DNA from: Candidatus Phytoplasma melaleucae
GTDB taxonomy: Bacteria; Bacillota_I; Bacilli_A; Acholeplasmatales; Acholeplasmataceae
Direction: 5' to 3'
NCBI RefSeq assembly: GCF_030588185.1
Contig: NZ_JAOSID010000001.1
Coordinates: 45,340-109,339, forward strand
DNA: 64,000 bases
Shown here piece after piece: positions 1 to 64,000 of the stretch (within the stretch, counting starts at the first letter, position 1; the number at the start of each line of letters is the position of its first letter). Under the pieces are notes generated by a model. It made no database searches, was not told the origin of the DNA, and saw only the letters and a program-made list of their open reading frames with translations. The position numbers were made by a program, and so were the translations under genes.

Positions 1-45
1 TAATATAAATATAAAAATATTTTAATATAAAACTATTAAATTTAA

Positions 46-873
46 TTATTCTTTTGAATTATACTTTTGGCAAAAAGAACAAAAATAAGAACTACGTCCA
101 TCTATGTTAATTTTTTTTATTTCCTGTTGACAAAAACAACAATTTTCTTTTTTTTTGTTATAAACTAAAAGTTTTTTTTGAAACAACCCTTTGATCCCCA
201 AAGATTCAAAAGTATTAACTGTAGTCCCTCCTAAAGAGATAGATTCAGTTAAAATTGCTTGAGCTTTTTTTAACAACAATTCGACTTGTTTTAAAGTTAA
301 ATGACAAGCAGGAGTCTCTGGATGAATTTTAGATAAAAATAAAACTTCACTAGCATAAATATTGCCGATACCTGAAATAAACTTTTGGTTTAAGAGAACT
401 TTTTTAATCATAACATTAGTTTTTTGCAATCTTTGATAAAAATCTTTGGCTAATATTAAAAAAGGATCTAAAGCTAATTGGTCTAACTTACTTTCAGACA
501 AATAGTTATGTTTATTATACAATAAAAAGCGCCCAAATTTGCGAAAATCATAGTATCTAAAAACAGTATCATTATCCAAAAATAATCGAAAATGTTCATG
601 TCTATCTACAGTTGTACAAGCATCCACGTGTTCAATATTTATTTTACCTTCCATTCTTAAATGGCCAACTAAAACCAAATTATCACTTAAAAAAAAAACT
701 AAATATTTACCTTTGCGATATATATCTAAAAAAATTTTGTTTAAAATTTTTTCAAAAATAATTCTTTGTCCGATTATAGATTCATAAAAAATACTTATGT
801 TTGTAACAACACGATTTATCATTTTGGATTTTAAAGCTCTTACAACAACTTCTACTTCTGGTAATTCTGGCAT
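46..873 (-). CDS. mutM: Formamidopyrimidine-DNA glycosylase (Fpg/MutM)
   Basis: Base-excision repair enzyme of the Fpg/Nei family that removes oxidised purines such as 8-oxoguanine and nicks the abasic site. The N-terminus MPELPEVE carries the catalytic Pro (exposed after Met removal) and Glu. A GKYLVF lysine segment follows, and the C-terminus has a four-cysteine zinc finger (CCFC ... CSFC) with the Arg-containing loop GRSSYF. The reading frame is open six codons further upstream, but the start at 873 is chosen because Pro must follow the initiator Met and an AAAGGTG ribosome site sits just before it. The length of 275 aa is normal for the family. It stands alone on the minus strand, about 310 bases after the preceding gene. 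Confidence 0.95.
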   Translation of the reverse strand: MPELPEVEVVVRALKSKMINRVVTNISIFYESIIGQRIIFEKILNKIFLDIYRKGKYLVFFLSDNLVLVGHLRMEGKINIEHVDACTTVDRHEHFRLFLDNDTVFRYYDFRKFGRFLLYNKHNYLSESKLDQLALDPFLILAKDFYQRLQKTNVMIKKVLLNQKFISGIGNIYASEVLFLSKIHPETPACHLTLKQVELLLKKAQAILTESISLGGTTVNTFESLGIKGLFQKKLLVYNKKKENCCFCQQEIKKINIDGRSSYFCSFCQKYNSKE

Positions 874-1186
874 ATTTTTTACACCTTTCATTAAACACTA
901 AACAAAACAATAAAGTTTAAATTAATAATTGATGATTTGAAATGTTCAAAATAACTTAATTATTTCAACTTATAAATATTTCTACAATAAATTAATTTTA
1001 TTCTTAATCAAAAAAACTAAATTGTCATTTAGCTCAAAAAATAAATGTATCTTATATGTTTCGAATATTATTTAGTTTTTGCTAAAAACATAATCAAGAA
1101 TATAATATAATATTTTACTGAAATATGTAAAAAATAATTTATGTATGCAAAATAAGCAAAAACAAATTAAATTTTAAAGTTTAGTT
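874..1186. other. Noncoding spacer between mutM and the small gene before it
   Basis: About 310 bases of very AT-rich sequence with no convincing ORF, tRNA or terminator-like hairpin. It probably holds the mutM promoter, but I see no hexamer pair clear enough to place one. Confidence 0.4.
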
Positions 1187-1537
1187 TTAATTGGTTTTAT
1201 CACTTAAATGTTTAAATTTATAAACTATTAGCAAATAGTTTTCATTTTTTAAACTATTATCTGGAGAGAATTGAGTTAATTTACCATAAATAATGTTAAT
1301 CATTTGGCCTGGTTGTAAAAAAAATTCTGGATTATCATTATCTATATGATCAAATATCAAAAATAATTTTTTAAAAAAATAATTCTTATCCTTGATAGAA
1401 ATTTCTATGTCATGAGAAAACCATTCTCTTTGAACCTGGTTACATTGTTTTAAATATCTAACTTGGACTACCGCTTTGATATTATGAACTAAAAATTCAT
1501 CTTGAACACTATCATTTTTATTCGTGATTAAATTCAT
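1187..1537 (-). CDS. Small hypothetical protein behind the RNase J genes
   Basis: I do not recognise this 116-aa protein. It is soluble, with alternating hydrophobic and charged stretches and aromatic-rich beta-like segments, and has no signal peptide or membrane segment. The ATG at 1537 is preferred over an upstream in-frame TTG because AAAGGAG lies nine bases before it. It begins about 37 bases after the RNase J1 stop on the same strand, so it is probably the last gene of an rnjB-rnjA-orf unit. That position would suit a small RNA-metabolism protein, but nothing in the sequence proves it. Confidence 0.6.
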   Translation of the reverse strand: MNLITNKNDSVQDEFLVHNIKAVVQVRYLKQCNQVQREWFSHDIEISIKDKNYFFKKLFLIFDHIDNDNPEFFLQPGQMINIIYGKLTQFSPDNSLKNENYLLIVYKFKHLSDKTN

Positions 1538-1573
1538 TTTAAACAACTCCTTTATAAATTTGATAAAATAGCA

Positions 1574-3272
1574 TTAAATAGTTAAAATAATGGGTAAAAT
1601 CAAAGGATTACGTAAAGTAGATTCATAAATTTGTGGCGTAATAAAATCAACTATAACTTTTTTCAAATAACTTTTGTTTATTGTATCCGATCTTAGTAAT
1701 TTTTGTAACATTTTTTTTACATCAGAAGATATTTGTGTGATTAACTCTTGATTGCCTTTCATGTAAATAAAACCTCGGGACACTATCATTGGATAGTTAA
1801 CAATTTTTTTCTTTTTAGTATCAATGCTCACAATAATAGATAATAACCCTTCTTCGTTCAGAATTTTTCTTTCTTTTAAAATAATGCTACCTAAATCTTC
1901 CATACCTGAATCATCAATATAAATATTATCATAAGGAATTTTGCCAATTAGTTGTGTTTTATTACGACTAATACCTAATAAATCTCCATTATCTAAAACA
2001 AAAATATTCTCTGGCAGTAAACCACATTCAATGGCTAACTTCTTGTGAGCCATTAACATAACATATTCTCCATGAACTGGAATAAAATATTTAGGTTTAA
2101 CTAAATTTAACATTAATTTTAAATCATTTTGGCTAGCATGTCCTGAAGCATGCGTATCAACTAAAAAACCGTGAATAATAACATTAACATCCATTTTATA
2201 TAAGAGGTCTAATATTTTATTAACACTATCTTGGTTACCAGGAATAGGAGAAGAAGAAAAAATTACCGTATCTTTGCTATTAAGTTTTATTTGTCTATGG
2301 ATACCATGAGCCATACGACTAAGAGCAGCTAATGGTTCACCTTGTGATCCAGTACAAAGTAAAGTGATATCATCATATTTATCAATATTATTCCCATTTA
2401 CTAAAAATTCTTTAGGTACTTTCAGATAACCATTTTTCAAGCCTGTATCAATTGCTTTTTCCATACTTCTTCCAAAAACAGCTACTTTTCTATTAGTACG
2501 CACACTTGCTTCAATAATTTGTTTAATACGATAAAAATTCGATGCAAAAGTAACAATAATAATTCTATTTTTGATTTTATAAAAAAGTTTATTAATAGTA
2601 GAACCAATTTTATACTCAGATTCTATTAATCCTTGTTGTTGGGCGTTAGTAGAATCTGATAATAAACATAAAACTCCCTCTTTGCCTAAATCAGACAATT
2701 TTGAATACTCTGCTAAGGGCCCTTCAGGAGTGTGATCGATTTTAAAATCTCCTGTATAAAAAAGAATATTCTGATGATATCTAAACACAACTCCAAAAGT
2801 ATCAGGAATAGAATGATTAAGTCGCACAAAGGAAATTTTTACATCATCAAATACCAATTCAGAATCATAAAAATATTTTTCTATAATACTAAAATACTTA
2901 TGCAGTTTATGTTCTGTTAACTTAAATTCTATTAAATCGTAAGCAATTCCAGACACAAAAATTCGGGGAATTTTAACTCTTTTTAATAAATAAGGAATAC
3001 TACCAATATGATCTTCATGACCGTGAGTAATTAAAAGGCATACAATTTTATGTTCATTTTTGATTAAATAATCATAGCTAGGGAATAATGTAATTCACTC
3101 CTAAAAAAGAATCATCTGAAAAAGACATCCCTGAGTCCATAATAAAAATTTTCTCTTTAATTTCAAAAATATACATATTTTTGCCAACTTCGCCTAATCC
3201 TCCTAACGCACAAAACAATATATCAAAATCTCTACGAGGTGAAAGTGTTATCTTATTATTAAGAGTTTCCAT
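1574..3272 (-). pseudogene. rnjA: Ribonuclease J1, catalytic, interrupted by one +1 frameshift
   Basis: RNase J is the beta-CASP metallo-beta-lactamase exo/endoribonuclease of mRNA decay and rRNA maturation. The first 64 codons (from 3272) carry the family N-terminus, FCALGGLGEVGKNMY, then meet TAG at 3078-3080. Reading on in the +1 frame from AGC at 3077-3079 gives 501 residues with every metal site intact: THGHEDH, HSIPDTFG, TGDFKID, HASGHAS and IPVHGEY. The two parts together make 565 aa, the normal length, so only one base is out of register. The downstream piece has a GTG that could start at 2956, but that product would lack the THGHEDH motif. The break may be a sequencing error, a recent mutation or a programmed +1 shift at CCC-TAG-C. 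It lies 65 bases behind the J2-like gene. Confidence 0.85.
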
Positions 3273-3337
3273 TTTATATTTTTATTTAACCTTTTCTTTC
3301 TTGTTGATTTGGCTTATCTCCTGTTATAAAACATGTT

Positions 3338-5017
3338 TTAACGTATAACTGAAATTAAAACAGGAATAATTACAGGTTTTTTTTTAGTTTCTTTAAAAAC
3401 AAATTTGGATAATTCTTCTCTTAGATTATTTTTAAAATCGCTCCATTTAATTTGTCTATTATTATTTAGAAAATTTTTACTAATCTCTACAAATAAATCT
3501 TTTATTTCCATCAACAAAGAATCAATTTTGATTTTACTTAAAAAACCTTTGCTAATTAATTCGATGTTACCTATAATTTTTCTTAATCTCATATCTAGAT
3601 TGCAAACTACAATAATAATACCGTCATTAGCCAAAAGCTCACGATCTTTTAAAATAAAATCATTACCATCTAAAACAGGAGTACCATCGATTAAAATATC
3701 TCCTAAATTTTTAAAAAATTTTTTTTTAATTAATGGTTTATTTTTGCCATCATAAGACCAAATATCTCCGTTTTCTAGTAAAAAAATTTTATTCACAGGA
3801 TAATTAAAATTCTGAGCAATCTTTTTCACTTGATACTGATGTCTATATTCTCCCATAACCGGAATTATAAAAGTAGGATTTAATAAATTTAGCATTAATC
3901 TGAAATTATCTTCATAATTATAAGAAAATGTTTGCAATAAATCTTTCACCAAAACATCTACCATAAAACCATTCCGCGCTAACATATCTATAGTTTTATT
4001 TTGTATTTTATCAATACCTGCAAAATCAATAGAAAACAATAGAATTTTATCCAGCTTATTTAATCTCATCAAACGATCCGTCTGTTTACACATTCTTTGC
4101 AATCTATAAAAAGGTTCAAAACGTTTACCAACTACTATAACAACCAGATTCTGATATTTTAAATAATCACTGGCTTTTTTCAGATTAACTAAAAAATTAT
4201 CTGGAATTCTAAGATATTTTTGTTGTAATGCTATATCAATAATTTTTTCGCTTTTTCTTCCTAAAATAACAATTTTTAAATTTGCTTCTACAGCCAAATC
4301 TATAACCATTTGTATTTTTAACAAATCAGGAATTAAAAAAGAAATAATAATATTTTTCTCTATACTAGCAAAATAACTGCTTAGATCATACTCTAAAATA
4401 TCTTCTTTTTTCAAAGTAGTGATATTTAAAACACCTTGCGAAGCTGGTAATAAAGCTAAAACTTTTTTTTGAGACAATTCAGCTAAATATTTAAAATTCG
4501 TTTGAAAAGACTTATTTTTTGATTGCAATAAATTCATTGCACTCATATAAAGAATTATTCCTTTAACTGTCTCAAAAGCAATCCCAAAGACTCCTGGTAA
4601 AAAATGAGATATGCTAAAAAAATGAATTTTAATATCATCTAATTTTATCTGTGTTTGGTCATGGACCACTTGAAATATTACTTTATTATCATCGATGTTT
4701 TTTTGTTTTAAATAGTGTTTTAAAACTTCTATGGTGAAATTAGCAGCATAAACAGGCACATTTAAGTATTCAATAACATAAGATAAAGCACCAGAATGAG
4801 TGTCTAAAGACGAAGTAATAAAAATACCTTTAATTTTATCTTTAATAAATTCTAATTTACTATAGTAAGGAATAATAGCATCTATACCATTCATTATAAG
4901 ACTGGGATATTTCAAACCTGCATCTAAAACAAAATAAGAAGATTGAATCTTTAATAGATAAAAGTTTTTTCCATTTTCCCCCATGCCTCCTAAGGCAAAA
5001 AAACTTATTTCTTGCAT
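3338..5017 (-). CDS. rnjB: RNase J2-like protein with a degenerate active site
   Basis: A 559-aa RNase J paralogue with an intact reading frame. The fold is recognisable throughout: N-terminal FFALGGMGENGKNFYLL, the beta-CASP region, and IIPVMGEY near residue 400. Most metal ligands are lost. The THGHEDH motif has become TSSLDTH, the TGDF aspartate is gone, the HASGHAS motif is replaced, and IPVHGEY reads IPVMGEY. Bacterial RNase J2 proteins are often poorly active partners of J1, so a structural or allosteric role in a J1-J2 complex is inferred. An AAGGAG site lies about 15 bases upstream of the ATG. It heads the unit rnjB-rnjA-orf and is divergent from recU. Confidence 0.85.
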   Translation of the reverse strand: MQEISFFALGGMGENGKNFYLLKIQSSYFVLDAGLKYPSLIMNGIDAIIPYYSKLEFIKDKIKGIFITSSLDTHSGALSYVIEYLNVPVYAANFTIEVLKHYLKQKNIDDNKVIFQVVHDQTQIKLDDIKIHFFSISHFLPGVFGIAFETVKGIILYMSAMNLLQSKNKSFQTNFKYLAELSQKKVLALLPASQGVLNITTLKKEDILEYDLSSYFASIEKNIIISFLIPDLLKIQMVIDLAVEANLKIVILGRKSEKIIDIALQQKYLRIPDNFLVNLKKASDYLKYQNLVVIVVGKRFEPFYRLQRMCKQTDRLMRLNKLDKILLFSIDFAGIDKIQNKTIDMLARNGFMVDVLVKDLLQTFSYNYEDNFRLMLNLLNPTFIIPVMGEYRHQYQVKKIAQNFNYPVNKIFLLENGDIWSYDGKNKPLIKKKFFKNLGDILIDGTPVLDGNDFILKDRELLANDGIIIVVCNLDMRLRKIIGNIELISKGFLSKIKIDSLLMEIKDLFVEISKNFLNNNRQIKWSDFKNNLREELSKFVFKETKKKPVIIPVLISVIR

Positions 5018-5226
5018 TTTATATAATATAAACTCCTTAAAAAGATTGGATAAAATTTAATAATGTAATTTTAGTAATAATGAATAAATAAAATATTTAT
5101 TTCAGAATATACTAAATGTTTCTTATATAATTAGAATTGTGAAAATATTTTTTTACCACCCACATATTTACATTGTTATGAATATCAAAAACTAACTCAT
5201 TATAAAAGAAAGCGACAATTCTGTGT

Positions 5227-5793
5227 ATGGTTTATTTTCTTAAAATTGATAGAACCAATAATAAAACAATAAGAAAAAATAATTTAGGTTCTAGCTTAGA
5301 AAAAGATATTAACTTAACTAATATTTTCTATAGAGAGCAAAAAATAGCATTCATCCACAAAAATGAAATCCCTATTCAAGTTGTAAAAGTTGAATATCCA
5401 AATCGTCAAAAAGCTAAAATTGTTGAGGCTTATTATAAATTTAAATCTTTACCTGATTACCAAGGTATTTACAAAGGTAAATATTTATCATTTGATGTCA
5501 AAGAAACAAATAATCCAAAATATTTCAACTTGTCCAATATTCCTCAACACCAGATATACAATTTACAAGAAGTACAAAAACTGAAAGGTATATCTTTTTT
5601 TATTATTAATTTCAAAACTAAAAATAAATATTTCTATTTACCAATTAATTATTTAACTGATTTTTTAAATAATTCATCAAAAAAAAGCATAAGTTATGAC
5701 ATTTTTGAACAAAACTTTTTTATGATTCCGTTTCGTTACAATCCTAGATTAGATTATTTAAAAATCGTAGATAAATTTATCCAAAAAGACTAA
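5227..5793 (+). CDS. recU: Holliday junction resolvase RecU
   Basis: RecU is the Firmicutes/Mollicutes Holliday-junction-cutting enzyme of recombination and chromosome segregation. The 188-aa protein follows the family closely: SSLEKDINLTNIFY, then IPIQVVKVEYP, the LPDYQGIYKGKYLSFDVKET core and the HQIYNL helix. The catalytic Asp of the DYxGIYKG segment (about D77) and the Lys of the FxxKET segment (K92) are kept. The family Glu in FEAKET is here Asp (D90), a conservative change. Length is slightly below the Bacillus protein (about 206 aa). It stands alone on the plus strand, divergent from rnjB. The ribosome site is weak, so the start is less certain than the identity. Confidence 0.88.
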   Translation: MVYFLKIDRTNNKTIRKNNLGSSLEKDINLTNIFYREQKIAFIHKNEIPIQVVKVEYPNRQKAKIVEAYYKFKSLPDYQGIYKGKYLSFDVKETNNPKYFNLSNIPQHQIYNLQEVQKLKGISFFIINFKTKNKYFYLPINYLTDFLNNSSKKSISYDIFEQNFFMIPFRYNPRLDYLKIVDKFIQKD

Positions 5794-5835
5794 TCACTAG
5801 ATAAGAATTTTTGATTTAGTTACAAATTTGTAAAT

Positions 5836-6492
5836 TTAATTTAAAAATAAAGTTTCTATATTATCTTTTAAAATAGGATTTATAAAAAATAAAATAAATC
5901 CAATTAATAAGTTATTAATAATAACAGATAATAAATAGTATAAAAAAATAATCATATAAATAGACGAAGAAAACCAAGGAACCCATAAAATATTTCTAAA
6001 ATCATCTAACATTGGGTTATGAGATAAAAGCGAAAGACAATAGGTAAAACAAGCATAAGAACAAATTTGCATGATAGTAATTAATGACAAGCTTAAAATA
6101 AGAGATTTATAATCTGTTAAATTTTTTAAATTTTCCTGATAAAAAAGACCTGAAAGAGAACAAAAAATATAAGGTATTACAAACATAAATAATAAAAGTA
6201 AAATTTGCAAAAAAAACGACTGATCGCTTTTAACATTTAAAAAAAAACTCATTTTATGATAATCTATTAAAAATTCTAAACTTATGTGAATTAAAATATA
6301 GAAAAAATTCGCAAAAAAACTAAATTTGAAACCAAACAAAAATCCTATTAAAATAATAGGTAATAACTCTAATTTTAATAAAGAAGTGTGACAATCAATA
6401 GATAAAAATTTAACAAAAAAAAATTCAATTACAAGCGAAATAGTTAATAGCCAAGAAATAACCGTAATTTTTCTCAACAAAAATTTTTTCAT
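5836..6492 (-). CDS. Multi-pass membrane protein, ECF transporter S-component-like
   Basis: A 218-aa protein with about six hydrophobic segments and a short positively charged N-terminus. Size, topology and the segment ELLPIILIGFLFGFKFSF resemble substrate-binding S-components of ECF vitamin transporters, where a polar-hydrophobic helix pair precedes a Gly-Phe-rich turn. The call rests on general pattern, not a diagnostic motif. It follows lplA on the same strand after a 108-base gap, which hints at lipoate or another cofactor as the substrate. No ECF ATPase or T-component is nearby, so it would rely on a shared energising module elsewhere. It could also be an unrelated membrane protein. Confidence 0.5.
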   Translation of the reverse strand: MKKFLLRKITVISWLLTISLVIEFFFVKFLSIDCHTSLLKLELLPIILIGFLFGFKFSFFANFFYILIHISLEFLIDYHKMSFFLNVKSDQSFFLQILLLLFMFVIPYIFCSLSGLFYQENLKNLTDYKSLILSLSLITIMQICSYACFTYCLSLLSHNPMLDDFRNILWVPWFSSSIYMIIFLYYLLSVIINNLLIGFILFFINPILKDNIETLFLN

Positions 6493-6600
6493 CCTTATTT
6501 TTTCTATATTCCTTCCTTATATTATAATATATTTTTTATATTTATTAATTTATAAATAAAAATAAAAACATCATAAATATTATTCTAAATATAAATTAAT

Positions 6601-7596
6601 TTATGAATGTAAAATACCTTTCTTGAATAAAAATAAAAAATCTTCATTACAAGCATTCAAAATATAATCTTGAATATTAATAACCCTCAAAATTTTTTTT
6701 AAACTTTCGCTTGTATAGGGAATATTTACGAAATAATTTGTAAATTCAGATAAATTATCTTCCTTGCCAAAAAAATCTCCTGCTAGTAAAAGTTTTTGAA
6801 TTTTACCATTTTCTAATGATAATGATAATTCGATATCGCCCCAAGGAAAACGATGTTTTAAAATTTTGGAATAAGGAGGATGTTTGAAATATAACCATTC
6901 TTTAGAAGAATATTCTTGAGAAATTTGCTTTATTCGTTCTATTTCTTCTTTGCTTAACAAATATTCTCTTGTTGTTAAATATTTTTCTAAATGATGGATC
7001 AGTTCTTCTTGTGTCATTTCATTGAGATAATCCTTTAAATTAGCAACACGAGAAACTACACTGTTAATTCCTTTCGAGATTAGTTTTTCATTATTAGGCG
7101 TAATGCAACGAATCATAATCTCAATATCACAATTATAAAGCAAAGTTCCATGTATGATAACACCATTTTTATTTTGCAAAAATGCACTACCTGAAACTTT
7201 TTTGCCCTCTAATAACATATCATTGCGCCCACTAAAATATAAATTAACACCTAAACATTGAAAAGCTTTAATAATTTGTTTTAAATATTGTTTAAAATGA
7301 AAATTAGGATCTTTTTTTTTAGCAATAATACTAAAAATGGGTGTATTGATGTCATTATAGACACAACCTCCCCCTGTAGGACGTCTAAAAAAATCAATTT
7401 TATTTTTTTTTACAAAATCCAAATTAATTTCATTTTCAATAATTTGATTTCGGCCCAAAACAATACCTTTCATTTGCCATAAAAAAAAATAAACCTCGTT
7501 ATCATGTTTCACAACATTATTTAAAATATAACGCTCTAACCCATAATAAAAATAAGGTTTTAAATTGCTTAATTTGGAATATTTTATTAAGATCAT
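6601..7596 (-). CDS. lplA: Lipoate-protein ligase A
   Basis: Activates free lipoate with ATP and attaches it to the E2 subunits of 2-oxoacid dehydrogenases. The 331-aa protein contains the ligase motif FFRRPTGGGCVYND and the KVSGSAF lysine motif (about residue 133) that contacts lipoyl-AMP, plus the C-terminal accessory domain. For an organism without lipoate synthesis, scavenged lipoate would serve pyruvate dehydrogenase, which also links to the acetate-generating chemistry encoded at 19-27 kb. The next gene on the same strand is a possible ECF S-component, so the two may form an uptake and use pair. Confidence 0.93.
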   Translation of the reverse strand: MILIKYSKLSNLKPYFYYGLERYILNNVVKHDNEVYFFLWQMKGIVLGRNQIIENEINLDFVKKNKIDFFRRPTGGGCVYNDINTPIFSIIAKKKDPNFHFKQYLKQIIKAFQCLGVNLYFSGRNDMLLEGKKVSGSAFLQNKNGVIIHGTLLYNCDIEIMIRCITPNNEKLISKGINSVVSRVANLKDYLNEMTQEELIHHLEKYLTTREYLLSKEEIERIKQISQEYSSKEWLYFKHPPYSKILKHRFPWGDIELSLSLENGKIQKLLLAGDFFGKEDNLSEFTNYFVNIPYTSESLKKILRVINIQDYILNACNEDFLFLFKKGILHS

Positions 7597-7773
7597 AAAT
7601 TGTTTTTTTATTCCTCAACCTTAAATCTTTGACACTTTGATGCTATTCTGTATTTATATTAACACAAATAAACTATTTTGTTTAATTAATCTACTTTAAT
7701 AATATTTATTTCAAACGTATTCAATAAAAATAGAAAAGATAAAAAATTGAAAATATTTAAAACCAATAAATTA

Positions 7774-7813
7774 AAGTAAAAAAACCATCATTCTTAACGT
7801 AAAAAATGATGGT
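7774..7813 (-). terminator. Intrinsic terminator after dnaJ
   Basis: A 9-bp perfect stem (ACCATCATT at 7784-7792 with AATGATGGT at 7805-7813, 12-base loop) lies just past the dnaJ stop. On the minus strand it is followed by a run of T residues. This is the end of the hrcA-grpE-dnaK-dnaJ transcript. Confidence 0.85.
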
Positions 7814-7824
7814 AATGATCAAAA

Positions 7825-8919
7825 TTAAAAAAACCAAGATCTATTTTTTTTTTGTTTTTTTTCTAATTGATCTAATTCTTCAAGTTTTTTAAAAGCACTT
7901 TTTTGTTCTTGCGAAAGAGTATCAGGTGTACGCACTTTGACTACAACATAATGATCGCCCAAACGAGAAGAAGAATTTAAATAAGGAATCCCTTTATTTT
8001 TTAGTCTGAATTTAGTATCAGTTTGTGTTCCACCAGGAATCTTTAATTCTACTTCGCCATGGATAGTGTTAACATTAACAATAGTGCCTAAAGCAGCTTG
8101 GTAAAAATTAATAAATACAGCGGAAATAACATCATTACCTTCTCTTTTAAAGACAGTATGTGGTTTAATGTGAATTTCTACATATAAGTCGCCGTTAACT
8201 GATCCTTGATATCCACTATGACCTTGTTGAGAAGACTTTAAAGTCATTCCATTTTCAACTCCTGCTGGTATTTTTAAAGTAATTTGTTTTGTATTTTTTA
8301 TTCTTTTTTTTCCTTGACAAAAAGAACACTGATTTATAATAATTCTTTTTTTCCCACGACATTGAGGGCAAACTTGCTGAGTAGATATATCTCCTAAAAA
8401 AAATCTCTGTGAAATAGCAACATATCCTAGACCATTACAATAAGAACAAATTTTAATATCTTCTTTGCTTTTAGCTCCTGTGCCACCGCAATAACTACAA
8501 TCTTCTTGAATATCAAATTTAATTTTTTTTTCAGTTCCTAAAGCTGCTTCCATAAAATCAATTATTATTTTAATATGTTTGTCTTCCCCTGAACCAGTTT
8601 TATTTCTATTACTAGTTTTAGAACCAAAAAAACTTGAGAAAATATCAAAATCAAATGAACTATTATTAAAATCTTGAAACCCACTAAAATTTTCATTAAA
8701 TCCAGAAAAACTATGTCCTGGATTATCATATTGAGCTTTTTTGCCAGGATCACTTAGAACACGATAAGCTTCTTGAATCTCTTTAAATTTTTCATCAGCA
8801 TTAGGCTCTTTAGAAACATCAGGATGATATTTTTTAGCAAGTCTTCTATAAGCTTTTTTAATATCGTCTTCATTTGCATTTCTAGATAAGCCTAAAATGT
8901 TATAATAATCTTTTTTCAA
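7825..8919 (-). CDS. dnaJ: Chaperone protein DnaJ (Hsp40)
   Basis: Co-chaperone that delivers clients to DnaK and stimulates its ATPase. The J domain is at residues 1-70 with the HPD motif (KYHPDVSKE), followed by a Gly/Phe-rich linker ([12 protein letters not shown]). The zinc-binding domain has four CxxC modules, of which the first two keep the CxxCxGxG form ([16 protein letters not shown]) and the last two are shortened to CPQCRGKK and CSFCQGKK. A normal C-terminal substrate-binding region follows. At 364 aa it is near full family length. It is last in the heat-shock operon, 104 bases after dnaK, with a strong hairpin in between and a terminator after it. Confidence 0.97.
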
Positions 8920-8961
8920 AATAAAACTCCTAATTAAAATTGAAATAGCGAATTAATAAAG

Positions 8962-8997
8962 AAACCAAAAAAAGAACTTATTATCTTTTTTTGGTTT
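8962..8997 (-). promoter_or_regulatory. Perfect 14-bp hairpin between dnaK and dnaJ
   Basis: AAACCAAAAAAAGA (8962-8975) is perfectly complementary to TCTTTTTTTGGTTT (8984-8997), with an 8-base loop. There is no long T tract beyond the stem on the minus strand. It therefore looks more like an intercistronic mRNA processing, stabilising or partial-termination element that sets the dnaK to dnaJ ratio. That role is inferred. Confidence 0.6.
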
Positions 8998-9023
8998 AGT
9001 CGAATGATTTAAATTTTGATACT

Positions 9024-11670
<2,647 letters not shown>

Positions 11671-11725
11671 TTAAATTTTTACTCCTATTAAACATCTTAT
11701 TCACTATTATAATCTATCTTTTCTA

Positions 11726-12754
11726 TTATCTTTCATATAACTGAGATAAATGGGCAGACAAATATTCTAAAATAGGGATTATCTCCTGGTATTTCATCAT
11801 TACAGGACCTAAAACTGCTATAAATCCTTTTTCACTTTTGCCATCGCCTGTATTATAAGGCGCAGAAATAATGGCAAACTTACTATATGATGTTAAACTA
11901 ATTCGGTTAGCCAATTTACAAATATTTTTTTCATAATCAAAAAAAATTTGGCTCAAATTATCACTTTCTATTAATTTTAACAACTCTTTAACTGTAACTA
12001 TATCATGAGAAATGAAGTTGTTAATGAAATTATAAACGCCATAAACATGAAAATTATTAGCCAAAAAACTGTAAAAAATTTCTATTAAAGGTTTAATTAA
12101 GCTTTCATGATTATAAAAATGATGAAAATACTTTTTTTGGATAATGATATTACGAGCAATTTCTATAGCTTCATATAAATATTTATCAAATAATAAACGA
12201 TTAAGCAAAAATATAATTTGTCTCAAATTTTCAAAAGTAAAATTTTTATGAAAATTGAAATTAACATTTTGGCACTGAGCATTTCCATGATCCGTTATAA
12301 CAACAATGGTAACTTGTTTAAAATTAACAGAAATTAAATAAATTTTGTTTAACTTATGTATTTTTAAAATATTAGGTCTAACTAGTATAACGACGTAATG
12401 GGTTAAATTGCCTAAAAGTTTTAAAACTTTTTCAATGACACTTTCCTTATTAAAGTTTTTTTGCTGAAAAAACTTTTCAAATAAAGAAATCATTTCAATG
12501 ACATTATGGTTACGAGTTATTAAATTATTAAAATAAAAAACATAACCTTTCAGCGAAGGAATCCGGCCGCTAGATATATGAGGTTTTTGTAAATACCCTT
12601 TTTTTTCCAATTGAGCCATATCATGACGAATAGTAGCACTTGAGTAATTAAGATAAGGCAGACAGGACAACAACTTGGAACTAACTGGTTGGTTATGTTT
12701 TGAATAATTTTCAACAATAGCTTTTAAAATCAATCTTCTTCTATTCGAAAGCAA
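11726..12754 (-). CDS. hrcA: Heat-inducible transcription repressor HrcA
   Basis: DNA-binding repressor of class I heat-shock genes that recognises the CIRCE inverted repeat. The N-terminal winged helix is clear (RRRLILKAIVENY, then QPVSSK, SSATIRHDMAQLEKKGYL and KPHISSGRIPS). The C-terminal dimerisation and GAF-like part is present. The start is taken as TTG at 12754 because AAGGGG lies nine bases upstream, giving 342 aa, close to the Bacillus protein. An upstream in-frame TTG at 12778 is less likely. First gene of the operon, about 245 bases downstream of its own CIRCE operator, so it represses itself. Confidence 0.95.
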   Translation of the reverse strand: MLSNRRRLILKAIVENYSKHNQPVSSKLLSCLPYLNYSSATIRHDMAQLEKKGYLQKPHISSGRIPSLKGYVFYFNNLITRNHNVIEMISLFEKFFQQKNFNKESVIEKVLKLLGNLTHYVVILVRPNILKIHKLNKIYLISVNFKQVTIVVITDHGNAQCQNVNFNFHKNFTFENLRQIIFLLNRLLFDKYLYEAIEIARNIIIQKKYFHHFYNHESLIKPLIEIFYSFLANNFHVYGVYNFINNFISHDIVTVKELLKLIESDNLSQIFFDYEKNICKLANRISLTSYSKFAIISAPYNTGDGKSEKGFIAVLGPVMMKYQEIIPILEYLSAHLSQLYER

Positions 12755-12999
12755 AATTAATAACCCCTTCGCAATCAATCAAAACGATTCCTAAAATGAT
12801 CTTTATTTTGCTGTATTGTAATTTATATTAATACCTCCCTCAGCATTATAAAATATCACTACAATAAAAAGCAAAACAACTTATTAACTTTTTATCAATT
12901 TTATAATTTTTAACTAATAAATAGTTTTTGTAATTAACCAACCAACCTCCCTACTTTAACAACTACATAGTAACTTTTTTTTAATTTATTCAAAATAAT

Positions 13000-13026
13000 T
13001 TGGCACTCAATTACAATGACTGCTAA
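13000..13026. promoter_or_regulatory. CIRCE operator (HrcA binding site)
   Basis: TTGGCACTC, nine bases, then GACTGCTAA. The CIRCE consensus is TTAGCACTC-N9-GAGTGCTAA, so each arm matches 8 of 9 and the spacer is exact. It covers the expected transcription start of the promoter immediately upstream, the usual place for HrcA repression. Confidence 0.93.
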
Positions 13027-13030
13027 AATT

Positions 13031-13059
13031 ATTCTATTATTTTTTGTATTCCATGTCAA
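13031..13059 (-). promoter_or_regulatory. Sigma-A type promoter of the hrcA-grpE-dnaK-dnaJ operon
   Basis: On the minus strand TTGACA (13054-13059), a 17-base spacer, then TAGAAT (13031-13036). The start point would fall near 13024, inside the CIRCE element. Confidence 0.88.
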
Positions 13060-13388
13060 GTAGCAAATAATAACTTTTTTATTTAATTGAAAAAATAAAA
13101 CTATTCAAATTACAATGGTTTTTTAGATTTGATGAATTAATCATAGTGAATTAGAATAAACTAAAACATTTATAAACAAATATATTTGATTTTGGTCATA
13201 AATTCAATAATTTAATGACTATTGTAATATATAATAATATTGGTCCAAAACAACTTCAGAAAATCATTTTGTTACAAAATCCTACACTATTCAATTTCAA
13301 TATAAGAAATTCATAAAAATATTCTCGAGTTTTTATCATATTTGGTGTTTAATCTATAATTAACGTTAAAATTTCCATTAAAAGGATC

Positions 13389-16181
13389 ATGAATAATAAT
13401 ATGAAGATAAATAAACTACAAAAAAAATTTTTACTTTTTATTCTTTTAATTTGGCTAATATTTAGTTTTATTTTTTATTATTTTAACTACTATAATATGT
13501 TTTATAATAAGCATCACCTAATAACTGTAAATAGTCATGTAATTAACAAACACAACTATATGACACAAACCAATAACAAAAATATCAAAAAATACCAAAT
13601 TATTGATCAAATTCAAAAAAATCTTCAAAGTATCTTTGATCCTGATAAATCTAATAAAAACATAAAGCCTTATAAGTTGAAAAAACATAATTTAAAAATA
13701 GGCGATGTAGTATATGCTTTTACATTAGATACTAAAGAAAATATAAAACCATTTCAAGAAGGAATTATAAGTGAAAATTACAACAAAGATGAAGACCATT
13801 ATCTAGCTATTTCAATAAAAGGGCAAAATAATAAAATTTTTTTTAATGATGAAGGAGAATTTATAGGTATTTCTTTGCCTAAAAAAGAATACGATGACGA
13901 AATAAATTATGTAATAACTTCTAACAGTATGTATAATTTTTTAGAATGTGCTCATATATTTTATAATGAAGAAAATTTTCAACAAAATAACAACCAAAAT
14001 TTCGATAAATATTGGTTACCTATTCAGTTCAAAAAGAAAGATTTTAAAATTTCTTTAGACAAAGAAGGTTTATTTTTAGGTTTATTGCATAAAGAATTTA
14101 TGTCAAATTGGGATACATTAAACGAATGGTTATTAAAATGTTCTATATTAATAGATTTTATTGAACAAAAAATGGTTGATACCCAAAAAAATCAATCTAA
14201 TTTTATCCAAAATATATCTGATATTACTTTTGTAATTATGTTTGGCAAATACCTAGGTTCAGGTTTTATTTATAAAATAGAAAAAATAGAAAATACTAAT
14301 TCATATAGATATTACCTTTTAACTAATAGGCATGTTATAGAACCAATAATTACATCGGGAGAATTAAAAACAAAAATGAGAATAGGTAACTCATATTTTT
14401 TAGTTAAAGAAGCCGAAGTATTTGCTTATATCAAAAATGAAAATGTCTATGATGATATAGGTATCATTGCATTTGAAGACCAAGACCATCAAAAATTTGC
14501 CAAAATAAGTCAAATTTTAGAATGTGTCTTCCCCAAAGAAAGAGATTATGATATTGAACAGGGCAATGAAATTTATAGTATGGGATCACAACAAATAATC
14601 AACCCTGCAGTTGATTTTATAATCCCGCAACAAACAAAAAATGAAAATAACTCTCCTAAGGAAGAAAAAACAGAAGATCAAAACTTTTTTTTAAAAGCTT
14701 TCAAACAAATAAAAAGAACGGAAATCAATTTATTAAAAAAAGGGAATATAATTAATTTTAATGAAAAAGCCATTTATTTTAATATTGAAATTGATCATGG
14801 TAATAGCGGAGGACCTGTTTTCAATCGAAAAGGACAAATAATAGGTATTAATAGAAGTACTATTGAAAATAGTTATACAACAGACAATTATTCCCAAGCT
14901 ATTAATATCATGCATATAAATGATAGATTAGACGAAATAGAAACATTAATAAAAAAAAATAAAAAAATTGATTATGCGATTGAGTTTCAAGGAGATGATC
15001 ATCAAAGTTACTTAAACGACAAAATCAATTCATTTAAAAAACATTTTAACGCAGAAACTATCAACCATAACTCAAATCAAAAACTAACTCTTTTCATCGA
15101 TGAACTCTTTTATTTAACCCCTAAGAGGCATCACATTGAATTTCCTTTGCTGCAAAACAATAATCAACAACAAAACATGAAACTACGTATCAGTCTTGTA
15201 TATAATCTTTTCCAACAACAAACATTTTTAATAAACCCAATTGATGAATATATACAAATTCATATTAAAAAGAACTTTAAAAATAAGAAAGTTATCATAG
15301 AATTTGTTAAAAAAAACAAAAATAATCAAGTTTTAGATAGTACTAATTATGAACTAGAATACAAACCAAACTCTTATTTTTTATCCTTTGAAATGTTTAA
15401 CCTTGACAACTTACATACCAAAACAAATTATGACAATTTTCAAAAAATAAAAAACTCTTTGGTTATTTGGAATCAAAATGAATATATAAGCGGGAATGGG
15501 GTTATTCTTAACAAAAAAAGAACAGAGAATAATAAATTCTTATATTTAGTATTATCTACTTATCAACCTTACCACAACATTAATATATGGGATAGTATCG
15601 GAAACATAATCATGAACCAAATGCTTAATATTCAAACAAACATTATTATACCTATTGACAAAGGAAAATACAGAAAAGAAAAAGGATATTTAAAAAATTT
15701 TATTGGGGCAGATAATATACTTTTAATAGCTTTTGAATCTGCTTATGATTATCCTGTTGTAAGCGTTAAAAAAACATCAAATTTAAATATTGGTGAAAAC
15801 ATATATTATCTAATTAATTTTGAAAATACAAATCATTTTCCACAAATGTTTAAAAGCCAAATAAGCAGTATTAAGAAAAATTTATTTATCTTTGACTCTG
15901 TTTTTGATTTAAAGAACAAAAAAAAGCAAATTAATTTTTTTTGTTTCGATGAAGAAGGAAATTTTATAGGTATAAATGATATTATTCAAAACCATCTTAC
16001 TATTCCTTCACATTTTATTAAAGCTTCTTCAATCAGCAAACACGCTCTTCAAAAACTTTTTATCCAAAGCATATTAAAAGATAATATAAACATTATTTTT
16101 TCTTTTTTGTTTTTGGCAATTATCTTTTTTATTAGTATAAGTATTTTACCAACTAAGAATAAAAATAATTTTTTCATATAA
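13389..16181 (+). CDS. Large doubly anchored surface protein with a trypsin-like protease domain
   Basis: A 930-aa protein with a Lys-rich N-terminus, a membrane segment at about residues 14-32, and a second membrane segment near the C-terminus followed by a short basic tail. Most of it should therefore lie outside the cell, tethered at both ends. The central part is a trypsin/HtrA-type protease: GSGFIYKI, LLTNRHVIE (His315), YDDIGIIAF (Asp355 or 356) and EIDHGNSGGPVF (Ser473). The motif after the serine, GQIIGINR, has echoes before it (GEFIGISL about 157, GLFLGLLH about 227) and near the C-terminus (GNFIGIND). A GNGVIL...YLVLSTYQP segment in the C-terminal part mirrors the His strand without the His. 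So it probably carries degenerate protease-like repeats around one active domain. An AAAGGAT site is close to the ATG at 13389; M5 at 13401 is an alternative. Confidence 0.75.
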   Translation: MNNNMKINKLQKKFLLFILLIWLIFSFIFYYFNYYNMFYNKHHLITVNSHVINKHNYMTQTNNKNIKKYQIIDQIQKNLQSIFDPDKSNKNIKPYKLKKHNLKIGDVVYAFTLDTKENIKPFQEGIISENYNKDEDHYLAISIKGQNNKIFFNDEGEFIGISLPKKEYDDEINYVITSNSMYNFLECAHIFYNEENFQQNNNQNFDKYWLPIQFKKKDFKISLDKEGLFLGLLHKEFMSNWDTLNEWLLKCSILIDFIEQKMVDTQKNQSNFIQNISDITFVIMFGKYLGSGFIYKIEKIENTNSYRYYLLTNRHVIEPIITSGELKTKMRIGNSYFLVKEAEVFAYIKNENVYDDIGIIAFEDQDHQKFAKISQILECVFPKERDYDIEQGNEIYSMGSQQIINPAVDFIIPQQTKNENNSPKEEKTEDQNFFLKAFKQIKRTEINLLKKGNIINFNEKAIYFNIEIDHGNSGGPVFNRKGQIIGINRSTIENSYTTDNYSQAINIMHINDRLDEIETLIKKNKKIDYAIEFQGDDHQSYLNDKINSFKKHFNAETINHNSNQKLTLFIDELFYLTPKRHHIEFPLLQNNNQQQNMKLRISLVYNLFQQQTFLINPIDEYIQIHIKKNFKNKKVIIEFVKKNKNNQVLDSTNYELEYKPNSYFLSFEMFNLDNLHTKTNYDNFQKIKNSLVIWNQNEYISGNGVILNKKRTENNKFLYLVLSTYQPYHNINIWDSIGNIIMNQMLNIQTNIIIPIDKGKYRKEKGYLKNFIGADNILLIAFESAYDYPVVSVKKTSNLNIGENIYYLINFENTNHFPQMFKSQISSIKKNLFIFDSVFDLKNKKKQINFFCFDEEGNFIGINDIIQNHLTIPSHFIKASSISKHALQKLFIQSILKDNINIIFSFLFLAIIFFISISILPTKNKNNFFI

Positions 16182-16526
16182 AACTTAGTTTACAATGACT
16201 TTAATAATAAAGGAGAAGTTTTTTAAATTTTATTTATTCATATAGAAGAAAATAAATAAAAGTGTTTTTGATAACTACCTAAATAAAAATTTTTGTCTTA
16301 TATTCTCTCCGATAAGAAAACAAATATTAAAAAACACTTTTATCCTTTCATTTATGATTGCTATCATAATACTGCTTATGCCTTTTTAATGCATTTCACC
16401 CATAAAAAATAAGGTACCTACTATACTACCTATATCTTTTGTGCAAAAAAGCATTCGGGCACTCAATTGATAGAAATAAATAATCATAATATCTAACTTA
16501 GAATTCTCATTAACATATAAAAAAAC
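16182..16526. other. Convergent spacer with a long-armed inverted repeat
   Basis: 345 bases between the protease gene and plsC, which converge on it. It contains the 14-bp inverted repeat listed separately and otherwise shows no ORF or RNA gene. No ordinary short-loop terminator with a T run was seen for either gene. Confidence 0.5.
16256..16343. repeat. Perfect 14-bp inverted repeat enclosing 60 bases
   Basis: ATAAAAGTGTTTTT (16256-16269) and its exact complement AAAAACACTTTTAT (16330-16343). The enclosed 60 bases include a small CTTAT/ATAAG hairpin. It could be a long-loop terminator shared by the convergent genes, a small structured RNA, or a remnant with terminal repeats. No target-site duplication was seen next to it. 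Confidence 0.6.
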
Positions 16527-17321
16527 TTATAAAACAGAATTAATAATATTCTTAATATGTTGATTTATTTGTTGAGTATTTTTATATTGATAATCTATAA
16601 AAGGTATACAAGGGTGAATAAATAACTCTACTTTTTTAAGCCGAAACCAACACTTACGATGCATTTTAGATGATCCTTTTAACGTTATAGGAAGAATATC
16701 AGCTTCACTTTTAATTGCTATCTTATAAGCTCCATCTAAAGAAGAAATTATTTGATCAGTATTTTCAGTAATAACTCCACCTTCAGGAAAAATAACTAAT
16801 GCTAATTTTCGCTTAATGTTATCTATTGCTTTATTAATATTTTTAACTGTTTCTCTATTATCCCTTCTTACTATTTTAAGACAACGAAAAGCATTAAAAC
16901 AAAAAGTTAAAAACCATCCATAAAAAGGATGATGATAAAATTCATCCTTAGGGCTAAAAGTAATATTACGGGGAAATACACAAGAAATCATGAAAGGATC
17001 AAAATAACTTTTGTGATTAGCATAAATAATTAATTTGTTTTTTAAAGGTATCAAATGAGAATTATAAACTACAATTTTAATCCTAAAAAATCTAATAACT
17101 AATTTAGCAATACTACAAAAAACTTTTTGCCTAAAAAAATGATTCAACGGCAAATATTTAATTATAATCATGCAAAAAAAGAATACAATAAATACCACAA
17201 CCCAAGCTAGTATTACACCAATAAAAAACCCTAAAACAAACCCTATAATTTTAATAGGGAAATATAAAATAGATAATAACCAAAAAATCATTAAATTGAT
17301 GACAAAAATCAAACTAAACAT
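16527..17321 (-). CDS. plsC: 1-acyl-sn-glycerol-3-phosphate acyltransferase
   Basis: Adds the second acyl chain to lysophosphatidic acid to make phosphatidic acid, the precursor of membrane phospholipids. The family motifs are clear: YANHKSYFDPF (the NHx4D catalytic motif), RRDNRETV, and FPEGGV. The N-terminal 55 residues form two hydrophobic helices that anchor it in the membrane. At 264 aa it is of normal length. It begins six bases after folA and ends the thyA-folA-plsC unit. Confidence 0.92.
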   Translation of the reverse strand: MFSLIFVINLMIFWLLSILYFPIKIIGFVLGFFIGVILAWVVVFIVFFFCMIIIKYLPLNHFFRQKVFCSIAKLVIRFFRIKIVVYNSHLIPLKNKLIIYANHKSYFDPFMISCVFPRNITFSPKDEFYHHPFYGWFLTFCFNAFRCLKIVRRDNRETVKNINKAIDNIKRKLALVIFPEGGVITENTDQIISSLDGAYKIAIKSEADILPITLKGSSKMHRKCWFRLKKVELFIHPCIPFIDYQYKNTQQINQHIKNIINSVL

Positions 17322-17327
17322 CTTACG

Positions 17328-17816
17328 TTAAACTCTTTTTCTTTCATAAGTAACAAAAATTAATTCTTCAATATTTTTTTTTTCTTTCATTATGTATTGG
17401 TTAAAATCTAAATAAGGAAAATAAATGTTGCCTTTATACCTTCTTAAAATATGTGTCAAATATAAAGTAGTAACATAAGGCAAAGATTCTTTATAAATTT
17501 GTCCTCCACCTATTACTATTATATTTTCTTTGGAATATTGATATTTTTTTAAAAAATAAATTAAATCATGAACTAAAATAATATTAGAAACATAATTATC
17601 TATAACAGAAGAAGAAGCGACATAAAATGTCTTAAAAGGGAAAGCTTTACTTTTGTAATATTTTCGTAAAGATTGATATGTTTTTAATCCTGCTAAAACA
17701 TTTTGATTTAAAGTTTTTTTCTTAAAAAAAATAAGATCTTTAGGATAATGCCATGGTAATTTATCTTTATCTCCTATTAAAAAATTAGAATCTAAAGCTG
17801 CAATTAAACTAATCAT
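17328..17816 (-). CDS. folA: Dihydrofolate reductase
   Basis: Reduces dihydrofolate to tetrahydrofolate with NADPH. The 162-aa protein has the family start [15 protein letters not shown], the [15 protein letters not shown] active-site segment, where Asp stands at the usual acidic position, and the [13 protein letters not shown] cofactor segment. It overlaps thyA by an ATGA junction (start codon 17814-17816, thyA TGA 17813-17815). ThyA makes dihydrofolate, so coupling the two is functionally expected. Confidence 0.94.
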
Positions 17817-18679
17817 ACTGCTATTTTACCCCTTATTAGGGGATGAAATTTATAATCATTCAAATAAATATCTCCTGCTTTAAAATCTTCAATATTTTTA
17901 ATTTCGGAGTTTAAAGTTACTTTGGGTAATTTTTTTGGGATACGTTGAACTTGCTGTTTTACTTGTGCTAGATGATTAATATAAATATGAGCATCTCCTA
18001 AACTATGAATCAATTCATACGCTTTTAGATTGGTTGTTTGGGCTATCATCATAAGAAGCAACCCATAACAACTAATATTAAAAGGTATTCCTAAAAAAAC
18101 ATCTGCGCTTCTTTGAAATAATTGTAAAGAAAGCCTTCTCTGACACACATAAAATTGCATTAATATATGACAAGGAGGTAAAAGCATATCTTTTATTTCC
18201 AGAGGATTCCAAGCTGAAATAATTAAACGCCTAGAACAAGGATTATCTTTGATCTCTTGAATGACTTTTTGTAATTGGTCTACTCCAGAGAAATTACGCC
18301 ATTGTTTACCATAAATAGGTCCTAAATTACCGTATTCTGCGGCGAAACTCGAATCTCTTTTAATTTTATTGATAAATTCAGTTAAATTTTCTCCTTGAAA
18401 ATTATTAGATTGACAATATTTTTGATAAGGCCATTCATTCCAAATATTAACGTTATTTTTAACTAAATAACTAATATTAGTATCTCCTCGAATAAACCAT
18501 AACAATTCATGGATAATAGCTTTAAAATTGATTTTTTTTGTTGTTAATAAAGGGAATGTTTGAGTGAGATTAAATCGCATTTGATACCCAAAAACACTTT
18601 TAGTTGGGATCTTAGTACGATTATCGCGAATCGTGCCATTTGTGATTATATGTCTACATAAATCTAAGTATTGTTTCAT
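17813..18679 (-). CDS. thyA: Thymidylate synthase ThyA
   Basis: Methylates dUMP to dTMP using methylenetetrahydrofolate. The catalytic cysteine is in [11 protein letters not shown], followed by [15 protein letters not shown] (dUMP-binding Arg, Ser, Asp) and DAHIYINH. At 288 aa it is a little longer than the Escherichia coli enzyme. It is the first gene of a compact thyA-folA-plsC unit and lies downstream of the tRNA-Ser gene on the same strand. Confidence 0.96.
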
Positions 18680-18858
18680 ATTATCTCCTCATAGTTAGTT
18701 TTTTGCCGCATTAGGTTTAGCTATAATAATATTTAATTATTGAAAAAATTTTAAATAATTAAATATTATTATTTGTTGAATATTAAAAATATCTAATAAT
18801 CTAAAATAAAAAAATATTTGACACAAAATATTTATAAATGAATTCAAAATAAAACTAA

Positions 18859-18948
18859 TGGCGGAGGAAGAGGGATTCGAACCCTCGTATCTTTTTAAGA
18901 TCTACACGCTTTCCAAGCGGGCCTCTTAAACCACTTGAGTATTCCTCC
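18859..18948 (-). tRNA. tRNA-Ser (GGA)
   Basis: 90 nt with the long variable arm of class II serine tRNAs. The 7-bp acceptor is GGAGGAA with TTCCTCC. The anticodon loop TTGGAAA gives anticodon GGA, the T arm is GAGGGTTCGAATCCCTC, and CCA is encoded in the gene. It lies between ackA and thyA on the same strand, only five bases after a strong hairpin. Confidence 0.96.
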
Positions 18949-18953
18949 TAATT

Positions 18954-18987
18954 ATTCTTTTATATTTACAAATAAATATAAAAGAAT
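18954..18987 (-). terminator. Perfect 14-bp stem-loop between ackA and tRNA-Ser
   Basis: ATTCTTTTATATTT (18954-18967) pairs with AAATATAAAAGAAT (18974-18987) around a 6-base loop. It starts 26 bases after the ackA stop and ends five bases before the tRNA. The stem is A/T only and no separate T run follows, so it may terminate the citrate operon or act as a processing signal for the tRNA. Confidence 0.55.
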
Positions 18988-19012
18988 CAGTATAAATTTA
19001 ATTTTTATGGAA

Positions 19013-20203
19013 TTACTTGGACACAATAAAAGAAAAAACATCTCTAGCGATAACTATTTCTTCATTAGTAGGCACAACTAAAACTTTAACAGATGAATCT
19101 GGAGTAGAAATAATTCTTTCTTGTGTTGAAGATGTTTCATTGATCTCTGTATCTATATAAATATGCAAAAATTTTAAAGATTTCAATACTTCCCTACGTA
19201 CAAAAGAAGAATTTTCACCTACCCCCGCTGTGAATATTAAACAATCAACACCCTTTAATAAAAAATAATAACTCGCAATATAATCAACAATACGACTAAT
19301 TTGTACTTCGAAAGCTAACAAAGCTCTTTCGTTATTTTGTTTTATCATTGCTTCCAAATCTCTACAATCATTAGAAATACCAGAAATACCTAATAACCCT
19401 GACTTATGAATCAAATCATTTATAACTTCTTGAGCAGTTTTTTTTTCTTTTTCAGCTATAAAAGAAATAATAACAGGATCAATATCACCACTGCGAGTCC
19501 CCATAGGAACTCCTGATATAGGGGTAATTCCCATTGAATTAGCAACAGAACAACCATTTACATCTACAGCAGTTATAGAAACGCCGTTTCCAATATGACA
19601 AATAATTAACTTAAGATCTTTTTGTTGAAACATTTGATGTACTTTTTGTACAACGAAACGACAGGAAGTACCATGAAATCCATATTTTCTAATTTTATGT
19701 TTAATGTACCATTCATAAGGAACCGCGTATAAAAAATTCTTTTGTGGAACAGTCTGATGAAAACTAGTATCAAAAACTCCTACATGCAACGCTTCAGGAA
19801 AAAAATTTTTAAATAACTTAATCCCCACAACATTAACAGGATTATGAAGAGGTGCTAAAATGCCTAATGCTTCAATTTGCATAATATTTTCATCTGTTAA
19901 AATAACTGAATTGTTAAAAATCTCTCCACCTTGAACTACCCTATGCCCTACGCCTTTAATTTCAGTTATTGCACTAATAATTTTATTTTCGATTAAAGTT
20001 TTTAACAACAATTCAACAGCATGTTTATGATTCAAAATAGACAAAACCTGTTGTTGTGTTTGATTTTTAGATCTAATTTTAAATAAAGCATTATCGTGAC
20101 CAATTCGTTCAATTAAACCACTGCAAAGCACTTCTTCTTCTGGCATATTTAATATTTGAAATTTTAAAGAAGAACTCCCTGTATTCACAGACATAATTTT
20201 CAT
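19013..20203 (-). CDS. ackA: Acetate kinase
   Basis: Makes ATP and acetate from acetyl phosphate. Family motifs: VNTGSSSLKFQIL at the N-terminus, HNPVNVVGIK, FDTSFHQTVP (catalytic Asp), RKYGFHGTSCRFV, ICHIGNGVSITAV, MGTRSGDIDP and FTAGVGENS. The 396-aa length is standard. It is the last gene of the citrate cluster, after a 170-base gap with a stem-loop. In phytoplasmas AckA is thought to harvest ATP from organic acids through acetyl phosphate. Placed here it would do so for citrate. Confidence 0.96.
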   Translation of the reverse strand: MKIMSVNTGSSSLKFQILNMPEEEVLCSGLIERIGHDNALFKIRSKNQTQQQVLSILNHKHAVELLLKTLIENKIISAITEIKGVGHRVVQGGEIFNNSVILTDENIMQIEALGILAPLHNPVNVVGIKLFKNFFPEALHVGVFDTSFHQTVPQKNFLYAVPYEWYIKHKIRKYGFHGTSCRFVVQKVHQMFQQKDLKLIICHIGNGVSITAVDVNGCSVANSMGITPISGVPMGTRSGDIDPVIISFIAEKEKKTAQEVINDLIHKSGLLGISGISNDCRDLEAMIKQNNERALLAFEVQISRIVDYIASYYFLLKGVDCLIFTAGVGENSSFVRREVLKSLKFLHIYIDTEINETSSTQERIISTPDSSVKVLVVPTNEEIVIARDVFSFIVSK

Positions 20204-20254
20204 AATTATAATATTTCTCCTAAGCTTTTTTATAAATCATTGTTTTATTTGTGA

Positions 20255-20289
20255 TTTGGTATAAATATCATTCTTTATCTGATACCAAA
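20255..20289. promoter_or_regulatory. Stem-loop in the citX-ackA gap
   Basis: TTTGGTAT (20255-20262) pairs with ATACCAAA (20282-20289) around a 19-base loop, with an alternative inner TATCA/TGATA pairing. There is no T run on the minus strand side, so it may uncouple ackA expression from the cit genes by partial termination or RNA processing. That role is inferred. Confidence 0.4.
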
Positions 20290-20375
20290 AAATTTTTTTG
20301 TTAGAAAAAGAAATAAAATAAAAAAACCTAATATTTTAACTAATAAGAAAAATCAAACTAATTATCTTTTTATAT

Positions 20376-20921
20376 TTAATGAATATAAAAATTCACAAAA
20401 GTATTTATTTTTTGTTCAATAAAAAACAATAACTCTTGCAAAGTATGATTTTTCTGAATAGCGCAAATTTTAGCATACTTATTACATAAAAAACATTTTC
20501 TTGGATTAATATTTAAATTAGTTCTAATAATAGATTTGTGATGGATGTTTATTACATCCATATCTAATAATTGAAAAATAGAATTGGATTGTTCTAAATA
20601 AATTAATGTCTTTTTTATGTGTATTAATTTCAACATATTTTTTGTATTTAAAATAATATTAGAGTAAAGACCAGCATCATCACTAACGATAATAAAATCA
20701 TCATTCAAACAAAATTTATTTATTTGTAAAAATTTAGATAAAATATTCACCATAATGACTTGAAAAAAAATACAATATAAAGAATTATTTTTATTTGGGC
20801 CAGGAATATTTAAATTTACAGTTAATAAACCTTTCTGATATTGTTGTAAAAGGGTTTGTTGGTATAAATACCGTTTTTCTCTTGCTTCAAGAATATGAGA
20901 GATATAGTTTTTTTCTACCAT
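20376..20921 (-). CDS. citX: Apo-citrate lyase phosphoribosyl-dephospho-CoA transferase CitX
   Basis: Transfers the prosthetic group from triphosphoribosyl-dephospho-CoA to the acyl carrier subunit CitD. Recognisable family landmarks are ILEAREKR near the N-terminus, LTVNLNIPGPNKN, a short Glu/Leu-rich LLDMDVI segment corresponding to the family DxDV motif, and the C-terminal CFLCNKYAKICA cysteine cluster followed by an HTLQEL helix. The protein is 181 aa, normal for stand-alone CitX; in some bacteria it is fused to CitG. It follows citF by 67 bases. Confidence 0.85.
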   Translation of the reverse strand: MVEKNYISHILEAREKRYLYQQTLLQQYQKGLLTVNLNIPGPNKNNSLYCIFFQVIMVNILSKFLQINKFCLNDDFIIVSDDAGLYSNIILNTKNMLKLIHIKKTLIYLEQSNSIFQLLDMDVINIHHKSIIRTNLNINPRKCFLCNKYAKICAIQKNHTLQELLFFIEQKINTFVNFYIH

Positions 20922-20988
20922 TTATGCATTAATGTATAACAAATATTCAAATATTCAATTTTATTTTTAAATCTATTAAAAAGGAACT

Positions 20989-22536
20989 TTATAATGAGAA
21001 TTTTTCAGATTTGTAAACAACATCAATTAAAGTACCATCTCGATATTCTATTAAAGCAATTATATGATTAGTGTTATATATTATTTTCTCAGGTACACCT
21101 ACAATACTGTATGCTAAATCGCGTAATTCCCTAATATCTTTTGTAGGCACTTGATTATTCTTAAAAATCTCAATTAAATCAGATCTTAAAGGATTAACAG
21201 CAATTCCTACATCAGTTACTAAAATATCCACAGTGTTCCCAGGTGTGACTACTGTTTGAACTCTGTCTACAACGGAAGAAATACGACCTCTGACCAAAGG
21301 AACAGCTACAATAGAAATTTTGCTTCCATAAGCCACGTCGCTGTGGCCGCCTGAAGCTCCTCTTAAATAACCATCAGCACCAGTAATAACATTACAATTA
21401 AAATTAACGTCTATTTCTAAAGCACTTAAGATACCATAGTCTAATTTATTTACAGCACACCCCTTAATAAAAGGATTAGCATAAAAAGAAGCTGACATTT
21501 CTAAATGATTATTATTTTCCCTTAAAGAACGAATAGCTGTTAAATCAAAAGATTGCACATCTAATAATTTATCTACTAAATTTTGTTTTAATAATTCTAC
21601 TTGCGGCTGAATAATACCTCCTAAAAAAAAAGAAGCTTTTATTTTTTGTTTCATCATGACATCAGTTAAAATCATTAAAGAAGCTTGAGAAGCTCCACCA
21701 GTACCGGTTTGAAATGAGAATCCATCTCTAAAATAAGGAGTATTAATTATCACTTGGACAATATTCTCGGCAATTTGGATTTCTTTTGGTTTAAACACAG
21801 AATGAATTTCACCTGAAGAAATTTTGGAATTATCTCCGATATTATCTATTTGCACTACGAAATCGACATAAATCTGCGGAATAGAAATAGGACTATTTGG
21901 ATAATCAACTAAAGAATCAGTAATAATAACAGTTTTATTAGCATATTGAGCATCTACCATAGCATATCCTAAAGAACCAACACAAGAATCACCTTTTACT
22001 CCGTTAGCATTGCCCATTTCATCACTACTAGAAGCCGCTAAAAAAGCTACATCAATACGAGGTTCACCTGTGCTTATATATCTAGCTCTTCCCCCATGAG
22101 AACGAATAATTACAGGTTTTAACAAAACACCTTCAGAGATAGCATTGCCTAATTCCCCTCTTATAGCTGAACCTTCTAAAGCAGTAACTACTCCTCTCTG
22201 AATATAATCAATAAAACAATCATGTGATTTAGTAAAGGAAGAAGCTAAAACCGTCAAATTTTTAATATTTAACTTATCGATGACCTGCATAACACGCAAA
22301 AAAGTTTGATCTCCATGCCTAAAAGCATGATGAAAAGAAATAGTCATCCCATCTTTTAAACCACTTTTGTTAATAACTTCTTCTAAAGAACTTACAATTT
22401 TACTTCTTAATAAATTATTTTTATTTTGCAAATTAAAATAAAGATTTCCTGGCTTTGAACAACTATCATAACTTTTGTAAGTATAATTATTATCTTTATT
22501 AATCTTATTTAATTCTTGATCATTTAAATATTTCAT
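20989..22536 (-). CDS. citF: Citrate lyase alpha subunit (citrate:acetyl-ACP transferase) CitF
   Basis: Exchanges the acetyl group on the acyl carrier subunit for citrate, giving citryl-ACP. The 515-aa protein has the CoA-transferase-like features of CitF: GMTISFHHAFRHGD, VIRSHGGRARYISTGEP, AASSSDEMGNANG, FQTGTGGASQASL and GASGGHSDVAYGSKIS. Length is typical of the family. AAGGGATA precedes the ATG. It lies 65 bases after citE, with citX next. Together with CitD and CitE it makes the complete lyase core. Confidence 0.97.
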   Translation of the reverse strand: MKYLNDQELNKINKDNNYTYKSYDSCSKPGNLYFNLQNKNNLLRSKIVSSLEEVINKSGLKDGMTISFHHAFRHGDQTFLRVMQVIDKLNIKNLTVLASSFTKSHDCFIDYIQRGVVTALEGSAIRGELGNAISEGVLLKPVIIRSHGGRARYISTGEPRIDVAFLAASSSDEMGNANGVKGDSCVGSLGYAMVDAQYANKTVIITDSLVDYPNSPISIPQIYVDFVVQIDNIGDNSKISSGEIHSVFKPKEIQIAENIVQVIINTPYFRDGFSFQTGTGGASQASLMILTDVMMKQKIKASFFLGGIIQPQVELLKQNLVDKLLDVQSFDLTAIRSLRENNNHLEMSASFYANPFIKGCAVNKLDYGILSALEIDVNFNCNVITGADGYLRGASGGHSDVAYGSKISIVAVPLVRGRISSVVDRVQTVVTPGNTVDILVTDVGIAVNPLRSDLIEIFKNNQVPTKDIRELRDLAYSIVGVPEKIIYNTNHIIALIEYRDGTLIDVVYKSEKFSL

Positions 22537-22601
22537 ACTCTGTTTATCCCTTAATATTTTTCTATAAATCAGCGAATCAAAAACTTATTCTCCTAAAACT
22601 T

Positions 22602-23489
22602 TTAATTCTCTAAAGGGTTTTTGATATTAGCTTTTTGCAAAATATTTTCTGCATTTTGTATAACAGGTTTATCAATCATTTTGCCTTCAATAGCAAAAAC
22701 ACCTTTATTATTGTGACGATATTTTCTATATAAATTTAAAATTTTTAAAGAATCTTCGATTTCTCGCGAATTTGGAGTAAAAATACGATTAATAATCGGT
22801 AATTGAATAGGGTGTATGGCAGATTTTCCGTTAAACCCTAATTCTTTCACGATAAGTGATTCTTGCTCTAATCCTTGTAAGTCTTTAACATTATCATAAA
22901 TACAATCAATAGCATCAATATTTGTTGCTCTTGCTGCATGTAAGATCATCTGACGAGCAAAAAGTAATTCATGTCGAGTTATAGTTTTAGTAGCTTGTAA
23001 GTTTAACATGTAATCTACTCCTCCTAAAGCAATCCCAACTACTCTAGGAGAAGCTGATGCTATTTCATATGCATTCAAAACCCCTTGAGCGCTTTCTATT
23101 GCACAAAATAAAGATATTCGCTTATTTTTATTCATTTTTTGCTCAATTTCTTCAATATCATGAATAACTTTTAATACATCTTTTTTAGATTCTGTCTTTG
23201 GTAAACGAATTACATCAGCTTTTGAATCAGTTACTATAGCTTTTAAATCATCCGCATAAAAAACTGTATCAAAATGATTAATTCTAACAACAGTTTCAAT
23301 ATTATACTTATTATAATTAAAAAAATTAATCATTCTTTTGGTTAATTCTCTCGCTGCGTCTTTTTCTTGAATACTTATAGAGTCTTCCAAATCAAAAATA
23401 ACACTATCCAGATTATACGAAATAATATCTTTGAATAAAGCTGGATTATTACCTGGTACAAATAACATAGTTTTTCTATTTTTTTTCAT
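22602..23489 (-). CDS. citE: Citrate lyase beta subunit (citryl-ACP lyase) CitE
   Basis: Cleaves citryl-ACP to acetyl-ACP and oxaloacetate. It belongs to the HpcH/HpaI TIM-barrel family: MLFVPGNNPALF start, DSVIFDLEDSI metal-binding segment, VVRIN, VIRLPKTES, AIESAQGVLNAYEIA, GIALGGVDYM and GFNGKSAIHP. At 295 aa it is standard length. AGAGGCAT lies at ribosome-site distance. It follows citD by about 100 bases. CitE paralogues exist outside citrate lyase, but here the neighbours settle the assignment. Confidence 0.97.
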   Translation of the reverse strand: MKKNRKTMLFVPGNNPALFKDIISYNLDSVIFDLEDSISIQEKDAARELTKRMINFFNYNKYNIETVVRINHFDTVFYADDLKAIVTDSKADVIRLPKTESKKDVLKVIHDIEEIEQKMNKNKRISLFCAIESAQGVLNAYEIASASPRVVGIALGGVDYMLNLQATKTITRHELLFARQMILHAARATNIDAIDCIYDNVKDLQGLEQESLIVKELGFNGKSAIHPIQLPIINRIFTPNSREIEDSLKILNLYRKYRHNNKGVFAIEGKMIDKPVIQNAENILQKANIKNPLEN

Positions 23490-23592
23490 TAAATGCCTCT
23501 ATGCCTCTATTATTACATCTTTAATTGAGATAAATAAACAATTATCTCTTATAATTTTTCAAATTTAATTATGCAAAGTAAATAAAAATAAA

Positions 23593-23895
23593 TCAAATAT
23601 CATTATACTTTTGTGCACGACGTAAAGCTGTAACAATTCTAGCTTTTAACACTTCGTCAATAGCTCCCTGATCCTGAATAATTAATTTACAACTTACAAT
23701 TTGATGTTCTTTTAAAATATTTAAAGATATTTGCTTTATTTTGGCGCCAAATTGTCTAATAAAAGGAGATTTAATAAAAATATCGATTTTATTATCTGGA
23801 TTAGGTTCCATAATGATCAAACAATCACTAGATTCTAAAGAACCACAAAAAACTTTTTGAAGTATTTGTGGAATAACGATTTTATTTGTTGACAT
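23593..23895 (-). CDS. citD: Citrate lyase acyl carrier protein (gamma subunit) CitD
   Basis: Carries the phosphoribosyl-dephospho-CoA arm that holds the acetyl or citryl group. The 100-aa sequence has the attachment motif GSLESSD, with Ser22 in the position of the modified serine. DKIDIFIKSPFIRQFG and the C-terminal ALRRAQ helix also fit the family. Its start overlaps the end of the aldolase-like gene by 14 bases, implying coupled translation. Confidence 0.94.
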   Translation of the reverse strand: MSTNKIVIPQILQKVFCGSLESSDCLIIMEPNPDNKIDIFIKSPFIRQFGAKIKQISLNILKEHQIVSCKLIIQDQGAIDEVLKARIVTALRRAQKYNDI

Positions 23896-24562
23896 AAAGA
23901 TGCTTTTCGCGCTCTCTTTCTGTTGTTATATGTTTGACGATATTAACGTATTTAATCGCTAAAGAAGCTATTTCTTGTTCATCGACTAAACCCCCATGTT
24001 CATCGCTACCTAGAACTCCTGTAATACCTACAGCCCAAACCCCTGCTTTAAAATAAGAAATGATATTAGTCAAATCTACTCCACCTGTAGCTAATATTTT
24101 AAAGTAAGGGAAGGGATTACTAATTAATTTTAAAGTTTCAGGCGAAAAGCAACTTACAGGATAAACTTTTAAAAGTGAAGCTCCTTTTTGAAACACATAA
24201 TACATTTCATTAACAGTCATAACACCAGGAATATATAAAATATTCTTTTCTAAAGCCCATTTCAAAATATCTTCATTATAAACTGGAGAAACTAAATATT
24301 CGGCTCCTGAATGAATAGCTTTTTGAGCTTCTTTAAGAGTTAAAACAGTCCCTGCACCAATAGTAGCTTGGGGATATTTACGGCTTGTCTCTTCTATTAA
24401 TGTGTAAGCATTAGGAATAGTTAATGTTACTTCTGCAAAACTAAAACCATTTTCTAATGTATTTTTAAGAATCCTGCAAGCATTTTCAAATTTTTTAGTT
24501 CTTACAATTACGCTTAAAGGGCTTTGCTTTAAATTTTGAATAATATTTGTAATAGATTTCAT
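23882..24562 (-). CDS. KDPG/KHG aldolase-family protein, candidate oxaloacetate decarboxylase
   Basis: A 226-aa class I aldolase of the Eda family. The catalytic residues are kept: Arg21 in SVIVRTKK, Glu44 in FAEVTLTIP, and the Schiff-base Lys132 in LLKVYPVS. ATIGAGTVL and the phosphate-binding FKILATGGV segment are also present. No Entner-Doudoroff genes are seen here. The gene sits inside the citrate cluster and overlaps citD. Eda of E. coli is known to decarboxylate oxaloacetate as a side activity, so the inferred role is oxaloacetate to pyruvate plus CO2, replacing the sodium-pump decarboxylase of other citrate fermenters. The family call is firm; the substrate is a guess from context. 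Confidence 0.85.
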   Translation of the reverse strand: MKSITNIIQNLKQSPLSVIVRTKKFENACRILKNTLENGFSFAEVTLTIPNAYTLIEETSRKYPQATIGAGTVLTLKEAQKAIHSGAEYLVSPVYNEDILKWALEKNILYIPGVMTVNEMYYVFQKGASLLKVYPVSCFSPETLKLISNPFPYFKILATGGVDLTNIISYFKAGVWAVGITGVLGSDEHGGLVDEQEIASLAIKYVNIVKHITTEREREKHLYVNK

Positions 24563-24689
24563 GTTAAAAAGAATGACCTCTTTATCTTATTTTTTTCAAT
24601 TAACAAATAAATTTTTTCAAATAAGTTCCAAAAAAAAGAACAAATAAAGATAGAATAAACAATTCCAAACAGATAATATTAGCTAAAAA

Positions 24690-25562
24690 TTAAATAATTT
24701 TAAAATAAGAACTAACAAAAAATAAAAAACAGGTAACAACACTGAGATCAGCACAACCACCAGGAGATATTTTTTGTTTTTGATACATTTCATTTTTATT
24801 TAAAATTTCTTTTCGAAAAGATGTAAAATCTTTTTCATCTAAAATACTTAACCAAAGAGCTGCTTGCTTCTGAATAATTTTATACTTAGCATAACCTATT
24901 TTCATAATTAAAGTAGTATCATCAATCATTTTTAAATAAAAAATCAGGAGACATAAATAAAGTTCATATTTAGTTAACATAGGATATTTAGAAGTACATT
25001 TATGAGCAAATGGAAATCCGCATAAAAAAATGTTTTTATATCCAGATAAGGCTTCTCCTCGCGCTCCTTTAATACCATATTCTTGAAATATTTTTTCCCC
25101 TTTAGTCCTATTATTAAAAAAAACAAAATCTTTTTTCACATCTTGAGCTAATATCTTTACTAAATTTTGCCACAAACCAAAAGATATTCGGTGTATTAAA
25201 CCATAAAGAGTTACATAATAAATAATACCAAAAACAAAAATTAATCCCTTATGGGTATTAATATTATTAGTACTCTTAAACATTCTTTTTTCTTGTTGGA
25301 TTCCTATAATTCTTAATTGGTTAAAATTTAAATTTGGTTGTTGCGATGCTAAATGATTAATTTGAACAAAATAAAAATAGAAAGTATGTTTAGACTTTAA
25401 AAAAGTAGCAATATTCATATCTACATGACAACCACAATTAAAATAAGAAACTAAACCTAGAGCCGGATAACATAGTAATTCGCTTTCTATAGACTGAATA
25501 GCTATATCAATTAATTTGTTTTGTAAAAAAGCCAAAGATACGGCTCCATTTAATAACTTCAT
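24690..25562 (-). CDS. citG: Triphosphoribosyl-dephospho-CoA synthase CitG
   Basis: Makes the citrate lyase prosthetic-group precursor from dephospho-CoA and ATP. The 290-aa protein matches CitG/MdcB landmarks: an early SELLCYPALGLVSYFNCG segment (family YPKPGLV...N.G), then DMNIATFL, a GIQQEKRMF segment, THKGLIFVFG, GARGEALSG, and the C-terminal PGGCADLSVVTCFL. Length is normal. It lies between the transporter and the aldolase-like gene; with citX it supplies the biosynthetic half of the lyase system. Confidence 0.9.
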   Translation of the reverse strand: MKLLNGAVSLAFLQNKLIDIAIQSIESELLCYPALGLVSYFNCGCHVDMNIATFLKSKHTFYFYFVQINHLASQQPNLNFNQLRIIGIQQEKRMFKSTNNINTHKGLIFVFGIIYYVTLYGLIHRISFGLWQNLVKILAQDVKKDFVFFNNRTKGEKIFQEYGIKGARGEALSGYKNIFLCGFPFAHKCTSKYPMLTKYELYLCLLIFYLKMIDDTTLIMKIGYAKYKIIQKQAALWLSILDEKDFTSFRKEILNKNEMYQKQKISPGGCADLSVVTCFLFFVSSYFKII

Positions 25563-25619
25563 ATAATTCTCTTCAACAAAATTAATCTTTTTTTATTTTG
25601 AATATCATTCCTAATAATT

Positions 25620-27137
25620 TTAAATACCAGGATTAATAGAGTAAAATAAAGGAAATACAATGCTAGCTATGATAACTGTTAAATCGCCCCCAATACGAGT
25701 AGCTATTTGCGCATAAGGAGTAAGTTTTAATGCATTGGATGCTTCTAAAATAGCTATATTACCTGCTCCACCAATGCTATTAGCACAAAGACCAGCTGCA
25801 ATTGAAGATTGCACAGGGTAAAAGCCTACTTTATTACCTATAATAGCAGCAACTAAAGCAGTAGTACCAACACATAAAATACAAGTTGATAAAAAAGCTA
25901 AATCTACCATTTTATTCATAACTATACCGATATTAATATTTACCCCTACTACAACCAAAATACAAGATGAAAAAGTCTGAGTAATAAATTGAGAAGCTTG
26001 ACTGATACTTTGAACATAATTATCCGAAATCAAATCAAAAAATTTCACAAGTAAAACCAAAAGAACTAAGAAAATAATAGTTGGTGGAAGATATTTAGCG
26101 ATATTCTCACTAAGAACTAATTTTAATAATAAAAATCTTAAAACATTACTAAATATATATAAAGCAAAAATCGCTACTAACCCTGTTTTAATACGACTTA
26201 AACTAGTTTTTTCAATTAAAGTTGAATTTTTTGTATGATTTATGGATTTTTTTTGTATTTGAACTAAGTTTTTTTGATCAGGTACAGTAAGTTTTTCTAG
26301 ATCACCATTAGGACTACCATATTTACTATTACCAAAAATTTTTTTAATTAATCCACCAAAAATAACACTTATAATACCACCAATTAACAAAGAAGTTATA
26401 ATATGAGTTTTAAAAAAATCTTCATAAATAGGTATTCCTTGTGAAAAAACTTTTACTAACGGAATAATGCCACATGTAAGACCGCCACAAGAAATAGGAA
26501 CAAAAATATAAAAAATAGAATTCAAAAAATTATTATAACTGCTATTAGGAATAGTATTAATCCCCCCAATAGGTCTAAAAAGAATACCTGCTATCCCCAC
26601 TACAATGGCAGAAATAAATAAAGAAACAATAACCAAAGACAAAAACTTTATTCCATTTCTTTTCAAAATATCTTTTCTAATACCTAAAAGACTACCACAA
26701 ACCAAAGAAGATACAAACAATTCTGAAAAACCTATGCTAGAATTTTTATTAAAATAAGATATTTTTTCTCGAAAAGCTGCTTGGAATTGGAAAAAACGGT
26801 TTGAGATTTCAGAAGGAAAAAAATTATAATTGAAAATAAATGCTGGAACAAGCAAACATAAAATAGCCCCCCCTCCTATATCTTTTAGAATAGGGGTTTT
26901 TTTACCTATCACTTTTAAAATTTCAGCTAAAACCATGGTGAATAATAAAACAGATATCAAATGATGCCAAGAACTAGTAAAGATGCCCTGGGAAGCATCG
27001 TAAGCAATCCATATATGCATAATCGTGATAACTAAAATAATCATTATTAAACTTAATGGAAATCCCAAAATATCTATTTTAGGTTTAATATTATTTTTAG
27101 AAACATTTTGTTTTTCGGAATGATTTAAATTGATCAT
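25620..27137 (-). CDS. 2-hydroxycarboxylate (citrate/malate) symporter, CitS/2-HCT family
   Basis: Cation-coupled importer of citrate, malate or related acids. The 505-aa protein has about 11-12 hydrophobic helices, and the C-terminal half carries the family signature GGAGNIAILEASNAL, then ATRIGGDLTV with the conserved substrate Arg. The equivalent loop of the first half reads SCGGLTCGIIPLV, which departs from the GGxG pattern. A charged loop of about 45 residues splits the two halves. Phytoplasmas are known for a malate carrier of this family. Its place directly before citG and the lyase genes argues for citrate as a substrate here, which is inference. Confidence 0.9.
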   Translation of the reverse strand: MINLNHSEKQNVSKNNIKPKIDILGFPLSLIMIILVITIMHIWIAYDASQGIFTSSWHHLISVLLFTMVLAEILKVIGKKTPILKDIGGGAILCLLVPAFIFNYNFFPSEISNRFFQFQAAFREKISYFNKNSSIGFSELFVSSLVCGSLLGIRKDILKRNGIKFLSLVIVSLFISAIVVGIAGILFRPIGGINTIPNSSYNNFLNSIFYIFVPISCGGLTCGIIPLVKVFSQGIPIYEDFFKTHIITSLLIGGIISVIFGGLIKKIFGNSKYGSPNGDLEKLTVPDQKNLVQIQKKSINHTKNSTLIEKTSLSRIKTGLVAIFALYIFSNVLRFLLLKLVLSENIAKYLPPTIIFLVLLVLLVKFFDLISDNYVQSISQASQFITQTFSSCILVVVGVNINIGIVMNKMVDLAFLSTCILCVGTTALVAAIIGNKVGFYPVQSSIAAGLCANSIGGAGNIAILEASNALKLTPYAQIATRIGGDLTVIIASIVFPLFYSINPGI

Positions 27138-27228
27138 ATTTATCTATTGCCTTCCCCTTTCTTTGTTATTTTCCTAAATAAACCAATATTTTTATTTAAT
27201 TTTTTTTCGAAGATCATAAAATATACCC

Positions 27229-27759
27229 TCAATAATTATAAATATTAAGTTTGTCTAACAAACGATTGGCAAAATCAAAAACCGTTAAAGGAGACTGAGA
27301 AGTAATAAAATTATCACTAACAACAGTTTTGCAATTGCTGCAATATATGCCACCCGTAATATTAGATTCATACCCCGGATAACATGTAAACGAATGATTT
27401 TGTAACAAACCAATCCTGCCTAAAAATGAAGGAGCAGCGCAAATAGCTGCAATAATTTTTTTCTTCTCGGCAAAAGATTTAATTATATTTAATACTTTAT
27501 GTAAATCTTGATTATTGCTTCTTAATAAATTTTGGACATAAGGACCACCAGGAATGATTAAAAAACCATATTCATCACAAACCACTTTATCAATATGCAT
27601 ATCCGCCTTCACATGAAGTTCTTGCGAGGAAACCACTTGCAAAGAATTATTCGGAGCGCAAGTAATTACATCAAAAGCATTTTGTTTAATAATTGCTCTT
27701 GTTGTAACAGCTTCAGTATCTTCAAAACCGTTATATAAAATTAATAATCCTTTCACCAT
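27229..27759 (-). CDS. DJ-1/PfpI family protein
   Basis: A 176-aa class I glutamine-amidotransferase-like protein of the DJ-1/ThiJ group. The acidic residue in GFEDTEAV (about Glu13) and the nucleophile elbow IIAAICAAP (Cys107) are intact, and LIIPGGPYV is typical. The biochemical role of such proteins is uncertain: glyoxalase, deglycase or redox chaperone functions have been claimed. It is the first gene of the strand-wise run leading into the citrate cluster, 91 bases ahead of the transporter, so it may be co-transcribed or simply a neighbour. Confidence 0.85.
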   Translation of the reverse strand: MVKGLLILYNGFEDTEAVTTRAIIKQNAFDVITCAPNNSLQVVSSQELHVKADMHIDKVVCDEYGFLIIPGGPYVQNLLRSNNQDLHKVLNIIKSFAEKKKIIAAICAAPSFLGRIGLLQNHSFTCYPGYESNITGGIYCSNCKTVVSDNFITSQSPLTVFDFANRLLDKLNIYNY

Positions 27760-28146
27760 AGAACATTACATTCAATACATCATTATGTCAAATAATAGTT
27801 ATCTTAAATATAGCTATAATAATAAAATTGAATTTTTTAAAACTCCTTTTCCTTTGATATAATACATCTGCAATTAATCTTATAAATAAATAAAAACTAA
27901 ACATCAACTGTATTCTATCACTAACTAATACTACATTGCAAATATTTTATACAATTTTATGCTGCTATCTAATCCAAGTTCATCATACTAAAATGTCATT
28001 TCCTTACCTAAATAAATAATAAAATATTGTCAAATTAATCTAGAAAGTTAAATCATTAAAGAATAATTTAGTTTTAACACATAGTTAACATTATTATATA
28101 ATCATGATGTTTTTCAAAAAAGAATTGAAAACAACTATAAAGTAAC
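27760..28146. other. Spacer between the citrate cluster and the opp operon
   Basis: About 390 AT-rich bases without a supported gene. The left end may hold the promoter of the DJ-1/citrate transcript (listed separately). No clear terminator hairpin follows oppD. Confidence 0.4.
27763..27791 (-). promoter_or_regulatory. Possible promoter for the DJ-1/citrate cluster
   Basis: Minus-strand TTGACA (27786-27791), 17 bases, TAATGT (27763-27768). The -35 box is perfect and the -10 box matches 4 of 6. The implied start point falls on or next to the ATG at 27759, so the transcript would be nearly leaderless. That is why confidence is low. Confidence 0.3.
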
Positions 28147-29088
28147 TCAAGAATGTCTTTTTAGAGTACAACTAATAAAATGATTTTTGGTAACTTCTAA
28201 AAAATCTGGATCTGGTTCTAAATAATTTTTAAACATATAAAAATCAAAAATATCATTTTGCGCTTCAAACAAATTTGTATTTTTTTTGTATTGTTTTTTG
28301 TAAATACTAGTCATAAAGAAATCATTTAATAATTTTTTGGTATAAGGATGTAAAGGATTTTTAAAAATCTCAGAAGAAGGTGCTTTTTCTATGATCATAC
28401 CTTTATATAAGACAATTATATTTTGTACTAAAGAAGAAACAATACCTAAATCATGTGTAATAAATAACATAGACATTTTATATTTATGTTGCATTTTAGC
28501 GATCAAATGTAAAATTTCCTTTTGCGTTAGAACGTCTATGGCAGTAGTAGGTTCATCTGCTATTAATAGTTCAGGTTGGCAAGCAAGGGCCATAGCAATA
28601 AAGACCCTTTGACAAAGCCCGCCTGAAAGTTGATATGGATAAGATTCCATAATCCTTTCTGGCTCTAGAATTTCCACTTGTTTTAACATATCTATAGACT
28701 TGCGAAGAGCTTCTAAATAAGGAATTTGATAATGTAATTGAAAAATTTCTGTCATTTGAGTTTTTATTTTTAAACTAGGATTAAGACTAGACATTGGATC
28801 TTGAAAAATCATACTAATCTTAGTACCTCTAATATGACGCATTTGTTTTTCGGTAAATGTAGAAATAATTTCTTTTTGAAAAATAATATCACCTTTATAT
28901 ATACTTTGATTTTTGCGAAATAACTTTAAAATAGATAAAGCTATTTGACTCTTGCCAGAACCTGATTCTCCTATAATGCCTAGAGTTTCTTGTTTTTTTA
29001 TAGAAAAAGTCACACCTCTTAACACTTTAATGAAAGAATCTTCCGTTTGGAAATGCATATGTAAATTATTAACCTGTAATAAAACCAT
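28147..29088 (-). CDS. oppD: Oligo/dipeptide ABC transporter ATP-binding protein OppD
   Basis: One of the two ATPases powering peptide import. Walker A GESGSGKS, signature YQLSGGLCQRVFIAMAL, Walker B LLIADEPTTAID, H-loop MLFITHDLG, and the C-terminal PLHPYTKKLL region typical of Opp/Dpp ATPases. The start is set at 29088 (MVLLQVNNLHM) because AAGGAAA precedes it and it lies two bases after the stop of oppF; the open frame extends 21 codons further. The product is 313 aa. Last gene of the opp operon. Confidence 0.94.
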   Translation of the reverse strand: MVLLQVNNLHMHFQTEDSFIKVLRGVTFSIKKQETLGIIGESGSGKSQIALSILKLFRKNQSIYKGDIIFQKEIISTFTEKQMRHIRGTKISMIFQDPMSSLNPSLKIKTQMTEIFQLHYQIPYLEALRKSIDMLKQVEILEPERIMESYPYQLSGGLCQRVFIAMALACQPELLIADEPTTAIDVLTQKEILHLIAKMQHKYKMSMLFITHDLGIVSSLVQNIIVLYKGMIIEKAPSSEIFKNPLHPYTKKLLNDFFMTSIYKKQYKKNTNLFEAQNDIFDFYMFKNYLEPDPDFLEVTKNHFISCTLKRHS

Positions 29089-29089
29089 T

Positions 29090-30037
29090 TTATTTAATTT
29101 CCTTATTATTTTCCAAAGTACAAAGAACAAAATGTCCTGGTGTATACTCATAAAAATTTAGGTTTTCAGAACTTGTACCAAAGGTAATATGATTATTTGT
29201 AAACATTTTATCATTTAAATTAATGTTAAAAGAATATGAATCTATTCTAGGAATGGCATTCAATAATTTTTTAGTATAAGGGTGCAAAGGATTGCTAAAA
29301 ATTTTTTCTTTCGGAGCTAATTCCACTAAATGGCCTTCGTACATAACTCCTATCCTATCACTTATATAGTGGGCTACTCCTAAATCATGAGAAATAAATA
29401 AATAAGTAATATCGTACTTATTTTTTAAATCATTTAATAAATCTAAAATTTGTTTTTGCATAGTCACGTCCAAAGCAGACACAATTTCGTCGCAAATAAC
29501 AAACTTAGGTTTTAAAATTAAAGTTTTAGCTATATTTACTCTTTGTCTCTGGCCACCGCTTAATTCATGTGGAAAACGTTTCATTAAATCTAAATGTAAA
29601 CCACATTTGCTCATAATATCTGAAATTTGTTCTTCATAGGAGGGATCTTTATAATTCTTCACTTTTTTGTGTATTATCAACCCTTCTCCAATAATATCCT
29701 TAATTTTAAATTTAGGATTTAAAGCTGAAAAAGAATTTTGAAAAATAATTTGTAAATCTTGTCTTAACACCTTAACTTCTTTTTTATTTAATTGATTTAA
29801 TTCTAAAGCATTTTTTAGATTTTGGTAATAAATGATTTTTCCTTCCTGAGCCTTTTGTAATTGAATAATTAATTTGCCTAAAGTAGATTTACCTGAACCT
29901 GATTCTCCTATAATGCTCAAAGTTTCTCTTGCAAAAATAGATAGATTAATATTATTATTAGCTTTACAAATTTTTTTATTAATCTGAAAAAATTTGCTTA
30001 AATTTTCAACTCTTAACAATGTTTGAGGCCATTCCAT
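29090..30037 (-). CDS. oppF: Oligo/dipeptide ABC transporter ATP-binding protein OppF
   Basis: Second ATPase of the importer, 315 aa. LLRVENLSKFFQI start, Walker A GESGSGKST, LRQDLQIIFQNSFSALNP (Q-loop region typical of OppF/DppF), signature HELSGGQRQRVNIAK, Walker B FVICDEIVSALD, then LFISHDLGVAHY and PLHPYTKKLLNAIP. Transcribed just after oppC and almost touching oppD, so the order is A-B-C-F-D. Confidence 0.94.
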   Translation of the reverse strand: MEWPQTLLRVENLSKFFQINKKICKANNNINLSIFARETLSIIGESGSGKSTLGKLIIQLQKAQEGKIIYYQNLKNALELNQLNKKEVKVLRQDLQIIFQNSFSALNPKFKIKDIIGEGLIIHKKVKNYKDPSYEEQISDIMSKCGLHLDLMKRFPHELSGGQRQRVNIAKTLILKPKFVICDEIVSALDVTMQKQILDLLNDLKNKYDITYLFISHDLGVAHYISDRIGVMYEGHLVELAPKEKIFSNPLHPYTKKLLNAIPRIDSYSFNINLNDKMFTNNHITFGTSSENLNFYEYTPGHFVLCTLENNKEIK

Positions 30038-30071
30038 AATTTAAACACTTCTTTCTCTTTTTTTAATTAAA

Positions 30072-30902
30072 TTAATTATTATGAGAATTCCAATATTGCA
30101 TTAATCCTTCAGCTATACAATTAAAAGACAAATTAGTTAATATAATAAAAATCATAGGATAAAAAAATAATCTAGGATACATATCAGCATATAATCTATT
30201 CATACTTAACAAAGACCCCCATTCTGGAATAGATGAATCTAACCCTACACCAATAAACCCAAAATAAGAAACTACCAGAATAACACTACTTAAACTTAAA
30301 GTCATTCTTATAAGTAAAGTATTTAATATGTGAGGAAAAACATGTTTTTTTATAATGTAAAAATGACTAGCCCCTAAAGCAAAAGCGTTTTTTACAAAAT
30401 CTTTTTGGGATATTTGAATGGTAGCTGCTTTAATATTTTTAATAAATGTTGGTAGATAACATATACTCAGTACAATAATCAATTGACAAGCCCCTCTGCC
30501 GTAAAATAATACAATTAAAAAAGCTAAAATAAAATCTGGGCAAACAATTAGTAGATCACATATAAAATTAGTTAAAAAGCCAAAAAAACCATGAAAATAA
30601 CCACCTAAAAGCCCTAACACACAACCTAATAATCCACTAATAAAAATAGCACTTACAGATATGTAAAGAGAGGTAGTCATACCTTTAATTATATATTCAA
30701 ATAAGTCATGTCCTATGAAGTCTGTTCCTAACCAATGTTTTTTACTAGAAGGCAAAAAAGATTTATAAGATAAATTGAAAAACTGATTATCAGCAAATAA
30801 AAATAAAGGTAATAGGATATTTAACAACAATAAAAAAAATAGCAAAGATATACCAAATAAAAAGATTTTATTTTTTTGATAAAAATAATTAAATGTTTTC
30901 AA
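30072..30902 (-). CDS. oppC: Oligo/dipeptide ABC transporter permease OppC
   Basis: Second permease subunit, with about six membrane helices. The characteristic segment HWLGTDFIGHDLFEYIIKG near the N-terminus and the EAA-type loop (FVKNAFALGASHFYIIKKHV) are clear, as is IGVGLDSSIPEWGSLL. The start is taken as TTG at 30902 because AGGAG lies eight bases upstream, giving 277 aa. The frame is open to another TTG at 30938 that abuts the oppB stop but has no good ribosome site. Confidence 0.92.
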   Translation of the reverse strand: MKTFNYFYQKNKIFLFGISLLFFLLLLNILLPLFLFADNQFFNLSYKSFLPSSKKHWLGTDFIGHDLFEYIIKGMTTSLYISVSAIFISGLLGCVLGLLGGYFHGFFGFLTNFICDLLIVCPDFILAFLIVLFYGRGACQLIIVLSICYLPTFIKNIKAATIQISQKDFVKNAFALGASHFYIIKKHVFPHILNTLLIRMTLSLSSVILVVSYFGFIGVGLDSSIPEWGSLLSMNRLYADMYPRLFFYPMIFIILTNLSFNCIAEGLMQYWNSHNN

Positions 30903-30938
30903 TATAATGTCTCCTAATAAAAAATATTCTTGTTTCAA

Positions 30939-31877
30939 TCAAGAATACTTCATTTTAACAGTCGGATCCAAACAATAACATAAAAATTCTAGACCAATAT
31001 TAAACAAACTAATCACTATCGATAAAAGTACCACACAACATTGAATAACAGGTAAATCTCTATTATTGAAAGATGTAAAAATCAAACTTCCTAACCCATT
31101 AATATTAAAAATAGACTCTATAATAATAGAGCCACTTAACATAAAACCTAACATTAATCCAATGTGTGTGCAAATGGGAACAAGAGCATTTTTTAACGCA
31201 TGCTTAAATAAAATACGTGTTTCCGATAAGCCCCTAGCACGCGCAGCTAGTATAAAAGGTTGTTCTAAAATATAAATTACACTAGTTCTGGTTACCCTAA
31301 AAATGGGGAAAATTGTGACTAAAGTTAAAGAAAGGATAGGAAGTATTAACGAAAAAGGATCATCTAAACCAGATATTGGTAATAAATTCAAACAAAAACC
31401 AAGAAAATATTGCATACAATACCCTACAATATAACTAGGCAAGGAAATAATTAAAATAGAACACAAAATAAGAATATAATCCATTTTACTATCTTTATAA
31501 AAAGCTGCTATTAACCCTAAAAAAATACCTATTAAAGAAGCAATTAAGCAACTAATAAAAACGATTTGGCAAGTGATTAGGAAAGAAGACCAAAACAACT
31601 CTGTAGATTTAGTATTTCGATTAACATACGAATAACCAAAATCAAATTTATAAAAAACATTTATCACATATTGTTTGAATTGATTTATTAAGGGTTGATC
31701 TAACCCTAATTCTTTTTTCAAGTGAATTCTCTGCTTACTAGTGCTCTTGAGCCCTAATAAAGTTGTAATTGGATCCGAAAATGTTCTCATAGAAAAAAAT
31801 ACGACAACAATAACAATCATAAAAATAAATAAAGTATAAAATATTTTTTTTAACAAAAAACTTAAAAACACCTTCAT
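30939..31877 (-). CDS. oppB: Oligo/dipeptide ABC transporter permease OppB
   Basis: First permease subunit, 312 aa and about six helices. Family features: KKELGLDQPLINQF in the first extracellular loop, the EAA loop LAARARGLSETRILFKHALKNAL, and SGSIIIESIFNINGLG. The start at 31877 (MKVFLSF) is preferred because GAGGG sits nine bases before it; the ATG at 31886 would directly abut that site. It ends in TGA, one of the signs that TGA is a stop in this organism. Confidence 0.93.
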   Translation of the reverse strand: MKVFLSFLLKKIFYTLFIFMIVIVVVFFSMRTFSDPITTLLGLKSTSKQRIHLKKELGLDQPLINQFKQYVINVFYKFDFGYSYVNRNTKSTELFWSSFLITCQIVFISCLIASLIGIFLGLIAAFYKDSKMDYILILCSILIISLPSYIVGYCMQYFLGFCLNLLPISGLDDPFSLILPILSLTLVTIFPIFRVTRTSVIYILEQPFILAARARGLSETRILFKHALKNALVPICTHIGLMLGFMLSGSIIIESIFNINGLGSLIFTSFNNRDLPVIQCCVVLLSIVISLFNIGLEFLCYCLDPTVKMKYS

Positions 31878-31960
31878 TATGAACATCCCTCTTTTTTATA
31901 CTTATTAAACTATCAAGGAACATAAGTAAATATAAGATTAATATTTATACAAAAGTAATT

Positions 31961-33625
31961 TTAATTTTTTATAATGTAACGTAAATCCGCGTTCGCAAAA
32001 GCATCTTCGTTATACATTAATATATTTTTTTTAATAATACGTTTCGTTCTATTAACATGGAAACAAGGAATAAAAGCATATTTTCGCGCTAACTGGAGGT
32101 GGACATCTTTAATCCTTTGCCCATAATTCTCTGAATTAACATCTACATATTTCAAATTTTCTAATTCGTCCCAAATATTTTTATCTTCGCAAAAAGAAAT
32201 ATTATTAACAGCTTCTACATTAACAAAATATTTTGATTTATCACCTTTATTTTGGTTATTAATTTTACCAAAATATAAGTTGAGCAAATGATGAGGATAA
32301 GGATTTTCTAAAAATTCACTAAAGCCTGTTATATCATAATCACCTGAAAAAATTTTCTTCCACGTTTCGCTTTGATCATAATGTTCAATTTTAATCGAAA
32401 AACCCTTTTGTTTTAAAATATCTGCCATTTTTAATATGTATTTATTTGTAACAGAGTTGTGAATATTACTTAATACTACACGTATAGGTTGAGTAGGTTT
32501 TGTTGCATCTGATTGCGAATTATTAGGTGAATCATCTGAATGAACATCATGCAAATACCCTTTTAGACGAGAATCAGAAAAACTATCCACTATGGAATAA
32601 TTATCATCTTCATTCAGTTGATCTAATATATCTTTTTTCACTTCTGGAGTAAAAATTTCACAAATTTTTTCTCGGACTGAAAGGTCTAAAGTTTCACAGT
32701 TTAAAAAAACAGAAAATATATTTAACAAATCACTTTCAAATACTTGTAGTACTTTTTTGTCTACTGTTCTCGCAGTCTGAAGTTGAATATTTTCAGCATT
32801 ATCCTGCATAATATCTATGTTACCTCTAGCTACATTCATATAAAGCGTTTTCGGATTCGGAATATATTCAGATACAATTTTTTTTATATTGCTCATGCGA
32901 TAATCTGCAGCTTTATAATAATCTTCAAAACGTTCTAATTCCACTAAATTTGTTGCCGCATCAAATTTAGTTAGTCTATAAGCGCCTAATCCTATATGTC
33001 TATATTTTTGGTTTGTTCTGATTAAGTCAGAATTCATAATATAAAGTTTACATAAAGCATACAAATTCAAATTATTTTGGTTATTAGCGAACTTAATAAA
33101 GAACTTATATTTATCTTCTGCCGATGGTCTAAAATCTGTAATAAAAGAAGCAAATCCCCCTCCTTTGTTATTATTTAATGTCAAAGTCGCGATAATATCT
33201 TCATTTGTTAATTCTTTTCCGTTATGGAATTTTATACCAGGACATAAATTATATTCAAAATAATTTTCTAATTCGCCGGCAGTAATCGGATTTTGCGGTA
33301 TTTCATGAACAAGTGCTGGTGTAAAAGTTATATTATATTGTCCCTCTGTTTTAGGCATATCATACTTGATTAAAGTCTCGTGTATAAGTTTTTTAATATT
33401 CTCGTTAGTGACTAAATTGTTTCCTTCGCCGTATAATCCAAGACTTTCTTGAATAAATCGTTGTCTACCTATAAATAATGTATTTTTTTGTATTTCGCGT
33501 ATTTTTTTGGATTCTTGATTTATAAAAGGAAGTTTTCGATCTATTAAAAAGAATATTATGGCCAAACAAATAACAAAAGATACTATTACAACTATTATAT
33601 TTTTTTTACTTCTCCAATTTATCAT
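31961..33625 (-). CDS. oppA: Peptide ABC transporter substrate-binding protein OppA
   Basis: Extracellular solute-binding protein family 5, 554 aa. An N-terminal membrane segment (about residues 10-28) anchors it outside the cell. There is no lipobox cysteine in the usual place. LCPGIKFHNGKELTNEDIIATL is the family 5 signature region, with YRLTKFD and GDYDITGFSEF further on. It heads oppABCFD. Phytoplasmas lack most amino-acid synthesis, so imported peptides are a likely main nitrogen source. Confidence 0.92.
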   Translation of the reverse strand: MINWRSKKNIIVVIVSFVICLAIIFFLIDRKLPFINQESKKIREIQKNTLFIGRQRFIQESLGLYGEGNNLVTNENIKKLIHETLIKYDMPKTEGQYNITFTPALVHEIPQNPITAGELENYFEYNLCPGIKFHNGKELTNEDIIATLTLNNNKGGGFASFITDFRPSAEDKYKFFIKFANNQNNLNLYALCKLYIMNSDLIRTNQKYRHIGLGAYRLTKFDAATNLVELERFEDYYKAADYRMSNIKKIVSEYIPNPKTLYMNVARGNIDIMQDNAENIQLQTARTVDKKVLQVFESDLLNIFSVFLNCETLDLSVREKICEIFTPEVKKDILDQLNEDDNYSIVDSFSDSRLKGYLHDVHSDDSPNNSQSDATKPTQPIRVVLSNIHNSVTNKYILKMADILKQKGFSIKIEHYDQSETWKKIFSGDYDITGFSEFLENPYPHHLLNLYFGKINNQNKGDKSKYFVNVEAVNNISFCEDKNIWDELENLKYVDVNSENYGQRIKDVHLQLARKYAFIPCFHVNRTKRIIKKNILMYNEDAFANADLRYIIKN

Positions 33626-34091
33626 CTAAAAACTCTCTTTCTTTAAAATCATTTTTATTTTTATGTCATAATAATTTATTTTTTTGATAAATTAATTTGA
33701 TAAAAATAGTTATAGCGATTATAACATATTATTTTGACAAAATAAACCCCCTTTTTTTCTAAATATCTGAAAAAATTTGAATATGTTATTATATTTGCTA
33801 AAATTAGGATAGAATATATCGTAAATCTATTGATATTAGAGAAATTAAAGAATAACAAATGACTCTCTGATATTGTTTTAAATTTAACTACCCATAAATA
33901 TTTTGGGTTCATAAGAGTCTAAATAATATAAGATAAAAATTTTGCTAGCTAGGACAATAATTAAAATGAATATTATCAGAATTAGTGATATCATAAAAAA
34001 AATTAATTTGTTTGTAAAATAGAGAATTCAAAAATAATACTAGCTACAAAAAATCATTATATATCATAACATCAGGACACTTCATTTACTT
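33626..34091. other. Spacer between the JetA-like gene and oppA
   Basis: About 470 bases carrying the probable opp promoter. A 78-codon open frame (33676-33912) has no family resemblance and no ribosome site. I looked here for JetB/JetC/JetD remnants downstream of the JetA-like gene and saw none. Confidence 0.45.
33718..33726 (-). promoter_or_regulatory. Probable opp operon promoter (extended -10)
   Basis: Minus-strand TGTTATAAT, a TGn-extended perfect -10 box about 90 bases before the oppA start. The -35 region is poor, as extended -10 promoters allow. The sequence AATATGTTATAAT also occurs in the promoter before the secreted-protein gene at 51.2 kb. Confidence 0.5.
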
Positions 34092-35465
34092 TTAAAATCT
34101 CAAAATTAAAAAATTTGAAAAAGTTATTTGATTACAAGTTACTTTTTGGTTTAATAATCGAATTTGATAAACATTATTTTTTTTGGCAGTTTGAGAGTAA
34201 AGAAAAATCAACATTAACTGAGATATTCTTTGCTGTGTATTCAAAACAATATCAGAAGCTTTATAAGGATTTCTTTGGTTTAAAAGTTTTTTTACAAAAA
34301 GTTCAATATTCGATTTAGTATAAAAAAGATCTTTATTCAACAAAGAATTTTTTTTTTGCTCAAGACGATATTGAGACTGTGTTGGAATCATTTTAAGCGG
34401 AGGTGTGATAATGCTTCGTTTTTCTCTGCGAGGTTTATAAAAAGAAAATTGATCTAAATTTCTTATCTGGTAAAGATTAAATAAGTTATTATATTCTTGT
34501 GTTATACTAAGGATTATTTTAATTCCATAATTTAAAAGATTCTGTATATTTTTCTTATTATCATAAAATAGGATTTTTTGGCAAACTATTTGAAGATACT
34601 GTTCATTTTTTCTATCTATAACTTCTATAAGTTTGTCTGCTATTTTTAAGTTATCTTCCATTTCTTGAATTTGTCTTACAATAACTACAACATTTTCTTT
34701 TGCATTTCTTTTATTAATTTCACTCAACTGTTCACTAAGTAGTTGCATATAGAAATCTTTTGTACGAATTTTTTTTAAAAACAAATTAATCTTGCCGCGA
34801 TATTTAAAAAAATTATCTGCAGTTTTTAACAAATAATAAGAAGAATCAAAAAAATTTTTTTTGTAATCCAATAATAATTGTTGGAGAATATTATTAATGT
34901 TAATATCGAAATTAGCATGTAATAATTGATAATAAAAACGGTAGATATTAGCTTGTAAAATTCTTAATTTGATTAAAAGATTCTGTGTTTTAACAACAGC
35001 TTCATGGAAATTAGCATAATTCTTTTCCATTAAAAAAAGTCTCAAAAGAGAATAAATACTATAAATATTACCAATAGATTCTGGCTTGACTTGGCGAAGA
35101 GTTTTTTTAAAAAAATGAATCATTTCTAAACTATAATCAAATAAAATCAAATAACTAGTATTATAATTAAATCTTTCTTCTCCCAACCAACCATTTCTTT
35201 TTAATAAAGTAATAATTTTAGATGCTTTTTGATAATGATTAATCGTCATTTGTTGATTTGTTTCTTCTTCAATTAAGACTTTATTTTTATCATTAAAATA
35301 TTTTTCTAAGCTTGTTAACGCTAAGTTTTTATTAATATAAGTATTATGATCTTCTTTAGATAGATAATCTAAAATCAAAAGACAATCTATATAAATATCC
35401 TTATTAGGAGAAGATAATAATGTAAAAAAATTAGATGGTAAAATTTCAAATAACGAATGAGACAT
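34092..35465 (-). CDS. JetA-like (DUF5716, Wadjet kleisin-type) protein without its partners
   Basis: A 457-aa soluble protein. The N-terminus FEILPSNFFTLLSSPNKDIY and the following IDCLLIL match my memory of the JetA/DUF5716 family, the MukF-like kleisin of the Wadjet (JetABCD) complex that destroys plasmids. Later family-like stretches are ASKIITLLKRNGWLGEE (winged-helix region), YSIYSLLRLF, KNLIKLR-type helices, and a C-terminal EQKKNSLLNKDLFY ... NPYKASDIVLN region. Wadjet needs the SMC-like JetC, JetB and the nuclease JetD, and none is in the neighbourhood. It may be a remnant, or a kleisin with another partner. It is monocistronic and divergent from the nitroreductase gene. Confidence 0.65.
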   Translation of the reverse strand: MSHSLFEILPSNFFTLLSSPNKDIYIDCLLILDYLSKEDHNTYINKNLALTSLEKYFNDKNKVLIEEETNQQMTINHYQKASKIITLLKRNGWLGEERFNYNTSYLILFDYSLEMIHFFKKTLRQVKPESIGNIYSIYSLLRLFLMEKNYANFHEAVVKTQNLLIKLRILQANIYRFYYQLLHANFDININNILQQLLLDYKKNFFDSSYYLLKTADNFFKYRGKINLFLKKIRTKDFYMQLLSEQLSEINKRNAKENVVVIVRQIQEMEDNLKIADKLIEVIDRKNEQYLQIVCQKILFYDNKKNIQNLLNYGIKIILSITQEYNNLFNLYQIRNLDQFSFYKPRREKRSIITPPLKMIPTQSQYRLEQKKNSLLNKDLFYTKSNIELFVKKLLNQRNPYKASDIVLNTQQRISQLMLIFLYSQTAKKNNVYQIRLLNQKVTCNQITFSNFLILRF

Positions 35466-35629
35466 AAAATTCTATTATTACCCTTACATAACTGCTAATT
35501 AAGTAAAATATTCTTTTATTTTTTTCAATGAAATCGAAATTTGTTAAAATACATTGTCTCATATACTTTTTTTATTTTTATGAACTTAAAAAAATAAAAG
35601 AATATTTTATCAGAGGAAAATAAATACAT

Positions 35630-36241
35630 ATGAAAATAAAAACTATTAGAAGATTTGAAAAAAATCATAAAATTACTAAAAATACTTGGATGCAAATATT
35701 TGAAAGTATACGTTACACTCCTTCTTCTTTTGACCTACAACCATGGCATTTTTTTATTATACAAAAAAAGAAGAACAAAAAAAAATTAAAAACTTGCTTA
35801 ATAGGGAATGAAACACAATTATTAACTAGTTCTGCCATGATTTTGCTTTGCGGCAATCTCTGTAAAAAAGAAAATAGCGCACATATTTATCAAAAAAAAT
35901 TGTTTCATAATGAGATTACTAAAGAACAACAAAAAATGATTCTCGAACAAATATATAAAACTTATGATTCTTTAAATCCTTATAAACTTAAAAACGAAAT
36001 TTTTTTTGAATGTGGACTAATAGCTGCCAATTTTGTCTTAGAATTACAAAAATCAGATTATAATGCTTGTTTTATTGGTGGATGTCAATTTGAAAAAATA
36101 AATAGTTTGTTTGATATTCCACCAAAATATACTCCTATTATTTTAATTGCTGTAGGAAAAGAAGATACAAATGCAAATTTAAATATGAGCAAATTACCCT
36201 CATTTAAATTGCCGCCTAAAAATTTTATTTCTTTTCTATAA
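35630..36241 (+). CDS. Nitroreductase-family FMN oxidoreductase
   Basis: A 203-aa protein of the NfsA/NfsB-type fold. The N-terminal RRFEKNHKI, the ESIRYTPSSFDLQPWHFFII segment (FMN-contacting Arg, Ser, Pro-Trp) and the C-terminal PIILIAVGKED are diagnostic. Substrate is not predictable; members reduce quinones, flavins or nitro compounds with NAD(P)H. GAGGAAA precedes the ATG. Alone on the plus strand between the JetA-like gene and ssrA. Confidence 0.85.
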   Translation: MKIKTIRRFEKNHKITKNTWMQIFESIRYTPSSFDLQPWHFFIIQKKKNKKKLKTCLIGNETQLLTSSAMILLCGNLCKKENSAHIYQKKLFHNEITKEQQKMILEQIYKTYDSLNPYKLKNEIFFECGLIAANFVLELQKSDYNACFIGGCQFEKINSLFDIPPKYTPIILIAVGKEDTNANLNMSKLPSFKLPPKNFISFL

Positions 36242-36404
36242 CCTATCGAAATTAAAAAAATATTAAGTCATAATATAGGTTTTTATAATTTTATTTAAAT
36301 GATTTTTTTAATTTCAAATGATTATTATTTAATGATCCTATTTATAAACATTAAAACAACTAGTATTATATTTTGTATTTGTAATTGAAAAATATAATAA
36401 AGTT

Positions 36405-36982
36405 TGGTGGAGATGAGGGGATTCGAACCCCTGTACAAAGTTAATTAACTTTATTTACTATACATATTTATTTTGTTTTAATCAAAAACAAACAAAAATA
36501 AGATAGATATTCAATAATGTTCGAAACAAGTTCATAAAACATTATTTATTTTGTTTATTCCTTAAAAAGGAATTTTTATTATAAAATAAACACTTGAAAA
36601 TATAATTCAAATTTTTCTTTTATAAAATATTATATTTAAGTTTTTTGTTAAAGTCAGAAATTAAAAAATTGATTATTTAATTTAATAACTATTCTTTTAA
36701 AGAAACATATTCAATAGAAATGCTTCTGACTTAAAATAATTATCAATAATCAAAAAAAGTATTTTATCTCGCTTTAATTATAAAACGACTATTAACAAAC
36801 CGCTGCTGTTAAAGCTGGCGAAACAAAAGGAGAGTACATGTAATCTCTACTGCCCTTTTGTGATTGGTTAATGTCGATATCTTTTTCTTTGCCATTTATT
36901 TATGACCTCGAACGTTTTTACTTGCGTAACCAAGATATGATAAATAAAATCTTTTAACTTTGGCGAAACCAAAAACATCCCC
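36405..36982 (-). ncRNA. ssrA: Transfer-messenger RNA (tmRNA)
   Basis: Rescues ribosomes stalled on broken mRNA, together with SmpB (encoded at 61.2 kb). The 5' end GGGGATG (36976-36982) pairs with CATCTCC before discriminator A and an encoded CCA (36405-36407), with the G-U third pair of an alanine acceptor. The T arm is GGGGTTCGAATCCCC. The resume codon is most likely GGC at 36891-36893, in the AATGGCAAAG context seen in other Firmicutes tmRNAs. The frame then runs 33 codons to TAA at 36792-36794, starting GKEKDIDINQ and ending SPALTAAVC. At 578 nt the RNA is long. A TAAAAT -10 box (36989-36994) lies just before the 5' end. Confidence 0.9.
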
Positions 36983-37139
36983 AAGGCTATTTTAGCTTAA
37001 AAGGAATAAAAATAAATAACAAATAAGATTAAAAATCCAAATATTGTAACTGATTTTATTATTTATCCAGTTTAATTACAGTTTAAATCAAAAATCGCAC
37101 GTAATCAATTTTTATTTGTATATAAAATAACATAAATAC

Positions 37140-37466
37140 TTATCCATAAAAGGGTATATCAATCATGTTATCAGTAGGTAATATAGATGATAAATACCCT
37201 TTAGTCCAATAATTTAACTTATTTATTATTTTTTGAATTAATTCAAGCCATTTATGAAGAAACTTATCATATAAAGTTAATTTTGGGCTTAAAAAAGAAA
37301 ATGACTTTGGAAAACTAGATGAAACATTTTTACTAATAGGTAACATTTTATATTGATATAAATTTTCTTGTTCTAAAGCTTTTTTATATAAGATAGCACC
37401 TGCCGTAGCTACTACAAAATTAAAAACACAAAAAAACAACAAATTGAGGAAAAATTTTAAAGACAT
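37140..37466 (-). CDS. Small anchored hypothetical protein
   Basis: 108 aa, not recognised. The N-terminus MSLKFFLNLLFFCVFNFVVA is a hydrophobic signal/anchor of about 20 residues, possibly cleaved after VVATAGA. The remainder is moderately basic, with aromatic residues and no cysteine after the leader. It could be a small secreted protein, which in phytoplasmas would make it a candidate effector, but there is no specific evidence. It lies between ssrA and the NADH oxidase gene on the same strand as both. Confidence 0.5.
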   Translation of the reverse strand: MSLKFFLNLLFFCVFNFVVATAGAILYKKALEQENLYQYKMLPISKNVSSSFPKSFSFLSPKLTLYDKFLHKWLELIQKIINKLNYWTKGYLSSILPTDNMIDIPFYG

Positions 37467-37565
37467 AGTATTGTTTTTTTATATAAACTCCTTCATTTTT
37501 TTATTTACTTACAAACTAGACATGAAATTAACTTTTTTATAGAATGTAAAAATTCTTTTCTTATA

Positions 37566-38903
37566 TTAAACAGTAATAACTTTTAAAGCAGCTAAATTAA
37601 ATAAACTAAATGGTTTGTTATAATGAGGATTGAAAAAAGAATCTATAAAAGCTAAATCTTGCATAGTCATTTTTTGTTGTATGCATAAACTTAAAGTGTT
37701 AATTTGTTCTAATACATTAGCAGTAGATAATATTTGCCCTCCCAAAATTTGTTGAGAGTCTTTATTAAAAACTACTTTAAACAATACAGAATTATATTCT
37801 GGCATAAATTCAGGTTGATCAGCATCTTTTACTATTGTTGTCCCATAGTTAATACCTAGTTGTTTAGCCATATATTCAGTCATTCCGGTAGAAGCAATAT
37901 TTAAATCATAAATTTTAATAGCGCTAGTTCCTTGAGTACCCAAATATTTAAATTTGTTTTCTTTAATATTCAATCCTATGATTGTACCTGTTTTAACAGC
38001 ATTAGTAGCTAATGGAATATATTTATTCTCTTTAGTGGGATTATATAAAACACTAATACAATCACCACAAGCATATACATCTTTATTAGAGGTTTGTAAA
38101 AATTCATTAACTACTAACGCACCATTGCTGGTAGTTTCTAAACAATTGTTTACAATTTTAGTATTTGGCGCAAAACTAATACATAAAATCACCATTTCAG
38201 TTTCGAAAACATTTTGATTGGTTTTTACACAAGTGATTAAATCATCTGTAGTTTCTAATTGACTAAGTTTTTGGCCTAAAGCCAACTTAACATTATGTTT
38301 TCTGAATTTATCTTCAGCTAAAGTAGTAAATTCTTCATCTAAATATTTAAACATAATTCTTGGTTCAGCATCTATTAAAACAACTTCTTTGTCTTGTAAC
38401 GAAAAAGCTTCAGCCAATTCTACTCCAATGTAACCAGCTCCTATAATTGTAATTTTTTTTACATTAGCAGCATATTTAATAATATTATTAGCATGCTCAA
38501 AATTCTTACATAAGAATAGATTTTTTGATTCTATTCCTTCTATTTTTGGAATAACAGGCCAAGACCCTGTAGATAATATTAATTTATCGAAAGAATCAAC
38601 GAATTCTTGTTTATTTTCTAAATTTTTAACTAAAATTTCTTTTTTATCAAAATCTATGTGTAAAACTTCATGTTTTAAATAAACATTAGCTCCCATTTGA
38701 GATAATTCCTCCGGATTAGAATAAAATAAACCTCTTTTGTCTTGTACCACCCCACCAACATATAAAGCTATCCCGCATGATAAAAAAGATATATTATTGT
38801 TTTTTTCATAAACAGAGATTGCAACATCGTCTCCGTAATTTTTTTTAATAACCTTAACAGCAGCAGTTCCGGAATGAGTACAACCTACAACAATAACTTT
38901 CAT
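37566..38903 (-). CDS. nox: NADH oxidase / CoA-disulfide reductase family flavoprotein
   Basis: FAD- and NAD(P)H-dependent oxidoreductase with a single redox cysteine. The start at 38903 (MKVIVVGCTHSGTAAV) gives the FAD-binding beta-alpha-beta fold at the N-terminus, with AGGTG upstream; the longer open frame adds a hydrophobic stretch that does not belong. Catalytic Cys43 is in ISFLSCGIALYVGG, the NAD-binding fold in ITIIGAGYIGVELAEA, and VYACGDCI is the second FAD motif. Product 445 aa. In a fermenting cell it would reoxidise NADH using oxygen; CoA-disulfide reduction is the alternative. Confidence 0.9.
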   Translation of the reverse strand: MKVIVVGCTHSGTAAVKVIKKNYGDDVAISVYEKNNNISFLSCGIALYVGGVVQDKRGLFYSNPEELSQMGANVYLKHEVLHIDFDKKEILVKNLENKQEFVDSFDKLILSTGSWPVIPKIEGIESKNLFLCKNFEHANNIIKYAANVKKITIIGAGYIGVELAEAFSLQDKEVVLIDAEPRIMFKYLDEEFTTLAEDKFRKHNVKLALGQKLSQLETTDDLITCVKTNQNVFETEMVILCISFAPNTKIVNNCLETTSNGALVVNEFLQTSNKDVYACGDCISVLYNPTKENKYIPLATNAVKTGTIIGLNIKENKFKYLGTQGTSAIKIYDLNIASTGMTEYMAKQLGINYGTTIVKDADQPEFMPEYNSVLFKVVFNKDSQQILGGQILSTANVLEQINTLSLCIQQKMTMQDLAFIDSFFNPHYNKPFSLFNLAALKVITV

Positions 38904-39139
38904 TGTCACACCTACTTTCTTATTATTTTTTATGTTAAGCAGAAATATTTTTACTAATAAAATAATGTTTTGAAAATATAAAAAAACCAAGTTCTCTCAA
39001 ATTATTGATAAATATAATCAGAATTAAGAAATTCTTACACACACTTATTATAACATAATCAAAATCAATTAAAAAGTTATAACTAGAAAAGTCGGAATGA
39101 AAATAATTATGAATGAATAACTGAAATTAAAGAAATGCC

Positions 39140-42100
39140 TTATGCTTCAGGCAATTTTTCTATAAGTTTTAATTCTTCTTGAAATTTTTTTAAAATAGTT
39201 TTATTTATTTTAACTCTCTTTAAAAAATCCTGTTGAGAAAATAATTTTTCCTTTCTGTTTTTTACGATATTGTCAGCGCCTATTTGACCTAAACCATCAA
39301 TAGCAATAAAAGGCATTCTTAAAGCATTAGGTTTTTCCATAACAAATATATTAGCTTCTGATTTATTTAAATCAATAGGTAAAATAACATAACCTCTTTT
39401 TTTCATTTCTAAAGAATTAGTTAAAGTGTTTATCATATTTTGCGTTTTAACCGTATGAACAATATTCTTTGCATTTAATTCTTTTAGTTTATTTTCGATT
39501 TCATCTGTACTTTTTAACATAGTATCATAATCAAATTGATCAGTTCGTTTAGAAAAATAACCACTGTAAAACAAAAGAGGGTGATGAACTTTAAACCAAG
39601 CAATTCGAACTGCCATCAAAACATAAGCAACAGCGTGTGCCTTAGGAAAAAGATATTTTATTTTGGTTAATGATTTAATATACCAATTAGGAATCTTGCC
39701 GATTAATATTTTTTGCAGTTTTTTCCAATCTAGCGGATAAGAATATTGTTTTCCTTTACGTACAAATTCCATAGTTTCAAAAGCTTTCAGAGGAGAAATA
39801 CCTTTTTGAATTAAAGTATTCATAATCTCATCTCGACAACTAATAATATCGTTAAAAGAAATTTTTTCATTTTTATATGAAATAAAATCACCTGTTTGTC
39901 TAAGAATGTCTTGAGCATTTTCAAACCAAACATTTGTTCCATGTGAAAGTCCTGATACTTTCACTAAAGTAGCAAAATTTAATTTATGTTCTTTTTGGTA
40001 AATATCCTTAAGCATTTCGCGTACAAAATGAGTACCAAATTCAGGAATAGCAATAGAGGAAACTATATGTTTTTCATCATTAGAAAAAATTTGATAAACT
40101 TTAGGATCATCAATAGGAATATCTTGATAATGTGTAAAAGGGAACTCCATCGGATATTGTTCAACATAATCCATAAAAAATTTAATTAAAGTCGGATCAT
40201 CATGCCCCAAGATATCAATTTTAAATAAATTTTTTTCAAAAGAATGATAATCAAAATGCGTGGTTTTCCATAGGGAAGTTATGTCATCAGCAGGAAATTG
40301 TATTGGAGTGATTTCATATATAGAGTTATCTTTAGGAACTACTATAATTCCGCCCGGATGTTGCCCAGTAGAACGTTTAACTCCCTCGATCATATTTACT
40401 CTTCGATTGATTTCGTCGAAACGTATTTTACCTTCTAACCCTTTAACTTCATGAAATCCTTTAACATACCCATAAGCATTTCTTTGAGCTACTGTTTGAA
40501 TAGTTCCAGCTCGAAAAACATTATTTTCTCCTAATAATTCTTTGATATAATCATGTGCTTTGCTTTGATAATCTCCTGCAAAATTTAAATCAATATCAGG
40601 CATTTTATTGCCTTCAAATCCTAAAAAAGTTTCAAAAGGAATGTCTTGCCCATCTTTATGAAATCTTATAAAACAAAAAGGACAATTCATATTTGGTAAA
40701 TCATAACCTGAAAAAAAATTTGTTATAAAATTATAATCATTATTATCCTGTTGATTCCGAGAATAAATATCATTTTGATATTGTTGGTATTCTAGACATT
40801 GTTGTTCTTCTAATGACATTTTCATAACAGTGTATTGACATTTAGAACAACGATAATGCGGCCTTAATGGGTTTACCTCAGTGATCCCTAAAATATTAGC
40901 TATTAAAGAAGACCCGATAGATCCACGAGAGCCAACAGAATAACCATCTTGCATTGATTTTTTAGCTAAAAGATATGATAAATAATAAATAGGAGCTATA
41001 TAATGGTTAGCCGTTAATTTTTTTTCATTGCCTAAAATACTTCTTAATTCTTGATTAATTCTTTTTTGAACCAAAGGATGAATAATTTCTCCATATAAAT
41101 TTTTTATTTTTAATGCAATAATTTGGTGCATTTCTTTTTGAATACTAGGAATTTGCAAATTTTGATTGAAAGTATCATCCGGAAGATAAAAAAGTTTCTG
41201 TGGAAAAATTTCAATTTTTTCAATTTGTTGATTCAATAAATGAGTGTTATTAATAACAATATCCTGCTTTATTCGTTCATCTTCAATAAAATCAAAAGCA
41301 TCCAGCATTTCCTGGGTAGTTAAAAGATAATTATCAGGCAAATACTCAGTTTTATACCTAGATAACCTGTGTAATCCTCCCCCAATTAACTTAGCATTAA
41401 TATAAATTTCTCTATAAATTTTTTCGTGGGGATATAAATAATGAACATCTCCCGTAGCAATTACAATCTTATTTTGTTTTTGAGCTTCTGAAATAATTTT
41501 GATAATTGTTTGTTTAATTATTTCTATTCCATTTACGTAGTTATCACTAGAATCACCATCTAATTCATAAATAATATGTCGGTATGCTGATATAGGTTGT
41601 ATTTCGATATAATCGTAAAAAGCAATAGCTTTTTGTAAATCTTCATCATTTTGATTCAAAGCAATATTGAAAATATTACTATCACAACAACCGCTTCCTA
41701 TAATTAACCCTTCTCTATGTTTTTCTAGATTAGATTTTAATAATCTAGGTTTTTTGTAAAAATCTTTAGTTAAAGCGCAGCTCAATAAATAAAATAAATT
41801 ACGGTAACCGACTTGGTTTTTAACTATTACACTAATATGATAAGGCCTTTCATATTTATTATCAAGAGCACCTTTTAAATCAAACAAGTTTGTAATTTGT
41901 CGTTCTTTTAATTTTTCTAACATTTCCATGAAAATCATAACAGTCGCATTTGCATCAAATAAAGCACTATGATAATTTCCTTCTAAGGTAGATTTAACTT
42001 TAAGAGCTTTTACAATATTTTTCAAAGAAAAAGTTTTTAAACTTTTACTAAAGAATTTTTGTGCTAAAGACAAAGTATCTATAGTAAGAACCGCAGGAAA

Positions 42101-43666
42101 TTTCAGGCATAGTTGACGGCTTACTTCCCGTAAAAATTCAATATCAAAAGACACATTATGAGCTACCAAGTTATATCCTTTGATAAATTTAAGAAATTTT
42201 GGCATAATAATACTAATATTAGGTTTATTTTGTAAATCCTCATTGCTTATATGAGTTAATGTTTGAATAATAGAACTTAAATTAACTTCTGGATTCACAA
42301 ATTCATGAAATATTTGATCAGTTACTACTCCATTTTCTATTTTAATAGCAGCTATTTCAATAATTTTATCTCTTGTTTTCGAAAAACCAGTTGTCTCTAT
42401 ATCTAAAACTACATAATCTTGTTTTTGTAAAATAAAATCAGAGAACTGATCTTTATAAAACTCTTGATTAGTCACAAAAATAGGTTTTTCTTCGATAAAA
42501 TCTAATTCAACCCCTAAAATAGGCTTAATTTTTTTACCTTGAATATATCTGTTAATTTCAGGATAAGCGTATACTCCATTATGATCTGTAAAAGCAATAG
42601 CTTCATGTTGCCATCTTTCAGCAGTTTCTATATAATCTTTTGCGCTAGTAACAGCATCTAAATTAGACATTTTTGTATGCAAATGAAATTCAATTCTTTT
42701 TTTACCGCAGTAATCATCTATTCTTTTCATATAGTAAGGAGTTGCATCTATAATTACGTAACTTTCTAAATTAAAATAAAATTCTTGTTTACTTTCAGAC
42801 AAAGAAGTAACTATTTCTATTAATAGACCTTCTTTTAATTTTGTTTTAATATCTTCTAATTGGTGTTTTTGCGCATTATTAAAAAACTTACTAACTAAAA
42901 TAGAATCTTGCTTTGTTTCTGGCTCAACTAAATAAAAAGTAAAACGTTTATTCTTGATCTTTTCATTTCTATCCTTAAATAATTGAACATACCCTTTAAT
43001 TTTTATTTTTTTATATTTCTGTTTAAATAGTTTTAATTTTTCTTTAGAAATAGGAATATCCTGAAATAAGATCTCAGGTACTATATCATTATGTTCAGCA
43101 AGTGTTGTTACAACTGAACTTGATGCAGGCAACATATGATTTGTAGGTAAAATATCATTTTTAAGTTTAAAATCAAAATTAATACCATAATTTAACTCAA
43201 ATAATGTCTGTAATTTTTTCAATATATAAGTAATATCTTGAGAAATAATTTCTAATGTTTGAGTTTCAATATGAAATTGAAATATTCTTTGATGAGTATC
43301 AATTAAAGGTATTTTATCAAAAATACGATATATTTTATTTTGATCGTTCAAATCAATAATTTTATTTAACATATATTTAAATTTTTGGGGCCATAGATGA
43401 TGATTATATAAATGATCAAAATAACTAAATTTCCAACGAATATCAATATTCAGTTGTTTAATCAAGTTACGGGTTTTATGATGAAAAAAATTTTTAAATT
43501 GAACAGCAAATAAGTCTAATTGTTCAACTTGGATAGGTATATGAGAGGCTTCGAAAAAACAAGTCCAACTATTTTTCAATTTATTTACAAGTACTTCTTT
43601 TAAATCAAATTTTGGCAAATCTATACTTTTTAATATGTTTATGAAATTTTTATATTCTAAAGACAT
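39140..43666 (-). CDS. polC: DNA polymerase III alpha subunit, PolC type
   Basis: Main replicative polymerase of low-GC Gram-positive relatives, 1508 aa and complete. Order of domains: N-terminal region, OB fold (KIKIKGYVQLFKDR), first half of the PHP domain (IEFHLHTKMSNLDAV), inserted proofreading exonuclease (VVLDIETTGFSKTRDKIIEI), second PHP half (VIATGDVHYLYPHE), then palm and fingers with a zinc-binding pair (RCSKCQY, NCPFC) and the catalytic PDIDLNFAGDYQ and FKIDILGHDDP. HHH-type DNA-binding region at the end. Monocistronic, after tRNA-Leu on the same strand. Confidence 0.98.
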   Translation of the reverse strand: MSLEYKNFINILKSIDLPKFDLKEVLVNKLKNSWTCFFEASHIPIQVEQLDLFAVQFKNFFHHKTRNLIKQLNIDIRWKFSYFDHLYNHHLWPQKFKYMLNKIIDLNDQNKIYRIFDKIPLIDTHQRIFQFHIETQTLEIISQDITYILKKLQTLFELNYGINFDFKLKNDILPTNHMLPASSSVVTTLAEHNDIVPEILFQDIPISKEKLKLFKQKYKKIKIKGYVQLFKDRNEKIKNKRFTFYLVEPETKQDSILVSKFFNNAQKHQLEDIKTKLKEGLLIEIVTSLSESKQEFYFNLESYVIIDATPYYMKRIDDYCGKKRIEFHLHTKMSNLDAVTSAKDYIETAERWQHEAIAFTDHNGVYAYPEINRYIQGKKIKPILGVELDFIEEKPIFVTNQEFYKDQFSDFILQKQDYVVLDIETTGFSKTRDKIIEIAAIKIENGVVTDQIFHEFVNPEVNLSSIIQTLTHISNEDLQNKPNISIIMPKFLKFIKGYNLVAHNVSFDIEFLREVSRQLCLKFPAVLTIDTLSLAQKFFSKSLKTFSLKNIVKALKVKSTLEGNYHSALFDANATVMIFMEMLEKLKERQITNLFDLKGALDNKYERPYHISVIVKNQVGYRNLFYLLSCALTKDFYKKPRLLKSNLEKHREGLIIGSGCCDSNIFNIALNQNDEDLQKAIAFYDYIEIQPISAYRHIIYELDGDSSDNYVNGIEIIKQTIIKIISEAQKQNKIVIATGDVHYLYPHEKIYREIYINAKLIGGGLHRLSRYKTEYLPDNYLLTTQEMLDAFDFIEDERIKQDIVINNTHLLNQQIEKIEIFPQKLFYLPDDTFNQNLQIPSIQKEMHQIIALKIKNLYGEIIHPLVQKRINQELRSILGNEKKLTANHYIAPIYYLSYLLAKKSMQDGYSVGSRGSIGSSLIANILGITEVNPLRPHYRCSKCQYTVMKMSLEEQQCLEYQQYQNDIYSRNQQDNNDYNFITNFFSGYDLPNMNCPFCFIRFHKDGQDIPFETFLGFEGNKMPDIDLNFAGDYQSKAHDYIKELLGENNVFRAGTIQTVAQRNAYGYVKGFHEVKGLEGKIRFDEINRRVNMIEGVKRSTGQHPGGIIVVPKDNSIYEITPIQFPADDITSLWKTTHFDYHSFEKNLFKIDILGHDDPTLIKFFMDYVEQYPMEFPFTHYQDIPIDDPKVYQIFSNDEKHIVSSIAIPEFGTHFVREMLKDIYQKEHKLNFATLVKVSGLSHGTNVWFENAQDILRQTGDFISYKNEKISFNDIISCRDEIMNTLIQKGISPLKAFETMEFVRKGKQYSYPLDWKKLQKILIGKIPNWYIKSLTKIKYLFPKAHAVAYVLMAVRIAWFKVHHPLLFYSGYFSKRTDQFDYDTMLKSTDEIENKLKELNAKNIVHTVKTQNMINTLTNSLEMKKRGYVILPIDLNKSEANIFVMEKPNALRMPFIAIDGLGQIGADNIVKNRKEKLFSQQDFLKRVKINKTILKKFQEELKLIEKLPEA

Positions 43667-43778
43667 TGTTATTGTTACTCTTTTATTTATTTTATTTTTT
43701 CAATTTCTAACTAAACCATATTTTATTTTAGTTCGAAACAAGATATATATTTGTTTTAAGAGATTAGATAATATATAT

Positions 43779-43813
43779 AAAAAAAGAAAAAACACATGAA
43801 TTACTACCATGTG
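43779..43813 (-). terminator. Intrinsic terminator after tRNA-Leu
   Basis: CACATG (43793-43798) pairs with CATGTG (43808-43813) around a 9-base loop. On the minus strand it is followed by TTTTTTCTTTTTTT. It closes the tRNA-Leu transcript before polC. Confidence 0.8.
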
Positions 43814-43837
43814 ATACTATAAGTTAATTTTATATCT

Positions 43838-43924
43838 GGTACTGATGATCGGATTTGAACCGACATGAGTTATACACTCGTTTGATTTTGAGTCAAATGC
43901 GTCTACCAATTTCGCCACATCAGC
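43838..43924 (-). tRNA. tRNA-Leu (CAA)
   Basis: 87 nt, class II with a long variable arm. Acceptor GCTGATG with CATCAGT (first pair G-U), anticodon stem TTTGA/TCAAA around loop CTCAAAA, so anticodon CAA. T arm CGGTTCAAATCCG, CCA encoded (43838-43840). Confidence 0.95.
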
Positions 43925-44222
43925 ATTAAAAATTTTTTAACCATTCTTTTTTTATTATAACACATTATAAATAATAATTTAAATAGTTACACAGTTACAT
44001 TCCGTAAAATCTTTTTTTCTATACTCAAAATTATTGTATATTTTCATAAATTCCATAATAAAATCCAAATACCTCATAATTACAGCATGAGTAAATTTAA
44101 ATATTTAGTGATTAATTTTATTTGAGAATAGCCTTAATTTTATGTTAGTATGAAGATAAACTGAAAAATAAATGCGATTTAGAATATTCCTAATAATCAA
44201 AAGAAAGTGATTTTCGCTAAAT

Positions 44223-46418
44223 ATGTCAACGTCATTATTATTAAAAGAACTTAATACTGCTCAATTAAAAGCAGTTACCAATCTGCAAAATGCATTATAT
44301 GTTTTAGCAGGAGCAGGGACAGGTAAGACAAAAACTTTGACTACTAAAATTGCTTATTTAATAACTGAAAAAAATATTCCAAGCAAAAATATTCTTGCTG
44401 TCACTTTCACCAACGATGCTGCAATAGAAATGAAAAATAGATTATATAAATTTCTTTCTTATTCTTTGTTAAAAGATCTCACCTTAGGAACGTTTCATGT
44501 TTTAGGGAATCAAATCTTAAAACAAAACATCAATAAACTTAATTTACAATTAAACAATCATTTTATGATTGCAGATGAATATGAAAGTAAAAATATTATT
44601 CAAGAAATATTAAAAAAAATGAATATTAATAAGAATTTATATTCTTTATCTTTTTTGAAAAAAAACATTTCTTACTTAAAAAACCAAAGAATTAAAACCA
44701 AAATATCTAATAAATATTATCCCCCTAGTAACCTTACTAATAAAAAAATTGATATACAAATAGAAAAAATCGCCGAATTATACCAGTTTTATTTACAACA
44801 AAATAACTTATGTGATTTTGATGATCTGCTTATTTATACTTACCAATTATTGACAAATGATAGCATTGCCGCTATCTACCAAAAAAAATTTGATTATCTG
44901 TTAGTTGATGAATTCCAAGATATTGATTTAATACAGTATTATATAATAAAAACAATCGCTCAAAAGAAAAATATTTTTGTAGTAGGAGATCCTAATCAAA
45001 GTATTTATAAATTTCGAGGATCAGATATTATATGTAGTCAATTATTACAACAAGATTTTAACGCTTCTCTGAATTACTTAACTCAAAATTATCGTTCGTC
45101 TGCTTTAATTTTAGCAAAAGCTAATTCACTAATTCGTCATAATTATTCCGATGATAACCAAAATTTCTATAAAGCATTAAAAGCTGTTAATACATGGAAT
45201 GGAGAAATGATTTACCAACAATTTAAAGATGCTGAAACAGAAGCTAATTTCGTTACGCAACAAATCATTAGTTTAGTAAATAACAATAAATCTGATTATA
45301 ATGAAATAGCAGTATTATATCGTTTTAATTACTTAGAAAATGAAATAGAAAATCATTTAATAATGAAACAAATACCTTATAATATACAAAACAATTTTTC
45401 GTTTTACCAAAAAAAAGAGATACGCGATTTTATAGCTTATCTCAAGATTATACTATTCCCTCAACAAGATTTGGTTTTAAAAAGAATTTTAAACGTCCCT
45501 AAACGTGGTATTGGTAATAAAAGTATTAAAAAATTAGAACACATTGCTACAATGAAAAATATTTCTTTATGGGAAGCTATAAACTATTTACCCAAAAAGA
45601 CTAAAAAAGAATATAATTTAAAAACTAAATTAGATAACTTTAAAAACATATTTACAATAATTAATAATAAAATCCACAATAATATAATAAATTTAACCAA
45701 TATCGTCAATTATATCGATAATATTATTGGATATTCCCAAAAAATCAGCCTAAACAAAACACAAAAACTTGATAACAATCAAAATTGTATAAATGAACAA
45801 CAAACGGAAAATATTATTAGATTACAAAATATTTTGAACAAATCTGAAACTATATTAAAAGGAACTTTTTTTGAAAAGTTAAGATTAGTAATTGATAACA
45901 TTGTTTTATCTAATGAAAATAATAACTTTCATTTACATAAAAAAGTTACTTTATCATCTATTCATAAAGCCAAGGGATTAGAATTTGTGACTGTTTTTCT
46001 TGTAGGGTTTGAAGATTTACAAAATTATCAAGAACACAATTATATCCTGGATAATTATTCCTTAGAAGAGGAAAGACGTTTAGCTTATGTAGCTATTACT
46101 AGAGCTAAACAAAATTTATACATTAGTAGTGTACAAAAAAGATTTTTATTCGGAAAAGAACTATTATTAAAACCTTCCATTTTTATTAAAGAAATGAATT
46201 TATTCCCACATTGTCAAAAGAATTATTTGGACAATAAAACACAAAAAAAATTTTATTTGCCTAAAAAAACTTTTAAAACAGGTCATAAAATAATGCATAA
46301 ACACTTTGGAAAAGGGATTATTATTGCAATTAGTAATCCGATAGCTACTGTTCTTTTTCAAAAACCTCACGGCCTGAAAAAAATACTAATTACATATCTA
46401 TCCTCCTTAAATAAATAA
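44223..46418 (+). CDS. pcrA: ATP-dependent DNA helicase PcrA/UvrD
   Basis: Superfamily 1 3'-5' helicase for repair and replication-conflict resolution. Motif I AGAGTGKTKTL, Ia FTNDAAIEMKNR, II LLVDEFQDID, III VVGDPNQSIYKFRG, IV LTQNYRS, V SSIHKAKGLEF and VI RRLAYVAITRAK are all in order. The 731-aa length is usual, and the C-terminal GHKIMHKHFGKGIII segment is the PcrA-type RNA-polymerase/DNA-binding tail. Alone on the plus strand, with noncoding DNA on both sides. Confidence 0.95.
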   Translation: MSTSLLLKELNTAQLKAVTNLQNALYVLAGAGTGKTKTLTTKIAYLITEKNIPSKNILAVTFTNDAAIEMKNRLYKFLSYSLLKDLTLGTFHVLGNQILKQNINKLNLQLNNHFMIADEYESKNIIQEILKKMNINKNLYSLSFLKKNISYLKNQRIKTKISNKYYPPSNLTNKKIDIQIEKIAELYQFYLQQNNLCDFDDLLIYTYQLLTNDSIAAIYQKKFDYLLVDEFQDIDLIQYYIIKTIAQKKNIFVVGDPNQSIYKFRGSDIICSQLLQQDFNASLNYLTQNYRSSALILAKANSLIRHNYSDDNQNFYKALKAVNTWNGEMIYQQFKDAETEANFVTQQIISLVNNNKSDYNEIAVLYRFNYLENEIENHLIMKQIPYNIQNNFSFYQKKEIRDFIAYLKIILFPQQDLVLKRILNVPKRGIGNKSIKKLEHIATMKNISLWEAINYLPKKTKKEYNLKTKLDNFKNIFTIINNKIHNNIINLTNIVNYIDNIIGYSQKISLNKTQKLDNNQNCINEQQTENIIRLQNILNKSETILKGTFFEKLRLVIDNIVLSNENNNFHLHKKVTLSSIHKAKGLEFVTVFLVGFEDLQNYQEHNYILDNYSLEEERRLAYVAITRAKQNLYISSVQKRFLFGKELLLKPSIFIKEMNLFPHCQKNYLDNKTQKKFYLPKKTFKTGHKIMHKHFGKGIIIAISNPIATVLFQKPHGLKKILITYLSSLNK

Positions 46419-47130
46419 TTATTTTTTCAATTAATCATTTATCCTATCCTAAAAAATATGTTTTATTTACACATATTTCAAGACAATTTAATAATTTGTT
46501 GTATTTTAGTGTGAATTACTACTCGCATTAAAAAAATAAAATTCCTAACTTGTATGTGTCTAATTTATTATTCTAATTAATTCTAGCATCTATTATCTGC
46601 TCAAATAGTTTGTGATTTTATAAATATGTATAATTTATCCAAGACTCCTATTAACATAATTTTCTCAGTTAAACAGATTAATTTCTTTCGAGAAAAATAT
46701 ATCAACTTCAATATACTCTGATTTTTCATAATAAGATTATGGCAATTAAATAAGCTAATTAAAAGAAAATTATCAGTTAGAATAGAAAGTTTATAATAGC
46801 AAAAAAATAAAATTTAGTTTTTGCGCCGAAACAATAAGTAAATATTGTATTTACGAATTCAAAGAAGGAAAGCGAAATAATCCAAAACCACTTAAAAGAC
46901 AGTCAGTTGATAGTAATACAAAACTAACTACCAACTGAATTAAGCCTCAAATATTAGAAAAACAAAAGTTTAATTTATATCATGAATATAATTAACAGAT
47001 ACTAGTACATAAATAAAAATTTTGTTTTAATTTAGGGTAAAAGAAAATTAATTTCATATATTATGAAAGAATTATTGAAAAAATTGCATTTAAATTTGAA
47101 AAAAATTAATTAAGAGGGCAATAAAGCTAA
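46419..47130. other. 710-base noncoding stretch left of the secreted-protein cluster
   Basis: Very AT-rich; no supported ORF, tRNA or rRNA. The only structure seen is a hairpin at 46903-46938: TCAGTTG with CAACTGA, one mismatch, then TAGT with ACTA. It may be a terminator relic or a small RNA. Confidence 0.4.
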
Positions 47131-48303
47131 TTAAACCGCATAAACTTCTTTAAAAGCATCTTCAACATCTTCTATAGTTACTATTTTACGTTCGTTTTTT
47201 GCTGTTTTAGAAATAATACTATTTAATAATTTTTCTAATTGTCTATTAGAAAGCATAAAAAAAGTTTTTGGTGATGATGCAAATCGTTCAATTTCCGCAT
47301 TTACCTCATTCAAAAGATAATTTAGAGCATTGTCGTGGTATTTATTTTTTCTTTGTTTAATGCGAAGTTTTAAAAAGTCTTCACGTTCTTGCTGATTACC
47401 TGGTTTAACTTCGATATGATAATCAAAACGAGATTTAATAGCCTCATCTAATTGATCATAATAATTGGTAGCACCAATAATTAGAATTGGTTTTGTCGGA
47501 TCATTTTCGGTACTAGTTAATTCCACTTTAAATTGGTTTACAATATTAGCTAAATCTTTACTATTATTTTCGCTATTTTTTGATAAATCTTTAAAAATTT
47601 GTTCACACTCATCCAAAAAAATAATAGATCCATTGATATTTGCCCTTTTATTATTTAATCTCACATCTTGAAATAAGTCACGAACTTTTTGTGGCCCTTC
47701 TCCCACATAACTACATGAAAAATCAGGAGCTGCAAGTTCATAATAAGAAATATTATCTCCTGCTTTCTTAGCTAAAGCTCTTGCTAGAAAAGTTTTTCCT
47801 GTTCCGGAACAACCATAAAAAATAACTCCTTGTGGCGGCTTAATTTCGCCTAATCCTTGATAACAATAAGGTTTTTGTATATAATGAAGAAAATTTTCTA
47901 AAGCTTTTTTTTCTGTTTTCATTCCGATCAAATTATCATATTCAGGCAATTTAGCTTTTTCTTTTGGCTTGAACTTAGTATCTTGAGGTAATATATAATC
48001 TTGTGCTTGTGATTTCGAAGAAACATTTGAACCAGAATTTTCTCCTTCGTTTGAAATTTTCTCTTTTTGTGAATCATCTATCTTTTTTTCAGATTCATAT
48101 TGAGTCTTTAACTCTTTTGTAATGTTTTGAAATTTTTCGTCACATATATCTTGTAAAGCTTTATCAACGTCATATTCTAGAAATAATTCTTTAGGCATTT
48201 TTTCTAAATTATGAAAATGGCGCTCATATTTTCTGGTTAAAGACCAAACAAAAAAACAGCCAAATAACAAAGCGAAAACAAAAAAAACAAAAAAAATAAT
48301 CAA
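47131..48303 (-). CDS. Membrane-anchored AAA+ ATPase lacking a protease domain
   Basis: 390 aa. One N-terminal membrane helix (residues 2-21), then a charged low-complexity linker to about residue 118. The AAA+ module that follows has Walker A GCSGTGKT (164-171), Walker B IIFLDE (227-232), sensor-1 IIGATNYYDQLDEAI and an arginine-finger SRFD. It resembles the AAA part of FtsH but has no HExxH zinc protease, so it unfolds or remodels proteins rather than degrading them. It is third of a same-strand run behind two exported proteins of unknown function, with a 69-base gap. FtsH itself is at 56-58 kb. Confidence 0.8.
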   Translation of the reverse strand: MIIFFVFFVFALLFGCFFVWSLTRKYERHFHNLEKMPKELFLEYDVDKALQDICDEKFQNITKELKTQYESEKKIDDSQKEKISNEGENSGSNVSSKSQAQDYILPQDTKFKPKEKAKLPEYDNLIGMKTEKKALENFLHYIQKPYCYQGLGEIKPPQGVIFYGCSGTGKTFLARALAKKAGDNISYYELAAPDFSCSYVGEGPQKVRDLFQDVRLNNKRANINGSIIFLDECEQIFKDLSKNSENNSKDLANIVNQFKVELTSTENDPTKPILIIGATNYYDQLDEAIKSRFDYHIEVKPGNQQEREDFLKLRIKQRKNKYHDNALNYLLNEVNAEIERFASSPKTFFMLSNRQLEKLLNSIISKTAKNERKIVTIEDVEDAFKEVYAV

Positions 48304-48372
48304 CCAAAAATCATAATTTTTATTAAATTTAATTTTTTTTTTTAATATATTGTTCCTCCTTTAATTCAAAAA

Positions 48373-50064
48373 CTAATTATTACTTCTTTTTTTTGTTATT
48401 AATCTATATTTTTCATTTTTGAAATTATCTGACATAATATTATCGTTCTGTAAAGCAACTTCTTCTTTCTGAGAAAATTTATCTGGAATTAAATTTTTGA
48501 CTAATTTAGATTCTAATTGATACCTTTTTTCTTTATTAAAAGAAATGAACTTAGGATCTACTAAATAATGAGATAAAGGTGTGTTGTCAGATTTTATTTG
48601 AACATCTTCATTGTTTGGTTGATTAATTTTTCTTGAAGAGCTCGCCATGTCTAGTTCATTGTCCCATTGCATATGCATGTTGCTTATAAATTTACTAAAT
48701 GCAATATCATTTAAAAAGATAGACCCTGGCGAACCTTTTTCCATAGCTCCTCTTGGTAATATTTTGCCTAGCGGAAAAAATTGTTTAATATGTAAATCAG
48801 AATATGTTTGTTCATTGTCATTTTGATACTGAGTTTTCACCCAAAAAATAAAAATTTTTCCATATCCATTTTTTTCATATTTAGTATCTTTGTCTAAAAA
48901 TAAATTTAATTTGGTTGCTTCTTCTCGAAATAATTCTGTTAATTTCCCAATTTTATCTAATCTGTCATCATTTAAAGATAGAAGTTCATCCACACTATTT
49001 AAATTAATAATACAGGAATAATTTTGTCCAATAAGAACAATAATTTTTTCTTTATATATACGATAATTTTTAAACGAAAAAGGTTCCCATGAGTCAATTA
49101 ATCGATGTTGTTGTAATATATCATTTATTGTTGATTCCCCTTCTTTTTTAAAAATCGTTCCATTCTTTATCAGATGCGAAGGTATAAAAAAATGTCTAAT
49201 ATTTGCATTATTACAATTAAAGATATTTGGCAAAATCTCTTCTTTTCTGTTGGGAATTGTATTTATAACAATTTTTATTTTAGGTTTTCCCACAAAATCT
49301 GAGAATTTTATCGATTGGCTTTTTTTATAGATGTTTTGGATTACATCATTAGTTTGTGTTTGTTTAGTAAAAAGAAAATTATAATTATCGGTTACATCAA
49401 AATCCATTTCTAAAGTTAAAAAATCTGTTAAAATTTTTAAATCTTTTTCTGTTATGCCGATGTCTTTACTAGCATTTTGAGAAATACCAAGAATAACTTG
49501 ACATTTTCCGTCAATAAAAGGGATTTTTTGGAATTCTTTTGCAGAATAAGAAAAAGTGACATCATAATCATTCGAACTAGTAAATATTCTGTTCAAGGAA
49601 AGTTTTTTGTAATTATTTTTAATTATTTTTGTATTAACAATATCACCTTGTTCAGCTAATATACAATTATCTAAATTTTCACCTTCATAATAATTAATAT
49701 TAAAATATCTTGTTATATCATTTTGATTAGATAATGTAACCTTTGCTTTCATATGTAAATATAAATCTTCATTTTTACATAATTGGGTATCTTCATATAA
49801 AGATAAGTTAAACCCATATTTTTCTTCTAATTTCTGTTCCCCTTCTTTTTCTAGCACGTTAAAGGGTTCTATTTTTAATAGGAATTGAGCTAACGGAATA
49901 TTTTCTTGTTTTTTTGTTTGAAAACAAAGAGAGTTATCAAAAAATGATTCTGGAATATTGATAGCCAAATTTGCTTTTAATTGCAAACAAAGATTATGAC
50001 AAAAAAACGAAACAAAAAGAAAGTTAATAATATTAATAATATTTTTTAATTTGAAACCAGACAT
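48373..50064 (-). CDS. Exported hypothetical protein, upstream partner of the AAA+ ATPase gene
   Basis: 563 aa, family not recognised. The N-terminus has a hydrophobic segment at about residues 10-32 (INIINFLFVSFFCHNLCLQL), so it is exported or anchored outside. The rest is hydrophilic with mixed alpha/beta character, many Asn and Lys, and a disordered C-terminal 70 residues. ENIPLAQFLLKIEP near residue 55 resembles EDIPLAEVKKGQFLLVED in the neighbouring 362-aa protein, hinting at a shared module. Middle gene of a three-gene run; surface or host-contact role possible but unproven. Confidence 0.6.
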   Translation of the reverse strand: MSGFKLKNIINIINFLFVSFFCHNLCLQLKANLAINIPESFFDNSLCFQTKKQENIPLAQFLLKIEPFNVLEKEGEQKLEEKYGFNLSLYEDTQLCKNEDLYLHMKAKVTLSNQNDITRYFNINYYEGENLDNCILAEQGDIVNTKIIKNNYKKLSLNRIFTSSNDYDVTFSYSAKEFQKIPFIDGKCQVILGISQNASKDIGITEKDLKILTDFLTLEMDFDVTDNYNFLFTKQTQTNDVIQNIYKKSQSIKFSDFVGKPKIKIVINTIPNRKEEILPNIFNCNNANIRHFFIPSHLIKNGTIFKKEGESTINDILQQHRLIDSWEPFSFKNYRIYKEKIIVLIGQNYSCIINLNSVDELLSLNDDRLDKIGKLTELFREEATKLNLFLDKDTKYEKNGYGKIFIFWVKTQYQNDNEQTYSDLHIKQFFPLGKILPRGAMEKGSPGSIFLNDIAFSKFISNMHMQWDNELDMASSSRKINQPNNEDVQIKSDNTPLSHYLVDPKFISFNKEKRYQLESKLVKNLIPDKFSQKEEVALQNDNIMSDNFKNEKYRLITKKRSNN

Positions 50065-50156
50065 AAATACTCTCTTTCAAAAAGTACAGAAAATATTTTT
50101 TTAAATCAATTCTTTTTAATTCTTGTCCAAAAAGAAATATTTAAAAAATATTAAGA

Positions 50157-51245
50157 TTAATTACTTTCTCTTTGGATTTCGCTCATTTTGTTTTGGTTTA
50201 ATAATTTCACACTTTTAATTTGTGGTGCATCTTCTCTTAGTTTTGAAGTCCATCTCATACCTTGAATCTTAGGGCCTTGAGGTCCGCCATCTCGTTTCAG
50301 TTTATTACTTTCAGGTGTATTTTCATTTTGATCTACTAGATCATATTCAACTATGGTTTGTACACATTGCATATAATTATCATAGTCATCAATTTTTTTA
50401 TTTAATTTTTGTAATTCATTTTTCAGAAGATTAAAAACTTCTTTATTTAAAGATATACTTTGTTGAAGTTGTATAAAAACTTTACATGTAGTAGGAGTAT
50501 TTTGATTATTTGGGTTTCTATCACAAAGAAGAGGATAATTTTTTGTATCATTTTCATAATATTTAGCCCATAGATTCTTATCTAATTTCTGACCATATAA
50601 CCACTCTGCGGCGTGTAATTGTGTTTTTGATCCGTTATTTTCTTTCCATGGCACTAAACGATTATAAACCATTGATAAAGGGAAAAAATCTATTGGTTCT
50701 TGATTATCACCCACTTGAAATTGAGTATGAAACCCATTTCTAGTATCTACCAGTGTTAAATTTTTTTTATCATCAATTTGGTGTTCTGGTTTATTGAAGT
50801 TATCTTGATGTAATAAAACAATTTTATAATTCATACTCAAACGATTATATCTATCTAAAACATCATCCGGTATTTTTTTTAAATCATCTGGGTTCAATTT
50901 AATTTCATGTAACATATTTAAAACATAAGTATGTTTAGCATCATCTCTTCCTAAATATTCATTTTGTGGAAACAAATGTTTTGGCTTAATTTTTTTGTTC
51001 GGATTTCTTTCGTTTAAATCTTCGTAGTAAGAATAATATTCAGTATTTTTTAATTCTTCACGTTTGTCTTCAACTAATAAAAATTGACCTTTTTTTACTT
51101 CTGCTAACGGAATATCTTCACTTACTATAGCCGTAAAAAGATCTAATTTAATAGCTGCATAAATAAAAGCAGAAGATAGAAAACATAGCATTATAGAAGA
51201 TAACATCAATATAAATCTTTTTTGTAAACTTCTTTTTCTTTGCAA
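50157..51245 (-). CDS. Exported hypothetical protein heading the AAA+ cluster
   Basis: 362 aa, not recognised. A basic N-terminus (MQRKRSLQKR) followed by a hydrophobic segment (residues 11-33, possible cleavage near AAIKLD) marks it as exported. The body is charged and Asn-rich, with four or so cysteines and a helical segment around residues 260-290. First of three same-strand genes, transcribed from a strong promoter at 51352-51380, with 92 bases before the next gene. Confidence 0.6.
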   Translation of the reverse strand: MQRKRSLQKRFILMLSSIMLCFLSSAFIYAAIKLDLFTAIVSEDIPLAEVKKGQFLLVEDKREELKNTEYYSYYEDLNERNPNKKIKPKHLFPQNEYLGRDDAKHTYVLNMLHEIKLNPDDLKKIPDDVLDRYNRLSMNYKIVLLHQDNFNKPEHQIDDKKNLTLVDTRNGFHTQFQVGDNQEPIDFFPLSMVYNRLVPWKENNGSKTQLHAAEWLYGQKLDKNLWAKYYENDTKNYPLLCDRNPNNQNTPTTCKVFIQLQQSISLNKEVFNLLKNELQKLNKKIDDYDNYMQCVQTIVEYDLVDQNENTPESNKLKRDGGPQGPKIQGMRWTSKLREDAPQIKSVKLLNQNKMSEIQRESN

Positions 51246-51351
51246 TATTTATTTACTCCAATCAATTTATGAAATGATAAATTAAATAATAAATACTTAT
51301 ATTTTATTATTTTTACTTTCTTAAAAATAATTTTTAAAATATATGCCAATA

Positions 51352-51380
51352 ATTATAACATATTATAAAATAATTATCAA
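51352..51380 (-). promoter_or_regulatory. Promoter of the exported-protein/AAA+ cluster
   Basis: Minus-strand TTGATA (51375-51380), a 17-base spacer, then TATAAT (51352-51357) with an upstream TGn extension. The leader to the first ATG is about 100 bases. Confidence 0.75.
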
Positions 51381-51652
51381 ATTTTTTCAGATAATTATTT
51401 TTTTGCAATAAAAATCAAAAAACATCTTTGACTATGAAACAAAAAAAGATCGAATTTAATATAACAATGTTGCGCCATTAATATTATCTCCTGTCTTAAA
51501 TCTTAAATTTTAAACATTCTAAAATAATCTTCGCGCTTATGAACTATTGTTTTTAAACCAGAACAACAAAAGAATTAATTTTACTTCTCGATGAATAACA
51601 ACTGTTCTTTTTTTGGTAGTATTAAATAAAAAAAACAAGAAATCAAATCAAT

Positions 51653-51691
51653 CCCTCTTGCTTCGCCGCTTTCGAGGGAGGCGAAAGACCC
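51653..51691. ncRNA. GC-rich structured patch, possible small RNA
   Basis: 39 bases with about 25 G or C in DNA that is otherwise near 20-25% GC. Competing stems: CCCTC (51653-51657) with GAGGG (51674-51678); TTCGCC (51662-51667) with GGCGAA (51680-51685); CTTTCG (51669-51674) with CGAAAG (51682-51687). They cannot all form at once. No match to SRP RNA or RNase P RNA core motifs was seen. Confidence 0.3.
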
Positions 51692-52254
51692 ATCATAAAG
51701 TAAATTAGACGAATTTATAAATTTTAAGTAGTTAATAATAATCGTTTAAATTGGGAAGGTTAATAAAACTTTATTTCTGAAAAAATCTCTATAACCATAA
51801 AAAGAAACTAACAACAACAAATAACTTTTAACCAAAGATATCGCCGATTTTACCATTTTGAATTCTTTATGAAAGTAATTAGTTAGTTTATCTTAGAACT
51901 TCTCCGAAGAAACTTGTGCTTAATAATCAACAAAGAAAAACGTATCTTGCTAACATTTAAGCTAACTAAAGAATACACCTTAACCAAAATACACAATAAT
52001 GAACAAATAAAATATTTTAGTTTATTTATTTACCTATTTGATTTTACACACGTCATTTGGAACTTATACCTTTATTGTTCAATAGCTTTATTTACTAATT
52101 AAATAAATTAATGAGTAAATCATAACAAATTTTCTATTTCGCAAAATAATCTAAATATTTTTTTGTAAAAGATAAATTATTAAAAATCCAAATAGGCATA
52201 ATGAAAATAACTTCAATTATACAAAATATCATTATTCATGGATTAAAAAGGCAG

Positions 52255-52758
52255 TTAAAATTTTATTTTTAAAAAATTGTTAAAATAATATTTATTTTTA
52301 ATCTGTTTAAATTGAAAATAAATATCTAAACGAATAGAAAAATTATCCCTGTATTTATAAATACCAGGAAAAATTTTTATATAACTTGTTCCAAAATAAA
52401 CTTTTGTATTAATTAATGAATCAATATTAGCAACAAAAATTTTATTTTTTTGCGCATCATATTTAATATTGTCATTTTGATAAACTATTGCAAAATTTTT
52501 AAGAATTTGTTGTTTTATATCTGCAGAACAATTCCCTATAAAATAAGGTATTTTTTTAGATATTTTATATAATACTGAACAATCAACTAAATTATCCAAA
52601 TAAAACTCAAAATCTTGAGTTTTAGTTTGATCTTTGTTGCCTAGATAAAAAATATTTTCTTTGTCTAAAAAAATTTTTTCCATTATGTACTTGACATAAA
52701 AGAAATAAACAAAAAGTAAAATTATGACAATAAAACAAAACAAAACTTTGTGTTTCAT
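52255..52758 (-). CDS. Small anchored hypothetical protein
   Basis: 167 aa, not recognised. A single N-terminal membrane helix (residues 5-23) precedes a hydrophilic domain rich in Tyr, Phe, Asn and Lys with alternating strand-like pattern and two cysteines about 18 residues apart (DCSVLY ... GNCSAD). Probably on the outer face of the membrane. It stands alone between two long noncoding stretches. Base composition does not differ from its surroundings. Confidence 0.5.
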   Translation of the reverse strand: MKHKVLFCFIVIILLFVYFFYVKYIMEKIFLDKENIFYLGNKDQTKTQDFEFYLDNLVDCSVLYKISKKIPYFIGNCSADIKQQILKNFAIVYQNDNIKYDAQKNKIFVANIDSLINTKVYFGTSYIKIFPGIYKYRDNFSIRLDIYFQFKQIKNKYYFNNFLKIKF

Positions 52759-53554
52759 TAATCAATCTCCATTTATTAATGCTTTAGATTTTATACTATT
52801 TACGTAGATAAAAAAATAACCTAAATACACAAAGTACAATCTAATACCAACCAATTTTAGTTTGTTTATATGTTGTTAAAAAATTTCTTTTTTGCTTGAA
52901 ACATTTTGAGAACAACAAAAAGTAGAATCCTTTAGTTTAAAGCTATAAAAGAAGAAAATGATTTTATAAAAATACTAACTCTATGTAATATTCGATCAAC
53001 AAAATCAGCATGCTTGCTAAAAAAAATTTATAATCAACATTCATTTTTGGGTTTTATTTTAATAAATACAACTTTTCTAATCAACTTCAACTTAACCAAT
53101 TAAGCCAAAAATTTATTTATTAAAATAAATTTTCTAAATATTATTATTATTTCTGTTGTGCATCAGATTGAAGCAAATATCTTTATTTTACGTATAAAGA
53201 TTTATTATTTAATTATTTAAGGAATGTCTAAATGCACAAAATATATCCATTATTATACTATGAAAAATGCATTTATAACGAAAACTTTATAAAAAAACTT
53301 ATCATTCAAATTTTAAAAAGTGAAAAATTCTACTATAAAAATTCATTTGAGTCATTTAATTTTTATATGTAACTTTTTTTAAGATAAAAAATAAACTAAA
53401 TAGGTTATTATGAATAATAACCTATTTAGTTTATTTAATGATTATGTCAAATATATGATTTATAAAGTAATTAGATCCTAAAATGATTTAATGCTAAAGA
53501 TAAGAGTATTTAAAACATTTACAAGATAGAAAAAGTTTAAATCAATGACAACAA
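52759..53554. other. 800-base noncoding stretch before argS end
   Basis: Nothing coding seen. The only clear element is the long hairpin terminator at 53389-53436. Confidence 0.45.
53389..53436 (-). terminator. Long hairpin terminator, downstream of argS
   Basis: TAAACTAAATAGGTTATTA (53392-53410) pairs perfectly with 53415-53433 around TGAA, and two more A-T pairs extend it at each end. The minus strand continues into a TTTTT run. It lies 120 bases past the argS stop and could also stop plus-strand transcription. Confidence 0.8.
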
Positions 53555-55243
53555 TTACATTTTTTCTAAAATAGGTATTCCTAATAATTTTAACCCTTCT
53601 TTTAAAACAACTAATACTGTTGTAATTAATAAAATGTTAACATCTTTTAATATAGGGTCATCAGCTAAAATTTTTTCTCGAGAATAAAACTGATTAACAT
53701 ATTTAGCTATTTTTAAGAGATATCTAGCCAAAATACTAGGCATATGTTCTTGTATAGTTCTTTCTAATATAAGAGAAAATTGATCAATTAGCTTAATTAA
53801 AACAAAATAATGTTCTTGTTTATAAAAATGCTGCATTTTCTCCCATTTTAATTGATTTATGTCAAATCTATTTCCTAGTTTGCTCATAACTGAACTAAGC
53901 CTAACAAGAGTATATTGCAAATAAGGGCCTGTATTTCCTTCGAATTGAATCATGCTTTTCAAATTAAAATCAATATTTAGATGACGATCATTTTTCAAAT
54001 CATTAAAAATAATCGCCCCAATAGCTATTTTTTGAGAAATCATCTTTATGCTTTTTAATCGAATATTTTTTTTGCGAATCATCTTTGCTGCTTCTAACGA
54101 AGTTTTCTGAATAATATCCAGTAACCTATAATTATTATGCTTACGACTAGAAATTTTAATATTATTAAATAATATCAATCCAAAATTAATATGTTTTATG
54201 GCTAGATTATAACCTATTTTCTGTACAATTTTTTCTAATTGTTGATAATGTAATTTTTGTTCGTTCCCTACAATATATAAATTTTTTTGAAAATTAAATC
54301 TTTTATAACGATAAAGCAGACAAGCAACATCTCTGGTTAAATATAATGTGCTGCCATTATCTTTTTGCATTAAAGCCGAAGGAAGACCATCTAAGTGCAT
54401 AATATAAGCTTTTTTTTCTAACACGACTAACTTTTGATCACGTAATCTTTTTAATAATTTCAGCGCTTTATGGTGATAAAAAGATTCTCCCATATAATAA
54501 TCAAAAGTAACACCTAATAACTTATAAATTTTTCGGAATTCCCTAAGAGAAATAGTTTTAAACCATTTCCATAATTGAGTAATTTGTGACTGTTTTTCTT
54601 CTAATTGTTTAAAAAGATCTTTAGCCTTTTGGTGTAGTTTTTCATTCTCACGAGCTTTCTTATGAAACAAAATATAAAGCTTTTGTAATTCATGTACAGG
54701 ATCTTGTAAAATGGTTTCTTTTTGCCCCCATTTTTGATAAGCATAAATTAACTGCCCAAATTGTGTGCCCCAATCTCCTAAATGATTTATGCTTATTGTC
54801 CGATATCCTAATTTCTGATAAATATTTTTTATTACATTTCCGATAATAGTAGAACGAAGATGTCCAATCGAAAATTCTTTAGCAATATTAGGTGACGAAT
54901 AATCCAAAATGATAGTTTGTTGGTTTTGTATCATTTGACCATATTGATCATTCGATTTGTAAACATTTAACAAAACTTTTTTACTAACTAAACTTCTTTG
55001 TAATCGAATATTTAAAAAACCATTATCCAAAAAAATATTTTCAATTTCCTTTAACGTCTCTAATTCTTGTTTAAAACAATTAAAAATTGCTAAAATATCT
55101 TTGTTTAATTTGCTTTGATAGATAAATAATGGTATATAAAAATCAAATACTTTTGTTTTATCACTATTTTTAATAATCGTTTCGATATTATATTTTTGAT
55201 TTAATATACTTACTATTTTTTGTTTAAGTCCTTCTAGATACAT
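53555..55243 (-). CDS. argS: Arginyl-tRNA synthetase
   Basis: Class I synthetase, 562 aa. It has an N-terminal Add-1 type domain, then DYSSPNIAKEFSIGHLRS (the HIGH motif as SIGH), NHLGDWGTQFGQLIYAYQ, the KISSRK equivalent of KMSKS (about residue 365), and QYTLVRLSSV at the start of the anticodon-binding helices. The C-terminus (ILKDVNILLITTVLVVLKEGLKLLGI) is the usual DALR domain. First of a same-strand housekeeping group only in position; gaps to rluD suggest its own promoter. Confidence 0.97.
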   Translation of the reverse strand: MYLEGLKQKIVSILNQKYNIETIIKNSDKTKVFDFYIPLFIYQSKLNKDILAIFNCFKQELETLKEIENIFLDNGFLNIRLQRSLVSKKVLLNVYKSNDQYGQMIQNQQTIILDYSSPNIAKEFSIGHLRSTIIGNVIKNIYQKLGYRTISINHLGDWGTQFGQLIYAYQKWGQKETILQDPVHELQKLYILFHKKARENEKLHQKAKDLFKQLEEKQSQITQLWKWFKTISLREFRKIYKLLGVTFDYYMGESFYHHKALKLLKRLRDQKLVVLEKKAYIMHLDGLPSALMQKDNGSTLYLTRDVACLLYRYKRFNFQKNLYIVGNEQKLHYQQLEKIVQKIGYNLAIKHINFGLILFNNIKISSRKHNNYRLLDIIQKTSLEAAKMIRKKNIRLKSIKMISQKIAIGAIIFNDLKNDRHLNIDFNLKSMIQFEGNTGPYLQYTLVRLSSVMSKLGNRFDINQLKWEKMQHFYKQEHYFVLIKLIDQFSLILERTIQEHMPSILARYLLKIAKYVNQFYSREKILADDPILKDVNILLITTVLVVLKEGLKLLGIPILEKM

Positions 55244-55362
55244 AAAAATTTATCCTTATTAAATTTCATTTTATTTAACAATTATCCATTGGCACCTTTT
55301 ACTAGAAAACCATAATTTGTTGGAATAATGACTTCATTTGCTGAAAATAATAATAAATTATA

Positions 55363-56289
55363 TTATTTGACTTTTAAATGATCTAACGCTTTTTGAAAAT
55401 AATCTGGCAAAGGAATTTCTAACTGTAAATACTGATTAGTAATAGGGTGGTAAAAGTTTAGCTTCTTAGCATGCAATAATTGCCTTCGAATGTTCCTTAA
55501 CATGTGATAATTGTCTTTGCATTTTATAGTCTTTTTCCCATACAACTGATCACCTACAACAGGATGGTTTAAATAATCGAAATGTACTCTAATTTGATGA
55601 GTTCTTCCTGTTTCTAATTCCACCTCTAATAAAGAAAAATTATCAAATTTTTCTAACGTTTTAAAATGAGTAATAGCTTGTTTGCCTTGAGAAGAAACAG
55701 CCATTTTTAAACGATTACCTAAATCTCTTTTAATAGGTAATTTTATAGTACCCTGAACGCTTAAAAAACCATAAATTAAAGCATAATAAAACCTTTTAAT
55801 TTTTCTAGCTTGCAGTAATTTTTGGGTCTTAGAAATGCTTTCTTCTGTTTTGCCAACGATAATAAGACCTGTAGTATCTTTATCTAAACGATGAATAATC
55901 CCCATCCTATCATTTTGAGGAAGTTTATTGAAGCCTATTATCTGACTGAGTAATCCATTGACTAAAGTAACACCTCGGTAATTAGGAGAAGGATGCACTA
56001 CTAAATCATAAGGTTTATTAATGACTGCTAAATAATCATCTTCATAAACAATTTCTAAATTTAAAGGCAAAGGAGTTAAATAATGAAAATGATTTTCATA
56101 GATTGTTTTTACTATAATTAAATCATTTTTTTTTAAAAGATAACTTTTTTTGGGAATTTGACTGTTAACTAAAATATTTTTAGCCATAATTGCATTATGG
56201 CATTTTTGTCTGCTCAAGTTCATTTTTTGTGCTAAAAAACGATCTAAACGTATTCCTTGTTCTATTAAACTTACTAAAAATTCTTTCAT
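55363..56289 (-). CDS. rluD: RluD-type 23S rRNA pseudouridine synthase
   Basis: 308 aa. N-terminal S4 RNA-binding domain (IRLDRFLAQKMNLSRQKCHNAI), then the RluA-family catalytic domain with VINKPYDLVVHPSP and GIIHRLDKDTTGLIIVGK, whose HRLD Asp is the catalytic residue, and LLEVELETGRTHQIRVHFDYL. The S4 domain plus length fit RluD, which modifies helix 69 of 23S rRNA. Assignment to RluD rather than another RluA-family member is by general likeness. Confidence 0.9.
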   Translation of the reverse strand: MKEFLVSLIEQGIRLDRFLAQKMNLSRQKCHNAIMAKNILVNSQIPKKSYLLKKNDLIIVKTIYENHFHYLTPLPLNLEIVYEDDYLAVINKPYDLVVHPSPNYRGVTLVNGLLSQIIGFNKLPQNDRMGIIHRLDKDTTGLIIVGKTEESISKTQKLLQARKIKRFYYALIYGFLSVQGTIKLPIKRDLGNRLKMAVSSQGKQAITHFKTLEKFDNFSLLEVELETGRTHQIRVHFDYLNHPVVGDQLYGKKTIKCKDNYHMLRNIRRQLLHAKKLNFYHPITNQYLQLEIPLPDYFQKALDHLKVK

Positions 56290-56332
56290 ATTGATTAAAA
56301 AACCTATGAACTATTACAGTTTATCCTAATCA

Positions 56333-58267
56333 TCATTGAGGATCTTGAGTTGTTTGAATTTGATTTTTTTCATCAGCAAGTCTTTTCTTTTCTTCTTCTA
56401 ACCAAATAATTTTCCCTGTTTTATATATTTCTTCTATGTCTTTAGATACCAAAGTTTCAATTTCTAATAAATATTCTACAATTTTAGTTAAAAGTTTTTT
56501 ATTATCTAAAATAGTTCTTTTAGCCAATTCATAACAATTAGAAATGATATTTTGGATACTCTGATCAATTTCTAAAGCTTTTGAATCTGAAAAATCTTTG
56601 TTATTAAATTGAACTAATCCTAAATCGCTCATACCATATTTAGTTACCATCAATTTAGCTATTTCTGTGGCTTGTTGAAAGTCTGAATGAGCTCCGCTAG
56701 AAATATCATCCAAAAATATTTCTTCAGATGCTCTACCAGCTAATAAAACAGTAATTTGAGTCAATAATTGCTTTTTAGATAAAAAAACATGATCTTCTTC
56801 TGGCAACATCAAATTATATCCGCCCGCATCGCCACGTGGAATAATAGTTATTTTATGAATTTTTCTACCATTTTCAGATGTTAATCCTAGTACGGCATGT
56901 CCTGCCTCATGATAAGCTACCAAATTTTTCTCTTTTTGAGAATATTTACCAACTTTTTTAGTTGAACCAACTAACACGCGATCAATAGCTTCATTAATAT
57001 CGTCATTTTCAATTTTAAAACTTCTTCTTCTGGTAGCTAACAAAGCTGCTTCATTCAAAATACCTTCTAATTGAGCTCCGCTAAAACCTGGCGTTTGTTT
57101 AGCTATTTCATCTAAATTAATATTATCTGCAAGTTTTTTATTAGACGCATGTAATGTTAAAATAGCTTTACGATCTTTAATGCTTGGTAAATTAATAGTA
57201 AAACGACGATCAAACCTGCCAGGTCTTAATAAGGCTGAATCTAAAAAATCAGGTCTATTAGTGGCAGCAATTACAATAACTCCTATATTTTGGTTATAAC
57301 CATCTAATTCAATTAATAATTGATTTAAAGTTTGTTCCTGTTCGCTATGACCAGATTGCATACCCCTCTGACGAGCTAATGTTTCAATTTCGTCTATGAA
57401 AATAATACAAGGAGAATTTTGTTCTGCTGTTTTAAATAAATTTCGAATACGAGCTGCACCAACTCCCACATATTTTTCAACAAATTCTGACCCAGAAACA
57501 GCTAAAAAAGATACTCCCGCTTCACCAGCTACTGCCTTAGCAAGTAAAGTTTTACCTGTCCCAGGAGGACCTGATAATAAAACACCTTTAGGAATACGAG
57601 CTCCCATATCTTTATATTTTGTTGGATTTTTTAAAAAATCAATTAACTCCCGCATTTCCTCTTTTTCTTCTTCAGAGCCTGCAATATCTTTAAAAGTTAA
57701 TCTAGATTTTTTATCATATTTGTTATTAGGTTGAATGTTGTTGTTTTTATCTGAAAATTGATCCATAAATCTATTTGTAGTAGTTTTAAATAAAGTAAAT
57801 AAAAAGTAAAGTGTTAGTATAAGTATACACCACGAAATAGTCTTAAATAAAGGACCAAACCCCCAATATGGATCTAATTTTCGAGGACTACTTAAAATAC
57901 TCTGATATCTGAAATTATTTGGGTTTTTCTTTATTTTCTCTTGAATCTTATCAGTTATTACGTCATAAATATGACCTGTAACTGATGTATATAATTTAGT
58001 TTCTTTTTCAGCAAAAAGGTCATTATACACTAATTGTTCTACTTCTAAATCATATAAAACAGGGAAATCACTGACTATTATGGGTTTGATCTGAAGGATT
58101 TTACTATCATCTACTTCTAACCCATATAATAATTCCCCTATGTAAGTTTCTTTTTTAATTTTTTGTTCCAATTTATTATATAAAGATGTAAAAAAACCTA
58201 CTAATAAAATAATAATAATAACATGCCAAATACTAATTTTATCTAAATTATATGGTAATTTTTTCAT
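56333..58267 (-). CDS. ftsH: ATP-dependent zinc metalloprotease FtsH
   Basis: 644 aa. Two membrane helices (about 15-31 and 143-163) flank an external loop. The AAA+ domain has LLSGPPGTGKT and IIFIDEIETLARQRG, and the SRH region reads ATNRPDFLDSALLRPGRFDR. The protease site YHEAGHAVLGL supplies the zinc histidines, with a third acidic ligand in the DISSGAHSDFQQATEIA region. It degrades membrane and tagged proteins and is a plausible recipient for tmRNA-tagged products. It begins 65 bases after serS. Confidence 0.97.
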   Translation of the reverse strand: MKKLPYNLDKISIWHVIIIILLVGFFTSLYNKLEQKIKKETYIGELLYGLEVDDSKILQIKPIIVSDFPVLYDLEVEQLVYNDLFAEKETKLYTSVTGHIYDVITDKIQEKIKKNPNNFRYQSILSSPRKLDPYWGFGPLFKTISWCILILTLYFLFTLFKTTTNRFMDQFSDKNNNIQPNNKYDKKSRLTFKDIAGSEEEKEEMRELIDFLKNPTKYKDMGARIPKGVLLSGPPGTGKTLLAKAVAGEAGVSFLAVSGSEFVEKYVGVGAARIRNLFKTAEQNSPCIIFIDEIETLARQRGMQSGHSEQEQTLNQLLIELDGYNQNIGVIVIAATNRPDFLDSALLRPGRFDRRFTINLPSIKDRKAILTLHASNKKLADNINLDEIAKQTPGFSGAQLEGILNEAALLATRRRSFKIENDDINEAIDRVLVGSTKKVGKYSQKEKNLVAYHEAGHAVLGLTSENGRKIHKITIIPRGDAGGYNLMLPEEDHVFLSKKQLLTQITVLLAGRASEEIFLDDISSGAHSDFQQATEIAKLMVTKYGMSDLGLVQFNNKDFSDSKALEIDQSIQNIISNCYELAKRTILDNKKLLTKIVEYLLEIETLVSKDIEEIYKTGKIIWLEEEKKRLADEKNQIQTTQDPQ

Positions 58268-58332
58268 AAATTTTTTCCTTAAAAAATTATTTATATTTTA
58301 CTCATTAAAATCTTTACTGCACCATGCACTAA

Positions 58333-59628
58333 TCAATAAGTCGAGTTTGTTTTAATAATGTCAATACCTAAGTATTTTTGTAAAACCTCTGGAACAACAA
58401 CGTGTCCATCTTTATTTTGATAATTCTCTAAAATAGCTGCCATAGTTCTTCCAATAGCTAGCGCAGAACCATTTAAAGTGTGAATATATTGCCTTTTATC
58501 TTGACTATTAATCCTGAATTTAATATTAGCTCTTTTGGCCTGAAAAGTTTCTGCGTTACTAATAGAAGCTATTTCATAATATTTTTGTTGACTAGGCAAC
58601 CACACTTCAATATCATAAGTTTTAGCCATACTAAACCCTAAATCCCCAGTAGATAATAAAACAATTCGGTAAGGCAATTCTAATTGTTGTAAAATTGTTT
58701 CTGAATCCTTTAACATTTGATCTAATTCCATATAAGAATATTGAGGCTCTACAAATTGAATTAATTCAACTTTATTAAATTGTTTTTGCCTTAAAATACC
58801 TCTAGTATATTTACCGGCAGCTCCTGCTTCTTGTCTAAAACAAGTAGTGTAACTTACATATTTAATGGGCAATTGATTAACATTAAAAACTTCATCACGA
58901 TGTAAATTAACAGTAGGAACTTCCGCCGTCGGATTTAAATACCAATTTTTTGTGTTTAAATCAAGTTTAAAAACCTCTTTTTCAAACTTTGGCAATTGAC
59001 CAGCCGCAAACATAGATTTATCGTTAACAATAAAAGGGGGGGTGATTTCCAGATAATTTTTACGCACATGAACATCAATCATAAAATCGATTAAAACTCT
59101 TTCTAAACGAGCCCCCATCCCTTTTAAAGTAACAAACTTACTGCCTGTAATTTTAGTTGCTGTTTTAAAATCTAAAATATTTAATCTCTCTCCTATTTGT
59201 ACATGATCTTGCACTAAGAAATTTTTAACTGGGATATTTTGGGGATAGCGGTATATTTCTATGTTATCATGAGTGTTTTCTCCAATAGGAACTGAATCGT
59301 GTGGTATGTTAGGGATACTATATAAAATATTTGTAATCTGATCTTCGATAATCCCCAAATTTTGTTTTAATCTTGCTAAATCTTTTTTTAAAAGTGACAT
59401 TTCTAAACAAATATCGTTATCTATAACTCGTTGTTTTAGCTTGGATGAAGAAATTAAACTTGATAATCGATTATTTTTAAATCTTATTTTTTCTATTTGA
59501 ATGACTAACTTTTTTTTAGATTGATATAAATCAACTAACTCCTTTAAAAAATTACAATTAATTTTTCTGGTTTGTAATTTGGCAATAACAAAATCTATAT
59601 TATTAAGTACAAATTTTATATCTAACAT
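58333..59628 (-). CDS. serS: Seryl-tRNA synthetase
   Basis: Class II synthetase, 431 aa. N-terminal long antiparallel coiled coil (about residues 25-100) that contacts the long arm of tRNA-Ser. Motif 2 includes TCFRQEAGAAGKYTRGILRQ, the TAEVPT serine-binding loop is present, and motif 3 is GSALAIGRTMAAILE. Its substrate tRNA-Ser(GGA) is encoded at 18.9 kb. Confidence 0.97.
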   Translation of the reverse strand: MLDIKFVLNNIDFVIAKLQTRKINCNFLKELVDLYQSKKKLVIQIEKIRFKNNRLSSLISSSKLKQRVIDNDICLEMSLLKKDLARLKQNLGIIEDQITNILYSIPNIPHDSVPIGENTHDNIEIYRYPQNIPVKNFLVQDHVQIGERLNILDFKTATKITGSKFVTLKGMGARLERVLIDFMIDVHVRKNYLEITPPFIVNDKSMFAAGQLPKFEKEVFKLDLNTKNWYLNPTAEVPTVNLHRDEVFNVNQLPIKYVSYTTCFRQEAGAAGKYTRGILRQKQFNKVELIQFVEPQYSYMELDQMLKDSETILQQLELPYRIVLLSTGDLGFSMAKTYDIEVWLPSQQKYYEIASISNAETFQAKRANIKFRINSQDKRQYIHTLNGSALAIGRTMAAILENYQNKDGHVVVPEVLQKYLGIDIIKTNSTY

Positions 59629-59788
59629 AAAAACAACAGTTATCCTTTGTTAATATAATTTCAAAAGTTTCTTAATAAAATACAAAATAATTTATAGAAA
59701 ATAAAAAAGAAATAACAAAGAACCAAGTAAATTAAAAAAATTCTGTACAAAATTGTTGGATCAATTTTTTTTAAAATTCTTTTTTTAT

Positions 59789-60055
59789 TTATGTTTGCAT
59801 ATTGTTAAATAATTTGCTTAAACGTGATTTTTGTCGAGCTACAAAATTAGCACCAAAAACACCCTTAGATAGACTTTTATCTAATTTTTTATGAACTAAT
59901 CGTAAAAATAAAGTAGCTTTTTCCTCTTCTACGGAAGTAACATAATTTTTAAACCTCTTAACAGCCGTTCTAACAGATGCTTTAAAAGCAGCATTTCTTA
60001 ATCTTCTGGTCTCGTTAGTTTTATTACGTTTTTTTTGTTGTTTAATATTTGCCAT
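59789..60055 (-). CDS. rpsT: 30S ribosomal protein S20
   Basis: 88 aa, highly basic. MANIKQQKKRNKTNETRRLR start, helical bundle, HKKLDKSLSKGVFGANFVARQKSRLSK end. Standard S20. Isolated, with about 600 noncoding bases upstream in which no clear promoter could be fixed. Confidence 0.96.
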   Translation of the reverse strand: MANIKQQKKRNKTNETRRLRNAAFKASVRTAVKRFKNYVTSVEEEKATLFLRLVHKKLDKSLSKGVFGANFVARQKSRLSKLFNNMQT

Positions 60056-60682
60056 TTTTCCCCTCTTACATGCGTTGAATTAAATTTATTTACATGTTCT
60101 ATATTGCATGCAAAATATTATGGATGATTTATTTACTTAAACAAAGCTGAATTAAAATTCCATATTTTTGTATTAGATCTTGAAAAATATATACAAAAAA
60201 TTATTTAGAATCTAATATTTAACTAGTATTTTAAAATGTTTATTTAAATGATAAATCAATTAATTTAATTCTTTATACTACTATTCTACACATATTCTCA
60301 TTATTTAGATATAGTTTTATTTCATATTAAAAATATTTTCATTTATAAAGATAAGTAATTTTTTCAAAATCATTTTTTTAATTTTTATTTATAAAAATCA
60401 TTCTCATGAATCAACTACAATATTCAAATTTAATTATCCAAAAATAAAGTGATGAGTAAAGTTTTACAATTAAATAAAAATAATAATGATAAGCTTCTTA
60501 AAAAGACTTTTATTTGAAAAATCTACTACTACTTTTTTTACTAATCCATGCAATTCTTATTATATCATGATTCATTTTAAGATTGAATTAAATACAAAAA
60601 TTTGTTAAAATAACCGTGGTGAATTATTTCAGAAAGTTAAGTTACACCATGCTAGATAATGAAAGAAGGAGATGGTTTGTCA
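60056..60682. other. Divergent spacer between rpsT and hsp20
   Basis: About 630 AT-rich bases serving two divergent genes. No CIRCE element was seen before hsp20. A TGGTG (60619-60623) and CACCA (60646-60650) pair forms a weak inverted repeat just before hsp20. No other gene or RNA recognised. Confidence 0.4.
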
Positions 60683-61120
60683 ATGTCAACATTATTACAT
60701 TTATTTAATCAAAATAAAGATTTAATAGAAAATTTTTTGGATGATGTTTATAAAAACGAAAACTTTGCTGGTAGTGTATCGCATTTTGCCAAAACTGATA
60801 TTTATAAATGGGATAATTTTTATGAGATAATCATAGAAATGCCTGGTTTCACTAAAGAAGATATTCAAATTTATGTACAAAATGATTGGTTGGTTGTAGA
60901 AGCTAAACCGAAAGAAAAACCAGAATACAAAGAAGAAAATAAATCATGTAAACTAGTACAAAAAGAAAGAATTAGCGGCATGATTAGACGCAGTTTTCGA
61001 GTTGTCGAAGGGTTAAGTATAAATGATATCCAAGGTAATTTAGAAAATGGATTATTAACTCTCAAAGTTAAACAAGAAACTCAAGAACAACACAAGAAAG
61101 AGTATTTAAAATTAAAGTAA
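60683..61120 (+). CDS. hsp20: Small heat shock protein Hsp20 (alpha-crystallin family)
   Basis: ATP-independent holdase chaperone, 145 aa. The alpha-crystallin domain runs from YKWDNFYEIIIEMPGFTKED to the end, with VVEAKPKEK, RSFRVVEGL and the NGLLTLKV signature. The start at 60683 is chosen because AAGGAGA lies ten bases upstream; the ATG at 60659 is before that site. Unlike dnaK there is no CIRCE, so its heat control must differ. Ends in a large palindromic terminator shared with smpB. Confidence 0.93.
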   Translation: MSTLLHLFNQNKDLIENFLDDVYKNENFAGSVSHFAKTDIYKWDNFYEIIIEMPGFTKEDIQIYVQNDWLVVEAKPKEKPEYKEENKSCKLVQKERISGMIRRSFRVVEGLSINDIQGNLENGLLTLKVKQETQEQHKKEYLKLK

Positions 61121-61130
61121 GTTAAATTAT

Positions 61131-61180
61131 TAAAAATAAAAAAAATTCAAAAAAATTTTTTTGAATTTTTTTTATTTTTA
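61131..61180. terminator. Perfect 50-bp palindrome, bidirectional terminator
   Basis: The 25 bases at 61131-61155 are the exact complement of those at 61156-61180, with no unpaired loop by sequence. It lies between the convergent hsp20 and smpB genes and has T-rich flanks in both directions. Confidence 0.85.
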
Positions 61181-61217
61181 AAACTAACAATAACATCTGA
61201 CAAGTTAAGTATAAATA

Positions 61218-61670
61218 TTAATATTGAATATTTTTTAAAGCTTTTTTTATTTTTAATTCATCATCTTTTTTCTTTAACTCATATCTTCTATCATACTTAT
61301 TTTTAGCGCGAGCTAAAGCAATTTCTAATTTCAACAAATTTCTATCAGAAAAAACTCTTAATAAAACAACAATCATCTTTTTAATTTGAATTTGACTTTT
61401 AATTTGTAAAATTTCTTTTTTATGAAGTAAAAGTTTTTTTTTTCTATTTTCTTCATAATTAAAGAAATGACTAAAATTATACTTATTAATTCTCATGTTA
61501 AAAATAAAAAGTTCATTTCCTTCAAAATAAACATAAGAATTATCTAAATTAACTTGCCCTAAACGAATAGATTTGACTTCATTACCTAAAAGTTTAACAC
61601 CTGCTAAATACTTTTTGTACAAAAAATATTCATAAGAAACTTTTTTATTGATAATAATATTTTTCATCAT
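61218..61670 (-). CDS. smpB: SsrA-binding protein SmpB
   Basis: Partner of tmRNA in trans-translation, 150 aa. Typical OB-fold landmarks: IIINKKVSYEYFL, GVKLLGNEVKSIRLGQVNLDNSYV (family GIxLxGTEVKSxR), LHKKEI, and a basic tail with ARAKNKYDRRYELKKKD. The tRNA-like RNA it binds is ssrA at 36.4 kb. It is read from a leader with an unusually GC-rich folded segment. Confidence 0.95.
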   Translation of the reverse strand: MMKNIIINKKVSYEYFLYKKYLAGVKLLGNEVKSIRLGQVNLDNSYVYFEGNELFIFNMRINKYNFSHFFNYEENRKKKLLLHKKEILQIKSQIQIKKMIVVLLRVFSDRNLLKLEIALARAKNKYDRRYELKKKDDELKIKKALKNIQY

Positions 61671-61689
61671 TGTATTATTTCACATCTCT

Positions 61690-61752
61690 CTCTTCCGTTG
61701 TTTGGTGGACTTACAAAGGCAAACCCCCCAAATAAACTACATACAAGAGGGT
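61690..61752 (-). promoter_or_regulatory. GC-rich foldable leader upstream of smpB
   Basis: In the 5' leader region of smpB, TTTGGTGG (61710-61717) pairs with CCCCCAAA (61726-61733) with one mismatch, and CTCTT with AAGAG can close an outer stem. GC content is well above the surroundings. Could be a leader control element or the end of an upstream transcript; no known riboswitch class recognised. Confidence 0.3.
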
Positions 61753-61846
61753 TAAGATACATATCGAAATATAATAAACTAAAAATTTATATACTAATAA
61801 TAACCAAAAACAAAAAAATCGAATCAGTCCACATATAGAAGAAGGT

Positions 61847-62374
61847 TTATTTCAGATTTTTTTGATATTTGTTTAAAGCTGTTTTAACAGCTAATAACGC
61901 TTCAGCTTTATCTAAAATTTCTTTTATAATAACATTTTTATTTTCTAAATCTTTGTAATGTAGTAAAAAATGTTTAATTTCAGATAATAAAGGCGAAGGA
62001 AGATCATTTATATTCCGATATTTTTCCATAATAAAATCTTTTGTTGGCACAGCAATAATTTTATCATCTAATTCGTTATTATCAATCATCTTGATAATAC
62101 CAATGGGATAACACTCTACCAATACCATAGGATCTAAAGCTTCTTGAGATAAAACAAAAATGTCAAGAGGATCATTATCATCACAAAGAGTGAGCGGAAT
62201 AAAACCATAATTAACCGGATAACGAAAAGATGTTTTTAAATAACGATCTAAAAATAAATAACCTGTTTCTTTATCCATTTCATACTTTTTTTTGCTTCCG
62301 CCTGGAATTTCGATAAAAGCAATGACTTTCTCGTCGGAAAATCTATTTAAATTTATATTTTGTAACGAATACAT
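61847..62374 (-). CDS. ppa: Inorganic pyrophosphatase, family I
   Basis: Hydrolyses pyrophosphate, pulling nucleic acid and aminoacyl-tRNA synthesis forward. 175 aa. Motifs: FIEIPGGSKKKYEMD, YPVNYGFIP, and the metal site DDNDPLDIFVL. Normal length. Between smpB and the secreted protein on the same strand, with separate spacing. Confidence 0.96.
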   Translation of the reverse strand: MYSLQNINLNRFSDEKVIAFIEIPGGSKKKYEMDKETGYLFLDRYLKTSFRYPVNYGFIPLTLCDDNDPLDIFVLSQEALDPMVLVECYPIGIIKMIDNNELDDKIIAVPTKDFIMEKYRNINDLPSPLLSEIKHFLLHYKDLENKNVIIKEILDKAEALLAVKTALNKYQKNLK

Positions 62375-62500
62375 GACATAAAACCCTTTCTTTTCGGAAC
62401 CTCCCTAATCTAGTTTTATAACCTTAACCTAAAAGAAAAACTAATTTAATCGACTAGAAACTGCAATTTTTTAATTTAATTTCATTAGCGAATAAATTTA

Positions 62501-63751
62501 TTACTTCAATGTTTCACGCTTATTAAATAAAAATTTTGCTTGCGTAAATAAAGTTTTCTCTTCTAAAATATTAATAGATAAATGTTGAAAAAAAGAATAG
62601 TGTTCTTGTTTATTCATATGAGAAATCAAAACTTTATCAACAAATCTTAATTGTTCTTGTTCGATGATTTCATCTCTAAAAATTTCATATAAACTAAGAA
62701 AAAAATTCTTATCAGTGTCATTTTGTTCTAATTTTAAAGCGAAACCAATAGTCAAATGTTCTTTTCTCTGGGAAACATCAAAATTCATTTCTTTTAATGG
62801 TTTTGTGCTTTTGTTATTGATAGAATAATGAAAAGAAAAAACTTCAGGTCTAAACGAACGACTCAAATTTTTAATTAAGTGAAATATTAAACTTTGATCT
62901 AAAATCTCAATATCATCTGCAGATATAATTTGGTCTAACAATTGATGAACTGATATTTTCATTTCTTCTAAAGAAATTTCTGATTTCATTATATCTACTA
63001 AATTTTTAACATAAAAAACCAAATGCTGTTTGAATTTGTCTAAATTATTTTCTCTTAAATGCATAATTTCGTAAATTAATTCTAAAACTGAATACCCTTT
63101 AACCTGACAATTGCAAAACGCAATATTAACTGAATTAATCAATTTAGCGTTTTGATGTTTGAAATAAAAATATCCTAAAGATGGTATTTTATGTAATAGG
63201 CGATAAAAATCAATAGATTCTAAAGCTATTCTCTCATATTTATCATCAATAAATTCTTCTTTTATACCAAATAAATTTAAGCAACTAAATAACAATTCTA
63301 TTTTTGGTATATTATATTCAACAACCCCGAAGCAAAATTGCTTCCAATTTAACCATTCTTGAAAAGCAAGACACGGAACAGTTTTAACAGAGTTAATATT
63401 GTAAAATAATCTTATTTTTTTAGATAAAAAAGAACCTGAATTATGTTTATAACCTATCAGTAAGTGTTTTTTTTTTGATAAATCATAATCATCAATTAAC
63501 AAAATAAGATCACTTTCTTTCTCGGCGTCATTACGTTTAGAACTAGACTGATCCGGATCATAATCATCATTATTTAGTTTTGGATTCTTTGTTGCTAAAT
63601 TATTATCTTTCAAAAAAGTTAATTCTAGCTCTTCTTCTTGCTTTTCCGTATTGATTGCGTAAACATTATCTATACTTAAAGAAAAAAAAATAACAAAAAT
63701 AATTAATAAAATATTATTAGTTTTACCTAAAAAAAATGTATTTTTTTTCAA
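62501..63751 (-). CDS. Secreted hypothetical protein with cleavable signal peptide
   Basis: 416 aa, not recognised. A strong signal peptide (basic MKKNTFFLGKTNN, hydrophobic core, likely cleavage after VYA at about residue 32) shows Sec export. The next 60 residues are acidic and disordered. The remainder is helical and hydrophilic without a second membrane segment, so it is probably released rather than anchored. In phytoplasmas secreted proteins of this kind may act on the host, but there is no specific domain to support that here. Confidence 0.65.
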   Translation of the reverse strand: MKKNTFFLGKTNNILLIIFVIFFSLSIDNVYAINTEKQEEELELTFLKDNNLATKNPKLNNDDYDPDQSSSKRNDAEKESDLILLIDDYDLSKKKHLLIGYKHNSGSFLSKKIRLFYNINSVKTVPCLAFQEWLNWKQFCFGVVEYNIPKIELLFSCLNLFGIKEEFIDDKYERIALESIDFYRLLHKIPSLGYFYFKHQNAKLINSVNIAFCNCQVKGYSVLELIYEIMHLRENNLDKFKQHLVFYVKNLVDIMKSEISLEEMKISVHQLLDQIISADDIEILDQSLIFHLIKNLSRSFRPEVFSFHYSINNKSTKPLKEMNFDVSQRKEHLTIGFALKLEQNDTDKNFFLSLYEIFRDEIIEQEQLRFVDKVLISHMNKQEHYSFFQHLSINILEEKTLFTQAKFLFNKRETLK

Positions 63752-63824
63752 TATCTCTTTTTTTTATTGCTCATTTCTATTTAGTTCAAATATGTAAAAA
63801 AATTTCCACAAATTAATATAAAAA

Positions 63825-63869
63825 TGGTGGCTCTGGGCAGAATCGAACTGCCGACACGAGGCTCTTCAG
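63825..63869 (-). pseudogene. 3' half of tRNA-Phe (GAA), broken in the anticodon arm
   Basis: Minus-strand CCA end (63825-63827), acceptor strand CAGAGCC, T arm GGCAG/CTGCC, variable loop, 3' anticodon strand GCCTC and loop CTGAAGA with anticodon GAA (63865-63867). The next bases should begin the 5' anticodon strand (plus-strand gcctc) but read gatgg, and no D arm or 5' acceptor follows. Confidence 0.8.
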
Positions 63870-64000
63870 GATGGCGGATAGAAATATTGCGCCTTGTTTA
63901 AATAAATCAGGTTTCAATATGCCCCCCCCCAAACCGGACAGGCCAGTCTCCTGGCATCCGGCTTTCCAAGTGCAACTTGCAAAAGGGCATCAACCTTTCC
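63870..64000. other. Terminal 131 bases of different composition
   Basis: About 50% GC compared with roughly a quarter before it, including a run of nine or more C. An ATG at 63871 opens a frame of 43 codons with no stop to the window end (starts MADRNIAPCLNKSG), without a ribosome site. Either foreign integrated DNA or an assembly artefact. Origin not recognised. Confidence 0.6.

Follow-up and report, generated by a model that had tools for sequence, protein, structure and literature searches.

An aldolase-family gene in a phytoplasma citrate lyase cluster as a candidate oxaloacetate decarboxylase

A gene row of 'Candidatus Phytoplasma melaleucae' encodes citrate lyase and its cofactor enzymes together with an aldolase of the Eda family that, judged from its sequence and its gene neighbours, probably serves as an oxaloacetate decarboxylase, so that the row would support a route from citrate through pyruvate to ATP. 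The row lies in a stretch of 64,000 nucleotides, called the window below.

Results

From ackA to the gene for the 2-hydroxycarboxylate (2-HCT) carrier (positions 19013-27137), all genes are open frames on the minus strand (Table 1). Gaps of 57-172 bp separate the genes of the cit row; instead of a gap, the citD/aldolase pair has an overlap, with the stop of the aldolase gene, which sits between citD and citG, overlapping the citD start by 14 bp. CitF, CitD and CitX passed their NCBIfam equivalog-type cut-offs; CitE and CitG fell below theirs, and both passed the Pfam cut-offs. CitD contains the motif GSLESSD, presumably its attachment site. These open frames and family matches bear out the original prediction, made from the sequence, of a citrate lyase row beside ackA on one strand. 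All the genes it named between 19013 and 27759 are present, but it overlooked the Eda-family open reading frame, and the end of the range it assigned to the citrate cluster is a DJ-1/PfpI gene, which is not known to belong to the pathway. The window has no citC, but another contig carries a full-length citC-like open reading frame (G000:C19:38614-39588). It scored 243.3 bits, below the cut-off of 262.1, and is 52-60% identical to the citC genes that accompany the cit clusters in G009, G024 and the Spiroplasma-like genome G498. Absence of citC from the genome was rejected on this ground. A scan for promoters and terminators was uninformative, giving 68 promoter-like sites against 63.0 expected and 4 terminator-like sites against 2.6.

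Table 1. Genes of the row, with family scores in bits against the model cut-offs
Gene and product	Position	Strand	Family match
ackA, acetate kinase, 396 aa	19013..20203	-	TIGR00016, 481.3 (cut-off 293.4)
citX, holo-ACP synthase of citrate lyase, 181 aa	20376..20921	-	TIGR03124, 123.8 (cut-off 105.25)
citF, citrate lyase alpha subunit, 515 aa	20989..22536	-	TIGR01584, 653.9 (cut-off 501.45)
citE, citrate lyase beta subunit, 295 aa	22602..23489	-	TIGR01588, 308.3 (below cut-off 443.4); PF03328, 211.6 (above cut-off 25)
citD, citrate lyase acyl carrier protein, 100 aa	23593..23895	-	TIGR01608, 72.2 (cut-off 63.5)
Eda/KDPG-KHG-aldolase-family gene, 226 aa; predicted oxaloacetate decarboxylase	23882..24562	-	PF01081, 116.1 (cut-off 27.8)
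citG, triphosphoribosyl-dephospho-CoA synthase, 290 aa	24690..25562	-	TIGR03125, 181.8 (below cut-off 272.3); PF01874, 151.4 (above cut-off 27)
2-HCT carrier, 505 aa; putative malate and/or citrate carrier	25620..27137	-	PF03390, 279.5 (cut-off 26.2)
DJ-1/PfpI family gene, 176 aa; conserved carrier neighbour	27229..27759	-	PF01965, 117.9 (cut-off 26.6)

The aldolase-family protein scored 144.5 bits with the NCBIfam eda model (TIGR01182), below its cut-off of 156.05, and is 31% identical to Escherichia coli Eda over 148 positions; its predicted fold had a mean pLDDT of 95.9. Residues were compared by sequence alignment to E. coli Eda, whose numbering was confirmed by alignment, in 18 citF-linked copies; G284 was left out of this set and of the trees. 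Glu45, which we take to be an active-site residue, was kept in the window protein and in all 17 copies that reach this position. In the remaining copy, from G498, an in-frame TAA shortens the open reading frame, so that Glu45 is not covered; full-length copies under the label Spiroplasma exist (P0012, P0014). The aldolase tree was built without the G498 aldolase and a Thermotoga maritima segment. Lys133, which corresponds to the Schiff-base lysine of KDPG aldolase (PMC8964421), was kept in 18 of 18 copies, that of the window included. Three other positions were altered in every linked copy: Pro160 is Ala, Gly183 is Thr, and Ser184 is replaced, by Gly in the window protein, which thus has Thr-Gly in place of Gly183-Ser184. 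In E. coli numbering the phosphoryl site consists of G162, G163 and S184 (PMC3962226), and it was only partly altered, since the serine was lost while Gly162 (16/18) and Gly163 (18/18) were largely or wholly retained, both of them in the window protein. Ser184 was also missing from three of five unlinked mollicute copies (two Gly, one Asn); by this alignment, Thr183 and Ala160 are cleaner markers of the linked aldolases than the loss of Ser184. E. coli Eda has been reported to act as an oxaloacetate decarboxylase as well (PMC9034593), and as it does so with an ordinary site, the phosphoryl-site change is not needed for that activity.

Linkage between the aldolase and citrate lyase was strict in the genomes searched, both of phytoplasmas and of Mycoplasmatales. 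Among 29 genomes of the genus the aldolase occurred in exactly the nine with any citF match; of 320 Mycoplasmatales genomes, ten were citF-positive, and in all ten the aldolase was no further than 1.2-3.2 kb from citF. Nine of these ten loci were read, and gene order around citF and the aldolase varied among them; the tenth, in G284, was counted from coordinates. The aldolase gene of Mesoplasma lactucae is located between the cit genes and alsS-alsD, acetoin genes that form a pyruvate-consuming step. The alsS-alsD pair was found near the aldolase/cit locus also in G625 and G641, making 3 of the 9 loci read, and at none of the other six. G627 carries a second aldolase copy, 42% identical and far from citF. 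No aldolase was detected at the citF loci of non-mollicutes, lactic acid bacteria among them (0/38; blastp, 1e-4), eight of these loci holding less than 20 kb, so that a distant aldolase gene could be missed there; loci with an Acholeplasma-type CitF gave 0/6.

The carrier passed the Pfam 2HCT cut-off and scored below those of the NCBIfam models for CitS (149.6 against 600 bits) and ccs (205 against 549.05). It was not of the CitS type in the carrier tree, which had long branches and some compositional bias and from which split and short 2HCT matches (G027, G001, G009) were left out, as was one G010 copy out of a pair with equal scores. The phytoplasma clade of that tree stood apart from the Mycoplasmatales carriers; eight of its rows were cit-linked, 17 came from citF-negative genomes and a single row belonged to 'Ca. 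P. mali'. In four citF-negative genomes (G004, G017, G019, G023) the carrier adjoins malic enzyme, and the DJ-1/PfpI gene lies next to the carrier in citF-negative genomes too. Because citF-negative phytoplasmas share this clade, co-transfer of the gene as a citrate carrier is unsupported, and the specificity of the carrier for citrate is putative.

In the CitF tree (partial match L121 dropped), a branch with support 99/97 set off the eight phytoplasmas, with G498 as their neighbour, and a 100/100 branch split off six Acholeplasma-type rows; rows from lactic acid bacteria lay on the citrate-clade side. The order-wide search gave 38 CitF matches beyond the genus, which were 38-44% identical, and with these identities and six rows outside the citrate clade, Acholeplasma was rejected as donor. 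Surroundings of the Acholeplasma-type genes were read at six loci, four of them among the 38 matches (G050, G071, G147, G155) and two from the class search (G166 and G199), of which the one annotated is a methylaspartate/citramalate cluster and the other five are alike by ORF size only. The GC content of 2-kb bins at 18-28 kb was 0.263-0.289, inside the range of the whole window (0.203-0.296), and the gene row dj1-carrier-ackA-thyA-dhfr-plsC recurred without cit genes in phytoplasmas G015 and G021, so that ackA stands beside thyA-dhfr-plsC in these citF-negative genomes as well. A recent foreign insert is thus unsupported by synteny, tree and composition. The predicted likeness of composition to the neighbours was confirmed, and the view that any acquisition was not recent agreed with the CitF tree and with dN/dS values of relatives well below 1.

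Citrate lyase genes were thought from the window to be new to phytoplasmas. They had been published for peanut witches'-broom phytoplasma NTU2011 (PnWB; Chung 2013, PMC3633829) and, as citXFEDG, for 'Ca. P. sacchari' SCWL1 in 2023 (PMC10577292), and citF was intact in 8 of the 29 genomes of the genus. The novelty claim, which had been tied to most phytoplasmas lacking the genes, is thereby undone in part: several phytoplasmas, not most, have citF. Pairs of relatives, at most four per gene and none including the window's own genes, gave a dN/dS of 0.07-0.27 for citF, citE, citD and eda (eda 0.09-0.22 in four pairs), whereas values went up to 0.53 for citX and 0.48 for the 2-HCT carrier; the open frames ran stop to stop and may include a few residues upstream of the true start.

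Discussion

Pyruvate dehydrogenase, a PduL-type phosphotransacetylase and acetate kinase, the final ATP-yielding step, make up a known phytoplasma route. We propose that citrate, imported by the 2-HCT carrier, would be split by citrate lyase to acetate and oxaloacetate, that the aldolase-family protein would decarboxylate the oxaloacetate, and that the resulting pyruvate would enter this route to yield ATP. The reaction may start with a Schiff base between the active-site lysine and oxaloacetate, a 2-keto acid, and a small substrate that bears no phosphate would agree with the missing serine of the phosphoryl site. Citrate in plant sap could thus be an energy source, and flux along this route in the plant is inferred from the genes.

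The alternative that carries most weight, although we consider it distinctly less probable, is that malic enzyme (SfcA/MaeB-like) decarboxylates oxaloacetate and the aldolase has another role, such as cleavage of 4-hydroxy-2-oxoglutarate. All but one of the 29 genomes have malic enzyme (28 of 29), this one at G000:C18; decarboxylation of oxaloacetate by malate dehydrogenase and its use by a MaeB-like enzyme have been proposed (PMC4518686), as have KHG or KDPG aldolase roles for the Eda of 'Ca. P. mali' (PMC3322544). This would, however, leave unexplained both why the aldolase accompanies citrate lyase in 9/9 phytoplasmas and 10/10 Mycoplasmatales and why it stands before alsS-alsD in M. lactucae. 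A KDPG role is further opposed by the lack of Edd (PF00920; 0/29 genomes, 14/14 controls positive), without which there is no Entner-Doudoroff source of KDPG. The OadA domain (PF02436) of biotin-dependent oxaloacetate decarboxylase was likewise found in none of the 29 genomes, with 7 of 14 controls positive.

That the cluster is a decaying relic and citrate use has been lost seems improbable. Its patchy occurrence, the orphan citC of G012, the splitting of citG or citC at a group II intron in three relatives, and the remnants in 'Ca. P. mali', where an open eda stands beside broken citD and citF and a citG remnant lies elsewhere, would suit such decay; yet every gene in the window is open, the full-length citC-like gene has been kept, and the dN/dS of citF, citE, citD and eda in relatives is low, though that of citX and the carrier is higher. 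A lyase acting on citramalate or a related acid is very doubtful: CitE is under its equivalog cut-off and one tested Acholeplasmatales CitDEF-like locus lies with methylaspartate mutase and ammonia-lyase genes, but CitF is above the citF equivalog cut-off and separated by the 100/100 branch from the six citramalate-type rows, and methylaspartate genes were not found in the cluster. The assembly is fragmented (24 contigs), as a contaminant or chimeric contig might suggest; we give that explanation hardly any credence, because other phytoplasmas have this gene row too, some with and some without the cit genes, a synteny that is strong evidence against a chimera, composition is homogeneous, estimated contamination is 0, and CitF nests among phytoplasma CitF.

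Returning to the aldolase as decarboxylase, a gene named for the oxaloacetate step turns a statement that phytoplasmas may use citrate into a full route open to test. If correct, the proposal would mean that citrate fermentation has decarboxylases from one more protein family, separate from sodium-pumping Oad and malic-enzyme-type CitM, with Ala160, Thr183 and the absence of Ser184 as a sequence marker. The genome paper of 'Ca. P. mali' reported finding no complete ATP-yielding pathway (PMC2459194), and the orphan Eda of this species has been discussed since 2012 without a settled role. Survival of eda beside cit remnants would explain that orphan. The wider idea, that phytoplasmas, spiroplasmas and mesoplasmas share a dedicated oxaloacetate decarboxylase recruited for citrate fermentation from the KDPG/KHG-aldolase family, and that in 'Ca. 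P. mali' Eda is all that still works of such an operon, seems to us from the sequences evenly balanced between right and wrong; the protein might have been kept there to convert oxaloacetate, whether taken up or produced in the cell, to pyruvate. It reinterprets the 'Ca. P. mali' Eda and gives a clear prediction for the culturable relative M. lactucae.

The citrate operons of lactic acid bacteria, which carry CitM or Oad, resemble the row in that a gene for oxaloacetate decarboxylation accompanies those for citrate lyase and its cofactor. There, a malic-enzyme-like gene was found near citC in the three loci tested, a type described as a dedicated oxaloacetate decarboxylase (PMC8100219), and none of the 38 non-mollicute loci had an aldolase, whereas the window has an aldolase-family protein. 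PnWB (PMC3633829), for which citrate use was proposed, and SCWL1 (PMC10577292) likewise have citF, citE, citG and relatives; the main text of the former paper uses neither the term eda nor the term aldolase, and the passage of the latter on the cit cluster names no aldolase. Here, in contrast, the aldolase is included with a proposed role and the citC-like gene is located off the cluster. As no role of the aldolase in citrate fermentation was found in the literature, with subscription journals and supplements outside the scope, the proposed role appears to be new, whereas phytoplasma citrate genes were already known. With Eda of E. coli K-12 and T. maritima the window protein has PF01081 in common and keeps the Schiff-base lysine and Glu45; it differs from E. 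coli Eda in the Thr-Gly substitution, the score below the eda cut-off and a genus lacking Edd. A further parallel is given by the citrate clusters of M. lactucae and Spiroplasma (the cit genes of S. eriocheiris have been noted as close to those of PnWB; PMC4607517), which hold the same aldolase clade linked to citrate lyase, but differ in gene order in most cases, in a CitX-GntR domain fusion, seen in both clusters that were checked for it, and in having acetoin genes beside the cluster in M. lactucae and G625 and near it in G641.

Results

The gene row of the window lay on the minus strand and comprised, in transcription order, dj1, the 2-HCT carrier gene, citG, an aldolase-family gene, citD, citE, citF, citX and ackA, with intergenic gaps of 57-172 bp and a 14-bp overlap between the aldolase stop and the citD start. 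The genes named in the original prediction were correctly assigned, but the KDPG/KHG-aldolase-family gene (eda), a predicted oxaloacetate decarboxylase, had been omitted. The window's genome also had a full-length citC candidate, located on a different contig; citC had comparable surroundings in G003, G005, G006, G007, G012 and G016 and was close to the cit cluster in G009 and G024 (all genomes of the genus). G007, G011 and G016 had relatives of a JetA-like protein of the window next to dj1 and the carrier.

Coordinates of features in the window and in stretches (L-numbers) from relatives' loci
Feature	Location	Strand	Remark
Citrate-lyase gene row	window 19013-27759	-	
Aldolase-family gene	window 23882-24562	-	between citG and citD
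NADH-oxidase-like gene	window 37566-38990		453.2 bits (cut-off, 600)
JetA-like (Wadjet) protein	window 34092-35465		193.9 bits to PF18982
Group II intron domain RF00029	window 63871-63966		near window end
930-aa protein, trypsin-like peptidase domain	window 13389-16181	opposite to neighbours	
citC candidate	G000:C19:38614-39588		near DnaE-like gene
'Ca. P. mali' (G010) remnant sites	L071 9251-10350; L212 7831-8527		
Open citC of G012	L076 6847-7968		
CitX-GntR fusions	L083 11412-12584; L166 8499-9644		two Mycoplasmatales
Aldolase gene of G498	L165 about 9310-9960		in-frame TAA under code 4
CitDEF-like genes	L174 9249-13398		another Acholeplasmatales genome
RF00029 sites	L060 7299-7405, 11103-11210; L063 2318-2424; L064 7001-7106	same as genes	
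RF00029 sites	L065 1183-1290; L069 19-125	same as genes	

To follow the aldolase gene outside the genus, we searched 320 genomes of the Mycoplasmatales, the order of Mesoplasma and the Spiroplasma-like genomes, and obtained citF matches in 10 and aldolase matches in 28. All 10 citF-bearing genomes had an aldolase copy 1.2-3.2 kb from citF (three of them, G498, G627 and G641, had a second copy elsewhere); the remaining 18 had no citF and only more distant aldolase copies. Gene order varied among nine Mycoplasmatales loci, the Spiroplasma-like G498 having citG-eda-citD as in phytoplasmas and the others eda after citC or citG. The M. lactucae row read carrier-citD-citE-citF-citX/GntR-citC-citG(opposite)-eda-alsS-alsD; NCBIfam matches confirmed its alsS and alsD. 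The order eda-alsS-alsD recurred in G625, alsS-alsD lay a few genes off in G641, and the other six loci had no alsS-alsD. At 38 citF loci from lactic acid bacteria and other bacteria, blastp (1e-4) detected no aldolase relative, and six loci with Acholeplasma-type CitF likewise had none; a malic-enzyme-like gene lay near citC in all three lactic acid bacterial loci tested. CitX carried a fused GntR-family domain in two of the Mycoplasmatales, and the interrupted G498 aldolase gene has full-length relatives. The CitDEF-like genes of L174 are likely to encode citramalate lyase, because methylaspartate mutase and ammonia-lyase genes lie alongside; genes of this type may be miscounted as citrate lyase.

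The AlphaFold2 model of the window aldolase was confident (mean pLDDT 95.9). Relative to E. coli K-12 Eda, linked copies (those near citF) retained Lys133 (18/18), Glu45 (17/17 reaching that position), Thr161 and Gly163 (18/18 each) and Gly162 (16/18); Pro160 was replaced by Ala and Gly183 by Thr in all 18, and Ser184 by Gly (10), Ala (7) or Glu (1). Five unlinked mollicute copies retained Pro160 and Gly183, with Ser (2), Gly (2) or Asn (1) at position 184, and the T. maritima aldolase retained all three residues. The changes would fit a phosphate-free substrate, without proving one.

The original prediction had asked whether gene trees would place the genes with Acholeplasma or with other Firmicutes. 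In the CitF tree, whose bootstrap was not completely settled, eight phytoplasmas fell on one side of a branch (99/97), G498 was nearest to them (100/100), and the other eight Mycoplasmatales rows followed (100/98); the six Acholeplasma-type rows and 37 rows from lactic acid and other bacteria stood apart. In the aldolase tree, 17/17 linked copies formed one clade (99/96), which included the database proteins P0012-P0015, P0017 and P0018, placed by sequence. The 'Ca. P. mali' copy grouped with P0012-P0015 (98/84), of which P0012 and P0014 are labelled Spiroplasma-like, and was 91.4% identical to P0013.

The window's genome belongs to the same genus as 'Ca. P. mali' and other named phytoplasmas. 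Among 29 genomes of this genus, citF matched in nine, eight intact and the 'Ca. P. mali' match a 43-residue piece with a stop; the aldolase matched in the identical nine, with an open frame in 'Ca. P. mali' too. Matches to citC occurred in 10/29, namely the eight intact-citF genomes (pieces only in G005 and G008), G012 and, as a fragment, G006; one passed the curated cut-off. Malic enzyme matched in 28/29 and the 2-HCT family in 27/29; Edd and the OadA domain matched in none of the 29. Several of these genomes are just 75-90% complete, and the window's 83%, and therefore gene absences are soft. The open citC of G012, which had no citF or eda match, could be a relic, reflect an assembly gap or have another role.

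Two citF-negative genomes, G015 and G021, carried the row dj1-carrier-ackA-thyA-dhfr-plsC, with carrier and ackA frames spaced by 406 and 411 bp, respectively, and no cit remnant in these gaps; the window has six cit-block genes there. This sharing of the row without the block argues against the contaminant or chimera that the original prediction had allowed for. It shows that the carrier and ackA belong to a backbone and that the cit block has moved in or out between them. An orphan citC in G012 and remnants in 'Ca. P. mali' lead us to favor loss from a block-bearing ancestor. In 'Ca. P. mali', a broken citD and a broken piece of citF lie downstream of the open eda on its strand. About 17 kb from eda, a frame-broken citG adjoins a 2-HCT carrier that belongs to the window carrier's clade.

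Constraint was estimated as dN/dS (Nei-Gojobori) from pairs of relatives, at most four per gene (G003-G008, G003-G005, G009-G024 and G007-G016), the window genes being outside these pairs. Values were 0.07-0.18 for citF, 0.15-0.19 for citE, 0.09-0.22 for eda, 0.20-0.27 for citD, 0.17-0.26 for citG, 0.25-0.53 for citX and 0.10-0.48 for the carrier, and, from one pair, 0.10 for ackA and 0.19 for thyA. Group II introns (Rfam RF00029) interrupted the citG genes of G003 and G005, separated citE from citD in G003, and occurred at the citC break in G005 and G008; three of the introns had RT or RT/maturase ORFs when checked.

Discussion

We propose that citrate would be imported by the 2-HCT carrier and cleaved to acetate and oxaloacetate by citrate lyase, assigned by family, and that the aldolase-family protein may convert oxaloacetate to pyruvate and CO2. 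Pyruvate could then yield acetyl phosphate through pyruvate dehydrogenase and PduL, whose genes are reported in 'Ca. P. sacchari' (PMC10577292), and AckA, again by family, would yield ATP and acetate; the NADH-oxidase-like protein may recycle NADH.

Oxaloacetate decarboxylase activity is also ascribed to E. coli Eda (PMC9034593). Passages of a 2020 review of these enzymes describe biotin, soluble, malic-enzyme and PEP-mutase types, and "aldolase" appears once in that review, within a reference title (PMC8100219). Earlier descriptions of the 'Ca. P. mali' Eda see in it a possible KHG or KDPG aldolase that would supply pyruvate without glycolysis (PMC3322544; PMC3743221); our reading makes it the survivor of a citrate operon. 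Citrate clusters of this sort are already published for phytoplasmas, and the window's is one more of them; what we propose as new is the linkage of the aldolase, the role suggested for it and the relic in 'Ca. P. mali', all of which merit testing.
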